NCBI RefSeq assembly: GCF_000425145.1
Contig: NZ_AULF01000030.1
Coordinates: 1-63,992, forward strand
DNA length: 63,992 nucleotides
From: Pedobacter glucosidilyticus DSM 23534
GTDB lineage: Bacteria > Bacteroidota > Bacteroidia > Sphingobacteriales > Sphingobacteriaceae
Direction: 5' to 3'
In this document: positions 1 to 63,992 of the stretch, piece after piece
How the letters are laid out: every line of letters starts with the position of its first letter
How positions within the stretch are numbered: position 1 is the stretch's first letter
Translations under genes and position numbers: made by a program
Notes under the pieces: generated by a model
What the model was told of the DNA's origin: nothing
Seen by the model: only the letters and a program-made list of their open reading frames with translations
Database searches by the model: none

Positions 1-126
1 TTCCCGATAGGAGGATGTGAATGTTCGGAAATTACGTACGGGCTGTTCTTCTACAGAAACAAAAACTTTCTCGCTGCCGATATCTATACCAGCGCTGTTT
101 GGATAGATTTTACTTAAACTACTCAT
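1..126 (-). CDS. IS110-family recombinase/transposase, N-terminal fragment (runs off window)
   Basis: Only the first 42 codons are present: the ATG is at 126 and the frame stays open to base 1. The peptide carries an AGIDIGS motif at residues 12-18 with a likely catalytic Asp15, followed by a VFVSVEE strand. This is the start of the RuvC-like DEDD domain of IS110-family recombinases, which move circular intermediates without classical terminal inverted repeats. The serine-containing C-terminal domain would lie outside the window, so intactness cannot be judged. The non-coding stretch upstream of the gene (higher coordinates) would be one end of the element. Family assignment is by motif recognition. 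Confidence 0.75.
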   Translation of the reverse strand, partial: MSSLSKIYPNSAGIDIGSEKVFVSVEEQPVRNFRTFTSSYRE

Positions 127-320
127 ACAAATAAGCGGCCTTTTTAAAAACCTTGAGCCTAGGGCATCTTAAAAAAGGATATTGCTACCATGCGGGATAT
201 CATAAGATTCACCAATATTGTTTAATATCATGCCCTAAAACAAAGCTCAACAACAGGCTATAGCACTATTAGAACGACTGTTATGCTGCTCTTGGTTTTT
301 TGCCGCTGCAAAGTTAACGT
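127..320 (-). ncRNA. Non-coding end of the IS110 element, candidate bridge RNA region
   Basis: This stretch lies directly upstream of the recombinase gene and has no open frame. It can fold: TAGGGCAT at 160-167 pairs perfectly with ATGCCCTA at 230-237 and encloses a small stem, ATATT 215-219 with AATAT 224-228. Further short pairings are possible in 245-310. In the IS110 group the left non-coding end encodes a structured bridge RNA that specifies target and donor. Position, size and foldability fit, but no consensus was compared, and both the transcript and the element boundary are inference. Confidence 0.3.
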
Positions 321-366
321 CATTTCATATTGATTTATATGAAATATATTAGACCTCAAGATGACG
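321..366. repeat. Imperfect direct repeat, copy 1 (internal palindrome)
   Basis: The sequence from CATTTCATATTGATTT to GATGACG recurs with a few changes at 600-643. This copy contains a perfect 7-bp inverted repeat, TTCATAT 324-330 and ATATGAA 337-343, so it can form a hairpin. It sits where the IS110 non-coding end may stop. It may be a dispersed repeat of the host that served as an insertion target, or part of the element. Confidence 0.5.
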
Positions 367-436
367 TTTTTTTCCAGATATTAAAAATTAGGCATTTGCG
401 CTCATGGCTCTCCGGCCTTATAGCAGGCCAGGCCTA

Positions 437-461
437 GTTACTTTTTTCCGCAAAAAGTAAC
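437..461. repeat. Palindromic repeat (10-bp arms)
   Basis: GTTACTTTTT at 437-446 pairs perfectly with AAAAAGTAAC at 452-461 around a 5-base loop. The core resembles palindromic units that I recall as widespread between genes in Bacteroidota. On either strand the arm ends in a run of T or A, so it could also terminate transcription. Confidence 0.5.
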
Positions 462-599
462 CAAAAACTCTCCGCTACGCCGCTTGCTTCTTAAGGTTCT
501 GCGAAGGCTAGTTCTGTAGATACCGCAACCGCCAAGGCGGAATTGGGCGTAAACGGTGGGTATTGCTGGGGGCTTTATTATCAAAATACCCGAACACCT

Positions 600-643
600 C
601 ATTTCCATATTGATTTTATAAAATATATTAATCTCAGGTTACG
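600..643. repeat. Imperfect direct repeat, copy 2
   Basis: This is the second copy of the sequence at 321-366. It keeps the CATTT-CATATTGATTT start and a CTCAGGTTACG end matching CTCAAGATGACG, but the internal palindrome is weakened. The copies are about 280 bases apart. Confidence 0.45.
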
Positions 644-835
644 ATTAAAGGACGGTCTATGAAGATTTGGAGAAGTCCAATAAATCTTGGTGTAGAAGCT
701 TTAATAAATCACAGCCAAGCAATCCGCAGAAGTGGTAGGCAATTTAATTAGCTTCTACCTTTCACACGGCTTGGATTGAGCTCATTAAGGTTTTTTGAGG
801 CTTATCGAACAAATATTCATCAGCCTTGAATTTTG

Positions 836-859
836 CTTCTTTTTTTCAAGAAAAAGAAG
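836..859. repeat. Palindromic repeat (9-bp arms)
   Basis: CTTCTTTTT at 836-844 pairs with AAAAAGAAG at 851-859 around a short loop. It is similar in design to the hairpin at 437-461. It lies about 100 bases past the end of the ECF sigma gene at 964 and, read on the - strand, could end that transcript. Confidence 0.45.
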
Positions 860-963
860 AAGGCCATTGCCTGGCTAAGGCAGGAAAGCCATTGAGCGTA
901 ATGGCAAAATTCACATTAGTTTATTTATCGGTTTAAATAACAGCTTCCTCTAAAAATTTATTT

Positions 964-1503
964 TTACCCCACTTTCTGCCTCAAATAAGAAAATGCTTTT
1001 GTAATATGTGCTTCCACGCACTTTAAAGAAACATCTAAATGCGCTGCTATTTGCTTGTTCGAAAATCCATCCTCTTTGCTTAACAAAAATGTTTGCTTGC
1101 ATTTGGGTGGTAAATTTTCAATTTCCCGCTTAACCAGGTATAATAATCTTTCTGAATGGCTTTCTTCTTCTTCTTGTACAGTAGTAGCTAAAGCATCAAA
1201 ATATATTTTATCTAAAGCTAATGCCGATTTTCTTTTTCGGTACTGATCAATAAACTCGTAATATACGCATCGGTATAAATAGCTGTTCACTATAAAATCA
1301 TCTTTAAGCTTGTGTCTTTGATTCCAAAACTTCATATATACATTTTGTACAATGTCTTCAGATAACTCTCTATTCTTTGTTAAATTCAACACGTACCTTA
1401 AAAGCTTTTTACGGTAGGTTTCTACCAAATAAGCATAAGCTTTCGGCTCAGACTTTTTTAAAGATTGTATTAATTCTTTGTCATTTGTAAATTTTGTATC
1501 CAT
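964..1503 (-). CDS. RNA polymerase ECF-type sigma factor
   Basis: This 179-residue protein has the two-domain layout of an ECF sigma factor. Region 2 (about residues 25-95) includes the LSEDIVQNVYMKFW segment that binds core polymerase. Region 4 (about 125-176) is a helix-turn-helix with the FSNKQIAAHLDVSLKCVEAHITKA pattern, split here by its turn. It resembles the FecI-like group that works with FecR anti-sigma proteins and SusC receptors. No fecR follows it; downstream is only the repeat-rich region. It is not a close paralogue of the sigma genes at 1730-2305 and 15630-16184. Its target is unknown. Confidence 0.88.
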   Translation of the reverse strand: MDTKFTNDKELIQSLKKSEPKAYAYLVETYRKKLLRYVLNLTKNRELSEDIVQNVYMKFWNQRHKLKDDFIVNSYLYRCVYYEFIDQYRKRKSALALDKIYFDALATTVQEEEESHSERLLYLVKREIENLPPKCKQTFLLSKEDGFSNKQIAAHLDVSLKCVEAHITKAFSYLRQKVG

Positions 1504-1636
1504 ATCAAGTCATAAATGGTTTTATTGAATTTATTTGAGAGACATTAAGACATTAGATATTTTAAAGGATAAAATTATTGTTGTATGATGTACTTACAGC
1601 CAACGAGACTTTAGTATGACCATAATTAAGTTTATA

Positions 1637-1700
1637 AAACATGGTTTTCGCTTATACATGGATACGACAGGAAAAGAGAGGCATAGGGTACCATTATTTA
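1637..1700 (-). pseudogene. Faint relic of a sigma-fecR intergenic segment
   Basis: Downstream of the ECF sigma gene at 1730-2305 is a stretch with a TTATAC...GACA...AGGGTACC...AAAAAATA order. The same order is seen just upstream of the intact fecR (13690-13746) and in the relic at 15541-15600. No fecR coding sequence follows it here. I infer that this sigma gene once had a fecR partner that was deleted. The match is short and diverged, so it is less sure than the 15237-15600 relic. Confidence 0.35.
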
Positions 1701-1729
1701 AAAAATAATTAAAACCCGCCGTGAATTGG

Positions 1730-2305
1730 TTAAAAAAGGTTGGTATATAACCTGGTTATTATCAGTATAAGAGGGCCTAAGTCTTTTCTAAGCAGTTCTT
1801 TTAAAACTTTCATGGCTTTTACCATGTTTTTCTTTACGGCACTTTGGGTGATACCTAATACTTTAGCAGCTTCCCGGTATGTCTTCCCCTCTACCCTGCA
1901 AAGTTTAAAAACAGCTCCGTTTTGGGTAGTGAGTTTCTCTAGGTAATAATTAAATAGCTTTTGATATTCCAGATCAGTAATATCCTCTTCTATTGACCTT
2001 TGCAGATTATCATATTCCCGGTAAAGAGTTTCTCTTAATTGCTCCTCTTTACTTAATTTTCTTAAATAATTGAGGGCTCTATTTTTTGCAGATGTAAATA
2101 AATAGGCTTCTATATTATTTATAGTAATTTCCTGATTTTCTCTTTCTACTAAGTTTAAAAACAAATCCTGAGTAATATCTTCTGCTACATCTGTTAATTT
2201 TACATAGCTTGTTATGAAACCTAAAATTGCCTGATAGTAATCCTTGTATAGATCCTGGAAATCTTGCCTGATATCAGATAGTTGAAGTGTTAAGCTTTCA
2301 TCCAT
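1730..2305 (-). CDS. RNA polymerase ECF-type sigma factor (paralogue of 15630-16184)
   Basis: This 191-residue ECF sigma factor has region 2 at about 20-90, with VAEDITQDLFLNLVE and the highly conserved AYLFTSAKNRALNYL block, and region 4 at about 125-175, with YREAAKVLGITQSAVKKNMVKAMK split by the turn. It is clearly collinear with the sigma factor at 15630-16184 over nearly its whole length, with about 60 percent identity by eye. The two paralogues bracket the glycerophosphodiester locus. This copy has lost any fecR partner and may act on the fecR-susC system in trans. That link is inference. Confidence 0.88.
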   Translation of the reverse strand: MDESLTLQLSDIRQDFQDLYKDYYQAILGFITSYVKLTDVAEDITQDLFLNLVERENQEITINNIEAYLFTSAKNRALNYLRKLSKEEQLRETLYREYDNLQRSIEEDITDLEYQKLFNYYLEKLTTQNGAVFKLCRVEGKTYREAAKVLGITQSAVKKNMVKAMKVLKELLRKDLGPLILIITRLYTNLF

Positions 2306-2661
2306 AATTCCTACAATTTTACTATAGAAATTGTAAAATAGCAGGCACTAATAATTCTAATATGGTATGTTTTGATTCCAATTATTGAATATCTATATCA
2401 GAAACAATTACTTAGGCATACCTTAATTGAGTAGTATAAGCACCAATGCTTTGCTTACATTATTGGGCCCTCAAATAAAAAATTTTTAAAAACGTTAAGC
2501 TGCATAGCTTTAAGTGTTTGGTAATAACTAAAAATTTATCATTATTGATACTTAATTTTCATCCCTATAATTAACAACTTGAATTAATGAGTCATTTAGT
2601 TTAGATAAATAATTTATCTTGAAAGAGACTTTGTTGTAAAGATGGTGTTATGCTATTTTAA
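2306..2661. other. Gene-free spacer between porin and sigma genes
   Basis: About 355 bases of AT-rich sequence without a credible open frame. A weak hairpin, TTAAGCT around 2494 with AGCTTTAA near 2507, is the only structure seen. It should hold the 3' end of the porin transcript and the promoter of the sigma gene's neighbours on the - strand; no clear -7 element was identified. Confidence 0.4.
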
Positions 2662-3855
2662 TTATATGCCTAACTCTATCTGAAATACAGCACCCCAAAA
2701 GTTTCTGTCATTTTGTAAACTGTAATCTCCATCAATGGTATTATAACTGATGTTTAACTGCGCCTTTACACGATGACCACGTAGATATTTTGTTAACCCC
2801 AGTTCTATAACTTCTTTACGATCCTCTAAAAGGGACAATCTTTCTGACGGATTTAAAATAGAATAACGAATAGCTGTTTCTATATCATTCTTAAAAATGT
2901 AAGACGCTTGCTGATTAATTCCCTCCCCCTCATAAGCATAGCTTAAATCTCCTGTATTATCATAGGTAAACGGATCATCTGTTTTCCGACTAATATACTC
3001 CATAGCATAGGCAAAACCTTGATATTTGACTATAGCATCTGCTATAAAAGTACTCATATCTACACCCGAATACAGATCTCTTCCTAACTGCCCACCTGTA
3101 TTAGTTGTTGATTTGTTAAAAGAATATCCGGCAGCTAAACTCAATTTTATTTTTTCTTCTCTTTCCAGATCTCCCTCAGAATAATCGCCTCCATTGGTAA
3201 AATTACCAAATGGCAACCATTCTGCCCTAGTTGTATAAGCTAAGCCTTTGTCTGTAGTATTTACTGATCTTCCTTCCCCGGTAGATACAGCTCCTTTAAG
3301 GTGATACACTGTTTGCCCTATTTTGTTGCTATAATATGCTTTTAAGCCAAAATCTCTGTCTAAGGTTAAAGCAGCATTTACGATAGATCGTTCTGCAAAT
3401 TGTAATTGCCCCGATGAATTAACGCGTTGCCTATTACCAGGTAATTTATTTTGACCAAATGCGACATAAAAATTATCACTAAAATTATAAAAGATAACAG
3501 CATCTCTTACAATATTGGCAACACCTGTGTTTTCAAAATCTTGATCTCCTTTTGAAAAAGATAATTGAACGCTGTAACCCAACTTTTCTCCTAAAATATA
3601 ACCATCGCCACGTAAACGCAACCTTCTTACTCGGGCATCCCATTCGTTAATACCAAATTTATCAGCAGAAACAGTAGAAAAACCAACCCGGTTTTGCATC
3701 CTAAAACGAAAATTCATGTAAAAAAGAGAGTCTTTTGATTGATACTGAATACCCTCAAATTCTACAGGGCGTTCGTCGCTCTCGGTTTGAGACTTGCATG
3801 TTAAAACTATTGCAAAATTTAAAAGGAATACAAAAAATAATGATTTGTTGAACAT
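2662..3855 (-). CDS. Outer-membrane porin, phosphate-selective OprO/OprP-like
   Basis: The 397-residue protein begins with an export signal (about residues 1-22) and continues as alternating amphipathic strands ending in EL GI-type hydrophobic residues, as in a beta-barrel. The N-terminal mature part (YMNFRFRMQNRVGFS, with DARVRRLRLRGDGYI) is typical of the Bacteroidota branch of the phosphate-selective porin O/P family. Such porins admit phosphate or polyphosphate, but specificity cannot be read from sequence. It is the last gene of the glycerophosphodiester cluster, 138 bases after the GlpT-like gene, which favours a phosphorus or organophosphate role. The Cys before the presumed cleavage site is odd but does not make a good lipobox. 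Confidence 0.8.
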   Translation of the reverse strand: MFNKSLFFVFLLNFAIVLTCKSQTESDERPVEFEGIQYQSKDSLFYMNFRFRMQNRVGFSTVSADKFGINEWDARVRRLRLRGDGYILGEKLGYSVQLSFSKGDQDFENTGVANIVRDAVIFYNFSDNFYVAFGQNKLPGNRQRVNSSGQLQFAERSIVNAALTLDRDFGLKAYYSNKIGQTVYHLKGAVSTGEGRSVNTTDKGLAYTTRAEWLPFGNFTNGGDYSEGDLEREEKIKLSLAAGYSFNKSTTNTGGQLGRDLYSGVDMSTFIADAIVKYQGFAYAMEYISRKTDDPFTYDNTGDLSYAYEGEGINQQASYIFKNDIETAIRYSILNPSERLSLLEDRKEVIELGLTKYLRGHRVKAQLNISYNTIDGDYSLQNDRNFWGAVFQIELGI

Positions 3856-3993
3856 AGTATATGATTAAAACTTGATTAAAAAAACTTCTGAACAATGAAA
3901 TAAAGGATGATTCAAAACTTGACTATCAAAATTTTTTAAACAATGTTTATGGATTATAATTTTTTAAGTATTAAAGTATCTCCTATATGATTA

Positions 3994-5319
3994 CTATTTC
4001 TCACTTACTTTAACATTCCAGATGAACAAGCATAACACAAAGGATAAGACTGCAGAACCTATCCAAAACAACATTAGACCATTAAAATCATAGACAACTT
4101 TACCATTTACCAAATGCTTTCCCTGTTCTATCAGTATGCCGCTTGTAATGTCTTGCAAGCCAGCACCTAAATAACTTGCTATACCTACTACACCTATAGC
4201 TGCTCCGCTTACACTTTTTGGAACAATATCTACAGCCATTAAGCCGGCTAGGTAGCAGATAAGTACACCAATAGAAAATCCAAAAACAATCATGGCCGCA
4301 ACCTCAGCCCACTCATATCCTGCTGGTAACCATAAAAATGTGGCTAAGGATGCGGCGTTTAATACACCAAACAAAAGTGCTGGGGCGTTTCGTTTTCCTT
4401 TAAAAACTTTATCACTTAACCAGCCGGAGAAAATATTACCAAAAATTCCACTGATAGAACTCACAGAAATGATAGAACTTGCTACCAGCTCGTTATACTG
4501 CCTATGTTCTTGAAGAAAAAATATACCCCAACTGGTTACTGCATAACGCCCAACATACATAAAAGCACTAGAAAAGGCCAAAACCCAAATAGCTGGATTT
4601 TTTAATACCGATAATTGCATAAACCCAATTTCTTTTTTGGCAACGGGTACAATAATAGGGGCTAAACCCTTAGATTCAGGACTGTCATGTAAAAAAAGTA
4701 AAATAAGTACAACACCTAGAAAGCCTGCTCCGGCAGCACTAATAAAGCCCCATTGCCACCCTAAATAGGAAACTACTAAAGCGGTAAATACATAAGTAAA
4801 AGCTTCACCTATATTATGGCTAGCACTGAAAAAACCATAATAAGTCCCTCGCTCTTTATTATTAAACCATCTGGATAATGAAACTATAGAAGGTGGTGCG
4901 CCCATACTTTGAAACCAACCATTTAATGCCCATAGTACAGCAAAAAATATAAAGCTATCAACAAAGCCTAAGCTAAAGTTGATGATTGCAGAAATGAATA
5001 ATCCAAAAGCCATAAAGGTTTTGATATTACTTCTATCCACTAAAAAACCATTTACAAACTTACCTACTGCATAAGCTACAAACAGGGCCGAACCTATAAT
5101 GCCTAGTTGTGTTTCAGTAAGGATCTGATGATCTACCAAAGGTTTTTTCATCACATTAAGGCTTAAACGGCAAACATAATACAAGCCGTAACCAAAAGTA
5201 GCTGAAAGGAATACCTGTGTTCTTATTTTTTTGTATCGTTTATCTACCTCCGATTTATCCATAGTAGGGTCAAGACCTAGCTTTGGAGCAGGAGCAAAAA
5301 AGTTGAATAACTTATGCAT
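3994..5319 (-). CDS. Organophosphate:phosphate antiporter, GlpT/UhpC-like (MFS)
   Basis: This 441-residue protein has about twelve membrane segments and belongs to the OPA branch of the major facilitator superfamily. Two arginines match the phosphate-coordinating pair of E. coli GlpT (Arg45 and Arg269): Arg51 in YYVCRLSLNV and Arg258 in YVGRYAVTSWG. In E. coli these bind the phosphate of glycerol-3-phosphate exchanged for inorganic phosphate. Two glycerophosphodiester phosphodiesterase genes lie just upstream, so glycerol-3-phosphate is the likely substrate. A sugar-phosphate transporter or UhpC-like sensor is possible, but no uhpAB partner is present. The spacer to the upstream gene is 154 bases, enough for an internal promoter. 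Confidence 0.82.
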   Translation of the reverse strand: MHKLFNFFAPAPKLGLDPTMDKSEVDKRYKKIRTQVFLSATFGYGLYYVCRLSLNVMKKPLVDHQILTETQLGIIGSALFVAYAVGKFVNGFLVDRSNIKTFMAFGLFISAIINFSLGFVDSFIFFAVLWALNGWFQSMGAPPSIVSLSRWFNNKERGTYYGFFSASHNIGEAFTYVFTALVVSYLGWQWGFISAAGAGFLGVVLILLFLHDSPESKGLAPIIVPVAKKEIGFMQLSVLKNPAIWVLAFSSAFMYVGRYAVTSWGIFFLQEHRQYNELVASSIISVSSISGIFGNIFSGWLSDKVFKGKRNAPALLFGVLNAASLATFLWLPAGYEWAEVAAMIVFGFSIGVLICYLAGLMAVDIVPKSVSGAAIGVVGIASYLGAGLQDITSGILIEQGKHLVNGKVVYDFNGLMLFWIGSAVLSFVLCLFIWNVKVSEK

Positions 5320-5473
5320 TAAAGATTAATATTAAAATGAATAACAGATAATTAATAGAAAAATGTTATGCCCAAGCCATACGTTACCAGCTTAAAATAA
5401 CAGGCTTGAGCTAACACAACCAACTATTAATATGATTAACAGCAATTAGTTAAATAAGTAAACAGTAATAATT

Positions 5474-6361
5474 TTACTTGTTTATTTTCTTTAAATACTG
5501 TTTTAACTCTATAGGTCTATCACTTTGAATGATATTTGCCCCCTTAGCAACTAACCAGCCCCAAGTTTCATCAGGCTTGTTTTCTTCTACAGCAATATCA
5601 TCATCGTGTCCTCCACAGTGTTCTGGCCATAAAGAGTTAAACCAAATCGGATGTCTTTTTTTAAACTCTGGTACTTTTGAAAGCAGAGGAGAAGTATCAT
5701 TATCGAATATGATTTGGATAATTGTCCTTTTACGGTTTTTATAAGTATCAATAATCTTTTCAGCCTCTGGGTTCTTAGGGTTTATAATCAGTTGTAAGGT
5801 AAGTTCCTCTGGAATATTTTGATGTTTAATTAACAAACTATCATAAGGAAGTCCATAAATATTATAGATGGTTTGTTCCAACATCTTCTGCTTTTTTAGC
5901 TCAAGGATAACCTCATCAAAATATTCATAACCCTTATCAATATCGATAATAATTTTATCCTTTGCAGTAACTAACATTTCTTCCAATGTTGGGATAATAT
6001 GTCTTGTAGGATGCCCCGTTCCACTTAGTAAATAGAATTTACGTATCTCCTCTAAGGTAAAATCTTGTGGTTTACCCTTTCCATTAGTAGTTCTATTAAT
6101 GGTCTTATCATGCATGATGATAAGCTTACCATCTTTAGTTTTTGCTAAGTCAAATTCAGCAACATCAATATCTCTATCAATACAATTTTTTAAGCTCTGT
6201 ACGGAGTTTTCTGGAGAGTTTCTCCAATCACCTCGATGAGCTGCAACTAATACTTTTTCAGTTTTCTTTCTAAAAATTTCGTTCAATTTTTCTTGAGGTG
6301 TTTGTGCGTTTACCCCCAATTGTATAAATAGGAGAAGAGCAACCCATATATTTTTCTTCAT
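5474..6361 (-). CDS. Glycerophosphodiester phosphodiesterase, exported
   Basis: It hydrolyses glycerophosphodiesters to glycerol-3-phosphate and an alcohol. The start at 6361 is chosen because it opens a clean signal peptide (MKKNIWVALLLF to NAQ, cleavage near residue 20); the longer frame to 6403 would run into the end of the upstream gene. The GDPD barrel spans about residues 35-295. It has the paired His-Arg of AAHRGDW (His42, Arg43), the SPENS Glu51-Asn52, the AEFDLAKT metal-binding pair and the MHD catalytic His. Export implies action in the periplasm or at the surface, upstream of the GlpT-like transporter. It is a paralogue of the neighbouring gene but lacks its PKD domain. Confidence 0.9.
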   Translation of the reverse strand: MKKNIWVALLLFIQLGVNAQTPQEKLNEIFRKKTEKVLVAAHRGDWRNSPENSVQSLKNCIDRDIDVAEFDLAKTKDGKLIIMHDKTINRTTNGKGKPQDFTLEEIRKFYLLSGTGHPTRHIIPTLEEMLVTAKDKIIIDIDKGYEYFDEVILELKKQKMLEQTIYNIYGLPYDSLLIKHQNIPEELTLQLIINPKNPEAEKIIDTYKNRKRTIIQIIFDNDTSPLLSKVPEFKKRHPIWFNSLWPEHCGGHDDDIAVEENKPDETWGWLVAKGANIIQSDRPIELKQYLKKINK

Positions 6362-6390
6362 AATTCTTATTAAAAGTTGTGTGCAATAAC

Positions 6391-7569
6391 TCATGGTAAC
6401 CAAATGTTTTTAGCTTGTAGATAGGAGATGATTTCTAAAGGATAATCTGATTGAATGAGTGAAATTTGATTATCTAATAATCTGTCTACCACAGTATCAG
6501 AACCTTGTATAGGTGGAGATGTAGGGCTATTTACATAGGCATTTGCCCATAATTTTATACCATTGTTAGTTGGCCAATTAGTAAAGCTAGGAGATAAGGT
6601 ACCAGATGACATGTGCCAAATAGCTGCTTTAGGGTTCATATTAAAAGCATTATTATAATCTGTTATTGACCCCGCACCTAACAATACAATTACTTCACTA
6701 TCCATTTCTAATAAAGCTTTTGCTACTTGTGGCGATTCTGTGTAAATCATCACCATATTAACCATATTTAAAGCGGCAACAGTATTGTAAATTCTATTGT
6801 AGTATTCCATGGAAGTATCCCATGATGCATCTATATCTACATAAATCTTTCCTTTGGCTGCTTCTAACGACTCTTTTAGGGTTGGTATTACATAATTAGT
6901 TGGTGTACCCTTAAATAATAATTTCAGTTGTCTTAGTTCTGAAAATGTTCTTTGAGAAACATTATAATTGGCATTAGCTGTTCTTGCTGTGGTTGCATCA
7001 TGCATCAATATCAACTCTTTATCTAATGTAAGCCTGACATCTAATTCAACAATATTAATTTGATTTAAAATAGCATCATTGATAGCTTCAATAGAATTCT
7101 CCGGAAAGTTTTTATGATAAGCCCGGTGTGCAGCTATCATAACTTTTGGATATAATTGAGCGATTTTCTCTTTCAAACCTATGAGGTTTCCATAATTAGG
7201 TGCTGTTGCGTTTTTTACTAATATTCTTTTAGAAAAAGTTGCCGTTTTTCCAGAATTATTTTTTACGGTCAGCTTTACTAAATAGCTACCTGCAAGAGAA
7301 AAACTATGATTTACTGTTTTCTCTGTTTTTATTGGAGAACCATCTGCAAAATCCCATTCCCAAGATACTATATTACTTTCTGTATCGGTTGTGCTACCTA
7401 TAAACGTAACCGAACTATTTACTGTGGTCTGGTTTACACTGATAGAAAAGCTTGCATCAATTTCAGCAACAGGAGGAGTAATAACTCCACCATCATCTGA
7501 TTTTGAGCATTGCACAAAGGCAATGCTCAAAAAAATAAGGTATAATCTTATGAAAAGTGAGTTTTTCAT
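6391..7569 (-). CDS. Lipoprotein glycerophosphodiester phosphodiesterase with PKD domain
   Basis: The 392-residue product starts with a lipoprotein signal (lipobox Cys at residue 21 in AFVQCSKSDDGG). A PKD-type immunoglobulin-like domain follows at about 38-120 (WEWDFADGSP is its hallmark), then a GDPD barrel at about 130-390. The barrel keeps the HR pair in AAHRAYH, the PENS Glu-Asn, ELDVRLT and the LMHD His. The usual Gly after HR is Ala, which probably alters the active-site loop. The SKSDDGG stretch after the Cys resembles surface-export signals of Bacteroidota lipoproteins, so it may be displayed outside. It lies 41 bases after susD and 29 before the second GDPD, consistent with one operon. 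Confidence 0.88.
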   Translation of the reverse strand: MKNSLFIRLYLIFLSIAFVQCSKSDDGGVITPPVAEIDASFSISVNQTTVNSSVTFIGSTTDTESNIVSWEWDFADGSPIKTEKTVNHSFSLAGSYLVKLTVKNNSGKTATFSKRILVKNATAPNYGNLIGLKEKIAQLYPKVMIAAHRAYHKNFPENSIEAINDAILNQINIVELDVRLTLDKELILMHDATTARTANANYNVSQRTFSELRQLKLLFKGTPTNYVIPTLKESLEAAKGKIYVDIDASWDTSMEYYNRIYNTVAALNMVNMVMIYTESPQVAKALLEMDSEVIVLLGAGSITDYNNAFNMNPKAAIWHMSSGTLSPSFTNWPTNNGIKLWANAYVNSPTSPPIQGSDTVVDRLLDNQISLIQSDYPLEIISYLQAKNIWLP

Positions 7570-7610
7570 ATTCCAAACTTCAAAAATCTTTATTTAAATA
7601 AAATTTGACA

Positions 7611-8966
7611 TTAGTCATAACCAATATTCTGCCCATATTTAGCAAGATCTATTTCTACTTGTGGTATAGGATAAAACAACAAATAATTCCTACCAGCTAA
7701 TGAAGGTAATAGGTCTAGTCGGTTAGTTCTTTTTATATCATACCATCTGTAGCCCTCTCCATAAAACTCTCTTTGTCTTTCGTCTAAAATCAAATTTTGA
7801 AAATCAGTAGCATTCAAAGCGGCTATGCTACCAGTTACAGGGGCAACGGTATATCTAGCTGTAAAATATGGTGCTAATGCAGTTTCTGCGGCAGAACCAA
7901 CACCTAAAGCTTCTGCTTTAATCAATAGCATCTCAGAAAACCTACTCACCATAATGGGTGTAAAATCCGCATTTGATGTACTTACCAATTGCTGCCCGTT
8001 TCTACCATTAGGATATTTTATAAGTCGTGTATTATCATTAGAAAACACAGCTGTTCTTCGTTTGTCGCCCGTACGTAATGGATTGATAGCATTTGCATAT
8101 AAATTAGCATGAAGGTTTATCGTAGGAGAATACTCCCATGTAGGATCTACATCATTAACCCTTTGATAAAAGACTTTACGATTATTAGAATTGTTATTAA
8201 CAAATGCAAAAATGACTTCTCTGCTAGGAGTATTAGCAATAAAATTTGATGCGTATCCGTTAGCATCTGTTGCTAATGAAAAACTTGAAGTTGTAACAGT
8301 ACCATAGGTAATTACCCTATCTGAATAAATTACGGCATTAGGTTTATCATTAGTAGCTAAATAAACTCTTGCTAATAAGGCTTGTGCTGCTTGCTTAGAT
8401 ACAAAAAACTTATTTGAAAAATTTGGTAATAAATTTTCTGCTGCAATTAAATCATCAATAATTTGCTGCCAAACCTGTGCTTCTGTAGAGCGTTGTACAA
8501 CATCAAAAGTTCTACTGGTCAATAAAGGAACACCACCCCAACGAGTTACCAGTTGGTAATACATTAAAGCTCTGAAATATAAAGCTTCTCCTCTGAAAGT
8601 TTGTAAGTTCCCCGTTTGATTTGGAGACTTATCTAAAGTCTCTAATAAAAAGTTGATGTCTGCAATACGATTATAGGCGTTTCTCCATAAACTTAAAACA
8701 CTAGGATCTGATGGATTCATGTTTACAGGGTCTACTAAGCTAAAACCTGGTCCACCTCTAAAATTATCAGCTCTTATATCAAAATCAAATGTAAAATTAA
8801 AAATACCGGTTTCAACCGAAGCATATACACCATTACGCAATTTACCGATATCAGAATCTGTTAATTGGTCCTGGCTGATAGCATCTCTAGGTAGTATTTT
8901 ATCTAAATTGTTTGAACAACTACTTGACAAAAATGCTATTACGATTATTAAAATATATTTCTTCAT
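7611..8966 (-). CDS. SusD/RagB-family outer-membrane lipoprotein
   Basis: This is the lid lipoprotein of a SusCD nutrient importer, 451 residues long. The lipobox Cys is residue 17 in FLSSSCSNN. The N-terminal SusD-like part is about residues 20-215, with tetratricopeptide-type helices (ETLDKSP, RGEALYFRALMYYQLV). The C-terminal part carries the family signature ILDERQREFYGEGYRWYDIKR. It is 17 bases downstream of susC, as usual for co-translated pairs. SusCD pairs commonly import glycans. Here the genes that follow are phosphodiesterases, so a phosphodiester ligand is proposed. Confidence 0.93.
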   Translation of the reverse strand: MKKYILIIVIAFLSSSCSNNLDKILPRDAISQDQLTDSDIGKLRNGVYASVETGIFNFTFDFDIRADNFRGGPGFSLVDPVNMNPSDPSVLSLWRNAYNRIADINFLLETLDKSPNQTGNLQTFRGEALYFRALMYYQLVTRWGGVPLLTSRTFDVVQRSTEAQVWQQIIDDLIAAENLLPNFSNKFFVSKQAAQALLARVYLATNDKPNAVIYSDRVITYGTVTTSSFSLATDANGYASNFIANTPSREVIFAFVNNNSNNRKVFYQRVNDVDPTWEYSPTINLHANLYANAINPLRTGDKRRTAVFSNDNTRLIKYPNGRNGQQLVSTSNADFTPIMVSRFSEMLLIKAEALGVGSAAETALAPYFTARYTVAPVTGSIAALNATDFQNLILDERQREFYGEGYRWYDIKRTNRLDLLPSLAGRNYLLFYPIPQVEIDLAKYGQNIGYD

Positions 8967-8983
8967 CTTAGAATTTTTTATAG

Positions 8984-11900
8984 TTAAAATTTAACATTAA
9001 GGCCAAATAAAAACGTTCTTAGGGTTGGTTGTAAACCAAAATCAACACCGTAGTTAGAACTTCCTGGGCTATTATCAAAAGATTGCTCTGGGTCATATCC
9101 TGAATAATTAGTAATCGTAAATAGGTTGTCAACAGAAGCAAAAACTCTTACACCATTAATGTATTTACTCTTAAAAACTTTACTAGGAATATTGTAAGCA
9201 AGAGTTACTGTTTTAAATTTCAGATATGATGCATCTTCTAAAAAACGAGTACTGGTTAAGAAATTATATCCTGCATTACCATAACCGCTATGAACTCCTC
9301 TTCTAACAGGTCTTGGAGTAGTATTACTTGTGCCTGGCCCGTTCCAGTAATTAGTGGCCACTTCTCTTCTAATACCAAAAAATTGCTCCACAGAAGTACC
9401 ATCTAGTAATCTGGTGTTTCCAAAGGCATTTCCTAGATGGTCTGTTCCCTCCGTACCATTTACCCCTCTCCAAGAGGCCATTACTTTATTGCCCAAAGAA
9501 AATTGTCCAAATACACTTAAATCAAATCCTTTGTACGATAGTTCAGAGGTAAAACCACCATATAAATCTGGTATGGCCTTCCCTACATTTAAACGATCTG
9601 CTTCTGTAATGTCATTATCACCATTAACATCTCTGTAAATTACGTCACCAGCTCTAACACCTTTATTAAATAAAGCTGTTGGAACATCAGCATCATTCTG
9701 GTAAATTCCTGTTTGTTCGTAAATGAAATAGGTACTAATAGGCTGTCCAACAATTAATGCTTTCATTTGCCCACCATATAAACCACTACCATCAGAAGGT
9801 ACAATTAAGAAATCAGTACCATCTATTAAAGAAACTAACCTGTTTTTAATCAATGAAATATTACCACCAAGTTGCCATTTAACTGCTTTATTGATAATCT
9901 TCCCTAATGCAGAGAACTCTAAACCTTTGTTCTCCATTACACCAATATTTGAATTAATACTGGTATAACCTGAGGTTGCTTGTATAGGTCTTTGGTATAA
10001 CAAATCAGTAGTTCTTTGTTGAAAGACATCAAAAGTAAACGATAGCCTATCATTTAAAATGCTAGCATCAAGACCTAGATTTGCTTGTTTTGCTTTCTCC
10101 CAAGTTAATGGCTGGGCTATTTGATTTAAAGAAAAGCCTGAAGAACCATTATAAGAATTATTAGCACCAGCTCTTACTAAAGATCTTGCAGCAAAGTCCC
10201 CTACACCAGAAATACTACCTGTTACACCATAACTGGCTCTTAGTTTTAATTCATTAAAAAAGTTTTGTTTTTCCATGAAACCTTCTTTATGAATTAACCA
10301 TGCCGCAGAAATAGCAGGAAAGGTTCCATATCTTTGGTCTTCAGAGAATTTAGAAGCTCCATCTATTCTTAAACTGGCATTTAACATATATTTTCCTTTA
10401 TAAGCTAAATTCAACCTACTGATGTAAGATTCTAATGCAAAACCACCATAGTCAAATCCACTAGCATAAATATTCGGACCAGTATTAACCAAGCCGAAAC
10501 TGCTGGAAGGGAAAGCATCATTTCTGTAATTATCACTCCTTACTCCAAAATCTTCACTTATTGATTTTTCGAAAGAATGTCCTGCAAGAACAGTATATTC
10601 TAAATCTCTAAAGTTATTATTGTACTGAAATAGGTTTTCTACAACATATCTCAATCTGGTATCTTTACTTTGTTCAATGGCACCCCAATCAGCAGATTGA
10701 GCTCTTGCCACCATTCTTTCTGTAATGCTTTTTTTCTCTTCAAATAAAGTCCCAAAAGCTCTTATTGAAGGGGTATATTTAAACCCTTTAAAAGGTTTGA
10801 TATCTAAGCTTACTGAGCCAATTCCTTCATATCTTTTAGAATTCCATTTCTCCTCATTAATAAGCATTAATGGATTGTGTCTTAACAAAAGTGTCCCGTT
10901 AACCTTATAATCACCAGTTGCGGTAAAAGGGCTATACCAAGGTTGTTCTTCTCTGGCAGTTCTCAGAACTTTTAAGCCAGAACCTTCTTCTTCTATTAAA
11001 TCACGGTCTGTTAAGACTAAAGATAAATTGGTATTTAGCTGTATAAACGAATTTATTTTATGATTTACTTTTAAACGATAAGAGTACTGGTCGTATTCGC
11101 TTGTTTTTATAATCCCTTCTTGATTGAATATCCCAAATGAAGTAAAGAAAGTAGTTTTATCATTTCCTCCACTTACCGATAAATTATAATTAGAAGTTTT
11201 TGCACTTGGTCTTTGTATTACTTTTGTCCAATCAGTCTCTTCTATTTCATTTGCCGGAGGTCTGTAAAATGTTAAAGAAGTTCCTCGCTGTCTATTAAAG
11301 TTATCTACAGCAACTTGCATTACATTTGCATATTCTTCTGAATTAGCCATCGGAATATCATGAGCTATGGTGCCACTACCGTTTCTAACATCTAATTCAA
11401 TAGATGTTTTTCCGGCCTTTCCAGCTTTGGTAGTAATAAGTACAACCCCACTATTCGCTCTACTTCCGTAAATTGAAGCTGCTGATGCATCTTTAAGTAC
11501 TTCCATTGATTCAATATCATTGGGGTTTATGTTGGGATAGCCTCCTTCGTTTGGCACACCATCTACTACAAATAGAGGTGCACTATTACCACTAATTGAA
11601 CCTACACCGCGAATTAACACAACCGGTCTAGCTCCCGGAATGCCAGAAGCGCTAGAGACATTGATACCACTTGCTCTACCTTGTAACATTTTTACAGGAT
11701 TGTATCCTGCTCCTTGATCAACCGTATTCATTTTTACAGTTGAAACCGCAGAAGATACTTGTTGTCTGCTTTGTGTACCATAACCAACAACTACTACCTC
11801 GTTAAGCCCTTTTGTATCTTGCTCCATCGTTATGGATAATGTACTTTGACCATTATATACTAACTCTTTACTAACAAAGCCCAAATAAGAAAAAATCAAA

Positions 11901-12436
11901 ATATCACCATCTTGCACTTGCAGAGAAAATTTACCTTCTGCATTTGTGGTAGTACCTTTTGTACTACCTTTTATGGATACAGAAACACCAATTAAAGGAT
12001 TCTTAATTTCGTCTAAAACTGTTCCTGTTAAATCTATAAATTTAGATTGCTGGATATTAATTGCCTTTTTTAAGGTAGGTTTAACAATAATAGTCTGACT
12101 TTTAATATCAAAACTAAAAGGTTGATTCTTAAAACAAATTTCTAAAGCTGCTTTGACATCAACAGAGGATACATTTATAGTTACAGTTTTAGCATTTTTT
12201 AAAACTTCTGCATCGTATATAAAATTAAAGTTAGTTTGCTTTCTGATTTCATTAAAAATCTTTTCTAACTCAACACCCTTTTCCTTTAATGTTACTTTTT
12301 GAGCGTAACTACTGGAGAAGGCACTTACTTGTAAGGTTGCTACGATTAAAAAAGCGAGAGTAAGCTTCATTGTTTTAACAATAATTTCTGGTATACAGAA
12401 TAAGTTTCTGTATACAAATGGTATGTAAAAATTCAT
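8984..12436 (-). CDS. SusC/RagA-family TonB-dependent receptor with STN signalling domain
   Basis: The 1150-residue outer-membrane transporter works with the adjacent SusD. The layout is a signal peptide at about 23-46 preceded by a 22-residue extension typical of this subgroup, an STN domain at 48-119, a carboxypeptidase-regulatory-like domain at 134-208, the LNEVVVVGYGTQSR plug entry at 211-224, a plug to about 340, and a barrel to the C-terminal Phe. STN domains contact FecR-type anti-sigma proteins, so uptake and ECF sigma release are probably coupled. fecR is directly upstream. The start at 12436 is supported by the relic copy at 15237-15326, which keeps the LFCIP segment of the extension. 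Confidence 0.94.
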   Translation of the reverse strand: MNFYIPFVYRNLFCIPEIIVKTMKLTLAFLIVATLQVSAFSSSYAQKVTLKEKGVELEKIFNEIRKQTNFNFIYDAEVLKNAKTVTINVSSVDVKAALEICFKNQPFSFDIKSQTIIVKPTLKKAINIQQSKFIDLTGTVLDEIKNPLIGVSVSIKGSTKGTTTNAEGKFSLQVQDGDILIFSYLGFVSKELVYNGQSTLSITMEQDTKGLNEVVVVGYGTQSRQQVSSAVSTVKMNTVDQGAGYNPVKMLQGRASGINVSSASGIPGARPVVLIRGVGSISGNSAPLFVVDGVPNEGGYPNINPNDIESMEVLKDASAASIYGSRANSGVVLITTKAGKAGKTSIELDVRNGSGTIAHDIPMANSEEYANVMQVAVDNFNRQRGTSLTFYRPPANEIEETDWTKVIQRPSAKTSNYNLSVSGGNDKTTFFTSFGIFNQEGIIKTSEYDQYSYRLKVNHKINSFIQLNTNLSLVLTDRDLIEEEGSGLKVLRTAREEQPWYSPFTATGDYKVNGTLLLRHNPLMLINEEKWNSKRYEGIGSVSLDIKPFKGFKYTPSIRAFGTLFEEKKSITERMVARAQSADWGAIEQSKDTRLRYVVENLFQYNNNFRDLEYTVLAGHSFEKSISEDFGVRSDNYRNDAFPSSSFGLVNTGPNIYASGFDYGGFALESYISRLNLAYKGKYMLNASLRIDGASKFSEDQRYGTFPAISAAWLIHKEGFMEKQNFFNELKLRASYGVTGSISGVGDFAARSLVRAGANNSYNGSSGFSLNQIAQPLTWEKAKQANLGLDASILNDRLSFTFDVFQQRTTDLLYQRPIQATSGYTSINSNIGVMENKGLEFSALGKIINKAVKWQLGGNISLIKNRLVSLIDGTDFLIVPSDGSGLYGGQMKALIVGQPISTYFIYEQTGIYQNDADVPTALFNKGVRAGDVIYRDVNGDNDITEADRLNVGKAIPDLYGGFTSELSYKGFDLSVFGQFSLGNKVMASWRGVNGTEGTDHLGNAFGNTRLLDGTSVEQFFGIRREVATNYWNGPGTSNTTPRPVRRGVHSGYGNAGYNFLTSTRFLEDASYLKFKTVTLAYNIPSKVFKSKYINGVRVFASVDNLFTITNYSGYDPEQSFDNSPGSSNYGVDFGLQPTLRTFLFGLNVKF

Positions 12437-12506
12437 ACATTTGAATTGTTTAAGGTTATATCTTTAATTTAATTTACAATTGATTAGGTTTTTGCCTTAA
12501 CATTTT

Positions 12507-12530
12507 CCGGAGGTGTTGCCGCACCTCTGG
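12507..12530 (-). promoter_or_regulatory. Conserved hairpin between fecR and susC
   Basis: CCGGAGGTG and CACCTCTGG form a hairpin around a short GC-containing loop in the 112-base gap between fecR and susC. It is preserved with minor changes at 15397-15420 in the decayed second copy, although the surrounding genes there are lost. No T-run follows on the - strand, so it is not a standard terminator. It may stabilise or process the mRNA so that susC is expressed more strongly than fecR. The function is inferred. Confidence 0.45.
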
Positions 12531-12548
12531 ATTTTTAGGCTTCATATT

Positions 12549-13688
12549 TTAATTCATCACGATAATCCTCCTTCCTTGAATTTCAAATTTGACAGACCCT
12601 GTTGCCGCTAATACATCAAGTAGTTCATTCACATTATTGAACTTTGAAATTTTGCCACCAAGTTTCTTTTGTGGAATACCACTTTTATATACTACCTCTA
12701 CATCGTACCAGCGTGATACTTTACGCATGATACTTTCTAAAGGTTCTTCATTAAACATAAAATAGCCCTCTTTCCAAGCTATGACTTCCTCAATATCAAC
12801 CCGATTTACATTCAATTGATTATTAACAGAAGTCATTCTTGCTTGATCACCAGGTGTTAATAATTTACTTTGTAATGTTTGGGTATTAGCTAGTCTTATG
12901 CTGCCTTCTATCAAAGTTGTTTTTGTGATTTTTTCATCGATATAAGCGTTAATATTAAATTGCGTTCCCAAAACTTCTACCATTTGGTTACCATAACTCA
13001 CCCGAAAAGGCCGTTTAGGATCTTTACTGATTTCACAATAAACCTCGCCGCTTATTTCTATCTTTCTCTGTTTTGAATCAAACCTAGTAGGGAACTTAAT
13101 AGAAGAAGCTGCATTTAACCAGATTTTTGATCCATCTTCCAAAATCAGTTTATATTGCCCGCCTCTGGGGGTACTGATGGTATTATAGGTTATAGCTTCG
13201 GATGTAGAAGAGGCCGCACCCGCTTTATAAACCAGCGCTCCTTCCTTTGAATTGTACACCATTAAACCTGCTTCTTTAGAAAGCAGTTCATTATTTTGCT
13301 CTTTAAGAATTATTTTCTCTCCATTTGCTAAAGTTAAAACTGCTTTGTCTTCACCCGGAGTAATGATATTTGCTCTTGCAATTTCTGGCTGCTTAGATTT
13401 TTCATTTTGAGTATAATTAGATACAAAATAGAAACTTGCAATAGATATCATTAAAATAAAGCTCGCTGCAACACCAACCAAACGATAGCGTTTTTTACGA
13501 AGAGAAACTACTTTTGCTTGTTTGGCTTTTTCCATGTTTTGAAGCAGATGCTGATCCATGGTTTCGGCCATTACCTCACAAAATTCTTCATCATCCATTA
13601 AATGAAATAATAAATCTAGTTCTTGCTTTGAAGCTGTGGAGGCCACATACCTTTCAACTAATTGTTGATAGAAGGTTCTTTGGTTCAT
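12549..13688 (-). CDS. FecR-family anti-sigma factor
   Basis: This 379-residue inner-membrane protein has a cytoplasmic N-terminal part of about 65 residues with the conserved Trp-poor anti-sigma helices, one membrane segment at about 69-90, a periplasmic FecR domain at about 170-265 (TPRGGQYKLILEDGSKIWLNAASSI is the typical block, interrupted by its turn), and a C-terminal DUF4974-type domain at about 308-378. It receives the signal from the STN domain of SusC and controls an ECF sigma factor. The sigma gene normally sits directly upstream. Here a T9SS-protein gene and a relic intervene, and the likely partner is at 15630-16184. Confidence 0.92.
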   Translation of the reverse strand: MNQRTFYQQLVERYVASTASKQELDLLFHLMDDEEFCEVMAETMDQHLLQNMEKAKQAKVVSLRKKRYRLVGVAASFILMISIASFYFVSNYTQNEKSKQPEIARANIITPGEDKAVLTLANGEKIILKEQNNELLSKEAGLMVYNSKEGALVYKAGAASSTSEAITYNTISTPRGGQYKLILEDGSKIWLNAASSIKFPTRFDSKQRKIEISGEVYCEISKDPKRPFRVSYGNQMVEVLGTQFNINAYIDEKITKTTLIEGSIRLANTQTLQSKLLTPGDQARMTSVNNQLNVNRVDIEEVIAWKEGYFMFNEEPLESIMRKVSRWYDVEVVYKSGIPQKKLGGKISKFNNVNELLDVLAATGSVKFEIQGRRIIVMN

Positions 13689-13727
13689 ATATATTTGGTT
13701 ATTGTATATAAGACAAAAAAATCGGCT

Positions 13728-13746
13728 TGTAGGGTACCCCTATTTT
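13728..13746 (-). promoter_or_regulatory. GGGTACCC element upstream of fecR
   Basis: A GGGTACCC palindrome (13732-13739) followed by an A/T tract lies about 45 bases before the fecR start. The same element in the same context appears at 15578-15588 and, weaker, at 1685-1692, each linked to an ECF sigma gene. It may be part of a promoter or an mRNA leader structure. No experimental basis is known to me. Confidence 0.35.
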
Positions 13747-13809
13747 TGAAAAATAAATTTAAATTCGTGAAAGACAACCTGACATTCTAAATTGAATAAT
13801 TCAGTTATG

Positions 13810-13847
13810 ATTAAAAGCAAATTGAAGGTGGCTTCAATTTGCTTTTA
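13810..13847 (-). terminator. Terminator after the T9SS-protein gene
   Basis: A perfect 17-bp inverted repeat (13810-13826 and 13831-13847, 4-base loop) follows the stop of the T9SS gene. On the - strand the second arm ends in GCTTTTAATC. It would separate this gene from fecR, implying that fecR-susCD is transcribed from its own promoter. Confidence 0.65.
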
Positions 13848-13872
13848 ATATAAAAAAAGTAAGTTTAAAATA

Positions 13873-15153
13873 TTATTTAACGAACTTCTCGCTAAAAATG
13901 GTTTTATTATCATTAACAATCTTTAGCAGGTAAGTCCCTGATGGAAGCGTACTTAATGACAAAATTGTATCATTAGAATTTACGACTTGTGTTTTAATTT
14001 TAGCTCCTATCAGATTGTAAAGTTCAACACTATTTATACCATTAGGCATTCCATAAATGTTTATTTCATCTGTAAAAGGGTTAGGACCAGCTTTTATAAA
14101 TACCGTATTACCTTTTGCATGAATAACTTCGCTATATTCGAAGTCTCCATTCAAATCCACAGATTTCAACTTAAAGTAAGCATCTCCATCATGGGCATAA
14201 GAAAAAGTATATTTAGAATTATTGCCTTTACCTTTTACAGTACCCACCTCATTAAAATCAACACCATTTTTGCCGTATAGTACTACATATTTATCAAAAT
14301 CTATCTCTGTAGCAGCAGTCCAGCTTAGTTCAGTAGTGTTTAATTTTCTTTTGGAAGAAAAACTGGAGAGTTTAACTGGTGTAACAATTGCTTTTGGTGT
14401 AACACTTGCCCAAGTATTTCCCAATCGCAAATCATCCAAATACATTGGGTTAGTACCATTTGTTCCGCTACCACCCGTACCACATCGTAATATAAAACTG
14501 GCTACATTGGTTATGGCGCCACCCGCAACATTGGAGAAAGTTGGAGTTGGAGCAGAACCGGACTCGAAAGTTGGTGAAGAAGGATTAACCCACACATTCA
14601 TAACGTTTGTACCAGGTGTATACTCTATGACCACCATAGTAGTGACACCCGGTGAAAAATTTTGAGCGGTTGTATTGGCAGCCAGAGGAGGTACTGTACC
14701 ACTACTACCGCCATGAAAACCCAATTCATAAGTAACCCCATCGGCATTGGTAAGCACCCAAAGTGTACCGGCAAAATTACCCCCCGCAGCAGTGTTGCCA
14801 AAACCTACACTATACCTGCTATTGGCAGTGTTAAATTGTAAACTAGCCACTCTCATTAAAAAGGATGCATATACAGTACCAGTTTGATTAGCAATGGATA
14901 AAGGCTGGGTATTCGTACCTGTAGTACCACCAAAAAGAAGGGAATTGGTAGAAGCCCCGCTATTGTCTAATCCGGCGTAGTTAAGATTAACTGTGTTATC
15001 TACCGTTGCTAAGGCTCCGGATGCACCCCAGCCACCCTGAGTGCCCAATACACCTGTTGGGTAGTTAAAAGGCTCGTAGTAGGGCAGTGATTTTTGAGCC
15101 TGAGCAAAATGAACAGACACTAAAAATATGATAAATATTAAAAAAAATTTCAT
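13873..15153 (-). CDS. Secreted protein with type IX secretion (T9SS type A) sorting domain
   Basis: The 426-residue protein has a signal peptide (residues 1-20, ending AQAQ), a Gly/Thr/Asn-rich jelly-roll-like body to about 255, a fibronectin-like stretch at about 265-345 (ELSWTAATEIDFDKYVV and YFKLKSVDLNG are typical of proteins with this tail), and a C-terminal sorting domain at about 355-426 (AGPNPFTDEINIYG ... LPSGTYLLKI ... EKFVK). The tail directs export through the T9SS, with attachment to or release from the cell surface. The body has no recognisable catalytic motif and may bind carbohydrate or lipid head groups. The gene interrupts the usual sigma-fecR order and has its own terminator. 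Confidence 0.83.
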   Translation of the reverse strand: MKFFLIFIIFLVSVHFAQAQKSLPYYEPFNYPTGVLGTQGGWGASGALATVDNTVNLNYAGLDNSGASTNSLLFGGTTGTNTQPLSIANQTGTVYASFLMRVASLQFNTANSRYSVGFGNTAAGGNFAGTLWVLTNADGVTYELGFHGGSSGTVPPLAANTTAQNFSPGVTTMVVIEYTPGTNVMNVWVNPSSPTFESGSAPTPTFSNVAGGAITNVASFILRCGTGGSGTNGTNPMYLDDLRLGNTWASVTPKAIVTPVKLSSFSSKRKLNTTELSWTAATEIDFDKYVVLYGKNGVDFNEVGTVKGKGNNSKYTFSYAHDGDAYFKLKSVDLNGDFEYSEVIHAKGNTVFIKAGPNPFTDEINIYGMPNGINSVELYNLIGAKIKTQVVNSNDTILSLSTLPSGTYLLKIVNDNKTIFSEKFVK

Positions 15154-15195
15154 AATTATAAAAGGTTAATGATTTAAATATTGATTATTTACAAA

Positions 15196-15230
15196 CAAGG
15201 CATAGGTATCAAGCTTGAGCCTATGCCTTG
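15196..15230 (-). terminator. Terminator-like inverted repeat after the susC relic
   Basis: CAAGGCATAGG (15196-15206) pairs perfectly with CCTATGCCTTG (15220-15230). On the - strand the stem is followed by TTTGTAAAT. It lies 7 bases after the stop of the truncated susC relic and about 40 bases before the T9SS-protein gene, so it probably ends the sigma transcript. Confidence 0.55.
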
Positions 15231-15236
15231 CTCAGT

Positions 15237-15485
15237 TCAACTAAAAAGCTTAAAAAAGCTATTGAAAACAGCATGTATACTGGGTATACAGAATAAATCT
15301 GCACTTAATTGGTATGTAGAAATCATACATTTTGCGGTGTTTAAAGGTTATAGCTTTGATTAATTTACAATTGATTAGGTTTGCCTTTAATTATTTCCGG
15401 AGGTGTTGCCGCACTTCTAGATTTTAGGCATAGGTATATCTTAATTCATAAAATCATCCTCCTTTCTTATAGTTTGAACCTTAAA
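15237..15485 (-). pseudogene. Relic of a fecR end, the fecR-susC gap and a susC start
   Basis: Read on the - strand, 15485-15442 translates to FKL-stop-ERRMIL. This matches the end of the intact FecR, VKFEIQGRRIIVMN, with in-frame damage. Next comes a copy of the fecR-susC spacer including the hairpin at 15397-15420, then an ATG at 15326 opening about 30 codons, MISTYQLSADLFCIPSI..., which align with the intact SusC start MNFYIPFVYRNLFCIPEI. A TGA at 15237 ends it. So a second fecR-susC junction once existed and nearly all of both genes was deleted. A one-base deletion near the start also shifts the frame. Confidence 0.8.
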
Positions 15486-15540
15486 AAGCAATAGCCGAAT
15501 AAAATCAACTAATTCTGAAAGATTTTTTGTTAAATAAATA

Positions 15541-15600
15541 ATTGGTTATTGTGTATAAGACAAAAAAAATAGGGCTAAGGGTACCCCTCTCCAAAAAATA
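15541..15600 (-). pseudogene. Relic of the sigma-fecR spacer with GGGTACCC element
   Basis: The segment from ATTGGTTATTGTGTATAAGACA to the AGGGTACCCCT element and AAAAAATA tract is nearly the same as 13695-13750, upstream of the intact fecR. Here it leads straight into the last codons of a fecR relic, so the body of that gene was removed. It marks the sigma gene at 15630-16184 as the former head of a complete sigma-fecR-susC module. Confidence 0.7.
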
Positions 15601-15629
15601 TTTTTAAGAATTGTCTGTTTGAAGAATTA

Positions 15630-16184
15630 TTATAATTTGAATATAAAAAATAGCAAAAGCCCGAAATCTTTTTTTAGCAATAGCTTTAAGATCTTCATGG
15701 ATTTTACCATGTGTTTTTTTACTGCACTTTGAGAAATGCCCAGCTCCTCGGCAGCTTCCTGATAGGACTTTCCTTTATCTCTGCAAAGTTTAAAAACTGC
15801 ACTATTTTGTGGAGAAAGCTTTTCCAAATAATGATTTAGCAGTTTTTGATACTCCAAATCGGCGATATCTTCTTCTAAAGAACCATGTAATGTTTCATAT
15901 TCCTTGTAAAGTGCATCTTTAATTTGAGCCTCTTTACTTACTTTTTTTAGATAATTTAAAGCTCTATTTTTTGCTGAAGTGAAAAGATAAGCTTTAATGT
16001 TTTCTACTTCTTTATATTCCTTTTCTATAATGTTTAGAAATAAATCCTGAGTAATGTCTTCTGCTATGTCAGCCAATTTTACATAACTTAATACAAAGCC
16101 CAAGATTGCCTCATAGTGATCCCTATAAAGATTATGAAAATCCTGTTTGATATTGCTAATATGGTCTATTGGTCTTTCTTCCAT
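15630..16184 (-). CDS. RNA polymerase ECF-type sigma factor, probable partner of the fecR/susC system
   Basis: This sigma factor of about 184 residues has region 2 at about 15-85 (IAEDITQDLFLNIIE and AYLFTSAKNRALNYL) and region 4 at about 120-170 (SYQEAAEELGISQSAVKKHMV). The start at 16184 (MEERPIDH) is preferred over 16196 because it aligns with MDESLTLQ of the paralogue at 1730-2305. It is the sigma gene nearest to the intact fecR, but a relic and the T9SS gene lie between. Likely role: transcribing fecR-susCD and the GDPD genes when FecR releases it. That regulatory link is inference. Confidence 0.88.
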   Translation of the reverse strand: MEERPIDHISNIKQDFHNLYRDHYEAILGFVLSYVKLADIAEDITQDLFLNIIEKEYKEVENIKAYLFTSAKNRALNYLKKVSKEAQIKDALYKEYETLHGSLEEDIADLEYQKLLNHYLEKLSPQNSAVFKLCRDKGKSYQEAAEELGISQSAVKKHMVKSMKILKLLLKKDFGLLLFFIFKL

Positions 16185-16419
16185 AATATTTGGCAATTAT
16201 ACCTTACCCACTTGCCAACTACATTTGATTATAAACGATGCTGATAATCTTTAATTTATTTAGAAAAAAATTAGCTCTTAATTTATTAAATAAGACATTT
16301 AGGTTTTTAACAACTAATATAATATTAAATCTAAGTTGATTTGATACATTAAAAAATATTTATCAAACTTATATTAAAATATCAGCTTTATTGTAAAATA
16401 GCTATTAAGTTTTAGTTAA

Positions 16420-17595
16420 TCATCTCCTACTCCCATCATACAATTCATATTCTAACAACCTACAATCTAGCTTACCATTGTAAAATTCTATCCTTCGTGA
16501 TGCTCTTAAACCTATTTTTTTGGCTAAATCTGGGTTTCCAGTAAAAATATAACCAGTATAACCTTTACATTCTTTTTTCATGAAATCGCCAATTCTAGCG
16601 TAAGTAGCTTCTAGTTTGCTGTGTACACCTAAACGCTCGCCATACTCGGGGTTAAACATAATCACCCCAGCTTCATCCTGAGGGATTCTGGTATCGGCAA
16701 AATCGCAAGCGTAAAACTCAATCAATTGGTCTACACCCGCTGTTTTAGCATTCTTTTTACTGATGTCTATAGCATCCTCAGAAATATCTGTAGCAATAAT
16801 TTTTAAATCTTGGTTTTTAACCACTTGGTCTTTTAGCCTTCTTCTCTCTGTAAAGAAAACTTCTTCTTCATAGCCTAAAATGTGCATAAAACCATAATTC
16901 ATACGTAACAATCCTGGCGTTCTGCCGGTTGCAATGAGGGCTGCCTCTATAGCTAAAGTTCCAGAACCGCACATAGGGTTTATAAAAGGAGATTTAAAAT
17001 CCCATTGTGTAGCTAAAATGGTTGAGGCCGCAAGCGCTTCTAACATAGGCGCTTTGCCAGGTATTTTTCTATAACTGTGTTTAGCTAAAGTTTCTCCAGA
17101 TGTGTCTAAAAAGATTTCTGCCTTTTCATTTTTCCAATATAAATGCACTACAGTTTTGGTGTAATCCGGACCAGAATTTGGTCTTATTTTGTGCACAGAT
17201 TTAATCCTGTCTGCAATAGCATCTTTAACTTTTAAATTAGCAAACAAAGGTGTGGTGATGGTAGAATTATCCACATTTGACGTTACAGAGAAATAACCTC
17301 CAAAATCTATCAATTTCTCCCACGCTATAGCAGTAACTTTTTGGTAAAGCTCTTCACCATTTTCAGCATCAAATTCTTGAAGGCTATAAAGCACCTGACT
17401 GGCGCATCTGAGGTTGAGATTCAGCCTGATACAATCATTTAAACTCACTTTAAGCTCTAGCCCGGTAGAAAAAATTCTTACAGGTTTAAAACCTAAATTT
17501 TTTACTTCTAATTCAAGATAAGGCGATAATCTTTTGTTACAGGTTATGATAACCTTTGATGGGGTGTTGAAAACTTGATGCATAAGAATGCGCAA
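16420..17595 (-). CDS. THUMP-domain class I SAM-dependent RNA methyltransferase (RlmL/YpsC-like)
   Basis: The 391-residue protein has an N-terminal ferredoxin-like plus THUMP RNA-binding part (about 10-160) and a Rossmann methyltransferase domain (about 165-390). SAM-site elements include the INPMCGSGTLAIEAAL loop (about 205-220) and IATDISEDAIDISKKNA. The catalytic NPxY motif is NPEYGERLG, the variant usual in this lineage. Relatives methylate N2 of a guanosine in 23S rRNA (G2445 in E. coli). E. coli RlmL is fused to RlmK; this protein is not. It is divergent from the DUF3127 gene, with 53 bases between the starts. Confidence 0.88.
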   Translation of the reverse strand: MRILMHQVFNTPSKVIITCNKRLSPYLELEVKNLGFKPVRIFSTGLELKVSLNDCIRLNLNLRCASQVLYSLQEFDAENGEELYQKVTAIAWEKLIDFGGYFSVTSNVDNSTITTPLFANLKVKDAIADRIKSVHKIRPNSGPDYTKTVVHLYWKNEKAEIFLDTSGETLAKHSYRKIPGKAPMLEALAASTILATQWDFKSPFINPMCGSGTLAIEAALIATGRTPGLLRMNYGFMHILGYEEEVFFTERRRLKDQVVKNQDLKIIATDISEDAIDISKKNAKTAGVDQLIEFYACDFADTRIPQDEAGVIMFNPEYGERLGVHSKLEATYARIGDFMKKECKGYTGYIFTGNPDLAKKIGLRASRRIEFYNGKLDCRLLEYELYDGSRR

Positions 17596-17648
17596 TTTAA
17601 TGATAAAAATATAGAGATTTGATTTTAGTTATTTAAAAACCTGTTGAA

Positions 17649-18020
17649 ATGGAGATAAAAGGAAAAGTTCATGAAGTATCTGAAGTCATGAACGTTACTG
17701 ATACATTTAGAAAAAGAGAGCTTGTTATAGAATTTGCCGAAAACCCTCAGTACCCGGAATACGTAAAATTTGAAGCCATACAAGACAGGGTTTCATTAAT
17801 GGATAATCTTAAAATTGGTGATGATGTTGAAGTTTCTTTCAACTTGAAAGGAAGACCTTGGACAGACAAAACCGGTAAAAAACAATATTTCAATACTTTA
17901 CAAGTTTGGAAAGTAAATGTATTAGGTGCTGATGCAGGTGCTCCTGCTCAAACACCACCATTTGCAGCACCAGTTGATATTAGTGCAGCACCAGAGGCGG
18001 ACGACGATTTGCCGTTTTAA
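17649..18020 (+). CDS. DUF3127 protein, OB-fold-like, with SSB-type acidic C-terminal tip
   Basis: The 123-residue protein matches DUF3127: the MEIKGKVHEVSEVMNVTDTF start, then a compact beta-rich domain (residues 1-95) with GDDVEVSFNLKGRPW, an OB-fold-like pattern. An Ala/Pro linker (about 96-115) leads to a terminal EADDDLPF. Bacterial single-stranded DNA-binding proteins end in a nearly identical acidic tip (DDDIPF) that recruits repair and replication proteins. This suggests a DNA-processing role, which to my knowledge is not established for the family. The gene is monocistronic, with a terminator at 18049. Confidence 0.85.
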   Translation: MEIKGKVHEVSEVMNVTDTFRKRELVIEFAENPQYPEYVKFEAIQDRVSLMDNLKIGDDVEVSFNLKGRPWTDKTGKKQYFNTLQVWKVNVLGADAGAPAQTPPFAAPVDISAAPEADDDLPF

Positions 18021-18048
18021 AGAGCCTATTTTCTGATTACAATGCGAT

Positions 18049-18087
18049 AAAAAGCGGCACCAATCCCAAAGGTGACCGCTTTTTTTG
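18049..18087 (+). terminator. Intrinsic terminator after the DUF3127 gene
   Basis: AAAAAGCGGCACC (18049-18061) pairs with GGTGACCGCTTTTT (18071-18084, one bulged A), followed by more T residues. It lies 29 bases after the stop. Confidence 0.8.
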
Positions 18088-18386
18088 GCTTCATCTCTAA
18101 ACAGTAACAAAACTTCGACTTCTTTTTTGTGCACCAATAATTACTCCCATCTTATTCAGCATACTATTTCTTATTCTGAATTCTGATTATCGTTTTCTTT
18201 ATAGCCAAGAAAAAAATGATTAGAAAGATAAACATTCAAATAGTTAAGATTTTGTTTCTAAGCATAAAAATTTCGGGTTAATATAAGTGAGACGAGCTTA
18301 AGGCAGAAGCTCAAATTAATTTTATTGATAAAATATTTTATTTTTTCATTTAATTATTTTATTTTTCAATATTCTATCTATGAATT
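18088..18386. other. Gene-free AT-rich spacer
   Basis: About 300 bases after the terminator without an open frame. A small hairpin, GAGCTTaaggcagAAGCTC, lies near 18293-18312, followed by a very AT-rich run up to the lipoprotein start. It presumably holds the promoter of the lipoprotein gene; no clear -7 element was found. Confidence 0.35.
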
Positions 18387-19184
18387 ATGAAGAAAATTTT
18401 ATTTGTAGCATTAATAGCTCTATTGTTTTTTAGCTGTAGGAAAGATAATTCTGTATTATTGAATACCAATATCACTCAATGCTTAATTACAAATTCTCTT
18501 TCAACGGATGGTAAATATAGCGCAGAGGTTAAATATCAAGATGGCCTTGCAACTGAAAATATAATTAAAGAAAATGGTGTTATCAGCACCGCATGGTATA
18601 CAACTGTAGAATCTCCTAAGCAGCTTATTATTTATAGCGATAGTAAATTACCCGAAAATGCTAAAACAAGAATTTATTTAAATGAATTTGGTAGTTTAGC
18701 TAAAGAAGTAGCACTAGAACTCAATCCTAATGGTACTCTTTCTGAAGATACTACGCAAAAAAGACTGTTTACTTACAACAGCAATAAATTACTAACCAAA
18801 ATTATAACAAGTATAAATGATGAATATGCTGTGTTTGATATAAGTTATGATTCTAAAAGCCGACTAGAAAAAATAACTATAAGTGACGGAAATGGATTGG
18901 TTTTTATTATCTACGATAATTTTATCCATGATGATCACAAAAAAACAGATAACCTTACAACAATTGCACTGTTTGATTCTTTTTCTGCGCTTTATTTACC
19001 TTCTTTAAACAGTACTTATGTTAAATCATATCGGATATTTTATCCAGATATACCAGAACTAACTCTCTTAACATCAAATGAATTTAAATTTTCTAATCAA
19101 AAATTATCTCAAATAAAAAGTACTATAACATTGCTTGGTGTAGCTAATGTTTCTACAGTAAACGTAACACTCAATTGTAAGTAA
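18387..19184 (+). CDS. Hypothetical lipoprotein
   Basis: The 265-residue product starts with a lipoprotein signal, MKKILFVALIALLFFSC (lipobox Cys17), followed by RKDNS. The rest is beta-rich with several tyrosine-containing repeats such as LFTYNSNKLLTKI and FDISYDSKSRLEKI, a pattern reminiscent of YD/RHS-like sheets in Bacteroidota lipoproteins. No catalytic motif is visible. It is followed after 17 bases by a small outer-membrane protein gene, so the pair is likely co-expressed. The function is unknown. Confidence 0.75.
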   Translation: MKKILFVALIALLFFSCRKDNSVLLNTNITQCLITNSLSTDGKYSAEVKYQDGLATENIIKENGVISTAWYTTVESPKQLIIYSDSKLPENAKTRIYLNEFGSLAKEVALELNPNGTLSEDTTQKRLFTYNSNKLLTKIITSINDEYAVFDISYDSKSRLEKITISDGNGLVFIIYDNFIHDDHKKTDNLTTIALFDSFSALYLPSLNSTYVKSYRIFYPDIPELTLLTSNEFKFSNQKLSQIKSTITLLGVANVSTVNVTLNCK

Positions 19185-19201
19185 TTTCCTACAAAAATCT
19201 A

Positions 19202-19912
19202 ATGAACAAATACTTATTAATGCTACTTTTTGTAGTAGTTCTACCTAAATTAACTACAGCACAAATTTATATTAACGGTGGCAACCCAAGCAGGTATGGC
19301 GCTAATTCATATAATGGTAGTTCTATAAGTTTAGCTTATGGCACTGTAATTTGGTTTGATGGAGCTTATACCCGACTTGAGGGTTATAGTCTGCCACTTG
19401 AACCTTTTTACAACCCTGAAAACCAAAGAGTAATAGAAAAATTAAATGTTGCATCAGGTGTATCAATTGGCTTTGAGACTAATCTTTCCAGAAGGTTATC
19501 TTTGTATACTTCGATTTTCACAGGATTTATGTCTACAGGAAGTACACTTAATGAGGCATTACTTGTTAGTGATGATAAATCTACACTTTCACAAATCGCT
19601 ACTTATTTTCAACTAATATTAAGCAGCCCAGAAAAAAGATTAAAAATAAATTGGCTTATTGGTCCAGAGTTGCTGTATGCAAGAAAAAGACTTATTGTAG
19701 AAGATTATGTTACCCCAGAAAATCAAGAACCTAAACAATATAACGAAGACCTTAAAATTATAGAAGGTGCTTTGGTAACAGGTTTTGGATTATCTTATGA
19801 TATTTCTAAATCTTTTATCCTTTTTAATAATAGTAGTGTAGGATTAGCCTTCCCTGGTAAAGGTTTTAAAGCAAACTTTACTTCTATTGGTATAAAGTAT
19901 AAATTCCAGTAG
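19202..19912 (+). CDS. Hypothetical outer-membrane beta-barrel protein
   Basis: This 236-residue protein has a signal peptide (residues 1-20, ending TTAQ) and alternating strands with aromatic ends (SISLAYGTVIWFDG, SVGLAFPGKGFKANFTSIGIKYKFQ split at the turn), ending in the KYKFQ pattern of a barrel's last strand. Size and pattern fit an eight- to ten-stranded outer-membrane barrel. It is probably paired with the upstream lipoprotein. No specific family was recognised. Confidence 0.68.
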   Translation: MNKYLLMLLFVVVLPKLTTAQIYINGGNPSRYGANSYNGSSISLAYGTVIWFDGAYTRLEGYSLPLEPFYNPENQRVIEKLNVASGVSIGFETNLSRRLSLYTSIFTGFMSTGSTLNEALLVSDDKSTLSQIATYFQLILSSPEKRLKINWLIGPELLYARKRLIVEDYVTPENQEPKQYNEDLKIIEGALVTGFGLSYDISKSFILFNNSSVGLAFPGKGFKANFTSIGIKYKFQ

Positions 19913-20046
19913 TCCATACAACTCAACTTTAATAAAATATACTTCATAAACTTGCCCAATTCAAAGAGATTTAAATCTACCATTGCTTGTTAAATAATGT
20001 TAAACCACCTCAATATTAAAGCATTGGTGTTTATATTTGATTTGAG

Positions 20047-21918
20047 ATGAAGCGTAAAAGTATATCGGTTATTATTGGTTTAATGAGTTTTGCATTGTTG
20101 GGAGTAATGGCTATGCAATATTATTTCTTAAAAGAATCTTATCAATTAAAAACTCAAATTTTTGATAGTGCGGTAAATGATGCTTTAAAAAGTGTGGCTT
20201 ATAAATTAGAAAAAAATGAAGCCGCTGCTTTTTTAGCTCAAAAAGCTGCAAACGAGAAAAAATTAAGAGAAATTAATAGGTTAAATCAAGATTTGAAATT
20301 TAGCCAAAACATCAGGACATCAAAAAATATCGACCGAAATCCGCAAATTAAAGAAAATCCATCCTTAGCTTTTATCAGGCAACTTAAAAAAAATCAAGAA
20401 AAATCTGACAGTATTTTTAGGGTAAGAGATAGCATTTTAAGAAATAAATACCCTAATATTTTAGTATATAATGGCCCGGCGCAACAAGAAACTCCAGATA
20501 ATGTAATTGCCGGCGTAAGATTTGATTTTGAGGAAGTTACAGACGAATTTGGTGTCAGACAAAATCTGGTTAAACAAGTTTATACAGAGCGATTACCTTC
20601 CAGAAAAAGACCCAAAAGAGGTAACGTTGTAGTAGATTCTATCAAACAATATGTTATTGTTGACCCTGTATTAGGCCCTGTTGTTCGTACCATTGGTAAA
20701 CCTAATTACTTATCAGAAATTAGTGAAACCGAGCTTGCAGCAGCAGAGAAACCCATCCATAGCAAAGAAAAAGTAAAAGATGTTAAGCTATACTTAGACT
20801 CGGTACAAAAAATCAGCAACAAAAAGGAGATTTTAAATGATTTAGCTTCAGAGTTTCAGCAAGCAAATGTACCTCTGCATAAACGTATTAAACCAGAATT
20901 GCTAGACTCTTTGCTATTGATAGAGTTGGCCAATAACGGCATCATGCTCAAGTACAATTATAAAATAAGCTCCAACAAAAGCTCCAGAATTTTATTCAGA
21001 AATGCCTCGGATAATAGAATGGATTTTGAGCCAGAAAACACCTACAAGGCCGCACTTTTTCCAAAAGATATGGTACGTGAAGGCGGTTACTTGATGGTAA
21101 GTTTTCCAGAAAAAAATAGTCTTATCCTTAAAAATATGAACTCTATTTTAGCCTCATCCATAGGTTTATTGTTGATTTTGACCGGAAGCTTCGCTTATAC
21201 CATTTTTTCTATCTTAAGACAGAAAAAGATTTCTGAGATGAAGACAGATTTCATTAACAACATGACTCATGAATTTAAAACTCCGGTAGCCACCATCATG
21301 ATTGCCAGTGAAGCTTTAAGAGACCCCGACGTTAATGAAGACCGCAAACGCGTAAATAAGTTGGCAAGCATTATTTATGATGAAAATATACGTCTTGGAG
21401 ACCATATTGAAAGGGTACTTAATATTGCCCGTATAGAAAAAGACGATTTAAAAATAGAGCGTAAAGAAGTTAATATTCATGATTTAATTCATGCCGTTTC
21501 TGATAGTATGAACTTGCAACTACAAAAGAGAAATGCTATTGTAAACATGAACCTTATAGCCACAAAATCAACCATCATGGGCGATGAGCTACACCTTTCT
21601 AATGTATTTTATAACCTTATTGATAACGCCATAAAGTACAGTAAAGAAGCTCCAGAGATTACCATCAACACTACTAATACCCAAACAGATTTTATAATTA
21701 CCGTTACTGATAAAGGAATTGGCATGGGAAGAGACCAGCAAAAGAAAATTTTTGAGCAATTTTACCGTATACCAACAGGTAACTTACATGACGTAAAAGG
21801 TTTCGGACTAGGCTTAAGCTATGTAAATAACATGGTGAAAAGAATGGGCGGAACTATAAAAGTGAAAAGCGAAAAAGATAAAGGCTCGGAATTTGAGCTC
21901 AAATTTCCATTAGCATAA
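20047..21918 (+). CDS. Sensor histidine kinase of a two-component system
   Basis: The 623-residue membrane kinase has a first membrane helix at about 8-30, a long, charged, low-complexity periplasmic region (about 31-362) with no known sensor fold, and a second helix at about 366-388. The HisKA domain follows at about 395-465 with the phosphoacceptor His408 in NNMTHEFKTP. An ATPase domain (about 505-622) carries the NVFYNLIDNAIKYS N box, the DKGIGM G1 box and the GFGLGLSYV G2 box. The response regulator begins 10 bases later, so they are co-translated. The signal is unknown. Confidence 0.92.
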   Translation: MKRKSISVIIGLMSFALLGVMAMQYYFLKESYQLKTQIFDSAVNDALKSVAYKLEKNEAAAFLAQKAANEKKLREINRLNQDLKFSQNIRTSKNIDRNPQIKENPSLAFIRQLKKNQEKSDSIFRVRDSILRNKYPNILVYNGPAQQETPDNVIAGVRFDFEEVTDEFGVRQNLVKQVYTERLPSRKRPKRGNVVVDSIKQYVIVDPVLGPVVRTIGKPNYLSEISETELAAAEKPIHSKEKVKDVKLYLDSVQKISNKKEILNDLASEFQQANVPLHKRIKPELLDSLLLIELANNGIMLKYNYKISSNKSSRILFRNASDNRMDFEPENTYKAALFPKDMVREGGYLMVSFPEKNSLILKNMNSILASSIGLLLILTGSFAYTIFSILRQKKISEMKTDFINNMTHEFKTPVATIMIASEALRDPDVNEDRKRVNKLASIIYDENIRLGDHIERVLNIARIEKDDLKIERKEVNIHDLIHAVSDSMNLQLQKRNAIVNMNLIATKSTIMGDELHLSNVFYNLIDNAIKYSKEAPEITINTTNTQTDFIITVTDKGIGMGRDQQKKIFEQFYRIPTGNLHDVKGFGLGLSYVNNMVKRMGGTIKVKSEKDKGSEFELKFPLA

Positions 21919-21928
21919 TACCATATAA

Positions 21929-22627
21929 ATGAGTGCAAAAAAAATTCTTTTAGTAGAAGACGATCCTAACTTGGGGATGATTTTAGAAGACTACCTTTCT
22001 TTAAAAGGAAAGTTTGAGGTTACCCTTTGTGATGATGGAGATGAGGGCTTAAAAGCATTTACATCTTCAACTTATGATATTTGTATCCTGGATGTGATGA
22101 TGCCTAAAAAAGACGGATTCACGCTGGCAAAAGACATCAGAAAGATAAACAAACACATACCTATTATTTTTGCCACAGCCAAAGGTATGATGGAAGATAA
22201 AACCGAAGCTTTTGGTTTGGGTGGTGATGATTATATTACCAAACCTTTTAAAATAGAAGAGCTTTTATTACGCATTAATGCCCTCTTAAAAAGAGCCGGC
22301 AACCAGGAAAAAGCTGAAGAAGAGAAACCTAAAATCTTCACCATTGGCAAGTATACCTTTGATTACCAGCATCAAATTATTATAAATGGTGATGAGCAAC
22401 AAAAGCTAAGCACCAAAGAAGCGGAACTGTTAAGGTTATTATGCCTTAAAATGAATGATGTTTTAACCCGTGAAGAAGCACTTTTACAAATTTGGCATGA
22501 TGATAATTACTTTAACGGCCGCAGTATGGATGTTTTCCTAAGCAAATTGCGTAAATATCTTAAAGAAGATGCCAGAGTAGAAATCATCAACGTACATGGA
22601 AAAGGTTATAAACTCTTGGTAAATTAG
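21929..22627 (+). CDS. OmpR/PhoB-family response regulator
   Basis: This 232-residue regulator has a receiver domain (about 3-118) with the acidic pocket LVEDD, the phosphoacceptor Asp55 in CILDVMMPKKDG, the switch Thr/Ala segment FATAKG and Lys in YITKPF. A winged-helix DNA-binding domain (about 135-230) has LSTKEAELLRLLC and RSMDVFLSKLRKYL. It is the partner of the kinase just upstream. Targets are not evident; the next gene (DUF4153) starts 36 bases downstream. Confidence 0.93.
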   Translation: MSAKKILLVEDDPNLGMILEDYLSLKGKFEVTLCDDGDEGLKAFTSSTYDICILDVMMPKKDGFTLAKDIRKINKHIPIIFATAKGMMEDKTEAFGLGGDDYITKPFKIEELLLRINALLKRAGNQEKAEEEKPKIFTIGKYTFDYQHQIIINGDEQQKLSTKEAELLRLLCLKMNDVLTREEALLQIWHDDNYFNGRSMDVFLSKLRKYLKEDARVEIINVHGKGYKLLVN

Positions 22628-22663
22628 TAAGTAAAAGCTAATTTCATAAGAAATATTTTACTT

Positions 22664-24484
22664 ATGAAGTTTCCTTCACTCAAACAACTTGGTTATACTG
22701 CGCTGGCTGTATTAAAAAGATTCCCTATCCCTATACTTTTTGCAGTTTTAGGAACCAGTTCTTTAATTGCGCTTACCGTAAAAGATCTTAACAATACTTA
22801 TAACGAAGAACTTGTAAAAGGCGCTTACATAGGCAATTTAGGTCTCGCACTTACCTTAGCTTTTGCATTATTTGCAGAAAAGCGTAAACTTAAAAATCCC
22901 ATTAAAATAGGCGTTAATATAGCGCTTATAGCTTTCCTGCTTTCTTTAAGTTTTATCTTAAATCCTTTTGAAAAAGAAGCGCATATTTTAATGCTAGTCA
23001 TTCTTGCATTTGCTTTTCATTTATTGGTTTCTGTCGCTGCTTTCCATAAAGCAGAAGAAAATCAAGCTTTTTGGCAACTTAACAAAAGTTTATTTCTACG
23101 TTTTTTAACATCTGCCCTGTACAGTGCGGTATTATTTATTGGGATAAGCATTGCCTTATTAAGCATTGAAGAATTGTTTAAAGTAAATTGGGATGATAAA
23201 ATCTACTTACGTCTGTGGCTCATCATCGCAGGTGTATTTAATACCCTATTTTTTCTATCCGGCATTCCTAAATCTTTAGAAACACTTCAAGAAGAACAAT
23301 CTTATCCAAAAGGGCTGAAAATTTTCACACAGTATGTGTTAATCCCTTTGGCAAGCATTTATTTAGTCATATTACTGGCTTATGAAGGTAAAATATTGTT
23401 AGAGTGGCATTTACCTAATGGTTTTGTTTCGGTATTAATTTTAGGTTATGCTGTTTTTGGGATGCTTTCTTTATTGCTAGTTCATCCACTCAGAAGTTTA
23501 GAAGAAAACAAATGGATAAAACTCTTTAGTAAGACCTTTTATCTGTTTTTAATTCCCTTAATTATACTTTTAGTACTCGCAGTTTATACCAGAGTATCTG
23601 ATTATGGCATAACAGAAAGCAGATATATTTTAATTGTACTTACCCTTTGGTTAAGCTTTATCACCTTTTATTTCTTAATAAAAGGACAAGAACATATTAG
23701 GATAATTCCTATCAGTTTATGTGTGTTAGCACTTATAATCTCCTTTGGACCATGGGGTTTACAAAGTGTTTCTAAAAACTCGCAACAAAAAATATTAAGC
23801 ACTCTTTTAGCCACTAAACCTAATAAAGAAAGAGACCAGCAAATCAGAAACATTGTTGATTATTTAAATGATTATCATGGTATAATGGCTTTACAGCCTT
23901 TTACTAAAGCATCGCTTAGCGATATTAAAACTTTTTTTAAGAATAGCCATAAAAAAGACTCCTTGAGTCAGTTTCAAAGTTATCAAGCTAAAGAAAACAC
24001 CAAAGATTCTGTATTAAAGTTATTAGGACTTAATCCGCTTTATAACCCCACAATGAAAGGCAATTTTTACAACTTTGCTAATAAAGAAAAAGAAGTTTTA
24101 AGTATTGAAAAAGCAAGTATTTTGGTAACTATAGAAAACCAGTCTTCTTTTAGAGACAACCTATGCAAAGAAATAACTGCCTTTGGAAAAGCTTTTAAAA
24201 TTTGTAAAGAGAAAGAACAAGAACTGTATCTGGTCTTAGGAAAAGAAAAGCTATCTCTACAACTTTATAAAATAGGAAAGCAATTGCTAAAAAAGAGCTA
24301 TCCTATTACTGATAAAAATTACAATACTTTTCAAGTACCAAATAAAGATTTAACACTTACCCAGCACTGGAAAGGATTAAACATCACCACCAGAATAGAA
24401 GAAATGGGTATTGAGGAAGAAAAGCAAGAAACAAACATTATACATTATAAGGTTTATTTGCTGATAACGCCACAAACTCTATAA
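22664..24484 (+). CDS. DUF4153 integral membrane protein
   Basis: The 606-residue protein has about ten to twelve hydrophobic helices in its first 380 residues (for example LGLALTLAFALFA, SALYSAVLFIGISIALL, LWLSFITFYFLI) and a soluble C-terminal part of about 220 residues. The arrangement and helix patterns fit DUF4153, whose function is not known. It follows the response regulator by 36 bases on the same strand, so it may be controlled by or work with the two-component system. The transcript ends at the shared terminator at 24496-24537. Confidence 0.78.
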   Translation: MKFPSLKQLGYTALAVLKRFPIPILFAVLGTSSLIALTVKDLNNTYNEELVKGAYIGNLGLALTLAFALFAEKRKLKNPIKIGVNIALIAFLLSLSFILNPFEKEAHILMLVILAFAFHLLVSVAAFHKAEENQAFWQLNKSLFLRFLTSALYSAVLFIGISIALLSIEELFKVNWDDKIYLRLWLIIAGVFNTLFFLSGIPKSLETLQEEQSYPKGLKIFTQYVLIPLASIYLVILLAYEGKILLEWHLPNGFVSVLILGYAVFGMLSLLLVHPLRSLEENKWIKLFSKTFYLFLIPLIILLVLAVYTRVSDYGITESRYILIVLTLWLSFITFYFLIKGQEHIRIIPISLCVLALIISFGPWGLQSVSKNSQQKILSTLLATKPNKERDQQIRNIVDYLNDYHGIMALQPFTKASLSDIKTFFKNSHKKDSLSQFQSYQAKENTKDSVLKLLGLNPLYNPTMKGNFYNFANKEKEVLSIEKASILVTIENQSSFRDNLCKEITAFGKAFKICKEKEQELYLVLGKEKLSLQLYKIGKQLLKKSYPITDKNYNTFQVPNKDLTLTQHWKGLNITTRIEEMGIEEEKQETNIIHYKVYLLITPQTL

Positions 24485-24495
24485 AAAAAGTGCAT

Positions 24496-24537
24496 AAAAA
24501 AAGCCTTTCAGGAAATATTCTTGAAAGGCTTTTTTTT
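24496..24537. terminator. Bidirectional terminator between DUF4153 gene and rplS
   Basis: GCCTTTCA (24503-24510) and TGAAAGGC (24522-24529) form a stem flanked by A6 and T8 runs, so it can end transcription from both converging genes. Confidence 0.85.
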
Positions 24538-24549
24538 ATTTTGAAAAAA

Positions 24550-24897
24550 TTAAACTCTTTTAGATTTGATACGAGCTGCTTTACCAGTAAGCTCACGTAA
24601 GTAGAATAATTTTGCTCTACGAACTTTACCAACGTTATTAACTTCGATTTTATCGATGTTTGGAGAATTTACAGGAAATATACGCTCTACACCTACACCA
24701 TTAGACATTTTTCTTACGGTAAAGGTTTCTGTAGAACCAGCACTATTTCTCTGGATAACTACACCTTGATAAACCTGAATACGCTCTTTATTTCCTTCAC
24801 GAATTTTATAGTGAACGCTGATGGTATCTCCAGATTTAAATGCAGGTAACTGTTTTTTCTCTACAACCTGCTCTTCTACAAATTTTACTAAATCCAT
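24550..24897 (-). CDS. rplS: 50S ribosomal protein L19
   Basis: The 115-residue protein matches L19 end to end: the [22 protein letters not shown] block, the VYQGVVIQR strand, [18 protein letters not shown], and the final [21 protein letters not shown], all near-invariant. L19 sits at the interface between the large and small subunits. It lies downstream of trmD on the same strand but across a 286-base gap with a 5' hairpin, so it probably has its own promoter. Confidence 0.98.
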
Positions 24898-25183
24898 GAT
24901 TTTATGCTGTTAAATTACGATTGAGATAAATACCAACCGCACCGAAATTTCGGAGTGCAATATTAGGGATAATTTTTGATAATAAAAAACATAATTAAAA
25001 TTTTCCACAATTAACATCTTATCTACATCCGCAGGCAATACCAACTGTAGATGAGCCTGTTAGCTTGTTTTCTATTTAAAATCGAGCTTATTTATTTGAA
25101 GATTTGCAATTTATTTAATCTCAAAAAAAGAAAAAATAATTAATTTTTGAGTTCATCAATTAAAAAAAGCTTCCATTCTAAGC
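24898..25183 (-). promoter_or_regulatory. rplS leader with 5' hairpin
   Basis: In the 286-base gap between trmD and rplS a hairpin lies at 24939-24958 (GC arms around the palindrome CCGAAATTTCGG, one bulge), about 45 bases before the start codon on the - strand. A TAATATTG (one mismatch to TAnnTTTG) just beyond it could be the -7 element, placing the hairpin at the mRNA 5' end. Ribosomal-protein genes often have such leaders for autoregulation. Here it is only a structural guess. The remainder of the gap is AT-rich and featureless. Confidence 0.4.
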
Positions 25184-25858
25184 TTACTCCAACAAATCTG
25201 GTCTGCGTTTTTTAGTGCGTTCTAAAGCTTGTTCATAACGCCATTGTTCTATTTTAGCTTGGTCTCCACTTAATAAAATATCAGGTACTTTATAACCCTT
25301 CCAATCTGCCGGTCTGGAGTACACTGGAGCGTCTAACAACTCGCCTTGAAAAGAATCAGATAAAGCCGATGTTTCATCTGATAAAACGCCAGGTATTAAT
25401 CTTACCACAGCATCAACAATTAAAGCAGCTGGCAGCTCGCCACCAGAAAGCACAAAATCTCCAACAGAAATCTCTCTGGTTACAAATACATCTCTAATTC
25501 TTTGGTCTATCCCTTTATAATGGCCACAAAGAATCATGATATTTCCTTTAATAGAAAGCTCGTTGGCTATTTCTTGTTTAAAAGTAACGCCATCGGGTGT
25601 CATAAAAATAATCTCATCATAAACCCTTTCTGCCTGTAATTTCTCTATACAAGCAGCAAAAGGCTCAATCTGCATCACCATACCACTACCACCACCGTAA
25701 GGATAATCATCAATACTTTTATGCTTATTGCTTGCGTAGTCTCTTAAATTATGAATATGAATTTCTGCCAGACCTTTTTTTTGTGCCCTTTGCATAATAG
25801 AGTGTGCAAACGGACTGTCTAGTAAAGCCGGTAAAACGGTTATGATATCAAATCTCAT
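25184..25858 (-). CDS. trmD: tRNA (guanine-37-N1)-methyltransferase
   Basis: The 224-residue SPOUT-class enzyme methylates G37 of tRNAs, which prevents frameshifting. The [10 protein letters not shown] start, the [16 protein letters not shown] segment (about 56-71) and the knotted SAM site with [12 protein letters not shown] and [13 protein letters not shown] are all present. The C-terminal DNA/RNA-binding helices end at RRPDLLE. It begins 6 bases after rimM ends, as in the conserved rpsP-rimM-trmD-rplS order; rpsP is not adjacent here. Confidence 0.98.
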
Positions 25859-25864
25859 AGTTCA

Positions 25865-26392
25865 TTAATCTTGAAGGTAAACATCCAACAAACCATCCGG
25901 AAGTTCGATATTTAAGACCTTATTGTCCATATCAATACCCAATATTAAATCCTCAGATAAAGGAAACAATACTTCTTTTTCCTGATACATAACCGTAGCT
26001 AAAAACTGCTGTGGATATGCTCTCACCTCTAAAATTTCTCCCAATTCACCCTCTTGTTCATCAATAACTGTAAAACCTTTTAAATCTTTAAAAGTAAACT
26101 CTTCTTTACTCTTTTTAGGCATCAGCCTTTTAGCAAGAAAAATTTTCTTCTTTGCCAAGGGCTGCGCTTTATCAATATGATTAATATCTTCAAACAAAAA
26201 GTAACCTAATTGCTTTTGCGATAGTTTAAACTGCGAAACAAAATAAGGTACCATTTTGCCTCCAATTTCTATATAAACAGATTTTAGTTTTAGCTTCTCA
26301 GGATTATCATAACTAAACGAAACTTGAAGCTCGCCTTTTAAACCGTGGGTTTTGGTAATAAAACCTATTTCTACATAATCGCCCGTACTCAT
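25865..26392 (-). CDS. rimM: Ribosome maturation factor RimM
   Basis: The 175-residue protein has the RimM N-terminal beta-barrel (about 5-90; IGFITKTHGLKGELQVSF is diagnostic) and a PRC-barrel C-terminal half (about 95-172; VIDEQEGELGEILEV, VLFPLSEDLIL). RimM binds ribosomal protein S19 and helps mature the 30S head. It is co-transcribed with trmD. The usual upstream partner rpsP is absent; the next gene is divergent. Confidence 0.96.
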   Translation of the reverse strand: MSTGDYVEIGFITKTHGLKGELQVSFSYDNPEKLKLKSVYIEIGGKMVPYFVSQFKLSQKQLGYFLFEDINHIDKAQPLAKKKIFLAKRLMPKKSKEEFTFKDLKGFTVIDEQEGELGEILEVRAYPQQFLATVMYQEKEVLFPLSEDLILGIDMDNKVLNIELPDGLLDVYLQD

Positions 26393-26490
26393 GCTTTTTA
26401 ATTATAATCTCCTGCAAAAGTAAAGTTTTTATGACGAGTTGATTTATAATCGTTTCATTAATTCATTCTTCTGTTTTTTCATTATTATTG

Positions 26491-27549
26491 ATGATGCCTA
26501 AAAAGATTTTATTATCCTTTCTGATGTTTTTCCATTTTGCTGCTATTGCGCAAACAGAAAGCAAAGTTATTTTAGTTACTATTGATGGTTTACGCTGGCA
26601 AGAATTGTTTAGAGGCGCAGATTCTTCGCTTATTTATAGCAGGTATAACAACCAAAAAGATTATTTATTTAAAAAATTTTGGCATAAAGATGTACACAAA
26701 AGAAGAGCTTTATTGATGCCTTTTATGTGGAGTGAGATTGCCAAAAATGGTCAAATTATTGGGAACCGAGATTTAAAAAGTTATGTAGCGGTAAGTAATC
26801 CATCAAAGATTTCATACCCGGGTTATGCCGAGCTTTTTTCTGGTTTTGTGGATAGCAATATCACCAATAATAATAGGGTTTATAATAAAAACCCTAATGT
26901 GCTAAGATGGATAAACCAACAAGAAGATTTTAAAGGTAAAGTAGCTTCTTTTTCCTCTTGGGATGTCTTCAATTATATTTTAGATGATTCTGCTCAGGAT
27001 TTTATAATAAACGCTGGTGTAGAAGATTTAAAGCTTCCCGATATGGATGAAAGTTTTAAAGCCTTAAATGAGATGCAGCATTTAGCCCCTCCCTTTATAT
27101 CTGATAAAGTAAGACTAGATGTAATTACTTACCAATTGGCTAAGCAATATGTAAAGTTTTATAAGCCCAAATTTTTACATATTGGTTTTGATGAAACAGA
27201 TGATATGGCTCACGCTGCCGATTATAAATTTTATATAGAGCAGACTCGTAAAAGCGATGATATGATTGCAGATTTATGGAATTACCTACAAAACGATGAT
27301 TTTTACAAGAACCAAACCACGTTAGTGATTACGACAGACCACGGTCGCGGCGAAAAACCATTTGGCAATTGGACCAGTCATGGTAAAAGCATCTCCGGCT
27401 CAGAACAGGTTTGGATAGCAGCCATTGGTTCATCTATATCAGCAAAAGGCGAAGTAAAAAATACCGAAGAAATTTTCACCAGACAAATAGCGGGTACGCT
27501 GGCTAAACTTTTAGGATTAAACCTCAATAAAGACTATGTTTTTAAATAA
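26491..27549 (+). CDS. Exported alkaline-phosphatase-superfamily phosphatase/phosphodiesterase
   Basis: The product of about 352 residues has a signal peptide (through AAIAQ) and the fold of the alkaline phosphatase/sulfatase superfamily. VTIDGLRWQELF carries the first metal-binding Asp, HIGFDETDDMAHA the Asp and His ligands, and ITTDHGRG the last Asp-His pair. Relatives include nucleotide pyrophosphatases and phosphonoacetate hydrolases; the substrate cannot be told. ATG codons at 26491 and 26494 are both possible starts. It is divergent from rimM and shares a terminator with msrA. Confidence 0.8.
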   Translation: MMPKKILLSFLMFFHFAAIAQTESKVILVTIDGLRWQELFRGADSSLIYSRYNNQKDYLFKKFWHKDVHKRRALLMPFMWSEIAKNGQIIGNRDLKSYVAVSNPSKISYPGYAELFSGFVDSNITNNNRVYNKNPNVLRWINQQEDFKGKVASFSSWDVFNYILDDSAQDFIINAGVEDLKLPDMDESFKALNEMQHLAPPFISDKVRLDVITYQLAKQYVKFYKPKFLHIGFDETDDMAHAADYKFYIEQTRKSDDMIADLWNYLQNDDFYKNQTTLVITTDHGRGEKPFGNWTSHGKSISGSEQVWIAAIGSSISAKGEVKNTEEIFTRQIAGTLAKLLGLNLNKDYVFK

Positions 27550-27578
27550 ATGAGGCGAGAAAAATCCCGCCTCATTTT
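27548..27578. terminator. Bidirectional terminator between the phosphatase gene and msrA
   Basis: AAATGAGGCG (27548-27557) pairs perfectly with CGCCTCATTT (27568-27577) around a 10-base loop, just past the stop of the + strand gene and within 10 bases of the end of msrA. Confidence 0.75.
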
Positions 27579-27587
27579 CCACCCTCA

Positions 27588-28238
27588 TCAATACCCCTTC
27601 TTCAATTTTCCTTTATATGTTTTCTTAAACTTCTCGAACCTTGGAATAGAAACCGCTCTTACATAAGATTGGTTTGGGTTATGTTCTATAAAATCTTGAT
27701 GGTATTCTTCTGCCCTGTAAAAAGCCTTTAAAGTTGCAAGTTCTGTTACAATAGGCTTGCTAAACCTGTTGCTACTGCTTATTTTCTTAATAGCATTCAT
27801 GGCGATATTTTTCTCGGCATCGGTTTGATAAAACAAAACCGAACGGTAAGAAGAACCCCTATCTGGGCCTTGTTGGTTTGGCGTGGTAGGGTCATGTGAA
27901 GAGAAAAATACTTCTACCAATTCTTCATAAGTGATGATTTTTGGATTATAATAAACCAAAACAGTTTCTGCATGGCCTGTAGTTTCAGTATTTACCAACT
28001 CGTATGTTGGATTAACAGCAGTACCTCCTGCATAGCCAGAAACAGCGGAGTCTACACCAACAACAGCTTCAAAAATATGTTCAGAACACCAAAAACAGCC
28101 CGATGCAAAAGCAGCTATAGCTTTACCTTTTGGAGCTACTAACTTAACAGCATTGTTTTTACGCACTTGTCCGTTAGTATTGCAAGAAATAATTAATAAA
28201 GCAAAAATGCTGGCACTTAATATTTTAACAAATTTCAT
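27588..28238 (-). CDS. msrA: Peptide-methionine (S)-S-oxide reductase, lipoprotein form
   Basis: The 216-residue enzyme reduces methionine-S-sulfoxide in damaged proteins. The MsrA domain spans about 40-195: the catalytic Cys48 is in GCFWCSEH, and the VSGYAGG, YVRA and AEEYHQDF segments are present. A lipoprotein signal with lipobox Cys19 in LIISCNTNG means it acts in the cell envelope rather than the cytoplasm. The resolving Cys residues expected near the C-terminus are not obvious. It appears monocistronic. Confidence 0.95.
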   Translation of the reverse strand: MKFVKILSASIFALLIISCNTNGQVRKNNAVKLVAPKGKAIAAFASGCFWCSEHIFEAVVGVDSAVSGYAGGTAVNPTYELVNTETTGHAETVLVYYNPKIITYEELVEVFFSSHDPTTPNQQGPDRGSSYRSVLFYQTDAEKNIAMNAIKKISSSNRFSKPIVTELATLKAFYRAEEYHQDFIEHNPNQSYVRAVSIPRFEKFKKTYKGKLKKGY

Positions 28239-28303
28239 GATCTTACAATTTTAATCATAAACGAAATTTAAGATAAAATGATTGTAAGTTTTAAGTCATG
28301 CTT

Positions 28304-29845
28304 TTAGCCAGCCCAATTTTCTCTATCCAAACTTCTAAAATGTATAGCTTCTGCTAAATGCTCTATCCCAATTTCATCGCTACCAGCAAGGTCTGCAATA
28401 GTGCGGGCTACTTTCAAAATTCTATCATAAGCTCGGGCAGATAAGCCTAATTTTTCCATAGCTGTTTTTAGCAATTGCTGCCCAGCATCAGAAACTACAC
28501 AAATAGCTCTTACCATTTGCGGACTCATTTCTGCATTTGCATTGATACCTGGGTACTCTTTAAACCTTTCTGTTTGCATTAAACGGGCTTTGATCACCCT
28601 TTCTCTAATCAACTCGCTTGGTTCTGATTTTCTTTCTGATGCAAGTTCATCAAAATTTACTGGCGTAACTTCTACATGCAAATCTATACGATCTAACAAA
28701 GGGCCACTTACTTTACTAAGATACTTTTGTACCACACCAGGGCCACAAACACATTCCTTTTCGGGATGATTGTAATAACCACATGGGCAAGGGTTCATGG
28801 CAGCTATCAACATAAAACTAGAGGGATAATCTACAGACATTCTGGCTCGGGCTACCGTTACACGCCTTTCTTCTAAAGGCTGGCGCATAACTTCTAAAAC
28901 AGTTCTTTTAAACTCTGGCAATTCATCCAAAAACAAAACACCATTATGCGCCAAAGAGATTTCGCCAGGCTGAGGGTTGCTTCCGCCACCTACCAAAGCT
29001 ACATCTGAAACCGTATGGTGGGGCGAGCGGAATGGTCTTGTGGTAATTAAAGCATCGGAAGCAGAAAGCTTACCCGCTACCGAGTGTATTTTTGTTGTTT
29101 CTAAGGCTTCATACAAATTTAAAGGAGGTAAAATGGTAGGTAAACGTTTAGCTAACATGGTTTTACCTGCACCCGGCGGACCAATTAAAATAGCGTTATG
29201 CCCACCAGCAGCTGCAATTTCTAAAGATCTTTTGATGTTTTCTTGTCCTCTTACATCGGCAAAATCGGCATCGTAATTATTAATAGCTTTAAAAAACTCG
29301 TCTCGGGTATCCACAACTGTTAAAGGTGGCTTTTTGCTATTCTTAAAGAAATCTACAATTTCAGAGAGATGACTAACCCCATAAACTTCTAGTTTACTCA
29401 CAATGGCGGCTTCTCTGGCATTTTGTATAGGTAAAATAAAACCTTTGATATTTTCTCTTTGAGCGTTTATAGCTATAGGTAAAGCACCTTTTATAGGTTT
29501 TACTTGTCCATCTAAAGAAAGTTCGCCCATGATCAGGTAATTTTCTAAATCCTCTTCATCAATTTGCCCAGAAGCGGCCAAAATACCTGTTGCTATGGTT
29601 AAATCGTAAGCAGAGCCTTCTTTGCGAATATCGGCAGGTGCCATATTCACCACAATTTTTTGACGTGGCATACGAAAACCGCTATTTGTTAGAGCGCTTT
29701 CTATTCTCAATAAGCTTTCTCTAACGGCATTATCTGGCAAACCTACAATTAAATAAGCGGCTTTACCCCCAGAAATATTTACTTCTATGGTGATGGTTTG
29801 GGCTTCTACCCCATACACAGCACTCCCAAATGTTTTTACAGGCAT
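28304..29845 (-). CDS. YifB/ComM-family Mg-chelatase-like AAA+ ATPase
   Basis: The 513-residue protein has an N-terminal Lon-like ChlI domain (about 20-145) and an AAA+ core (about 190-400) with Walker A GPPGAGKTM, Walker B VLFLDELPEF and a Cys-rich insertion CPCGYYNHPEKECVC that probably binds zinc, then a C-terminal Mg-chelatase helical domain (about 410-510). ComM is a hexameric helicase that aids branch migration in natural transformation. Orthologues are also common in species not known to be competent. It stands alone, facing a 485-base spacer. Confidence 0.94.
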   Translation of the reverse strand: MPVKTFGSAVYGVEAQTITIEVNISGGKAAYLIVGLPDNAVRESLLRIESALTNSGFRMPRQKIVVNMAPADIRKEGSAYDLTIATGILAASGQIDEEDLENYLIMGELSLDGQVKPIKGALPIAINAQRENIKGFILPIQNAREAAIVSKLEVYGVSHLSEIVDFFKNSKKPPLTVVDTRDEFFKAINNYDADFADVRGQENIKRSLEIAAAGGHNAILIGPPGAGKTMLAKRLPTILPPLNLYEALETTKIHSVAGKLSASDALITTRPFRSPHHTVSDVALVGGGSNPQPGEISLAHNGVLFLDELPEFKRTVLEVMRQPLEERRVTVARARMSVDYPSSFMLIAAMNPCPCGYYNHPEKECVCGPGVVQKYLSKVSGPLLDRIDLHVEVTPVNFDELASERKSEPSELIRERVIKARLMQTERFKEYPGINANAEMSPQMVRAICVVSDAGQQLLKTAMEKLGLSARAYDRILKVARTIADLAGSDEIGIEHLAEAIHFRSLDRENWAG

Positions 29846-30079
29846 ACATAAAAATTTATCGGAAAATTATAATTTATTACTTAAAAATCATAGATAAAGA
29901 TATTTAAAATTAGCCTAGTCGAGTTTTAAAATAATAAAAGTTCAACATTTTTAGAGAAATGGCAGCTAAATATCATTTTCACTAAAAAATAAAAAACTAT
30001 CCTTAATTAAAAGTTTTTTATTAATTTAGTTGATAAATACTCTTGCAAAAATTCTAGTTTCTATTTTATCTACTACAGC

Positions 30080-30123
30080 AACCTTATAGCAAGGTTATAG
30101 AAACCTTATAGCAACCTTATAGC
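30080..30123. repeat. Clustered AACCTTATAGC repeats
   Basis: Three direct copies of an 11-base unit, the last two abutting, plus one inverted partial copy (30091-30100). The spacing of about one to two helical turns would suit cooperative protein binding, but replication slippage could equally produce it. Confidence 0.6.
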
Positions 30124-30127
30124 AGGT

Positions 30128-30170
30128 GTTAAGTATATCTACCCTATATTCAGGCATACCTATACTTAAC
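30128..30170. repeat. Perfect 10-bp inverted repeat
   Basis: GTTAAGTATA and TATACTTAAC are exact reverse complements separated by 23 bases. It could be an operator or the end of a decayed small element. There is no T-tract typical of a terminator. Confidence 0.55.
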
Positions 30171-30330
30171 TTTATCTTAAACATATTATAGAGAAACATT
30201 AGATTAGCAGTAAACTATCTTAAAGCACAATAAGCTTTTTAAGTGAGTTACAAATTTTTGTGCCATAATAAAATCATTATTAAACGGTTAAATGTTATAT
30301 TTCCAATGTGCTTAATATTTCTTCATTTTT

Positions 30331-33300
30331 ATGGATTACGCTGACTTTCTAAAAAAGATAGACGATTTCATCAGGAAATATTACCTCAATAAAATTATTA
30401 GAGGTATGATATGGCTTTGCGCTATATTTTTAGCAGTTTTTTTACTGGTTATTACGGCAGAATATTACAGTTATTTTAATCCACTTACCAAAACAATTCT
30501 TTTTTACCTATTCTTGATTAGTCAGCTAACTTTAGCCTGGTTTTTAGTTGGTAAATACTTGTTAAAATATTTAAAGCTTGGTGCTTTTATTAATCATGAA
30601 CAAGCATCAATCATCATAGGTAATCATTTTCCTGATGTAAAAGACAAACTCCTCAATACCCTACAACTACAAAAAGTTTTAAGCACTAACCCAGAACATG
30701 AAGCTTTAATTTTAGCCAGCATCAACCAAAGGGTACAGCAATTACAACCTATTCCTTTTGTATCTGCTATAAAAATCAGTGAAAACAAGAAATATCTACG
30801 TTATGCTATTGTTCCGGCTATGGTAATGCTGGTTTTGGCATTTACTACACCCGCTATTATAACCGATGGTACTACAAGAATTATCAAGCACAACCAACGT
30901 TTTATTAAGAAGGCTCCTTTCGGTTTCGAGATTTTAAACAAGAACTTATCTGGTGTACAAGGTGAAGATTTTCAGCTTCAAATTAAGCTTAGCGGAACAG
31001 AAATACCTCAGGAAGTTTATATAGAAGATGGCTTTAACAGCTTTAAATTGACACAAAAAGATATCATCCATTTTAACCATACTTTTAAGAATTTACAAGA
31101 GGATGTAAGTTTCAGATTTAAAGCTGGCGAATTTTATTCTGATACTTATACTTTAAAAATCAGTAAAAAACCAAGTATTACTGACATCAAGCTATCTTTA
31201 ACTTATCCGGCTTACCTAAAAAAGCAAAACGAAGTTTTAGAAAATCCCGGAGATATGAGTTTACCAGAAGGAACAGTTGTAAAATGGTTAATTGGTGCAG
31301 AAAACACGACTACGCTAAACTTCCTTTATTTAAAAAATAATATCAGGTTAACACCTCAAAAAGAAAACCAGTTTAGCTATCAACTTAAGCTTACAAAAAG
31401 TGCTTTATATAGCTTAAAACCCCAGAATAATTGGGTTATACAAGATGCTTTAAATTATCATATCGAGGTTTTACCTGATGCTTTTCCTCAAATTGAGGCT
31501 ACAGAAAAACCCGATTCGCTGAATAGCCAAGTACTATATTTTATTGGAAAAGCTAGTGATGATTATGGTTTAAATAGCCTAAGTTTTCATTATAAAATTA
31601 CCGCTTCTAATGATAAAAGTAGGTTAGGAAAACAGTTTAAAGCACCTATAAAACTTCAAAAAGGAAGTTTAGAGAGTAGCTTCTTTTATTTCTGGCCTAT
31701 TAGTAATACAGGTATAAAGGCTGGCGAAGAAATTAGCTATTATTTTGAAGTTGCTGATAATGACGGTATAAACGGACCTAAAACCAGTAGAACAAGTTTA
31801 AAAACATACCGACTTTTAAGTAAAACTGAGCTGATAGAAAAAGTAGAAGAAGGCACCCAAAATGTTAAGCAAAAAATTTCTGACGCTATAAAACAGGCTC
31901 AGAAAATTCAGGATGAAGCTAAAAAGTTGAACCAAGATTTACTAAACAGTAAAGGAATAGATTATCAGCAACAAAAGCAAGCGCAAGAATTGCTTGATAA
32001 GCAACAGAGGTTAGAAGAGTTGCTTAAAGAAATAAGTAAAGAAAATCAGAAGAATTTACTAGAGCGTAATCAGCTTGATAATAACAAAGAGCTTTTAGAA
32101 AAGCAAAAACAGATACAAAATCTTTTTGATAATGTATTGGATGAGAAAACTAAATCTTTATTGAAAGAAATTCAGAAAATGCTTGAAAAACAGCTTAATG
32201 AAATTCCTAATCAGGAGTTAAAGCAGTTACAAAGTGATGAAAAATCTCTAAAAAAAGAATTAGACCGTATTCTGGAGTTATACAAACAACTAGAAGTTGA
32301 ACAAAAAATAAATCAAGCTATTGATCAACTAGAAGAGCTTGCAAAAAAACAAAACGAAAATGTTAATAAACCCGATTTAAATCAGCAAAAAGACATAAAA
32401 AAAGATTTTAATACACTAAAAGAAAATTTAAAAGAAATAGCAGAAAAAAATCAGCTTCTAGAGCAGCCAGAAAATTTTGACCAACAAAAAGAACAACAAC
32501 AAGCTATTGAAAAGAAACTTCAGGAGGCAGAAGAGCAGTTAACACAAAACCGTAAGCAAAAAGCTAACGAAGCGCAGAAAGAAGCCGCTTCCGAAATGCA
32601 AGAAATGGCTAATAAGCTTAAAGAAATGCAAAATGAAGAAGAAACTGAAGAAAACCAAGTTGATGCGCAAGCTCTAAGACAAATTTTGCAAAACTTGCTA
32701 AAAACCTCTTTCGACCAAGAGAAATTGATGCTAGATATTAAGAATACCAATATCAACGACCCACGATTTAATGAAATTGGCCAAAAGCAAAGAAATATAA
32801 AAGATAATTTAAAACTTGTGGAGGATAGCTTGTATAGTTTAAGCAAAAGGGTACCACAAATATCTGCCACAGTTAATAAAGAAGTAACTCAAATTAACCA
32901 GCAAATTGCAGACGCTTTACAAAACCTTACTGAGCGGAAAATTGCTGAGGTAAACAGAAACCAACAATATGCTTTAACGGCTATCAATAACTTATCTTTA
33001 ATGTTGAGCGAAGCCTTGCAACAGCTACAAAATGCCATGAAAAATGCTAAATCTGGCGGTAAAGGCAAGCCTAAACCAGGGATGTCTCAACTATCCAAGA
33101 TGCAGCAGGAACTCAATAAAAATATGCAAAAAGCAAAAGAGCAAATGCAGCAGCAAGGCATACCGCAAGGCCAAAAAGGCAATAAACAAATGAGCCAGCA
33201 GTTTTCTGAAATGGCACAGCAACAACAAATGATTAGGCAGGCTTTACAAGAGCTTAATCAGCAACTGAATAAAGACGGAAAAGGGAAATTAGGAAATCTG

Positions 33301-33621
33301 GAAAAAATCATGAAAGACATGGAACAAACAGAAACCGATCTCGTAAACAAACGTATTACACAAGAGGCGATAAATAGACAACAAGACATACAAACAAGGC
33401 TTTTAGAGGCAGAAAAAGCGGAAAGAGAAAGAGAGCAAGACACACAAAAGGAAAGCAAAGCAGGTAAACAATTTGCGCCAAATTATAATTTAGTACTTAA
33501 AGAGTATGAAAAAATAAAAGAAAATGAAGCTGAAATGCTAAAAACTGTATCTCCAGCGTTAAATAATTTTTATAAATCAAAAATTAGTGATTACTTTAAA
33601 AAATTAAATAAGAGGAAATAA
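30331..33621 (+). CDS. DUF4175 large membrane-anchored coiled-coil protein
   Basis: The 1096-residue protein has two membrane helices near its start (about 24-44 and 52-72) and a third at about 155-175, then a beta-rich region (about 190-490) and a very long Gln/Lys/Glu-rich coiled coil (about 495-1090). This layout fits DUF4175, a family without a known function. The glutamine-rich part is low in complexity. The next gene, an RsbW-like kinase, starts 2 bases after the stop, so the two are translationally linked. A structural or scaffolding role at the inner membrane is possible but unproven. Confidence 0.78.
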   Translation: MDYADFLKKIDDFIRKYYLNKIIRGMIWLCAIFLAVFLLVITAEYYSYFNPLTKTILFYLFLISQLTLAWFLVGKYLLKYLKLGAFINHEQASIIIGNHFPDVKDKLLNTLQLQKVLSTNPEHEALILASINQRVQQLQPIPFVSAIKISENKKYLRYAIVPAMVMLVLAFTTPAIITDGTTRIIKHNQRFIKKAPFGFEILNKNLSGVQGEDFQLQIKLSGTEIPQEVYIEDGFNSFKLTQKDIIHFNHTFKNLQEDVSFRFKAGEFYSDTYTLKISKKPSITDIKLSLTYPAYLKKQNEVLENPGDMSLPEGTVVKWLIGAENTTTLNFLYLKNNIRLTPQKENQFSYQLKLTKSALYSLKPQNNWVIQDALNYHIEVLPDAFPQIEATEKPDSLNSQVLYFIGKASDDYGLNSLSFHYKITASNDKSRLGKQFKAPIKLQKGSLESSFFYFWPISNTGIKAGEEISYYFEVADNDGINGPKTSRTSLKTYRLLSKTELIEKVEEGTQNVKQKISDAIKQAQKIQDEAKKLNQDLLNSKGIDYQQQKQAQELLDKQQRLEELLKEISKENQKNLLERNQLDNNKELLEKQKQIQNLFDNVLDEKTKSLLKEIQKMLEKQLNEIPNQELKQLQSDEKSLKKELDRILELYKQLEVEQKINQAIDQLEELAKKQNENVNKPDLNQQKDIKKDFNTLKENLKEIAEKNQLLEQPENFDQQKEQQQAIEKKLQEAEEQLTQNRKQKANEAQKEAASEMQEMANKLKEMQNEEETEENQVDAQALRQILQNLLKTSFDQEKLMLDIKNTNINDPRFNEIGQKQRNIKDNLKLVEDSLYSLSKRVPQISATVNKEVTQINQQIADALQNLTERKIAEVNRNQQYALTAINNLSLMLSEALQQLQNAMKNAKSGGKGKPKPGMSQLSKMQQELNKNMQKAKEQMQQQGIPQGQKGNKQMSQQFSEMAQQQQMIRQALQELNQQLNKDGKGKLGNLEKIMKDMEQTETDLVNKRITQEAINRQQDIQTRLLEAEKAEREREQDTQKESKAGKQFAPNYNLVLKEYEKIKENEAEMLKTVSPALNNFYKSKISDYFKKLNKRK

Positions 33622-33623
33622 TC

Positions 33624-34052
33624 ATGAGTAATCTTTCAGGGATAATGGATAAAGGACTCTATTCTCTTCAACTTCCGTCAAATGAGAATAGTGTAGCAGT
33701 AGTTGAAAATTTTGTTGATGATCTTGTATCTACTTTAAATATAGGGGATGATGTTTACGCTAATTTAATGACTTGTCTTAATGAAGCGGTTACAAACGCC
33801 ATTTTTCATGGTAATAAGCAAAATCCAAATAAATTGGTTTACTTAAATCTTGAAATTATCAATCAGAAAAGATTGGTTTTTACCATAGCAGACCAAGGCG
33901 AAGGTTTTAATTTTAATAACCTGCCAGACCCAACAGCGCCAGAAAATTTAGAAAATTTAAGCGGTAGAGGTGTTTTTATCATGAAGCAGCTGGCAGACCA
34001 ATGTATTTTTAATACAAAAGGCAACGAAGTAGAGCTACATTTTAAGTTCTAA
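33624..34052 (+). CDS. RsbW-like serine kinase / anti-sigma ATPase
   Basis: This 142-residue single-domain GHKL ATPase has the N box CLNEAVTNAIFHGN, the G1 box DQGEGF and the G2 box GRGVFIMK. Such proteins bind and inactivate sigma factors or phosphorylate anti-anti-sigma STAS proteins. No STAS or sigma gene is adjacent. It sits between the DUF4175 gene (2-base gap) and ybeY (28-base gap), so its partner must be elsewhere. The family is clear, the pathway is not. Confidence 0.88.
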   Translation: MSNLSGIMDKGLYSLQLPSNENSVAVVENFVDDLVSTLNIGDDVYANLMTCLNEAVTNAIFHGNKQNPNKLVYLNLEIINQKRLVFTIADQGEGFNFNNLPDPTAPENLENLSGRGVFIMKQLADQCIFNTKGNEVELHFKF

Positions 34053-34080
34053 TCTTCATCTTTGCATAAACAAAGATTTA

Positions 34081-34521
34081 ATGAAAAAACTGCCCATAAA
34101 TTTTTTTGAAGAAGACATCGTCCATCATCTTAAACAGAAAAACGCAGTTAGAAGCTGGATAAATGCTACCATAGAAGAAGAGAAACATCAGTTACAAGAA
34201 CTCAATTTTATATTTTGTTCTGATAATTATTTGTTAAACATCAATAAGCAATACTTAAACCACGATACCTTTACAGATATCATCACCTTTGATCATAGTG
34301 AAGTAAAAGGAATTATTTATGGTGATATTTTCATAAGTATTGACAGAGTTAAAGAAAACGCCAAAACTTTTAAGGTTGCTGTAAGCGATGAATTACACCG
34401 TATTATCATACACGGTACATTGCACCTTTTAGGTTACCCCGATAAGAAAAAAGAAGAAAAAGCTAAGATGACTAAGATGGAAGACTTTTATTTGGCTAAG
34501 AGAGGGTTTATAAAGGGTTAA
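34081..34521 (+). CDS. ybeY: Endoribonuclease YbeY (16S rRNA maturation)
   Basis: The 146-residue metalloprotein acts in 16S rRNA 3'-end maturation and ribosome quality control. The core motif is HGTLHLLGYPD: His111 and His115 match two zinc ligands, but the third histidine of the usual H-x3-H-x5-H is Asp121 here, which I believe is common in Bacteroidota. The DVSIN-like segment appears as DTFTDIITFDHS. It is last in the DUF4175 operon. A weak hairpin (34515-34538) lies between it and the convergent pirin gene. Confidence 0.95.
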   Translation: MKKLPINFFEEDIVHHLKQKNAVRSWINATIEEEKHQLQELNFIFCSDNYLLNINKQYLNHDTFTDIITFDHSEVKGIIYGDIFISIDRVKENAKTFKVAVSDELHRIIIHGTLHLLGYPDKKKEEKAKMTKMEDFYLAKRGFIKG

Positions 34522-34548
34522 ACCCAAAAGCTTAACCCATTATCATCA

Positions 34549-35262
34549 TTAAGCCATTGGCACTTCTATAACCAAAAGCTTAGTATCTACATGAGCTTTT
34601 ACAGCTACTGATGTTGTATCACAAATACCAATAGCGTCTCTGTTATCTAAAACTTGCTCTGCTACACCTAATTTGCCTTGTAATACAAAAATATATACGC
34701 CGGTATTATCTCCATGCGATTTATATTCTAGCTCTTTACCGGCATCTAAATTAGCTAAAGAGAACCAAGCATCTTGGTTAATCCAAACAGCTTGCTCGTT
34801 TTCTTGATTAGGAGAAACAACTGTTAAAAACTGATTATGCTTATCCTCTTCCCGAAAGGATTTTTGATCATACCTAGGCTGAATGTTATATTCCTTTGGA
34901 AAAACCCAAATCTGTAAAAATTTTACCGCCTCTATTTTACTCCCATTAAATTCTGCATGCTTGATACCTGTTCCGGCACTCATAATTTGTACGTCGCCAG
35001 TTTTAATTACAGCATCATTTCCCATACTATCTTGATGGTTTAAAGAACCAAAAAGCGGAATACTTACAATTTCCATGTTTTCATGACCATGCATACCAAA
35101 TCCCATTCCAGGCTCTACATAATCATCATTTAAAACCCTTAATAAACCAAAACTCATTTTATTTGGGTCTTGATAATCGCCAAAACTAAAAGAATGGTAG
35201 CTTTTTAACCAGCTAATTTGTTTCGCTCCTCTATCAGAAGCTTTGTGTATAATCGTTTTCAT
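34549..35262 (-). CDS. Pirin-family protein
   Basis: The 237-residue bicupin has the pirin N-terminal motif: FGDYQDPNKMSFG and GFGMHGHENMEIVS carry metal-binding His residues, and GTGIKHAEFN the rest of the site (residues about 25-110). The C-terminal cupin is degenerate. Some members (YhhW) oxidise quercetin; others have regulatory roles. The substrate here is unknown. The upstream spacer contains a 12-bp perfect palindrome, ATGTTTAAACAT (35311-35322), which may be an operator. Confidence 0.92.
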   Translation of the reverse strand: MKTIIHKASDRGAKQISWLKSYHSFSFGDYQDPNKMSFGLLRVLNDDYVEPGMGFGMHGHENMEIVSIPLFGSLNHQDSMGNDAVIKTGDVQIMSAGTGIKHAEFNGSKIEAVKFLQIWVFPKEYNIQPRYDQKSFREEDKHNQFLTVVSPNQENEQAVWINQDAWFSLANLDAGKELEYKSHGDNTGVYIFVLQGKLGVAEQVLDNRDAIGICDTTSVAVKAHVDTKLLVIEVPMA

Positions 35263-35310
35263 GATGAAATATTTTTAAATGTTACGTGTCTTTTTTATAT
35301 AAAATATTAC

Positions 35311-35322
35311 ATGTTTAAACAT
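35311..35322. promoter_or_regulatory. Palindrome in the pirin/oxidoreductase divergent region
   Basis: ATGTTTAAACAT is a perfect 12-base palindrome about 50 bases upstream of the pirin start. It is a candidate operator only by symmetry and position. Confidence 0.25.
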
Positions 35323-35351
35323 ACAATATTTATTCCAAAGATACAAATGCG

Positions 35352-35359
35352 TACTTTTG
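35352..35359 (+). promoter_or_regulatory. Bacteroidota -7 element
   Basis: TACTTTTG fits the TAnnTTTG consensus exactly and lies 20 bases before the ATG at 35379. No matching TTTG -33 element was found at the expected distance. Confidence 0.4.
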
Positions 35360-35378
35360 CAGATTGATTTTAGATAAA

Positions 35379-36035
35379 ATGAGTAGAAAAGCAATTATTA
35401 TTGGCGCAAGCGGACTTATTGGCAGTGAATTACTGTCGGTATTACTGCATAGTAGCGCCTATACAGAAGTAATTGCGCTTGGAAGAAAACCCTTAAACAT
35501 CCAAAATCAAAAACTAAAAGAAATTATTACAGATTTTTCTAACCTTTCGGAGATAAAAGACAAAATTAAGGCTGATGCTATTTTTTGTTGTATAGGCACC
35601 ACAAGAGCCAAAACACCAGACTTAAATAATTACAGAAAAATTGATCACGATATCCCTATTCAAATAGCAAAAATTGCTGTAGAAAATCAGGTTCAACAAT
35701 ATCATCTGGTTTCGGCTTTGGGTGCTAACGCTAAATCATCAAATTTTTATAGCAAAATAAAGGGCGAAACAGAGGATGATTTAAAAGCGTTAAACATCCC
35801 TGCCATACACATTTATCAACCATCCCTTTTGAGAGGAAATAGAAAAGAAAAACGAGTGGCAGAGAAAATAGCTTTAGTATTGATGAAGGTTATAGACCCC
35901 CTACTAATAGGCCCTCTAAAAAAATATAGAAGTATTAAAACATTGGTTATTGCGTTAGCCATGTATCAACAATCATTAAAAGAGGATCAGGGAATTTTCA
36001 CCTATCCATCAGATATCATAAAAGAAATAGTGTGA
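35379..36035 (+). CDS. NAD(P)-binding Rossmann-fold oxidoreductase (TIP30/YraR-like)
   Basis: The 218-residue protein starts at the ATG at 35379, because translation from the TTG at 35364 would add only a poor leader. The N-terminal GASGLIGSELL loop (about residues 8-18) binds the dinucleotide. FCCIGTTRAKT and YHLVSALGANAKSSNFYSKIKGE (divided at the loop) place it with atypical short-chain dehydrogenases like TIP30. The substrate is unknown. Its stop overlaps the GTG start of the ABC-F gene by four bases, so the two are translationally coupled. Confidence 0.83.
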   Translation: MSRKAIIIGASGLIGSELLSVLLHSSAYTEVIALGRKPLNIQNQKLKEIITDFSNLSEIKDKIKADAIFCCIGTTRAKTPDLNNYRKIDHDIPIQIAKIAVENQVQQYHLVSALGANAKSSNFYSKIKGETEDDLKALNIPAIHIYQPSLLRGNRKEKRVAEKIALVLMKVIDPLLIGPLKKYRSIKTLVIALAMYQQSLKEDQGIFTYPSDIIKEIV

Positions 36036-37897
36036 GTATAGTATCAGCAGAACAATTAGGCCATGCCTTTAACGATTATTGGCTTTTCAGAAATTTAACT
36101 TTTGGCATACAGCAAGGACAAAGAGTAGCTTTAGTAGGTATTAACGGAGCCGGAAAATCTACCTTATTGAAATTGCTAGCAGAAAGAATATTACCTAGCG
36201 AAGGAAAAGTTGTTAAAGCAAAGGATATCAGATTTGGTTATTTAGAACAAGATCCAAAATTTAGTGCCGATGCCAGTATCAGCGATTTTATTTTCAGTTT
36301 AGATAATAGGCAGCAACAAATTATTAGAGAGTACGAAGAACTTTTAGAAGAAGAAAACCCAGATTTAGATAAGATAAACGAACTTACAGAAGAATTAAGC
36401 AATCTTGATGCTTGGGAATATGAACATCAAATCAAAACTATTCTAGGTCGACTAGGCATTCATGATTTACATCAGAAAATATCTAACCTTTCTGGTGGGC
36501 AAAAAAAGAGGTTAAGTTTAGCTAAGTTATTGATAGATGAACCCGATGTTTATGTATTAGATGAACCAACGAACCATTTAGATATTGATACTATTGAGTG
36601 GTTAGAGAGTTTCTTAAATACTGGTGGTAAAACTATTTTAATGGTTACCCACGACCGTTATTTTTTAGATAATGTTTGTAATGAAATTATAGAATTAGAT
36701 AAGGGACAAGTTTTTTCATACAAAGGTAAATACGCTTATTATTTAGAAAAAAAATCAGAAAAAGATGCCTCTGACCAAGCTACTTTAGCCAAAAACAGAA
36801 ACCTCTTGAAAAAAGAGTTAGAATGGATGAGGAGGCAGCCACAAGCAAGGGCTACAAAATCTAAAGCCAGAATAGATGCTTTTTATGATTTAGAAGAGCG
36901 TTCTAAAGGTAATGGACCAAAAGAACAAGTAAAATTAGAAGTAAAAGTAAGCAGACAAGGAAATCAGATTCTAGAGATAGCACATATTCGTAAGACATTT
37001 AATGAAGTTGCCATTATTGAAGATTTTTCTTATACTTTTAAAAAGGGAGATAAAATTGGTTTAACAGGAAAGAATGGAACCGGAAAATCTACCTTTTTAA
37101 ATTTAATTACTGGAGAGCTAACAGCCGATGCAGGAACCATTAAAAAAGGTGAAACCACTGTTTTTGGATATTACCATCAATCCGGATTAAGCTTTCAGCA
37201 AGATGAACGTGTTATTGATGTTGTAAAGAATATTGCCGAGTATATAACCTTAGCAGATGGCAGTGTAATTACAGCTTCTCAATTGCTTACACTTTTCTTA
37301 TTCCCTCCTAAGAAACAACATGGCTTTGTAAGCTTATTAAGCGGCGGCGAAAAGAAAAGGTTACACTTAATGAAGGTGTTAATTAAAAATCCAAATTTCT
37401 TAATTCTGGATGAGCCAACAAATGATTTAGATATTGATACTTTAAATGTATTAGAAGAATTTTTAGAAAACTATCCGGGTGTTTTAATTTTAGTTTCACA
37501 CGATAGATATTTAGTAGATAAATTAACCGAGCAGCTTTTTATCTTAGAAGGTAATGGCAAAATCAGAATATATAATGGTAATTATTCTTCTTACCGAGAA
37601 GAGCAAGAAATGCTTAAACAAATAGAAAAAGAGCAAGCAAAGAAACAACAAGTTAAAATAGATAGTCCTGCTCCTGCTAAAGAAAAAGCTAAACTTTCTT
37701 ATAAAGAGAAGCAAGAACTTGAAGCCTTAAATAAAGAGATTGAAGCTTTAGAACAAACCATCCAGAAATTAACAAATGACTTGAATAACATTTCTAGTCC
37801 TGATGAGATTATCAAAACTTCACATTTGATTGAAGAAAAACAAAACGAGTTAGATGAAAAATCTATGCGTTGGTTAGAATTATCAGAACTTGCGTAA
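36032..37897 (+). CDS. ABC-F family ATPase (Uup/EttA-like)
   Basis: The 621-residue protein has two nucleotide-binding domains and no membrane segments. Walker A motifs are GINGAGKST (about 36-44) and GKNGTGKST (about 345), signature motifs LSGGQKKRLSLAK and LSGGEKKRLHLMK, Walker B VYVLDEPTNHLD and FLILDEPTNDLD. A charged linker and a C-terminal coiled coil (about 540-620) match the Uup subgroup. ABC-F proteins act on ribosomes or branched DNA. A GTG start at 36032 is used, overlapping the previous stop. No resistance context is seen. Confidence 0.93.
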   Translation: MSIVSAEQLGHAFNDYWLFRNLTFGIQQGQRVALVGINGAGKSTLLKLLAERILPSEGKVVKAKDIRFGYLEQDPKFSADASISDFIFSLDNRQQQIIREYEELLEEENPDLDKINELTEELSNLDAWEYEHQIKTILGRLGIHDLHQKISNLSGGQKKRLSLAKLLIDEPDVYVLDEPTNHLDIDTIEWLESFLNTGGKTILMVTHDRYFLDNVCNEIIELDKGQVFSYKGKYAYYLEKKSEKDASDQATLAKNRNLLKKELEWMRRQPQARATKSKARIDAFYDLEERSKGNGPKEQVKLEVKVSRQGNQILEIAHIRKTFNEVAIIEDFSYTFKKGDKIGLTGKNGTGKSTFLNLITGELTADAGTIKKGETTVFGYYHQSGLSFQQDERVIDVVKNIAEYITLADGSVITASQLLTLFLFPPKKQHGFVSLLSGGEKKRLHLMKVLIKNPNFLILDEPTNDLDIDTLNVLEEFLENYPGVLILVSHDRYLVDKLTEQLFILEGNGKIRIYNGNYSSYREEQEMLKQIEKEQAKKQQVKIDSPAPAKEKAKLSYKEKQELEALNKEIEALEQTIQKLTNDLNNISSPDEIIKTSHLIEEKQNELDEKSMRWLELSELA

Positions 37898-37911
37898 CAA
37901 AACAACACTCA

Positions 37912-37927
37912 TGTTCCACGTGGAACA
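37912..37927. promoter_or_regulatory. parS site (ParB-binding), copy 1
   Basis: TGTTCCACGTGGAACA is a perfect 16-base palindrome and a known form of the bacterial parS centromere site. With copy 2 it lies in the 75-base gap before mnmG. ParB loading here would organise the origin domain. Confidence 0.85.
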
Positions 37928-37948
37928 TGAAGATAAAAAAGAAGAAAT

Positions 37949-37964
37949 TGTTTCACGTGAAACA
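37949..37964. promoter_or_regulatory. parS site (ParB-binding), copy 2
   Basis: TGTTTCACGTGAAACA is the canonical 16-base parS palindrome. It ends 8 bases before the mnmG ATG, so it overlaps the ribosome-binding region, and ParB binding could also affect mnmG expression. Confidence 0.92.
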
Positions 37965-37972
37965 TTAAATAT

Positions 37973-39835
37973 ATGTTTGAAAAATACGATGTAATTATAG
38001 TTGGAGCCGGACATGCCGGATGCGAAGCGGCAACAGCTGCAGCAAACCTAGGCTCTAAAACACTCTTGATTACCATGAATATGGGGACAATAGCTCAAAT
38101 GAGCTGTAATCCAGCTATGGGGGGTGTGGCTAAAGGACAAATAGTGAGAGAAATAGATGCTATGGGAGGCAAATCAGGCATCATTGCTGATAAATCAACC
38201 ATACAGTTTAGAATGCTTAACCGTTCTAAAGGGCCCGCAATGTGGTCTCCACGTACTCAAAACGATAGGATGCGTTTTGCCAAAGAATGGAGACTAACAC
38301 TTGAAAGCACTCCAAATTTGGATTTTTGGCAAGATATGGCAAGCGGTATCATCGTCAAAAATGATAAAGTTTGTGGTGTTAAAACATCTTTAGGAATAGA
38401 AATAGAAGCGGAAGCTGTAGTACTAACTAATGGTACTTTTCTTAATGGTGTTATCCACATAGGTGAGAAAAAAATGGGTGGCGGCAGAACAGGAGAAAAA
38501 TCTGCTACAGGCATCACAGAACAATTGGTAGAATTAGGTTTCGAGGCTGGCAGAATGAAAACCGGAACACCACCAAGAGTTGATGGTAGGTCTTTAGATT
38601 ACTCTAAAATGGAAGAACAGTGGGGCGATGAAGAAAGAGGTAAATTCTCTTTTACGGATACGCCTACTCCAACAGAACAGAGGTGTTGCTGGATAACCTA
38701 TACCAATAGCGAAGTACATGAAACCTTAAAACTAGGTTTTGAAAAATCTCCTATGTTTACTGGAAGAATTAAAGGTTTAGGCCCTAGATACTGCCCTTCT
38801 ATTGAAGATAAAATAAATCGCTTTGCAGAAAGAGAAAGACACCAAATATTTGTAGAACCAGAAGGATGGAATACAGTAGAAATATACGTGAATGGCTTCT
38901 CTACATCTTTACCAGAAGACATCCAACACAAAGCATTAAGATTAATACCGGGCTTTGAAAACGCAAAAATGTTTAGACCAGGCTATGCCATAGAATATGA
39001 TTTCTTCCCTCCTACACAATTAAGTTTAACCCTAGAAACAAAACTGGTTAAAAATCTATTCTTTGCTGGCCAAATAAATGGAACAACTGGATATGAAGAA
39101 GCGGCAGCACAAGGATTTGTTGCAGGTATAAACGCACACCAAAAAGTGCATGATAAACATGAGCTGATTCTGAAAAGATCAGAATCATATATAGGTGTTT
39201 TAATAGATGATTTAGTAACCAAAGGAACTGAAGAGCCTTATAGAATGTTTACTTCTAGAGCAGAGCATAGATTACTTTTAAGGCAAGATAATGCAGATGA
39301 AAGACTCTCTCCTATTGGTCATCAACTAGGGCTAATATCCGAAGAACGTTTAAATATTGTAAAAGAAAAAATTAATAATGCACAAAGCATTATAGAACTA
39401 GCCAAAGAAATTAAAATAGATAAAGAAATTGCCAATCCAATATTAGAAGAATTAGGAACAAGTGCTATTAGCCAAAGCTATAAATTACACAATCTACTAG
39501 GCCGACCTCAGCTTGAAATGAAAGACCTTAGAAGAATGAGTAAACACTTTGATGAGGCACTAAACAAATACAATAAAGAAACTATTGAACAAGCCGAAAT
39601 AAAAATCAAATACGAGAGTTATTTTGATAAAGAAATGGAGATTGTAGAGAAAATGAAAAAGATGGAAGACAAGGAAATCAATCCGGAATTTAATTATCAT
39701 TCGTTAAATTCTATCTCCAAAGAGGCAAGAGAAAAATTGATGAAAATAAAACCAAGAACTTTAGGGCAAGCATCAAGAATTTCTGGTGTATCACCTTCGG
39801 ATATATCAGTTTTAATGGTTCACATGAATAAGTAA
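37973..39835 (+). CDS. mnmG: tRNA uridine-5-carboxymethylaminomethyl modification enzyme, FAD subunit
   Basis: The 620-residue enzyme works with MnmE to modify U34 of tRNAs. The FAD-binding [10 protein letters not shown] loop (about 11-20) is followed by [13 protein letters not shown] and the [11 protein letters not shown] segment with the reactive Cys, then [10 protein letters not shown]. The C-terminal helices bind MnmE and tRNA. Its start is fixed by the ATG at 37973 just after two parS sites. In many bacteria mnmG (gidA) lies near oriC with parAB; parA and parB are not in this window. Confidence 0.97.
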
Positions 39836-39956
39836 TTGATAATCAATATTTTAAATAAATAAAACGTAGATTTTAAAATATTCGATATAAACGACTTTTT
39901 TAAAATTTTAATGATAATCTTCATGAAAATGATAAAATGTCTTAAATCGCATAAAA

Positions 39957-41585
39957 ATGCTTTCAAATAAAAAGGTAGTAAAAAATATCCATTTTGTTAT
40001 TCTTTTATGGGTAACTCTATTTATTCAGGCTTGCGCAAGTATGCAACCTCCGCAAGGTGGACCAAAAGACGAACAGGCTCCAAAAGTTTTAAAAGAAACG
40101 CCTAAAAATCTATCTACTAATTTTATCAATAAAAGAATACTTATAGAATTTGACGAATACTTTAAACTGAATAATGAATATACAGAGATAGCTATTTCAC
40201 CAGCTCAGGAAATTCCTCCTGTATATAAAATTAAACAGAAAAGTTTAGAAATTGAGTTAAAAGATACTTTGGAAGCCAATACCACTTATACTATAAATTT
40301 CGGAAATGCCATAACTGATGTTAATGAAAGTAACAAGTTGGTAAATTACAGTTATGTTTTTTCTACAGGTTCACAAATAGATTCCTTACAAATATCTGGT
40401 AAAGTTTTAAGTTCTGATGATAACCTTCCATTTAAAGGGGCAACCGTTTTTATTTTTCCTATTGAACGAGATACTTTGTTTGGCAAAAAAAGACCAGCTA
40501 TTTTTACTACTACTGATTCATCTGGTGTATTTTCTATCAAAAATTTAAAAGAAGCTACTTACAAACTCTATGCTTTAAAAGAAGAATCAGGAGATAGAAT
40601 ATATAACTCACCTAAAGAAGAAATAGCCTTTGTAGGCGAGCCCATAAAACTTAATAAAGACACTGGAAATATCGTTTTAAAACTGTTTAAAGAAATACCT
40701 GAAAAATTTAGAGTACTTGACAAAAAGATAGAAAGTGATGGCAGAATAACCCTTATTTACAATAAAGGAATCAAAAATCCATCACTTAAATTTCTAGACA
40801 ATACCATTAAAAATCCTATTGTATCATACTCAAAAAACGCCGATACCACTTTAATATGGTTAAGAGAACTAACTTTTGACTCACTTAAAATAGTAGTTAA
40901 CGAAGAAAATAAAATCCTGGATACCATCAAACTAACTCGGAATAAAAAAGAGAATTATACCCGAAATATAAAGTTTGATAACAATCTATTATCAGGTAAG
41001 ATAAAACCCGGTACATCTTTAGAATTAACTTCTAACCTCCCTTTGGCTAGTATCAATAAATCTTTAGTACAACTCATGGTAGACTCTGTAGCACAAACAA
41101 ATTTTAATTTTGAAATTATTGATGCTAACAATAGAGTTGTTAAAGTAAATTATCCTTGGCGTATTAAAAAGCGTTATAATTTAACGTTTAAAGAGAATGC
41201 TATTACAGATATTTATGGCAGTAAAAATAAAGAAATAAACCTTGAAATTGAGTTAGATGAAATAGAGAACTATGGAAATTTAACTTTAAACATAGATAGA
41301 GCTGATAGCAGTAAAAGTTATATCATACAGCTATTAAATGAAAAAAAGCAAATCTTAAAAGAATCTCCCATCAATGTAAATACCTTACTAAATTATAATA
41401 CCATTAGTAATGGTAAATACTTTATCAAAGTTATTGAAGACGCCAATAAAAACGAAATCTATGATACTGGGAGTGTTAAAAATAATACACAACCAGAAAA
41501 GGTTTGGCTTTATGATAAAGAACTCATTATCAGACCTAACTGGGATAGGGAAGAAAAAATTACTATACCTAAAGAGTTTCCTTAA
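39957..41585 (+). CDS. Ig-like-domain lipoprotein of Bacteroidota
   Basis: The 542-residue protein has a lipoprotein signal (lipobox Cys26 in FIQACASMQPP), then an N-terminal Ig-like domain (about 42-138; PPQGGPKDEQAPKVL and TTYTINFGNAITDVNE are the recurring hallmarks) and a carboxypeptidase-regulatory-like stretch (about 145-230). The remainder is beta-rich. It belongs to a conserved envelope-protein group of unknown function. Its 3' end overlaps the convergent gamma-carbonic-anhydrase gene by 17 bases. Confidence 0.82.
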   Translation: MLSNKKVVKNIHFVILLWVTLFIQACASMQPPQGGPKDEQAPKVLKETPKNLSTNFINKRILIEFDEYFKLNNEYTEIAISPAQEIPPVYKIKQKSLEIELKDTLEANTTYTINFGNAITDVNESNKLVNYSYVFSTGSQIDSLQISGKVLSSDDNLPFKGATVFIFPIERDTLFGKKRPAIFTTTDSSGVFSIKNLKEATYKLYALKEESGDRIYNSPKEEIAFVGEPIKLNKDTGNIVLKLFKEIPEKFRVLDKKIESDGRITLIYNKGIKNPSLKFLDNTIKNPIVSYSKNADTTLIWLRELTFDSLKIVVNEENKILDTIKLTRNKKENYTRNIKFDNNLLSGKIKPGTSLELTSNLPLASINKSLVQLMVDSVAQTNFNFEIIDANNRVVKVNYPWRIKKRYNLTFKENAITDIYGSKNKEINLEIELDEIENYGNLTLNIDRADSSKSYIIQLLNEKKQILKESPINVNTLLNYNTISNGKYFIKVIEDANKNEIYDTGSVKNNTQPEKVWLYDKELIIRPNWDREEKITIPKEFP

Positions 41586-42090
41586 ACCAACTAGAATATA
41601 AAATATAATTGTTTGGTAACTTATCTAATAAAGTCTTTTGCTCATTTGTTAAAGGCTTTATTTTTTTTGCTGGCATACCTGCATATAAATAACCTGATTC
41701 GCAAACTGTGCTCTCCAAAACAACAGCGCCTGCAGCAATAATCACATATTCTTCTACTACAGCATGGTCCATTACAATGGCACCCATCCCTATCAAAACT
41801 TTATCTTTTAAAGTACAACCATGTACCAAAGCATTATGACCAATAGAAACTTGATTACCAATAGTAGTTGAAGCTTTTAAATAAGTAGCATGGATAACAG
41901 CACCATCTTGTATGTTAGTATCATTTCCTATAGAAATACTATTAACATCTCCTCTTATAACCGCATTAAACCAAACAGAACAATTATTACCCATGTTAAC
42001 ATCGCCAACAATAGTAGCATTTGGAGCAATAAAACAATTGGTACCCCACTTGGGTGATTTTCCTAAAACTGGTAATATTAACGGTTCCAT
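41569..42090 (-). CDS. Gamma-class carbonic anhydrase-like hexapeptide protein
   Basis: This 173-residue left-handed beta-helix protein has hexapeptide repeats (about 25-140). The three histidines typical of gamma-carbonic-anhydrase zinc sites are in VIHATY and in GHNALVHGC. Some family members hydrate CO2; others are inactive or act as acyltransferases. The ATG at 42090 touches the nadB stop (TAATG, one-base overlap), so it is co-translated with nadB. Confidence 0.88.
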   Translation of the reverse strand: MEPLILPVLGKSPKWGTNCFIAPNATIVGDVNMGNNCSVWFNAVIRGDVNSISIGNDTNIQDGAVIHATYLKASTTIGNQVSIGHNALVHGCTLKDKVLIGMGAIVMDHAVVEEYVIIAAGAVVLESTVCESGYLYAGMPAKKIKPLTNEQKTLLDKLPNNYILYSSWFKETL

Positions 42091-43679
42091 TATAATATCG
42101 TATCTTTTAATTCATGAGCATGCTGAGGATAATCAGTTGTATAATGTAAACCTCTACTTTCTTTACGCTCTGTTGCTGATTTTATAACAATATAAGCTAC
42201 TTGAATAAGGTTTCTTAATTCGCACAACTTTACAGATAACTTTGTTTTTTTATAGAATTCTTCGGTTTCTTCGTATAAAAGACGTAACCTTCTCATGGCT
42301 CTTTCTAACCTAAAATCCGAACGAACAATACCTACATAATCGCTCATCATCTTTTGCATCTCGCGGATATTATGTGTAACCAAGATATCCTCGTTAGAAA
42401 GTTGTGTGTTTTGATCATTCCAATCTGGAATATTTGAAGGAATGATAAACTCGTTTAACTTGTCTTTAGCATCTAAATAAATTCTATGAGCATATACCAA
42501 TGCCTCTAGTAAAGAATTAGAAGCCAATCGATTAGCACCATGCAAACCAGTAGAAGTAACCTCGCCACAAGCATATAACCCTTTTATAGATGACCTTCCA
42601 AACTCATCAACCAAAACACCACCACACATATAATGGCAAGCTGGCGTAACGGGTATCATATCTTTGGTCATATCAATACCAATAGATAAACATTTGGCAT
42701 AGATATTTGGAAAATGAGAAAGTAAATCTTCCTTTTTACGATGTCTGATATCCAGATAAACAAAGTCATCACCAGACTTTTTCATCTCCGCATCAATAGC
42801 TCTGGCAACAATATCACGAGGAGCTAAAGAACCACGCTCATCGTATTCATACATAAATTCTTCGCCGTTTCTTCTTTTTAAAACCCCGCCAAAACCTCTT
42901 ACAGCTTCAGAAATTAAAAAAGATGGATACTCACCAGGATTATACAAAGCAGTTGGATGAAACTGAATAAATTCCATATTTCTAACTTTCGCTTTAGCTC
43001 TATAAGCCATAGCTATACCGTCACCAGTGGCAATAGTTGGATTGGTTGTAGAACTATAAATATGACCAGCACCACCAGCAGCTAATACCGTAATTTTTGA
43101 TGTAATCTTTTCGATAGTATTATCAGCTGTATTTAAAGCATAAATACCATAACACTCGATATTATCAGAATGTCTATTAACAAACTCACCTGTATGATGT
43201 TGAGTAATTAAATCTACTGCAAAATAATGTGTAAGTATTTCTATATTAGGGTTTTGATGAATTTCTTCTAACAAAGAACGTTCAATCTCAAAACCTGTTA
43301 TATCCTTATAATGTAATACACGATGTTCTGAATGACCACCTTCTTTGGCTAAATCATAAAAACCTGTTTTATTCTTATCAAACTTGGCTCCATATTCAAT
43401 AATTTCTGAAATTCTATCTGGACCCTCAGTAACAACAATCTCTACAATATTTTTATCGCACAAACCGTCACCAGCAATTAAAGTATCATTAATATGCTTT
43501 TCAAAAGAATCTTCCTTTTTATCCACAACTACAGCCACACCACCCTGGGCATACTTAGTGTTAGATTCATCTTCATTAGACTTTGTAACTATCAGAACTT
43601 TACCATGTTTTGCAGCCTTAAGGGCAAAACTTAAACCAGCAATACCAGATCCTATAACCAGGAAATCAACATTTCTCAT
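42090..43679 (-). CDS. nadB: L-aspartate oxidase
   Basis: The 529-residue flavoenzyme makes iminoaspartate for NAD synthesis. The FAD loop is GSGIAGLSFA (about 8-17). The succinate-dehydrogenase-like block YAQGGVAVVV, the catalytic region GHSEHRVLH, QFHPTALY and CGGVLVDEFGRS are in order, ending with the fumarate-reductase C-terminal helical domain. It is divergent from nadA across 452 bases, so two steps of de novo NAD synthesis flank a shared control region. nadC is not present. Confidence 0.96.
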   Translation of the reverse strand: MRNVDFLVIGSGIAGLSFALKAAKHGKVLIVTKSNEDESNTKYAQGGVAVVVDKKEDSFEKHINDTLIAGDGLCDKNIVEIVVTEGPDRISEIIEYGAKFDKNKTGFYDLAKEGGHSEHRVLHYKDITGFEIERSLLEEIHQNPNIEILTHYFAVDLITQHHTGEFVNRHSDNIECYGIYALNTADNTIEKITSKITVLAAGGAGHIYSSTTNPTIATGDGIAMAYRAKAKVRNMEFIQFHPTALYNPGEYPSFLISEAVRGFGGVLKRRNGEEFMYEYDERGSLAPRDIVARAIDAEMKKSGDDFVYLDIRHRKKEDLLSHFPNIYAKCLSIGIDMTKDMIPVTPACHYMCGGVLVDEFGRSSIKGLYACGEVTSTGLHGANRLASNSLLEALVYAHRIYLDAKDKLNEFIIPSNIPDWNDQNTQLSNEDILVTHNIREMQKMMSDYVGIVRSDFRLERAMRRLRLLYEETEEFYKKTKLSVKLCELRNLIQVAYIVIKSATERKESRGLHYTTDYPQHAHELKDTIL

Positions 43680-44131
43680 ATTAAAATGGCTATGTTTTAA
43701 ACAAGCCTTAGTTTTATGTGTATAAAAGTAAAAAAGATGTTAGTTTAATGTATGTAATAAATTAAAAGTATTTCAAAATGTTAACAAAGTAACTAAAACT
43801 GAAAGTCAATATTAAATTACCATTTACTTACTGCTAACAAATCAACACTTATTAACGTTTTAAATTTACTTAATAATAAACAGAATAATTTTATAAACTT
43901 TTTTTTGATATTTATAATATAACTGATAATCAATAAGATAAATACTAATAGATGTTAATAAATTGTTAGTAGTATTATCATAAATCAAAAAACAAGATGA
44001 ATATCCTTAAAGATATACACCAAACTAACACCTTAATAAACAATAAGAATTTTATTTATAAATAATTAGTTATTATTAGAAAGTGGAGAAACCATTATTT
44101 TGAAATTTATACCTTTGGATAAGGAAAAAAA
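43680..44131. other. Divergent nadB-nadA control region
   Basis: This 452-base, extremely AT-rich spacer separates two NAD-biosynthesis genes transcribed outward. It includes many short A/T repeats, with related TGTTAATAAATTGTTAGTAG and AACACTTATTAACG stretches, but no convincing operator. A TACCTTTG (44110-44117) may be the nadA -7 element. No NrtR or NiaR-type site was recognised. Confidence 0.4.
44110..44117 (+). promoter_or_regulatory. Bacteroidota -7 element upstream of nadA
   Basis: TACCTTTG fits TAnnTTTG and lies 14 bases before the ATG of nadA, a short leader. A matching -33 element is not evident. Confidence 0.4.
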
Positions 44132-45124
44132 ATGAACGTACTAGAAGAAATTAACATAAAAGGTTTTGTTGATGAATATATTGACCCAACCTTAGATTTA
44201 TTCGCGGAGATAGAGCGATTAAAAAAAGAAAAAAATGCAGTAATTCTGGCTCATTATTACCAAGATGCTGATATACAAGATATTGCGGATTATATTGGTG
44301 ATAGTTTAGGCTTATCACAAGAAGCTGCTAAAACAGATGCTGCTATAATCGTATTTGCAGGTGTACATTTTATGGCAGAAACAGCCAAAATATTATCACC
44401 AAACAAAAAAGTATTGTTACCAGATAGTAAAGCTGGTTGTTCTTTATCAGATAGCTGCCCACCTCATTTATTTAAAAAGTTTAAAGAGAAATATCCAGAC
44501 CATTTGGTTATTACTTATGTAAACTGTACAGCAGAATTAAAAGCTTTAAGTGATATTGTTTGTACATCTAGCAACGCAGTGCAAATTGTTGAAAGCTTAC
44601 CAAAAGATCAGAAAATCATATTCGGTCCGGATAAAAACTTGGGTGCTTACGTGATGAAGAAAACAGGTAGAGATATGGTTTTGTGGAATGGTGCTTGTAT
44701 GGTACATGAGATTTTTGCTCATGAGAAAATTACAAAATTAAAGGAACGTCATCCGCAAGCTAAATTTATTGCACACCCAGAATGTGAAGATCATATTTTG
44801 GCTATGGCTGATTATATAGGCTCTACTACAGGATTATTAAATTATACCATTAAGAATGATGCAAAAGAGTTTATTGTAGCTACAGAATCAGGAATTATCC
44901 ACCAGATGGCTAAAGCAAACCCTGATAAAACTTTTATTCCGGCACCACCAAATAATACTTGTGCTTGTAATGATTGTCCGCATATGAAGCGTAATACTTT
45001 AGAAAAATTGTATTTGTGTTTAAAAAACGAATTACCTGAAGTAGATGTTCCACGTGAAATTATAGAAAGAGCAAGATTACCTATTGAAAGAATGCTAGAT
45101 ATATCGGCTAAATTAGGTCTTTAA
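44132..45124 (+). CDS. nadA: Quinolinate synthase
   Basis: This 330-residue [4Fe-4S] enzyme condenses iminoaspartate with dihydroxyacetone phosphate. Three repeated Rossmann-like subdomains are visible. The cluster ligands are probably Cys in [18 protein letters not shown] and [10 protein letters not shown]. The [21 protein letters not shown] opening (split by its turn) and [15 protein letters not shown] are signature blocks. It is divergent from nadB. A terminator follows at 45135, and its 3' coding part contains a near-parS sequence. Confidence 0.97.
45046..45061. promoter_or_regulatory. Near-consensus parS-like sequence inside nadA
   Basis: TGTTCCACGTGAAATT matches a full parS at 14 of 16 positions; only the last two bases differ. 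It lies in coding sequence (VDVPREI) about 7 kb from the pair at mnmG. It may be a weak ParB site or chance. Confidence 0.35.
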
Positions 45125-45134
45125 ATAATAAAAT

Positions 45135-45172
45135 AGCGTCAATAGCAGAAATGTTATTGACGCTTTCTCTCT
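45135..45172 (+). terminator. Terminator after nadA
   Basis: AGCGTCAATA (45135-45144) pairs perfectly with TATTGACGCT (45155-45164), followed by TTCTCTCTC. Confidence 0.7.
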
Positions 45173-45186
45173 CTATTTAAAATTAT

Positions 45187-46665
45187 ATGATGAAAATCTT
45201 GAAATTATTCATGCTATCTGTAATAGTTTTAATGGTTTCTTGCACATCTAAAAAAAAATATAACCAAGCTTTAAGTGTTAAACACCCAGTTGAAGCATTA
45301 AAAAAGGATTATCAAATTTTAAAAACATCCTTACTAGAAGCCCACCCGGGTATTTATTGGTATATAGATAGTGTTGTTTTAGCACAAAAGTTTGATAGTG
45401 TAGAAAACCTGCTGCATAAACCTTTAACTTCTTTGGAGTTTTATAGATATGTTGCTCCTTTAATAACAGAAATTAAATGCGGACATACGCGTTTGGTTTA
45501 TCCTAACAAAAAATATACTATAGCAGAAAAACAGATTTTAAAAGCAAAAGGAGTTCATCCTTTTAATCAATTTAAAATAGCTTTAGATGATGATAAAGTG
45601 TGGATTAAATCTGTAAAAGATTCCTCAAATCATACGCTTAAACCTAAAATGGAAGTTTTAAGTGTTGATGATTATCCGATAGATAGTATCATTAAAAAAG
45701 CAAATCAACTATTTAGTTCTGATGGTTTTAATAAAACCTTAAATCCATACATCATAGAAAATAATTTTGGATATTACTATCAATTAAATTTTAAAAAAAG
45801 TGATACCATCTGCTTAAAAATTAAAGAAGATACGCTGGTAAAAGATATTACTTTAGGTTTTAGTAAAATTAAATCATCATCAAAAAAAGCAAATAAAAAA
45901 CCAGCTTATTTAGGTAAAGATACTGATGGTAAACCCATATTAGATTTACAAATTGATAGCTTAAATAAAACAGCTATTTTAAAAGTAGGCAGCTTTAGTT
46001 TTGAGCAAGCTAATTTCAGTAAGTTTTATCGCCAGTCATTTAAAAAGCTTAAAGAACAAAAAATTAACCATCTAATTCTTGATTTAAGAGGAAATTCTGG
46101 TGGTAGATTAAGCGCATGCAATAAATTATTTAGGTACTTATATGATAAACCAGCCATATTTAACCAAAGGGTTGAGGTTAAAGAAAGGTATATATCAACC
46201 CGTAAATATTTTCAAAATTCATGGTTTTATAATTTCCCTTTTCCACATTTAACCATAAAAAAGGATAGTTTAGGTTATTATACTCCCTTAAGAACCCATA
46301 AATATTTAGAGCCTAAAAAGAGTGTTTACAAATATGATTTATATGTATTGATCAATGGTTTATCATACTCTGCAACTTCTTTATTGGCAGCAAACTTACA
46401 AGGTGTAAAACGAGGAATTTTTATTGGCGAGGAAACAGGTGGCGCTTATAACCAATGTACAGCAGGTATAATACCGTATGTTAACCTACCAAATACAAAA
46501 GTTAAATTGCGTTTACCATTAAAAGTTATGAAGCCAAATACATCTCAAAGTATAGTAGGAAGAGGTGTTTTTCCACATCATGAGGTACATTCTAATTTAT
46601 TAGATGAGCTAGAAGGAAAAGATAAACAGCTAGAAAAAGCTTTACAGCTGATAAAGAGTAGGTAA
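45187..46665 (+). CDS. S41-family (C-terminal processing) peptidase, lipoprotein
   Basis: The 492-residue product has a lipoprotein signal (Cys20 or Cys19 depending on the start, in VLMVSCTSKKK) and an S41 protease domain in its second half (about 260-480). The LILDLRGNSGG block and NGLSYSATSLLAANL, with the likely catalytic Ser, are recognisable. No clear PDZ domain is seen between. It probably cleaves periplasmic or surface proteins; the targets are unknown. Two adjacent ATGs (45187 and 45190) can start it. Confidence 0.85.
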   Translation: MMKILKLFMLSVIVLMVSCTSKKKYNQALSVKHPVEALKKDYQILKTSLLEAHPGIYWYIDSVVLAQKFDSVENLLHKPLTSLEFYRYVAPLITEIKCGHTRLVYPNKKYTIAEKQILKAKGVHPFNQFKIALDDDKVWIKSVKDSSNHTLKPKMEVLSVDDYPIDSIIKKANQLFSSDGFNKTLNPYIIENNFGYYYQLNFKKSDTICLKIKEDTLVKDITLGFSKIKSSSKKANKKPAYLGKDTDGKPILDLQIDSLNKTAILKVGSFSFEQANFSKFYRQSFKKLKEQKINHLILDLRGNSGGRLSACNKLFRYLYDKPAIFNQRVEVKERYISTRKYFQNSWFYNFPFPHLTIKKDSLGYYTPLRTHKYLEPKKSVYKYDLYVLINGLSYSATSLLAANLQGVKRGIFIGEETGGAYNQCTAGIIPYVNLPNTKVKLRLPLKVMKPNTSQSIVGRGVFPHHEVHSNLLDELEGKDKQLEKALQLIKSR

Positions 46666-46714
46666 AACTTAATGAGTAATTTTTTGCACTTTTGTATTTC
46701 AAAAGGATTTAAGC

Positions 46715-47764
46715 ATGTTCGAGAATACGCAAAAGACAGAAATAGCAAATTTAGGAGAGTTTGGTTTAATAGACCATTTAACAAAAAATATAAAATTAAA
46801 CCTTGATACCACTATTAAAGGCGCTGGTGATGATGCGGCTGTTCTAGATTTTAAAGATAAAAAGACCTTAATTTCTACCGATTTACTTCTAGAAAACATA
46901 CATTTTGATTTAGCTTTTACACCTTTAAAACACTTAGGTTATAAAGCTATTCAAGTTAACTTAAGTGATATTTATGCCATGAACGGGATGGCATCGCATG
47001 TAACCGTATCATTAGGTTTTTCTAGCAAATTTCCATTAGAGGCTATAGAAGAATTATATGCTGGGATGTTACTAGCCTGTCAAAAATATAACATTGATTT
47101 AATTGGTGGCGATACCACTTCCTCCAGACAAGGTTTAGTTATCAGCGTTACCAGTATAGGTTATGCTGATGAAAGTGATATTGTTTACCGTAATGGCGCA
47201 CAAGAAGGAGATTTAATTTGTGTTTCTGGCGATTTAGGTGGCGCTTATGTAGGTTTGCAATTGTTAGAAAGAGAGAAACAAGTATTCTTAGCAAATCCTA
47301 AAATTCAGCCCGATTTAGAAGGTAAAGATTACATTATAGAACGTCAGTTAAAACCAGAAGCAAGATTAGATATTGTTGATTTATTGAAGAAGATGGAAAT
47401 TAAACCAACTTCTATGATAGACATATCAGACGGTTTAGCTTCTGAGATATTACATATTACCAAACAATCTAAAAAGGGTTGTAAGTTGTATGAAGAGAAA
47501 TTTCCGATAGACCCACAAACTGTAGAAATGGCTAGAGATTTTGGTTTAGATCCAACTGTTTGTGCTTTAAATGGCGGTGAAGATTATGAACTATTATTTA
47601 CCATTAAACAAGCAGATTACGACCGCTTAAAACACGATGTTGATATTTCTGTCATTGGTTATATCACAGAAGAAAACGCTGGTAATTACTTAATCACTAG
47701 GTCTGGAAACGCACATGAATTGAAAGCTCAAGGTTGGAATGCTTTTAAATCTACAGAAAGCTGA
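46715..47764 (+). CDS. thiL: Thiamine-monophosphate kinase
   Basis: The 349-residue PurM-like enzyme phosphorylates thiamine monophosphate to the active cofactor. The ATP/Mg-binding GAGDDAAVLDF block (about 33-43), the STDLLLENIHFD segment, NLSDIYAMNG and the second-domain IDISDGLASEI and GGEDYELLF motifs are present. It overlaps the following GNAT gene by one base. No other thiamine genes are close. Confidence 0.96.
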   Translation: MFENTQKTEIANLGEFGLIDHLTKNIKLNLDTTIKGAGDDAAVLDFKDKKTLISTDLLLENIHFDLAFTPLKHLGYKAIQVNLSDIYAMNGMASHVTVSLGFSSKFPLEAIEELYAGMLLACQKYNIDLIGGDTTSSRQGLVISVTSIGYADESDIVYRNGAQEGDLICVSGDLGGAYVGLQLLEREKQVFLANPKIQPDLEGKDYIIERQLKPEARLDIVDLLKKMEIKPTSMIDISDGLASEILHITKQSKKGCKLYEEKFPIDPQTVEMARDFGLDPTVCALNGGEDYELLFTIKQADYDRLKHDVDISVIGYITEENAGNYLITRSGNAHELKAQGWNAFKSTES

Positions 47765-48288
47765 TGATGTTTATTAGAAAAGGTTCTTTAACAGATAAAG
47801 AAGCACTTTTTAATTTGTATCTGGATGTTTCTAAAAACCCCAATGGCATTGCCAGAGCGCCAGAAGAAATTGATATCCTTTTTATTGATGATGTTTTTAA
47901 CAATATCATTAAAAAAGAAGGTTTATTATTCTTAGGCGAAGAAAGAAAAACAGAAAAAGTTATTGCTGCAATTCATGCCCATAAATATGGTATAGGAATA
48001 TTTGATCATGTTTTAACCCATTTAACCATTTTGATACATCCGGATTATCAACAACAGGGATTAGGAACTGAACTTTTTCAAAGGTTTTTAAGTGAGATAG
48101 AAAAGCACCGACCAGATGTTAAAAGAGTAGAATTAGAATCAAGAGCATCTAACAAAAAAGCCTTAAGAATTTATCAAAAACTAGGTTTTAAACATGAGGG
48201 TATATTACATCAAAAAACAAGAAATATAGATGGCTCTTTTGAGGATAGCTATGTTTTTGCTTGGGAGAATAAAAACTTCTTGTACTAA
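47764..48288 (+). CDS. GNAT-family N-acetyltransferase
   Basis: The 174-residue protein has the GNAT fold: the acetyl-CoA-binding segment IHPDYQQQGLGTELFQRFL (about 97-115) and the C-terminal ASNKKALRIYQKLGFKHEG stretch. The acceptor substrate is unknown; similarity is to the general RimI-like group. Its start overlaps the thiL stop, indicating translational coupling. It converges on the M16 peptidase gene with a 4-base overlap. Confidence 0.9.
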   Translation: MMFIRKGSLTDKEALFNLYLDVSKNPNGIARAPEEIDILFIDDVFNNIIKKEGLLFLGEERKTEKVIAAIHAHKYGIGIFDHVLTHLTILIHPDYQQQGLGTELFQRFLSEIEKHRPDVKRVELESRASNKKALRIYQKLGFKHEGILHQKTRNIDGSFEDSYVFAWENKNFLY

Positions 48289-49520
48289 TTTTCTTCCTCT
48301 GGTTTAAACATCAAAAGGTTTAACAAATTGGGGTTAAAAACTTCATTGGCTATTTCTAAAATTTCTGATGCACTAACAGCATTTAATTTAGCAAACACCT
48401 CTTCTAAAGAATCTACCTTATTAAAATCTATTAAACTTTTTGCCATAGAGATTAAAACACCCATACGGTTTTCTTCTCCTAAAGCAATCTGACCAATAAA
48501 TTTTTGTTTAGCTTGTTGTAATTGCAGCGTACCTAATTTTTGTTCTCGTAGTTTCTTTAGTTCTTTATGTACAAGTTTTAAAGCTTTATTTGCTTTTTCC
48601 TCATCGGTACCAAAGTAAATAGAGAAAATACCTGAATCACTAAAAGCGGTGTAATTAGACTCAATAGTGTAAGCAATGCCGTACTTTTCTCTTATTTCTA
48701 AATTCAATCTCGAACTCATCCCGTTACCGCCAAGAAGATTATTTAACAGTAATAAACCATGTTTTTTATCATCATGAAAAGAATAAGCATGACTACCTAA
48801 AATACAATGTGCTTGGTTAATAGGTTTAGCAATGATAAGCTCTTGTTTAGGATTTGGAATCGGTTTTAAACGCTGTTTTTCTTTTCTGTTTTCTGGGATG
48901 ATACCGAAATATTTATCGCATAAAGCCCAAACTTTTGATGTTTTATAATTTCCGCTAACAGCAAAAACTATTTCATGCGTATTATAGGTTCTAGTTATAA
49001 AATTTAAAATATCTGATTTTTTAAATGCGGATACAGAATCTTTAGTTCCTAAAATATTTTCGCCAAGCGGATTTCCTTTAAATAATAAGCTCTCAAAATC
49101 ATCATTTATAGCCTCTTCTGGCTGGTCTTCGTAGCTTAATATTTCATCAATAATAACCCCTTTTTCTTTTTCCATTTCTATTTCCGGAAACATAGAGAAA
49201 AAGGCAATATCTTGTAATAAGTCTACAGAGCGCTCTAAATGTTCATGTAAAAAGGATGCATGTAAGCAAGTATATTCTTTAGTTGTATAGGCGTTTAAAT
49301 CTGCTCCAACAACTTCTAAACGATTTAAAATCTGATTAGTATTACGTTTTTTAGTGCCTTTAAATAGTAAATGCTCAATAAAATGAGCTAGGCCAGGTTT
49401 ACCTTCTTCTTCATCTCTCGCTCCAGCATTAATAATTAAACAACAATGCCCAATAGGCGAAACTGTTGGTTTAAATAATATCCTAATGCCGTTTTTTAAT
49501 CTGTAAACTTCGTGATCCAT
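48285..49520 (-). CDS. M16-family zinc metallopeptidase (processing-peptidase-like)
   Basis: The 411-residue protein has the inverted zinc motif HFIEH (His46, Glu49, His50) near its start and the downstream Glu in the E(x)6-rich KGVIIDEILSYEDQPEE region. The second, inactive half-domain follows (about 200-405) with the LLNNLLGGNGMSSRLNLEIRE block. Relatives cleave small or unfolded peptides. Unlike the large M16 proteins with a signal peptide, this one appears cytoplasmic. Confidence 0.94.
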   Translation of the reverse strand: MDHEVYRLKNGIRILFKPTVSPIGHCCLIINAGARDEEEGKPGLAHFIEHLLFKGTKKRNTNQILNRLEVVGADLNAYTTKEYTCLHASFLHEHLERSVDLLQDIAFFSMFPEIEMEKEKGVIIDEILSYEDQPEEAINDDFESLLFKGNPLGENILGTKDSVSAFKKSDILNFITRTYNTHEIVFAVSGNYKTSKVWALCDKYFGIIPENRKEKQRLKPIPNPKQELIIAKPINQAHCILGSHAYSFHDDKKHGLLLLNNLLGGNGMSSRLNLEIREKYGIAYTIESNYTAFSDSGIFSIYFGTDEEKANKALKLVHKELKKLREQKLGTLQLQQAKQKFIGQIALGEENRMGVLISMAKSLIDFNKVDSLEEVFAKLNAVSASEILEIANEVFNPNLLNLLMFKPEEEN

Positions 49521-49561
49521 AAAAGAACCGCAAAGATAATTAATAAATAGAGCAATTAATT

Positions 49562-49598
49562 TCTAAATAAAAACAGCATTTGAATTTCAAATGCTGTT
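49562..49598 (-). terminator. Terminator after the small lipoprotein gene
   Basis: AACAGCATTTGA (49572-49583) pairs with TCAAATGCTGTT (49587-49598). On the - strand it is followed by TTTTTATTTAG, 7 bases past the stop of the small lipoprotein. Confidence 0.8.
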
Positions 49599-49605
49599 AA
49601 AGTAC

Positions 49606-49794
49606 TTAAATAGAATCTGTAGGATTAGTAGTACCACTGCCACTTGGGGCAGTTATAGTAGAATCTGTTCCAGACGGATTAGTAATGTCTGTAGAATCTG
49701 TTGTATTTGTTGAGTCTTTGGTAGAGCTACATCCCGTAGCTATGGCTCCAACTATTGCAAAGCCCATTACCAGTTTAAAAAAATTGCTTTTCAT
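49606..49794 (-). CDS. Small Thr/Ser-rich lipoprotein
   Basis: The 62-residue product has a signal with lipobox Cys22 in AIATGCSSTKD and a mature part of about 40 residues made almost wholly of Thr, Ser, Asp, Asn, Pro and Gly repeats (NTTDSTD, NPSGTDST, SGTTNPTDS). It resembles short, unstructured envelope lipoproteins. It has its own terminator and so is likely expressed, perhaps abundantly. The function is unknown. The strong lipoprotein signal argues against a chance ORF. Confidence 0.75.
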   Translation of the reverse strand: MKSNFFKLVMGFAIVGAIATGCSSTKDSTNTTDSTDITNPSGTDSTITAPSGSGTTNPTDSI

Positions 49795-49842
49795 ATCTTC
49801 AATAATTTAATAGATATGAATACTAATCTAATTTAATGCCAA

Positions 49843-50301
49843 TTATATAAAATGATATAGGAAAACAGCTTCTCCCATAAAAGCAGGTTTCTTTTGGTCT
49901 TTAATTTCTAAGGTTATACCAATAGTTGCTTTGGTTACACCACGTAAATTAGCGATTTCAACTAATTTAACCACTAATCTTACTTCGCTATTTACAGTTA
50001 CAGCTTGTGCAAAACGTAATTTTTCTATCCCGTAATTGATTTCCATTTTTAGATTTTGGATATCAACAATTTGTTTCCATAAGTATGGTATTAAAGATAA
50101 AGTAAGATAACCATGGGCAATTGTTGCCTTAAACGGACTTTCTGTTTTTGCTCTTTCTGTATCGGTATGTATCCATTGATGGTCTAAAGTAGCATCAGAG
50201 AATAAGTTTATTTGCTCTTGGGTGATGGTATGATAATCAGAAAAACCTAGTTCTTTTCCTAAATGAGACGCAAACTCGTCGTGGCTCTTAATTACTAACA
50301 T
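49843..50301 (-). CDS. MaoC-family (R)-hydratase-like hotdog protein
   Basis: The 152-residue hotdog-fold protein has the hydratase motif FSDATLDHQWIHTDTERA (about 30-47), with the catalytic Asp-His pair, and FKATIAHGYLTLSLIPYLW. Family members hydrate enoyl-CoA to (R)-3-hydroxyacyl-CoA. The context (hpt, small lipoprotein) gives no pathway. Confidence 0.9.
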   Translation of the reverse strand: MLVIKSHDEFASHLGKELGFSDYHTITQEQINLFSDATLDHQWIHTDTERAKTESPFKATIAHGYLTLSLIPYLWKQIVDIQNLKMEINYGIEKLRFAQAVTVNSEVRLVVKLVEIANLRGVTKATIGITLEIKDQKKPAFMGEAVFLYHFI

Positions 50302-50395
50302 AGTATTATATTTTAGATAAATAAAATTTGAATATACAGATTATATAAAATCTAACAGATGAATTATAAAACAATAATAAATGCTTTTTTAAAAT

Positions 50396-50403
50396 TAAAT
50401 TTG
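50396..50403 (+). promoter_or_regulatory. Bacteroidota -7 element upstream of hpt
   Basis: TAAATTTG fits TAnnTTTG exactly and lies 17 bases before the hpt ATG at 50421. Confidence 0.4.
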
Positions 50404-50420
50404 TTGAAACAAGCCACATC

Positions 50421-50966
50421 ATGAATTTAACCATAGACGATAAAATCTTCGAGCCTTTTATAGATGCTAACATGATAGAAAAGCGTGTGCGCTTATTAGG
50501 TATACAAATGAATGTTGATTATGAAGAGAAGGTGCCTATTTTTATTGGGGTTTTAAATGGTAGCTTTTTATTCATGGCAGATTTGATGAAAGAAATCAAC
50601 ATCAGTTGTGAGATGGCTTTTGTAAAGGTTTCATCTTACCATGGAGAAACACAATCTTCTGGTAATATCATAGAAGAGTATCCTTTAAGTATCGATATAG
50701 AAAATAGAGATATCATTATTGTAGAAGATATTATTGATACCGGAAGAACCTTAAATTATTTGATAGAAAAGTTTAAAACCAAAAATCCGGCAAGCATTAA
50801 AGTTGCCAGTTTGTTGTTAAAGCCCGATGCTTTACAAGTTAAAATTGATGAGATAGCATACATTGGCTTTGAAATAGCTAACGACTTTGTGGTAGGTTAT
50901 GGTTTAGATTATAAAGGACTAGGAAGAAACACGAAGGATATTTACAGGTTGTGTAGTGAGTTATAA
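50421..50966 (+). CDS. hpt: Hypoxanthine phosphoribosyltransferase
   Basis: The 181-residue purine salvage enzyme makes IMP/GMP from hypoxanthine or guanine and PRPP. The PRPP-binding loop is IIIVEDIIDTGRTLNYL (about 92-108), with GVLNGSFLFMADLM near the N-terminus and the VKVSSYHGET flexible loop. It overlaps the convergent DUF5615 gene by six bases. Confidence 0.96.
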   Translation: MNLTIDDKIFEPFIDANMIEKRVRLLGIQMNVDYEEKVPIFIGVLNGSFLFMADLMKEINISCEMAFVKVSSYHGETQSSGNIIEEYPLSIDIENRDIIIVEDIIDTGRTLNYLIEKFKTKNPASIKVASLLLKPDALQVKIDEIAYIGFEIANDFVVGYGLDYKGLGRNTKDIYRLCSEL

Positions 50967-51323
50967 TGGAAGAACTCTTATTCTCATTTTATAATCGTCT
51001 ATAATAATCATTGCGCCTTTCTCTAACCAATTATTATACTCTTTTATAGTAGATATAACTTTTTCACTTAAATGTTTAACAGTTACATTTTGAGTCCTAA
51101 CCTGTATGATACTTGGTTTTTCAGCTTTATTTAAGGCTAATGCTGTACCAAAATCTAAATCATGGGTAAAAATAATATAATCATTAACCTTGGCCCACTT
51201 TATCAATTCTACATCTTGAGCATCAAATTTTCCAACACTAGACCAATGTACAGCGTGTATATTTTTTAAATTGAATTCATGAACCCATTGAGGGGATAAA
51301 TTCATATCTATCAAGATTTTCAT
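50961..51323 (-). CDS. DUF5615 PIN-like putative toxin
   Basis: The 120-residue protein matches the Mut7-C/DUF5615 PIN-like group: a start KILIDMNLSPQWV with the first acidic residue, GKFDAQDVELIKWA, and IIFTHDLDFG with the Asp-x-Asp pair. PIN-like folds are typically ribonucleases. It overlaps the upstream DUF433 gene by four bases (ATGA), the usual order of a toxin after its antitoxin. Activity has not been shown for this pair here. Confidence 0.85.
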   Translation of the reverse strand: MKILIDMNLSPQWVHEFNLKNIHAVHWSSVGKFDAQDVELIKWAKVNDYIIFTHDLDFGTALALNKAEKPSIIQVRTQNVTVKHLSEKVISTIKEYNNWLEKGAMIIIDDYKMRIRVLPL

Positions 51324-51550
51324 GCAGTAGCAAGAGGGGCTTCAAATTCTTCAGAACGCCATGCCGCATAAGCAAGAGCTTCTTTTAAATCTTCTTCAAC
51401 CAAGTAAGGATACATCTCTAAAACATCTTTAAAAGAAAGGCCAGACGCCAAAAGACCGATGAGTGTACCTACAGTAACCCTTAAACCTTTAATGCAGGGC
51501 TTTCCGCCCATAACGTTAGGATCTAAAACTATTCTTGTTAAATTTTTCAT
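51320..51550 (-). CDS. DUF433 putative antitoxin
   Basis: This 76-residue helix-turn-helix protein matches DUF433: RIVLDPNVMGGKPCIKGLRVTV with the conserved GKPxIKG core, then a helical half with DVLEMYPYLVEEDLKEALAYA. These proteins are found beside DUF5615 PIN-like proteins and are thought to be antitoxins that may also repress the pair. It overlaps the toxin gene by four bases. Confidence 0.87.
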   Translation of the reverse strand: MKNLTRIVLDPNVMGGKPCIKGLRVTVGTLIGLLASGLSFKDVLEMYPYLVEEDLKEALAYAAWRSEEFEAPLATA

Positions 51551-51702
51551 TTGTTTAGAATTTCATAAGTAAATATACGAAATATAAAATTGCTCAAAAA
51601 CCTCCTTAAACTCTTATATTTTCACTTTAGAAGCTCTAATAAAGCAAACACTTTAATAAGATTTTTTATCTTCGTGTCCTACATTAAAATAAATCAAAGA
51701 AA

Positions 51703-53490
51703 ATGCATAGAACTCATACGTGTGGCGAATTAACGATTGCCGATTTGGGAACTCAGGTTGTGTTAAGTGGTTGGGTGCAAAAATCCAGAGACTTAGGAGG
51801 CATGACTTTTATTGATGTTAGAGATAGATACGGTATTACCCAATTGGTTTTTAATGCTGATGATAATGCCGAAATGAGAGCAAAAGCCCGCGAATTAGGG
51901 AGAGAATTTGTAATAAAAGTTAGCGGTACTGTAATAGAGAGAACCAATAAAAACCCTAAAATAGCTACCGGAGATATTGAAATTAAAGTTTCTGAATTAG
52001 AAATTTTAAATGCTGCAAAGCTCCCTCCTTTTATGATTGAGGATGAGACAGACGGTGGAGATGAGTTAAGAATGAAATATCGTTACCTGGATTTAAGAAG
52101 AAATCCAGTACGTAATAACCTAGTGTTGCGCCATAAAATGGCTCAAGAAATCAGAAGATATTTAGATGCCCAAAACTTTTTAGAAGTAGAAACACCTGTT
52201 TTAATTAAGTCTACTCCAGAAGGCGCCAGAGATTTTGTGGTACCAAGTCGTATGAATCCGGGTGAGTTTTATGCTTTACCACAATCTCCACAAACCTTTA
52301 AGCAATTGTTAATGGTTTCTGGTTTTGATAGGTATTTCCAAATTGTAAAATGTTTTAGAGATGAGGATTTAAGAGCCGATAGACAGCCGGAGTTTACCCA
52401 AATAGACTGTGAAATGGCATTTATCGAGCAAGAAGATATCCTAAACTTATTTGAAGGCTTGGTGCGCCACATGTTTAAAAACGTAAAAAATCTGGATATT
52501 CAAGATTTCCCAAGAATGTCTTATGATGATGCTATGCGTTTATATGGTTCTGATAAGCCAGATACCCGTTTTGGGATGCAATTTGTAGAGTTAAAAAACA
52601 ATGCTTTATCTTTAGAAGAGGCTCCTCTCCTTTGGAGAGGAGGGGGTGAGGCTTCTTTCCCTGTTTTTGATAACGCTGGTTTAGTTGTTGGTATAAATGC
52701 AAAAGGTTGTGCTTCTTACACGCGTAAGCAAATAGATGAACTAACAGACTTTGTAAAACGCCCGCAAATTGGCGCTACAGGCTTAATTTACATGCGCCAT
52801 AACGAGGATGGTACCTTAAAATCATCAGTAGATAAATTCTTTAACGAGGAAGAACTACAAAAATGGGCAGTAGCATTTGCTACAGATCCTGGCGATTTAG
52901 TATTAATTCTGGCAGGAGAAAACCCTGATAGAGTACGTAAACAGTTAAACGAGTTACGTTTAGAGATAGGTAACCGCTTAGGTTTAAGAGATAAAAATAA
53001 ATTTGCACCACTTTGGGTATTAGATTTTCCTTTATTAGAGTGGGACGAAGAAACAGAGCGTTACCACGCTATGCACCATCCTTTTACATCACCAAAACCA
53101 GATGATATATCTAAACTAAATACAGACCCAGCAGCGGTTAGAGCCAATGCTTACGATTTAGTAATCAATGGTACCGAAATTGGCGGTGGCTCTATCCGTA
53201 TTCACGATAGAGAATTACAATCACTCATGTTTAAGCATTTAGGATTTAGGCCAGAAGAAGCTCAAAAACAATTTGGTTTCTTAATGGAAGCCTTTGAATA
53301 TGGCGCTCCTCCGCATGGTGGTATTGCTTTCGGTTTTGATAGATTAGTATCCATCTTCGCTGGTTTAGACACTATACGTGATGTTATTGCATTCCCTAAA
53401 AATAATTCGGGAAGAGATGTTATGATAGACTCCCCTTCTACCATAGATGATAAACAAAAGATAGAGTTGCACATCAAAACAACGGTATAA
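51703..53490 (+). CDS. aspS: Aspartate-tRNA ligase (with in-frame palindromic insertion)
   Basis: The 595-residue class IIb synthetase has an N-terminal OB-fold anticodon-binding domain (about 1-110), the motif 2 region [18 protein letters not shown], the bacterial GAD insertion (about 285-420) and motif 3 [10 protein letters not shown] near residue 550. In the GAD domain, residues about 303-319 ([17 protein letters not shown]) interrupt the usual FVEL...FPVFDNA run. They are encoded by a palindromic repeat at 52622-52642. The frame stays open, so the enzyme is presumably functional. Whether it is discriminating (AspRS only) or not was not assessed. Confidence 0.96.
52618..52655. repeat. Palindromic repeat element inserted in aspS
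   Basis: CTCCTCTCC (52622-52630), loop TTT and GGAGAGGAG (52634-52642) form a perfect 9-bp hairpin followed by GGGGTGAGGCTTC. I recall very similar CTCTCCTTTGGAGAGG-GGTGAGG units as dispersed intergenic repeats in Bacteroidota. Here the unit adds about 12-15 codons without breaking the frame. Confidence 0.7.
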
Positions 53491-53493
53491 CAT

Positions 53494-53525
53494 AAAAAAG
53501 GAGAACTAAACAGTTCTCCTTTTTC
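53494..53525. terminator. Bidirectional terminator between aspS and the DUF4407 gene
   Basis: GGAGAACT (53500-53507) and AGTTCTCC (53512-53519) form a stem with A- and T-runs on either side, serving both converging genes. Confidence 0.85.
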
Positions 53526-53527
53526 TT

Positions 53528-54640
53528 TTAGCTATTATCTTCTAAATCCTTCTTCACTCTCCGTTCTATCAAAATTTTCTTTTTGCCTATTTCGGCATTG
53601 TTTAAAGTATCCAAAGTATTATCGGTTACAATAATTTCGTGGTCTTTTTCCTTTTCGCTGTTGTGTATGGCTACGCTTTCTATATTTTGTAGGGCAACAT
53701 CGTAAGGACCTTTATCAGACATTAATTTCACAAAAACAGGCAAACATTCTAGCAAGATGAATAAAAAAGAGATAAAAGATATGGCCAAATAAGTATCCAC
53801 ATCTCTGCTACCGTCGGGATTAAAAGAAAGCTGCCCAAGCGCATAATTTCTATCTGCAAAGCCCGCAACATTAGCCAAACTATCCAGTTGTTTTTCGTTA
53901 AAAAGTAAAGTGCTATTTAAGCCCTCCATTTCTTTACGCCGGTTGATAATATCGTCTATACGCTGTATATCATTTCTTACTTGTATCAAACGAGCTTCTT
54001 TTTGGTCTATTACAGCTTGTTTTTGCTTTGCGTAAGTACCAAATCCTGTTACACCACTGGTTTGATTGGTTTTATCGCCAAAAACCTCTTGATTCAAAAT
54101 ATATCTAGAACGATTGATATCTTTCTCTAAAGAATCTTTCTCTGATTTTAGCTCTTCAAACTTCGCAAGCTCAATACTATATTTATCAGAGAAGGCTCTG
54201 TTTAAAGTATCAATTTTAGAGCGTTGCCCATTTAAATAACTGGTTTTAAGTTTTTGTCTAATTTCTTTATCAAAAATTTTTAGCTCCAAAGGTCTAGATA
54301 TCACAATACCAATCATGATAGCTAGTAATATTCTGGGTAAAGCCTGTAAAATTTGTTGGTTAGCGTCTCCTGTTTTTTTGATACTAGCTACTATGTAGCG
54401 GTCCATATTAAAAATAGCTAAGCCCCAAATTATACCAAATAACATCGCAAATAAAACAGCGGCACTACTCCCAGAAAAAACAAAATACATGGCGTAACCG
54501 CCAGATAAACAAGCAAATAAGGCGGTAAAGAATATGGTTGCACCAATACCAACGTATTTATTATGTTCTGTAGGATATTTTTTAAGTGTTTCTATGTGTG
54601 CGCCAGAGCAAAACCAAAAGAAATCGGTTATTTTTTTCAT
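53528..54640 (-). CDS. DUF4407 membrane protein
   Basis: The 370-residue protein has three hydrophobic helices in its first 120 residues (IGATIFFTALFACLSGG, GSSAAVLFAMLFGIIWG, LPRILLAIMIGIVIS), a charged coiled coil of about 150 residues (about 125-265), and another helix at about 282-300 (AISFISFLFILLECLPV). This is the layout of DUF4407, whose function is unknown. It is transcribed toward aspS and appears to be a single gene. Confidence 0.83.
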   Translation of the reverse strand: MKKITDFFWFCSGAHIETLKKYPTEHNKYVGIGATIFFTALFACLSGGYAMYFVFSGSSAAVLFAMLFGIIWGLAIFNMDRYIVASIKKTGDANQQILQALPRILLAIMIGIVISRPLELKIFDKEIRQKLKTSYLNGQRSKIDTLNRAFSDKYSIELAKFEELKSEKDSLEKDINRSRYILNQEVFGDKTNQTSGVTGFGTYAKQKQAVIDQKEARLIQVRNDIQRIDDIINRRKEMEGLNSTLLFNEKQLDSLANVAGFADRNYALGQLSFNPDGSRDVDTYLAISFISFLFILLECLPVFVKLMSDKGPYDVALQNIESVAIHNSEKEKDHEIIVTDNTLDTLNNAEIGKKKILIERRVKKDLEDNS

Positions 54641-54803
54641 CTTATAATTATCAATAAATCGTTTTCTCTAATAGCAAAATTTATGCTCAAAATAAACAAG
54701 CTATAAACGCTTATAAGACATGTTTAGGTATAAGCATGTTACAACATAAAAGTTTATAAAGGGTAAACTTTTATTATTAAGTTTTAAAACCTGCTATTTT
54801 TAC

Positions 54804-54811
54804 TATTTTTG
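54804..54811 (+). promoter_or_regulatory. Bacteroidota -7 element upstream of the rhodanese gene
   Basis: TATTTTTG fits TAnnTTTG and ends 21 bases before the ATG at 54833. Confidence 0.4.
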
Positions 54812-54832
54812 ATAAGCATAAAGTATTTTATT

Positions 54833-55147
54833 ATGAACGAAATAACCGTAGCAGAGCTAAAAAAATGGAGAGATGAAGGTAAAGAATTTCAATTAATTGA
54901 TGTTCGCGAACCTTTTGAATATGAAATGTCTAATATCGAGGGAGAAAATATTCCGCTGGCCAGCGTTGTGTTAGAGGCCGATAAAATATCAAAAGACATT
55001 CCTGTAGTTATGCAATGCCGTAGTGGTGCCAGAAGCGCTGCTGCTTTAAACCAATTGCAAAACCTAGGTTATACCAATCTTTACAATTTAAAAGGTGGTA
55101 TTTTAGCTTGGGCTGCAGAAATTGAACCTGGCATGAAAGTATATTAA
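54833..55147 (+). CDS. Rhodanese-like domain protein (sulfurtransferase)
   Basis: The 104-residue protein is a single rhodanese domain: FQLIDVREPFEYEMSNI near residue 20 and the active-site loop VMQCRSGARSA with Cys62, which would carry a persulfide. The ATG at 54833 is chosen over an upstream TTG, which would only add a poor leader. Single-domain rhodaneses serve sulfur relay or detoxification. It is followed by a two-helix membrane protein after two bases, likely one operon. Confidence 0.92.
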   Translation: MNEITVAELKKWRDEGKEFQLIDVREPFEYEMSNIEGENIPLASVVLEADKISKDIPVVMQCRSGARSAAALNQLQNLGYTNLYNLKGGILAWAAEIEPGMKVY

Positions 55148-55149
55148 TC

Positions 55150-55380
55150 ATGTTTAAAAAGGTATTATTTAACGTTATTTTAAACTTAATCATTATTTGC
55201 TCTGCTATTGGAGCTGTAATGGCTTTTAAGGCCGGTAATTATTTCTTGCCCATACTTCTATTAGCAGCATTTGGCTTAAGCTTATACTATAAAATTAAGT
55301 TGATGAAACAGGTACGGGAAGAAATGAAACTAAAGGCAGAAGAAAAGCTTAAAAATAAAAACCCTAAAAAGCGCTCTTAA
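55150..55380 (+). CDS. Small two-helix membrane protein (possibly DUF6358)
   Basis: The 76-residue protein has two hydrophobic helices (about 7-26 and 30-46) and a Lys/Glu-rich cytoplasmic tail ending KNPKKRS. It starts two bases after the rhodanese stop, so it is co-translated. It may correspond to DUF6358, seen in Sphingobacteriales, but I am not certain. The terminator overlaps its last codons. Confidence 0.6.
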   Translation: MFKKVLFNVILNLIIICSAIGAVMAFKAGNYFLPILLLAAFGLSLYYKIKLMKQVREEMKLKAEEKLKNKNPKKRS

Positions 55381-55391
55381 GGCGCTTTTTT
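55366..55391 (+). terminator. Terminator overlapping the end of the small membrane protein gene
   Basis: AAAAAGCGC (55366-55374) pairs with GCGCTTTTT (55382-55390); the stem includes the last codons of the gene and the loop the stop. Confidence 0.8.
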
Positions 55392-55456
55392 CATAACAAA
55401 TCTTTTTGCTAAATAAGAGAACCAATTTTAAGGCGTTTTTGTAATTTGGTATAAAT

Positions 55457-56653
55457 ATGAATCCTTACGAAAGAAAACGTCGCTGGAAATATCTCCTACT
55501 TTTTTTCGCAATAGTTATTGCTGTTTCTTCGCTTTGGTATACTGATTTTTTGGTGCAAAATATTGCAAAATCAGAACGTACCCGGGCCGAGCTTTGGGCG
55601 CAAAGTCTTAAGCGGATGTTTGAAACCGATAACGATGAGATGATGAACTTCCTTTTCACCATAAGGGATAGCTTACCTGTACCCGCAATTGTTACTAACG
55701 AGAAAGATTCTATCATTACCTACCAAGGCTTAGACACTGTTAAAACGTATTTTCAGATAGAAAGTAATAAAAAATACGACCCAAAGTATTTTCTAAAAGA
55801 GCTACGGGAAATGAAAAATCAGCACAACCCTATCCCAGTAGAGTTTTATGGGAAAAAGAATCTCATTTACTATAAGGATAGCGATTTGCTAAGTCAGCTT
55901 AAAGTTTTCCCTTATATCCAACTCAGTTTAATTGCAGTTTTTCTGATGCTGGCATACTTTGCCTTTAATTCGGCAAGAAAATCAGAACAAAACCAGGTTT
56001 GGGTTGGTTTAGCAAAAGAAACAGCGCATCAGTTAGGCACACCCATATCTTCTTTAATGGCTTGGGTAGAGCTTTTAAAAGAAAGGTTTAAAGCCGATGA
56101 TTCTTTGATACTAGAAATGGAAAATGATGTTAGAAGACTAGAGGTTGTGGCCGATAGATTTTCTAAAATCGGCTCTAAGCCTATCTTAAGTAGTCATTCT
56201 GTTTATGAAGTTGTTAAAGATTTTGTTGATTATTTTAAAGTTAGGGTATCAGATAAAATTACTTTTGAGGTAAACGGAGACGAGCAGTTAGAAGCTCTTA
56301 TCAATGTACCTTTGTTTGATTGGGTGATAGAAAACATCCTGAAAAACGCAGTAAATGCTATTGATGGGAAGGGTATCATCAGCATCACTATCAAAGAAAA
56401 TATTGTTAAAGAACAAATTATTATAGACATCACAGACACAGGTAAAGGTATCCCACGCTCGAAGTTTGATACCGTTTTTCAGCCAGGTTTTACAACTAGA
56501 AAGAGAGGCTGGGGCTTAGGTTTATCATTAACCAAAAGAATGATAGAAAACTACCACGGCGGGCAGGTTTTTGTAAAAGAATCTGAACTGGGTAAAGGCA
56601 CTACCTTTAGAATTATACTTAAAAGCAGCATAAATTATGTACCAACCATTTAG
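55457..56653 (+). CDS. Membrane sensor histidine kinase
   Basis: The 398-residue kinase has a membrane helix at about 12-30, a periplasmic loop of about 115 residues, and a second helix at about 148-168. The HisKA domain carries the phosphoacceptor His191 in KETAHQLGTPISSL, the variant with AHQLGTP usual for this group. An ATPase domain (about 275-390) has VIENILKNAVNAID, DTGKGIPRS and GWGLGLSLTKRMI. No response regulator is next to it, so the partner is elsewhere. Its last 17 bases overlap the DinB gene. Confidence 0.9.
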   Translation: MNPYERKRRWKYLLLFFAIVIAVSSLWYTDFLVQNIAKSERTRAELWAQSLKRMFETDNDEMMNFLFTIRDSLPVPAIVTNEKDSIITYQGLDTVKTYFQIESNKKYDPKYFLKELREMKNQHNPIPVEFYGKKNLIYYKDSDLLSQLKVFPYIQLSLIAVFLMLAYFAFNSARKSEQNQVWVGLAKETAHQLGTPISSLMAWVELLKERFKADDSLILEMENDVRRLEVVADRFSKIGSKPILSSHSVYEVVKDFVDYFKVRVSDKITFEVNGDEQLEALINVPLFDWVIENILKNAVNAIDGKGIISITIKENIVKEQIIIDITDTGKGIPRSKFDTVFQPGFTTRKRGWGLGLSLTKRMIENYHGGQVFVKESELGKGTTFRIILKSSINYVPTI

Positions 56654-57149
56654 TAACGAATACGCTCCATATTACGAAGGATACATCAAATTAGTATCTG
56701 GCCAAAATATCCTTAGAAAACTAAAAAACCAATTGAATGAGGTTGATGATTTCTTGGCAGAAATACCAGCAGAAAAACATGACTACGCTTACGCTGATGG
56801 TAAATGGACCGTTAAAGAAGTTGTTGCCCATTTAATAGATACAGAAAGGGTGATGGCTTACCGAGCTATGCGTTTCTCAAGAAATGATTTTACCCCACTA
56901 CCGGGTTTTGATCAGGATTTATACATGCAAAATGTTGATGTAAGCAAACGTTCTTTTAGTGATTTGGTAGATGAATTATTGCTTATGAGACAGGCTAACC
57001 TCTATTTTTTCAAATCATTAACAGAAGAAGATTACAAGAAAAAAGGCGTAGCAAGTGAAAGAGAAGTAAGTGTTGGTGCTTTATTATTTATTATGGCAGG
57101 CCATATAGAACATCATTTTAGAGTATTAAAAGAAAAGTATTTAAAATGA
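56637..57149 (+). CDS. DinB-family putative metalloenzyme
   Basis: This 170-residue four-helix-bundle protein has three spaced histidines: DGKWTVKEVVAHLIDTE (residues about 58-74) and the terminal AGHIEHHFRVLKE, matching the DinB/YfiT metal site. Relatives are thiol-S-transferases (for example bacillithiol) or of unknown function. It overlaps the kinase gene upstream by 17 bases and the thioesterase gene downstream by four. Confidence 0.85.
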   Translation: MYQPFSNEYAPYYEGYIKLVSGQNILRKLKNQLNEVDDFLAEIPAEKHDYAYADGKWTVKEVVAHLIDTERVMAYRAMRFSRNDFTPLPGFDQDLYMQNVDVSKRSFSDLVDELLLMRQANLYFFKSLTEEDYKKKGVASEREVSVGALLFIMAGHIEHHFRVLKEKYLK

Positions 57150-57571
57150 TTTGGTTTAAAAGTTACACTCCAGAAGAATTAAACAGCAGGCCAAAAAATC
57201 ATATTGGTGCTTTGCTAGGGATTAGTTTTACCCATATTGGTGATAATTTTTTAGAAGCTACCATGCCGGTTGATGAACGTACCCACCAGCCGGTAGGTAT
57301 TTTACATGGAGGTGCTTCGGTGGTGCTTGCAGAAACTTTGGGAAGTGTAGCTAGTAACTTGGTTTTAAATCCCGAAGAAAAAATGGGTGTAGGTTTAGAA
57401 GTAAATGCTAATCATTTACGTCCTGTTAAATCTGGATACGTAAAAGGTGTTTGTACGCCAATACACATTGGCGCAAAAACACATATTTGGGATATTAAAA
57501 TTTACGATGAAAGAGGTAAAATGAGCTGCATCAGCAGGCTAACGGTAGCTGTAGTTCCGGCTGTTAAATAG
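57146..57571 (+). CDS. PaaI-family hotdog-fold thioesterase
   Basis: The 141-residue protein has the PaaI/YdiI motif HQPVGILHGGASVVLAETLGS (about 47-66, separated at the turn), with the catalytic His-Gly-Gly and Glu. It hydrolyses acyl-CoA or aryl-CoA thioesters; YdiI-like members act in menaquinone synthesis, but no men genes are near. It overlaps the DinB gene by four bases and ends directly against the convergent DUF6249 gene. Confidence 0.9.
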   Translation: MIWFKSYTPEELNSRPKNHIGALLGISFTHIGDNFLEATMPVDERTHQPVGILHGGASVVLAETLGSVASNLVLNPEEKMGVGLEVNANHLRPVKSGYVKGVCTPIHIGAKTHIWDIKIYDERGKMSCISRLTVAVVPAVK

Positions 57572-57937
57572 CTAAAGCTTTTGCTGCTTCTCTTTTTTCT
57601 CTATCGTATAAGAAATAAATAGACCCAAACCACCAAAAAGCGTAATTAAGGAGAAATAAATAGCCTCGTTTTTGGTATTTCCCCACTCGTTAACATTATG
57701 TGCAAAAACGGTATTATCTAAAACAAAAGCTAAAAATAAACCTAAACCAGCGCCCATTAACAATAAAGCTATTTTAAGATAATAATTAGATTTTGATTCT
57801 GGCTTTTCTGGTATCGGGTTTAACCCTCTCTCTATTAAAGCCATTCTTTCTTTATTGGTTAAATATCGCCAACCAAAAATTACGGCAAAGCTTCCTATAA
57901 ATATGGTAAGCGGAATTAAGATGTCTGCATTGTTCAT
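57572..57937 (-). CDS. Small membrane protein (DUF6249-like)
   Basis: The 121-residue protein has three hydrophobic helices (about 6-24, 54-72 and 92-110) and a conserved-looking cytoplasmic loop NKERMALIERGLNPIPEKPE after the first. I associate this with DUF6249, common in Bacteroidota, of unknown function. It faces the ECF sigma operon at 58113. Confidence 0.68.
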   Translation of the reverse strand: MNNADILIPLTIFIGSFAVIFGWRYLTNKERMALIERGLNPIPEKPESKSNYYLKIALLLMGAGLGLFLAFVLDNTVFAHNVNEWGNTKNEAIYFSLITLFGGLGLFISYTIEKKEKQQKL

Positions 57938-58112
57938 AATCTTGTATTTTAATGTTTAATAATCTTGTTAAATCTTATTGTTGGAAGCTAAGACTACATC
58001 GTTTTTAAACAGGTTACACCAAAAGTATAATTTTTGTGCTATCTATTTCCTTTAAAGATATTTTGAGTTAGCTGTAACCTAAAGCTTATATAGCTTGTCT
58101 TAACATCAACAC

Positions 58113-58691
58113 ATGCAACAAGAACTAACAGACATAGCTATTATAGATGCAGTATTGGCTGGAGACCAACAAGCCTATGCGCTTTTAGTTAAACGCTACC
58201 AACGTTATGTTTTTACCTTGGCTTTACGTTTTACAAAAAGCAGAGAAGATGCCGAGGAAGTAGCTCAAGATTGCTTTGTGAAAGCTTTTAAATATTTATC
58301 CGGATACGAGAGAAAAGGAAAATTTACAACATGGCTTTATCGTATAGTTTATACTACTGCTATGACTTATTTAAGAAAGAAGCAGGTTGATGTTCTTTCT
58401 ATTGATGATGAAAATCATCAAAACGTTTTAGATAGCCATCAAGCAAGTACGGATTTAAATACAGAGCGGAAATCCAGAGATTATTATTTAAATTTAGCTA
58501 TAGAAAGTTTGTTACCTGATGATGCCAGTATCATTACCTTATTTTACAAAGGCGAGCAATCTTTAGAAGAAATAGCTCAGATAATGGGAATTGAAGCCAA
58601 TACAGCTAAAGTTAAATTACATCGGGCTAGAGGCCGATTAAAAATTAAACTAGAACAACTTTTAAAAAGTGAAGCGGAGGATTTAATATGA
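58113..58691 (+). CDS. RNA polymerase ECF-type sigma factor (SigW/RpoE-like)
   Basis: The 192-residue sigma factor has region 2 (about 22-90; SREDAEEVAQDCFVKAFKYL and FTTWLYRIVYTTAMTYLRKK) and region 4 (about 130-182; SLEEIAQIMGIEANTAKVKLHRARGRL, divided at the turn). It belongs to the RpoE-like group rather than the FecI-like group of the 1-16 kb sigma genes. Its stop overlaps the start of the next gene, probably its anti-sigma factor. Confidence 0.93.
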   Translation: MQQELTDIAIIDAVLAGDQQAYALLVKRYQRYVFTLALRFTKSREDAEEVAQDCFVKAFKYLSGYERKGKFTTWLYRIVYTTAMTYLRKKQVDVLSIDDENHQNVLDSHQASTDLNTERKSRDYYLNLAIESLLPDDASIITLFYKGEQSLEEIAQIMGIEANTAKVKLHRARGRLKIKLEQLLKSEAEDLI

Positions 58692-59173
58692 AAAGTGCAG
58701 AAGAAAAAATTTGGAATTATATAGATGGTTTATGCAGTAAAGAGGAGGCTCTAGAAATAGAGCGATTACTGCGAGAAGATATTTCTTTTCAAAACCTATA
58801 TCAAGAAATTTTAAGTTTTGATAAACATCTTAAATCAACAGATTTAGAAGAGCCTTCTATGGGTTTCAGCTTTGCGGTGATGGATAAAATAAGGTTACAA
58901 GCGCAACCACTATCTCTTAAAGCACAAGTTGATAAAAGAATAATCTACGGTATAGCGGCATCTTTTATACTGATACTGAGCGTTATTATGGCTGTAGCAA
59001 TTGCGCAAACAAATTGGTCTGCTTCAAGCGGTTCTTTTAATATGAATTACGATGTTTTTAAAATTGGTGAAGGTTTTTCTAGAACTGCTATTCAAGCTTT
59101 CTTGTTTTTTGATATCATCATCATGCTTTTAACAGCAGATTACTTCTTCAGAAAAAAATCTAAATTAATTTAA
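58688..59173 (+). CDS. Probable membrane-bound anti-sigma factor
   Basis: This 161-residue protein has a cytoplasmic N-terminal half (KIWNYIDGLCSKEEALEIERLL, a typical anti-sigma helix pair with one Cys and no zinc His-Cys motif) and two hydrophobic helices (about 85-106 and 135-153). ATGA overlap with the sigma gene implies a fixed stoichiometry. There is no recognisable periplasmic sensor. Function by context and layout. Confidence 0.75.
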   Translation: MKSAEEKIWNYIDGLCSKEEALEIERLLREDISFQNLYQEILSFDKHLKSTDLEEPSMGFSFAVMDKIRLQAQPLSLKAQVDKRIIYGIAASFILILSVIMAVAIAQTNWSASSGSFNMNYDVFKIGEGFSRTAIQAFLFFDIIIMLLTADYFFRKKSKLI

Positions 59174-59566
59174 AAACCTATCTTTTAATTCCTGAGTAGG
59201 AAGCATACAATGGTTTTCTTTCCCAAACCATTTATAACGGTTTTTAGCGATGATATCGTAAACAAAATCTCTTATAAATTTAGGGATGATGATGAAGATA
59301 TAAGCGGCTTTCCAAAAACCATTTAATTGCGATGCTATTTTTAAAGCGGCTGTAGATTTGGTAAAAACATCCTTTTCTGTGAGTAGTATTACCGAGCTTA
59401 GTTCCTCTACAGAAATAACTTTTGTTAAAAGTTCTTGTTTGGCAAAGTCTGATTGTAATGCAGCAAATCTAAATTTTGCATATTTATCATGCTTTATGAT
59501 AAACTGTACAAAACCATTGCAAAGGTTACAAACGCCATCAAAAAAAATTACAGGTTTATCAGTCAT
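59165..59566 (-). CDS. DCC-family thiol-disulfide oxidoreductase-like protein (DUF393)
   Basis: The 133-residue protein has the DxxCxxC signature VIFFDGVCNLCNG (Asp10, Cys13, Cys16) of DUF393, with ALQSDFAKQELL further on. It is a predicted redox protein of unknown substrate. Its end overlaps the convergent anti-sigma gene by nine bases. Confidence 0.9.
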   Translation of the reverse strand: MTDKPVIFFDGVCNLCNGFVQFIIKHDKYAKFRFAALQSDFAKQELLTKVISVEELSSVILLTEKDVFTKSTAALKIASQLNGFWKAAYIFIIIPKFIRDFVYDIIAKNRYKWFGKENHCMLPTQELKDRFLN

Positions 59567-59607
59567 ATCAAAATCTAAAACAACAAACCTGTAGAGATTC
59601 TCTCTGA

Positions 59608-60267
59608 TTAAGAAAGCGTTGCTAAAACGGTAACACCGCCTTTAACCTTATCTCCAAGGTTTACATTAACTTGGGTTCCAACAGGTAAAAAAACATCAAC
59701 CCTAGAACCAAATTTTATAAAGCCAAACTCTTTGCCTTGTTCTACTTGATCGCCTTCTTTTACGTACCAAACAATTCTGCGAGCCAAAGCACCAGCTATT
59801 TGTCTAAATAACACCGGTATGCCATTACTGTTTTCAACAACAACCGTAGTGCGTTCGTTATCTGTAGAAGATTTAGGATCCCAAGCAACCAAATATTTTC
59901 CTGGGTGATATTTAAAGAATTTTACGATACCGCTTATTGGGCTTCTGTTTACATGTACATTAATGGGCGACATAAAAACAGATATCTGAAGTCTTTTATC
60001 TTTAAAATATTCGTTTTCTTGTGCTTCTTCTATCACAACAACTTTACCATCTGCTGGGCAAATAATTTGGTTTTCTCCTAAAGTTAAGTTCACCACTGGA
60101 TTTCTAAAGAACTGTAAAACAGTTATAAATAAAAGTAAAGAAACTAGGTACCACAACCATACAAACCAGGTAACATGTGGCAGGTAATAATTGATGAGGG
60201 CATTAGTAACAAAAACAAACAGAACGGTTAATGCAATAGAGGTATATCCTTCTTTGTGGATGGTCAT
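59608..60267 (-). CDS. psd: Phosphatidylserine decarboxylase proenzyme
   Basis: The 219-residue enzyme converts phosphatidylserine to phosphatidylethanolamine. It has two N-terminal helices, then the decarboxylase core (about 75-215) with the VNVHVNRSPISG segment and a Gly-Ser self-cleavage site in KFGSRVDVFLP that makes the pyruvoyl prosthetic group. It is the short form found in Bacteroidota and archaea. cdsA follows upstream in the transcript at 25 bases distance, so two phospholipid steps are co-expressed. pssA is not seen. Confidence 0.94.
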   Translation of the reverse strand: MTIHKEGYTSIALTVLFVFVTNALINYYLPHVTWFVWLWYLVSLLLFITVLQFFRNPVVNLTLGENQIICPADGKVVVIEEAQENEYFKDKRLQISVFMSPINVHVNRSPISGIVKFFKYHPGKYLVAWDPKSSTDNERTTVVVENSNGIPVLFRQIAGALARRIVWYVKEGDQVEQGKEFGFIKFGSRVDVFLPVGTQVNVNLGDKVKGGVTVLATLS

Positions 60268-60291
60268 TTTTTTAAATTTTTACCAAAACTA

Positions 60292-61095
60292 CTAATAAGT
60301 AATCAAATATATGTAAACGAAAACAACAGGTGCCGAAAGTAGTAAACCGTCAAAGCGGTCTAACAAACCGCCGTGGCCAGGTAATATTTTTCCAGAATCT
60401 TTAATTTCTATACTTCTTTTGAACATAGATTCAACCAAATCGCCCATGGTACCAAAGCAAGAGATAAGTGTTGCCATGGTTATCCAATTTAAAAGACTGT
60501 ATGAAGTAAAATATTGAGCTAGTATATAAGCAACGGCTATACTTGTGGCAACGCCACCAAAAAAGCCTTCCCAAGATTTCTTTGGTGAATGTCTTTCAAA
60601 AAGACGCTTTTTACCAAACTTAACTCCAAAAATATAAGCGCCAGTATCATTAGCCCAAAGCATCAGAAAAAAGCCCAAAGCTAGTTTATAATTATAAGAT
60701 CCAGAAATAAAGGCAATACTATGGAAAAATATAAAAGGTACTATGGTATAAAACAAGCCTAGAAAAGTATAAGCTATATTACTAAATGGTATTTTAGACT
60801 TTTTATAAAGTTCTCTCACAAAAATCCCAAAAAACAAAGGAATGTTTATCAATAACCATTTGGTCTCAAACTGAATGAAATATCTACCCGCAACTGATGC
60901 GAAGATGATTAATGCAGCTATATAACCAATAGATCTGTGTGGTCTAATTCCTGTGGTTTTAACCAAAGCAAAAAACTCCATCAAACAAATTAAGCTTAAA
61001 AATATATAAAACCCTGTAAAAACATAAGGCCCTAAAAATATGGAGCATAGCATGATAAGGATAAAAATAACTCCAGTTATAGCTCTGGTCTTCAT
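60292..61095 (-). CDS. cdsA: Phosphatidate cytidylyltransferase
   Basis: The 267-residue integral membrane enzyme makes CDP-diacylglycerol, the precursor of bacterial phospholipids. About seven helices are visible. The signature S-PKKSWEGFFGG and GDLVESMFKR...KDSGKILPGHGGLLDR(F)D block at about 180-245 is complete. It lies between the DUF2007 gene and psd on one strand. Confidence 0.96.
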   Translation of the reverse strand: MKTRAITGVIFILIMLCSIFLGPYVFTGFYIFLSLICLMEFFALVKTTGIRPHRSIGYIAALIIFASVAGRYFIQFETKWLLINIPLFFGIFVRELYKKSKIPFSNIAYTFLGLFYTIVPFIFFHSIAFISGSYNYKLALGFFLMLWANDTGAYIFGVKFGKKRLFERHSPKKSWEGFFGGVATSIAVAYILAQYFTSYSLLNWITMATLISCFGTMGDLVESMFKRSIEIKDSGKILPGHGGLLDRFDGLLLSAPVVFVYIYLITY

Positions 61096-61113
61096 AATAA
61101 TTAGGGTATTAAA

Positions 61114-61317
61114 TTAAAGGTCGTTTTGGATAATAATTTCTAAAGCTTTATCAAAATCAGATTGATGAATGTAAACCTCAACCTCGCCAAATTTGTAGGC
61201 TGTATCTTGTTTATTCATCAAAACAGCTTCTATCTCATGGTCAATTAGTACTTGCCTCACTATTTCAGATTTCATGAACTGATGTGAAGTATAAATTTTT
61301 ACCCAAGTACTATTCAT
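61114..61317 (-). CDS. DUF2007 putative signal-transducing protein
   Basis: The 67-residue protein is a small alpha/beta domain (KIYTSHQFMKSEIVRQVLIDHEI split at the turn, then EVEVYIHQSDFDKALEII) matching DUF2007, similar to PII-like ferredoxin folds. Its role is unknown. It overlaps the upstream CPBP protease gene by eight bases and precedes cdsA by 18, so the four genes form an operon. Confidence 0.85.
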   Translation of the reverse strand: MNSTWVKIYTSHQFMKSEIVRQVLIDHEIEAVLMNKQDTAYKFGEVEVYIHQSDFDKALEIIIQNDL

Positions 61318-62239
61318 AAATATCTATTTGGCTATTCTTTTTAAAGTTCTGATAAAACTTAAGCAACAAAACTAAGGTAATTATTGCACTTAATAAATAT
61401 CCCCATATTTGAAAGGTGTCTGTTTTCTCAATTTCATCAATACTTTTGCCTTGTAATTGTAGTATATAAGCCATAGTTACAGCTAAACCGTTATTAAGAA
61501 AATGTCCCCAAATGGCAAACCATAAGCTCCCGCTCCACCATAAAAAGTAGCCAAATAATGCACCTAAAAACATCCTAGGGAAAAAACCAAAGAATTGTAC
61601 ATGTATAGTACTAAATATAATGGCGCTTATCCAAATGGCAACATGTGGGTTATAAAACCATTTGTAAAATATGTTCTGTAAAGCTCCTCTAAATAAAAGC
61701 TCTTCACCTATGGCGGGTATAATAGCTATCATCAATAGGTTAAGTAAATAATCGCTAAAGCTTTTCATCACCAAAAGCTGTTTGGTTAAAACGGCGGCTT
61801 GTTGTTCTTTTTCTCGCATCCATTGTTCTAAGCCTTTTAAAAAATCTGGTAAAACCATTTTTTGGTTGGCGGCGTTAATAAGCTCAAGAAAAGGTAAGCC
61901 TAAAACCATAATGGCTGTAACTATAATAAGTAATTGGGGCGTTTTAAGCGGATTATAAAAGTGATAATAAGATTTTAGAGGTTGTTTTGTGGCTAAAGCA
62001 AAAGTTAATGGGCCGGCAATAAAAATACCCAAAGAGCTAGAAATTTGTATGGTTCTGATGAAATTGATATCCATATTGCTTTCATCGCCAGTTAAAAGTA
62101 TAGAGCAATTATTACCAGTGAGGCTGTAAATAAGAACACCAATAACGGTAAACACTAGTCCACCTGCAATCACATAAAGCAACAAATAAATTAATTGTAG
62201 AGCTGGGTGTTGATGTGTTGACTTTTGCATGTCTCTCAT
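61310..62239 (-). CDS. CPBP-family intramembrane metalloprotease (CAAX-like)
   Basis: The 309-residue protein has about seven hydrophobic helices and the three CPBP motifs: GEELLFRG (Glu179, Glu180), the HVQFFG His213, and HFLNNG with His246 and Asn250. Family members are glutamic-type intramembrane endopeptidases or maturation factors. It heads the operon with DUF2007, cdsA and psd. A second ATG at 62230 could be the start. Confidence 0.9.
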   Translation of the reverse strand: MRDMQKSTHQHPALQLIYLLLYVIAGGLVFTVIGVLIYSLTGNNCSILLTGDESNMDINFIRTIQISSSLGIFIAGPLTFALATKQPLKSYYHFYNPLKTPQLLIIVTAIMVLGLPFLELINAANQKMVLPDFLKGLEQWMREKEQQAAVLTKQLLVMKSFSDYLLNLLMIAIIPAIGEELLFRGALQNIFYKWFYNPHVAIWISAIIFSTIHVQFFGFFPRMFLGALFGYFLWWSGSLWFAIWGHFLNNGLAVTMAYILQLQGKSIDEIEKTDTFQIWGYLLSAIITLVLLLKFYQNFKKNSQIDIYE

Positions 62240-62255
62240 AATTAAGGATATTTAG

Positions 62256-62263
62256 TAAATTTG
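62256..62263 (+). promoter_or_regulatory. Bacteroidota -7 element upstream of dusB
   Basis: TAAATTTG fits TAnnTTTG and lies 27 bases before the dusB ATG in the divergent CPBP/dusB gap. Confidence 0.4.
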
Positions 62264-62290
62264 CGATTAATTTAATGATTTGATTTTTAA

Positions 62291-63283
62291 ATGTCTGTTA
62301 AAATAGGAAATATAGATTTAGGTGATTTTCCATTATTGCTTGCGCCGATGGAAGATGTGAGCGACCCGCCATTCCGCTTTGTTTGCAAACAAAACGGAGC
62401 AGATATGATGTATACGGAGTTTATTTCCTCAGAAGGTTTGATAAGAGATGCCGCCAAAAGCAGACAAAAATTAGATGTTTTTGAGTATGAGCGCCCTATA
62501 GGGATTCAAATTTTTGGTAGCGATATCGAGCACATGCGTGAAGCTACAGAAATAGCCACCAAAGCAAAACCCGATTTAATTGATATCAATTACGGTTGCC
62601 CTGTAAAAAATGTAGCATGCCGTGGGGCTGGTGCAAGCTTATTACAAGATATAGATAAAATGGTAGCCATGACGGCTGCTGTTGTTAAGGCTACGCATTT
62701 ACCTGTTACAGTTAAAACTCGTTTAGGTTGGGATGACAACACCAAAAACGTTTATGAGGTAGCAGAGCGCTTACAAGATGTGGGTATTAAAGCTTTAACC
62801 ATACATGGTCGTACGCGTTCCCAAATGTATAAAGGCGTTGCCGATTGGACATTGATTAGAGAAATCAAAAGAAACCCAAGAATACAAATTCCTATTTTTG
62901 GTAATGGCGATGTAGATTCTCCTGAAAAAGCCGCTAATTGGCGTTTGGAGTACGAAGTAGACGGAATTATGATTGGTAGAGCTGCTATTGGTTACCCTTG
63001 GATTTTTAGAGAAGTAAAACATTTCTTTGAGACCGGTACTTTTTTAGATGGTCCAACCATTAATGAAAGGGTTGATGTTTGCACTACGCATTTGAAAAAA
63101 TCTATCGAGTGGAAGGGACCAAAAACAGGTATTTTTGAAATGCGAAGACATTACGCTAACTATTTTAAAGGCATACCAAATTTTAAAGAATATAGAATGA
63201 AACTGGTAAGCTTAGAACGCGTAGAAGACATAGAAGACGTACTACATGAAATTAGAAACAAATTTGATACAGTAGCGGTCTGA
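62291..63283 (+). CDS. dusB: tRNA-dihydrouridine synthase (DusB-type)
   Basis: The 330-residue FMN enzyme reduces uridine in tRNA D-loops. The LAPMEDVSDPPFR start, the catalytic Cys in INYGCPVKNVACRG, the VKTRLGWD FMN phosphate site, TIHGRTRSQMYKG and FGNGDVDSP/MIGRAAIGYPW are all in place, with the helical C-terminal domain to Val330. It is divergent from the CPBP protease gene. apaG follows after 49 bases. Confidence 0.95.
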   Translation: MSVKIGNIDLGDFPLLLAPMEDVSDPPFRFVCKQNGADMMYTEFISSEGLIRDAAKSRQKLDVFEYERPIGIQIFGSDIEHMREATEIATKAKPDLIDINYGCPVKNVACRGAGASLLQDIDKMVAMTAAVVKATHLPVTVKTRLGWDDNTKNVYEVAERLQDVGIKALTIHGRTRSQMYKGVADWTLIREIKRNPRIQIPIFGNGDVDSPEKAANWRLEYEVDGIMIGRAAIGYPWIFREVKHFFETGTFLDGPTINERVDVCTTHLKKSIEWKGPKTGIFEMRRHYANYFKGIPNFKEYRMKLVSLERVEDIEDVLHEIRNKFDTVAV

Positions 63284-63332
63284 TTTTTGATTTTATATTT
63301 TTAATCTCTAAATTGTTAAAAAATTAAAAAAA

Positions 63333-63719
63333 ATGGTAGCGCAAATAACCGACGGAGTAAAAGTTTCTGTTGAAACCACCTACCAGCCAGAATACTCAAA
63401 TCCGGCTAATGAGCATTTTATGTTCGCTTATAAAATTAGGATAGAAAATCTAAGTCATTACAGCGTACAGCTTATGAGCAGACATTGGAATATTTTTGAT
63501 TCTAATGGCACAAAAAGAGAGGTAGAAGGAGAAGGTGTTGTGGGGCAACAGCCCATTATAGAGCCAGGAGGCATGCATGAATATGTATCAGGATGTAACT
63601 TACAAACAGATATGGGAACTATGCATGGTAGTTATGAAATGCGAAGATTGGTAGATGATGAAGCTTTAACTGTTTTAATCCCAAAATTTGCATTGATTGC
63701 CCCTTTTAAACTGAATTAA
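63333..63719 (+). CDS. apaG: ApaG domain protein
   Basis: The 128-residue protein is a fibronectin-like fold: VKVSVETTYQPEYS start, YKIRIENLSHYSVQLMSRHWNI, then EGVVGQQPIIEPGGMHEY and SGCNLQTDMGTMHGSYEM. All are standard ApaG segments. Its role, linked to Co2+/Mg2+ homeostasis in enterobacteria, is not settled here. Confidence 0.96.
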   Translation: MVAQITDGVKVSVETTYQPEYSNPANEHFMFAYKIRIENLSHYSVQLMSRHWNIFDSNGTKREVEGEGVVGQQPIIEPGGMHEYVSGCNLQTDMGTMHGSYEMRRLVDDEALTVLIPKFALIAPFKLN

Positions 63720-63742
63720 TTTTAATCGTTAATAAATAGTCG

Positions 63743-63775
63743 AAGCCTCTTCATTTTTGGAGAGGCTTTGTTGTT
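63743..63775 (+). terminator. Terminator after apaG
   Basis: AAGCCTCT (63743-63750) pairs with AGAGGCTT (63761-63768), followed by TGTTGTTT. It lies 24 bases after the apaG stop. Confidence 0.75.
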
Positions 63776-63992
63776 TAGAGGGTTTTTGTAAAGTGTCGTG
63801 AATTGATTTTTGGTTAAAACCTTTGTTCTTGTAAAAGGGTTGTATTTTTAGGATTTTGCTTGTTTTAAAAATTTTGTGGATAGGATTTTCATGTCCTAAT
63901 GACCTCCTCCCACAAAACAGCAACGATCAAAATTAGAGAAGCAGGGCAATTATTTATAACTTGAAACAAATAATTGCGATGAAAAAATCAAA
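63776..63992 (+). other. Right-end spacer with inverted repeat and a possible gene start
   Basis: A perfect 10-bp inverted repeat, GCAATTATTT 63946-63955 and AAATAATTGC 63968-63977, ends one base before an ATG at 63979 that opens MKKS and leaves the window. Nothing can be said of the product. The hairpin may control its translation or mark the end of a mobile element. The rest of the stretch is AT-rich with no gene. Confidence 0.35.

Follow-up and report, generated by a model that had tools for sequence, protein, structure and literature searches.

SusCD systems are usually taken as glycan importers, and the question raised by the locus described here is what such a system carries when it is encoded beside GDPD enzymes and an organophosphate antiporter. 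The window analysed (63,992 nucleotides) is one entire contig (G000:C24) of Pedobacter glucosidilyticus DSM 23534. We propose that the locus is probably a PUL-like uptake system for glycerophosphodiesters, either diesters of phospholipid head groups or short chains of glycerol phosphate; gene context gives good support to a predicted uptake of phosphodiesters in the form of glycerol phosphate. New here are the GDPD and antiporter variant of SusCD phosphorus loci and the signs of cassette exchange at one site; as a recurring class, loci that combine SusCD, GDPD and an OPA-family antiporter offer a way to test directly whether SusCD can carry organophosphates.

Gene content of the locus

All genes of the locus lie on the minus strand (Table 1), and the gene list, order and coordinates put forward in a first-pass annotation, made from the sequence alone, were borne out by open reading frame positions and by Pfam, whose curated cut-offs were passed by all six core proteins. 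Intergenic gaps, calculated from the coordinates, are 17 bp (SusC-SusD), 41 bp (SusD-GDPD2), 29 bp (GDPD2-GDPD1, counted with the ATG start of GDPD1), 154 bp (GDPD1-antiporter) and 138 bp (antiporter-porin). The SusC protein exceeds the NCBIfam SusC/RagA cut-off (TIGR04056; 840 vs 368.25 bits), and the SusD protein has both of its domains over cut-off, is a lipoprotein as judged by eye, and is encoded directly 3' of susC. SusCD stands beside phosphohydrolases instead of CAZymes (Pfam), a co-location expected of PUS (PusCD) loci.

Table 1. Features of the locus and its flanks, with the matches on which each assignment is based
Feature	Position	Strand	Basis or remark
ECF sigma factor ECF3	15630..16196	-	Pfam Sigma70_r2/r4_2 and NCBIfam Sig70_bacteroi1 over cut-off
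Secreted protein, type IX secretion tail	13873..15153	-	Por_Secre_tail, 41.4 bits vs cut-off 27
FecR anti-sigma/transducer	12549..13688	-	Pfam FecR, FecR_C
SusC-type TonB-dependent transporter with STN	8984..12436	-	Pfam STN, CarbopepD_reg_2, Plug
SusD-type lipoprotein	7611..8966	-	SusD-like_3, SusD_RagB; lipobox SSSC by eye
GDPD2, PKD-domain GDPD lipoprotein	6391..7569	-	Pfam PKD_4, GDPD; FVQC-SKSDD N-terminus by eye
GDPD1, exported GDPD with DUF4996 C-terminus	5474..6361	-	Pfam GDPD, DUF4996
OPA-family organophosphate:phosphate antiporter, GlpT-like	3994..5319	-	Pfam MFS_1; PDB 1pw4, E 5.4e-50
OprO/P-type porin	2662..3855	-	Porin_O_P (PF07396), 51.4 bits vs cut-off 20.9
ECF sigma factor ECF2	1730..2305	-	downstream of porin; 65-66% identity to ECF3
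Further ECF gene	964-1503		downstream; last ECF gene before contig end

FecR and an ECF sigma factor, which had been proposed as the control of the locus, were both found upstream (Pfam, NCBIfam). ECF3 is the probable partner of FecR, and with the STN domain on the transporter the two complete, by genes, a FecI-FecR-type transenvelope signalling set. Locus membership is uncertain both for ECF2 and for the secreted protein, whose gene lies between the FecR gene and ECF3. The contig ends approximately 1 kb past the last ECF gene.

The two GDPD enzymes score 83.1 and 72.6 bits against PF03009 (cut-off 23.6), the match covering roughly the N-terminal half of the model in both, and the motifs AHR, PENS, E.D, MHD and PTL.E were found in GDPD1 and GDPD2 alike; in GDPD2, HRA takes the place of what we assume to be the usual HRG. 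The GDPD1 reading frame as listed (5474-6403) starts at TTG, and the ATG at 6361, which yields a signal peptide by eye, is the likely start. Its best PDB match is 3i10 (E 1.1e-59), an entry labelled merely as a 'putative' GDPD. The N-terminus of GDPD2 presumably resembles surface-export signals, and GDPD2 is a probable surface lipoprotein; among 150 relatives it has no close counterpart (best full-enzyme match, 33% identity).

The first-pass annotation had described the antiporter as GlpT-like, with two phosphate-binding arginines. In an alignment to 1pw4, R51 and R258 correspond to R45 and R269 of GlpT, which we take to be its substrate-binding arginines, and a lysine and a histidine are also kept; the arginines are thus confirmed. 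The score against the NCBIfam glpT equivalog (TIGR00712) is 215 bits, far under the cut-off of 632.55, and the PgtP (246.6) and UhpC (226.6) models score higher, both under their own cut-offs. Given the 1pw4 match and the kept residues on the one hand and the missed glpT cut-off on the other, the predicted assignment to the OPA family is safe and that to GlpT is not, and the substrate could be another organophosphate.

Recurrence of the gene set

A search for this gene order across Bacteroidota, as the first-pass annotation had suggested, was run both GDPD-first and antiporter-first and found all six parts in the same order, with an additional lipoprotein among them, in a genome from another family of the same class (L191; G487). 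The order there is SusC(STN)-SusD-PKD GDPD-PKD/propeller lipoprotein-GDPD/DUF4996-OPA-Porin_O_P, with identities to the window of 32% over 380 aa for the PKD-GDPD, 42% for the GDPD/DUF4996 protein and 55% for the antiporter. The window-type antiporter subfamily (E <= 1e-80) is present in 10 of 393 genomes of the order to which L191 belongs, in 11 copies, of which G487 was read gene by gene and the rest were judged from coordinates. A GDPD adjoins the antiporter in four copies (G487, G646, G606 and G612), and a same-strand SusC lies approximately 5.5 kb away or closer in at least three (G487, G646 and G612), all of which also have the adjoining GDPD. One copy each in G694 and G793 stands beside a divergent SusC without a GDPD, and the other five are likewise without an adjoining GDPD. 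A scan of genome contigs returned two loci, one in an unrelated MAG and one in Pedobacter sp. BS3 (L074, on the same contig as L076). The latter reads, on one strand, SusC-SusD-DUF5689-endo/exonuclease/phosphatase-GDSL-T9SS tail-Big_2-GDPD1-OPA, with 49% (GDPD1) and 71% (OPA) identity to the window.

Mapping of all 19 further OPA antiporter genes found in 150 relatives revealed SusC and SusD at 11 sites and a GDPD at 15; SusCD, GDPD and antiporter form a single same-strand run at nine, the full set being missing at the other ten. One of these nine runs is that of Pedobacter sp. BS3, and the remaining eight (L086, L088, L194, L195, L197, L198, L201 and L202) represent a second type, in which SusD is of the SusD-like_2 family, the GDPD is matched over its whole length and lacks DUF4996, and the antiporter shares 29-32% identity with that of the window. 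The commonest order, SusC-SusD-DUF5689-metallophosphatase-GDPD-OPA, is exact in L086, L194 and L197; a metallophosphatase occurs in six of the nine full runs, and in L088 a GlpD-type (glycerol-3-phosphate dehydrogenase-type) protein replaces it within the same run. That two differently built loci share three functions is the strongest functional argument we have.

Whether a GDPD beside SusCD is more than chance depends on the type of GDPD. For all 66 GDPD-like matches outside the window in 296 phylum genomes, SusC and SusD were both present in 9 regions, compared to 3 of 28 random places, with region lengths that differ between the two sets; SusC alone was found in two further GDPD regions and two further controls. 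The idea that GDPDs in general accompany SusCD was rejected, as these proportions show no difference. For the DUF4996 type, of 43 genes outside the window (including three short fragments and one, in G220, below the curated cut-off), 26 lie no more than 7 kb from a same-strand SusC and SusD, compared to 3 of the 28 random places (Fisher p = 2e-5, with kinship ignored and the 43 cases not independent); counted by genome, the figure is 22 of 33. GDPDs of this type occur in 11 of the 395 genomes searched in the phylum and in 27 of the 151 in the family (own genome counted in both). The co-occurrence of the DUF4996 type of GDPD1 with SusCD is more than chance, and DUF4996-type GDPDs gain a likely role from their SusCD and antiporter context.

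Two other SusCD loci with GDPDs were recorded. In G051 a single run (L039:832-14087) holds two SusCD pairs, a GDPD, PI-PLC-C1 and an alkaline phosphatase. In G002, of the same genus, L065:1253-16958 combines SusCD with a phosphodiester glycosidase (NAGPA), a beta-helix protein, GH20, two GDPDs and an alkaline phosphatase, and by its gene content looks aimed at a GlcNAc-phosphodiester polymer.

The chromosomal site

The flanking RlmL-like methyltransferase of the window is 98-99% identical to its counterparts in G012 and G013, where a PafA-like (PF01663) gene comes immediately after the RlmL-like gene, without an insert. The two genes are separated in G010 by another SusCD-GDPD cassette, whose SusC and GDPD share 32% and 41% identity, respectively, with those of the window. 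The PafA-like gene was considered as part of the G010 locus and rejected; it is a resident flanking gene of the site, and G012 and G013 have it without the insert. Just before the PafA-like gene, G010 retains a 155-bp stretch (L058:4988-5142), interrupted by stops, with 92% identity to window positions 2601-2755, which span the 3' terminus of the porin gene and bases downstream of it. Most simply read, this porin-gene remnant is what is left of a window-type locus that occupied the G010 site before being replaced. These are signs that sister species may have had two different SusCD-GDPD cassettes at one and the same place in the chromosome. Seven sites were read among 17 other genus genomes, and the remaining four (G014, G002, G003 and G008) contain no SusCD and no GDPD over the 2.3 to 8.5 kb read. 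In the own genome, the PafA-like gene was located on a contig other than the window (G000:C17), where the reading frame upstream of it is unrelated.

Within the window, positions 15283-15588, between ECF3 and the secreted-protein gene, hold decayed duplicates of the first part of FecR and of the junction between FecR and SusC; together with the ECF2/ECF3 identity (Table 1), they make a former duplication of an ECF-FecR-SusC unit probable. An 11-pair hairpin lies in the FecR-SusC gap (12506-12531), with a diverged copy in the remnant, within 15380-15425. A minus-strand frame (1-126), approximately 0.8 kb beyond the last ECF gene, is cut after 42 codons by the contig end. Judged by eye, it looks like the beginning of an IS110-type transposase; its 42 aa gave no Pfam match. 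Base composition has no clear break across positions 1-30000, a promoter pattern scan gave 7 matches vs 6.74 expected, and scans for sigma-70 and terminator signals gave nothing above chance.

A second GDPD-OPA pair, with a GlpD-type gene nearby, is encoded on another contig of the own genome (G000:C16). A GlpD-type gene near such a pair, and a PLD-like protein following the pair, are also found in G010, G012 and G013. The window locus differs from this shared pair in being accessory. The PLD-like protein adjoining the second pair (L082:5392-8265, 957 aa) has a weak, below-cut-off type IX tail match, as do those of G010, G012 and G013.

Proposed function and known systems

We infer the substrate, protein localisation, transport direction, induction and the gain in carbon or phosphorus from gene content, order, domains, motif residues and recurrence, all of which were observed directly. 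SusD would cap SusC and bind the substrate, which GDPD2 may trim outside the cell; SusC would carry it, TonB-driven, into the periplasm, where GDPD1 would release glycerol-3-phosphate and an alcohol from it. The OPA antiporter would then bring glycerol-3-phosphate in and cytosolic Pi out, the genome's GlpD would pass glycerol-3-phosphate to central metabolism, and the porin could offer passage for small products or Pi. The STN domain, FecR and ECF factor suggest the substrate itself as inducer. Of the glycerophosphodiester pathway outlined in the first-pass annotation, the parts gain support from the recurring SusCD/GDPD/OPA set and the GlpD-type protein in the L088 run; the substrate is predicted from gene context.

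The same parts, in a reading that overlaps with ours, would also suit a phosphorus-scavenging PUS locus switched on by Pi starvation via PhoB, which we regard as possible rather than probable. OPA antiporters normally exchange organophosphate taken in for Pi exported, which argues against scavenging, as does the fact that Pfam finds no phosphomonoesterase family among the window locus proteins. In favour are the metallophosphatase in six of the relatives' nine full runs and the phosphatases beside SusCD-GDPD in L039 (alkaline phosphatase, PI-PLC), L042 (PF01663, PafA-like) and L065 (alkaline phosphatase). Published PusCD loci likewise combine SusCD with phosphodiesterases and, in Table 1 of the source, FecR and ECF genes, and such Flavobacterium loci are Pi-induced (PMC8115612, available portion). 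For Salmonella, the available portions of PMC10715179 and PMC10055408 (preprint) report that GlpT is dispensable on glycerol-3-phosphate as P source and that UhpT and PgtP are needed on their own substrates, and propose asymmetric antiporter exchange. Since phosphate is the usual counter-substrate of this antiporter type, we rate carbon use as no less likely than phosphorus scavenging and slightly favour it; the GlpD-type gene in the L088 run and the FecR/ECF control lead us towards substrate-induced carbon use. The two are separable for this locus by a simple growth test.

SusCD usually imports oligomers, which would agree with a locus that forages on phosphoglycans or on teichoic-acid-like polymers of glycerol phosphate, with GDPD2 cutting outside, SusCD importing oligomers and GDPD1 trimming ends. 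L065, of the same genus, also joins SusCD, NAGPA, GH20, GDPDs and alkaline phosphatase, and the glycerophosphodiesterase GlpQ of B. subtilis can act as an exo-teichoicase (PMC7086022, available portion). We consider this rather unlikely, as the window locus proteins include no glycosidase or esterase family (Pfam) and no such report appeared in the visible text of the literature matches listed. A composite version seems quite unlikely: a glycerol-phosphate polymer PUL in which the surface PKD-GDPD would make endo cuts, SusCD would import oligomers, the periplasmic DUF4996-GDPD would act exo and the antiporter would take up glycerol-3-phosphate as carbon, with the locus belonging to a group of cassettes that would swap in and out of a single site next to the PafA-like phosphatase gene. 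It is very unlikely that the locus is a glycan or other PUL with GDPD, antiporter and porin as bystanders of recombination: remnants, duplicated ECF genes and the different G010 cassette do point to an unstable site, but the six genes recur in the same order in another family, a second SusCD+GDPD+OPA type exists, and the proteins of 2662-12436 include no carbohydrate-active family (Pfam).

In E. coli glpTQ, an exported GDPD is paired with an OPA antiporter for glycerol-3-phosphate, as in the window, and to our knowledge there is no SusCD; the window adds SusCD, a PKD-GDPD and a porin, and its exported GDPD is of the DUF4996 type. The own genome's second pair is nearer to glpTQ in layout. With classical glycan PULs the locus shares the SusCD layout, a lipoprotein enzyme plus an exported enzyme, and FecR/ECF control, with phosphodiesterases in place of CAZymes. 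The first-pass annotation had held a phosphorus-type SusCD to be unusual, yet SusCD complexes induced by Pi depletion were named PusCD in 2020, with phosphodiester uptake proposed (PMC8115612; repeated in PMC8812569; both as available in part). In the available portion of PMC8115612, PusCD clusters resemble the window locus in pairing SusCD with phosphodiesterases, in the FecR and ECF genes of some loci, and in the mention of inner-membrane organophosphate transporters. The F. johnsoniae loci in its Table 1 contain PI-PLC, metallophosphoesterase and PhoA with GDPD_2 (pf13653) and, unlike the window locus, neither a PF03009 GDPD nor an OPA antiporter; these loci are Pi-starvation-induced. Titles and abstract openings of the matches listed from open-licence literature contain no report of a SusCD-GDPD-OPA locus. 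The window locus is a variant of the PusCD kind, with a GDPD and an OPA antiporter.
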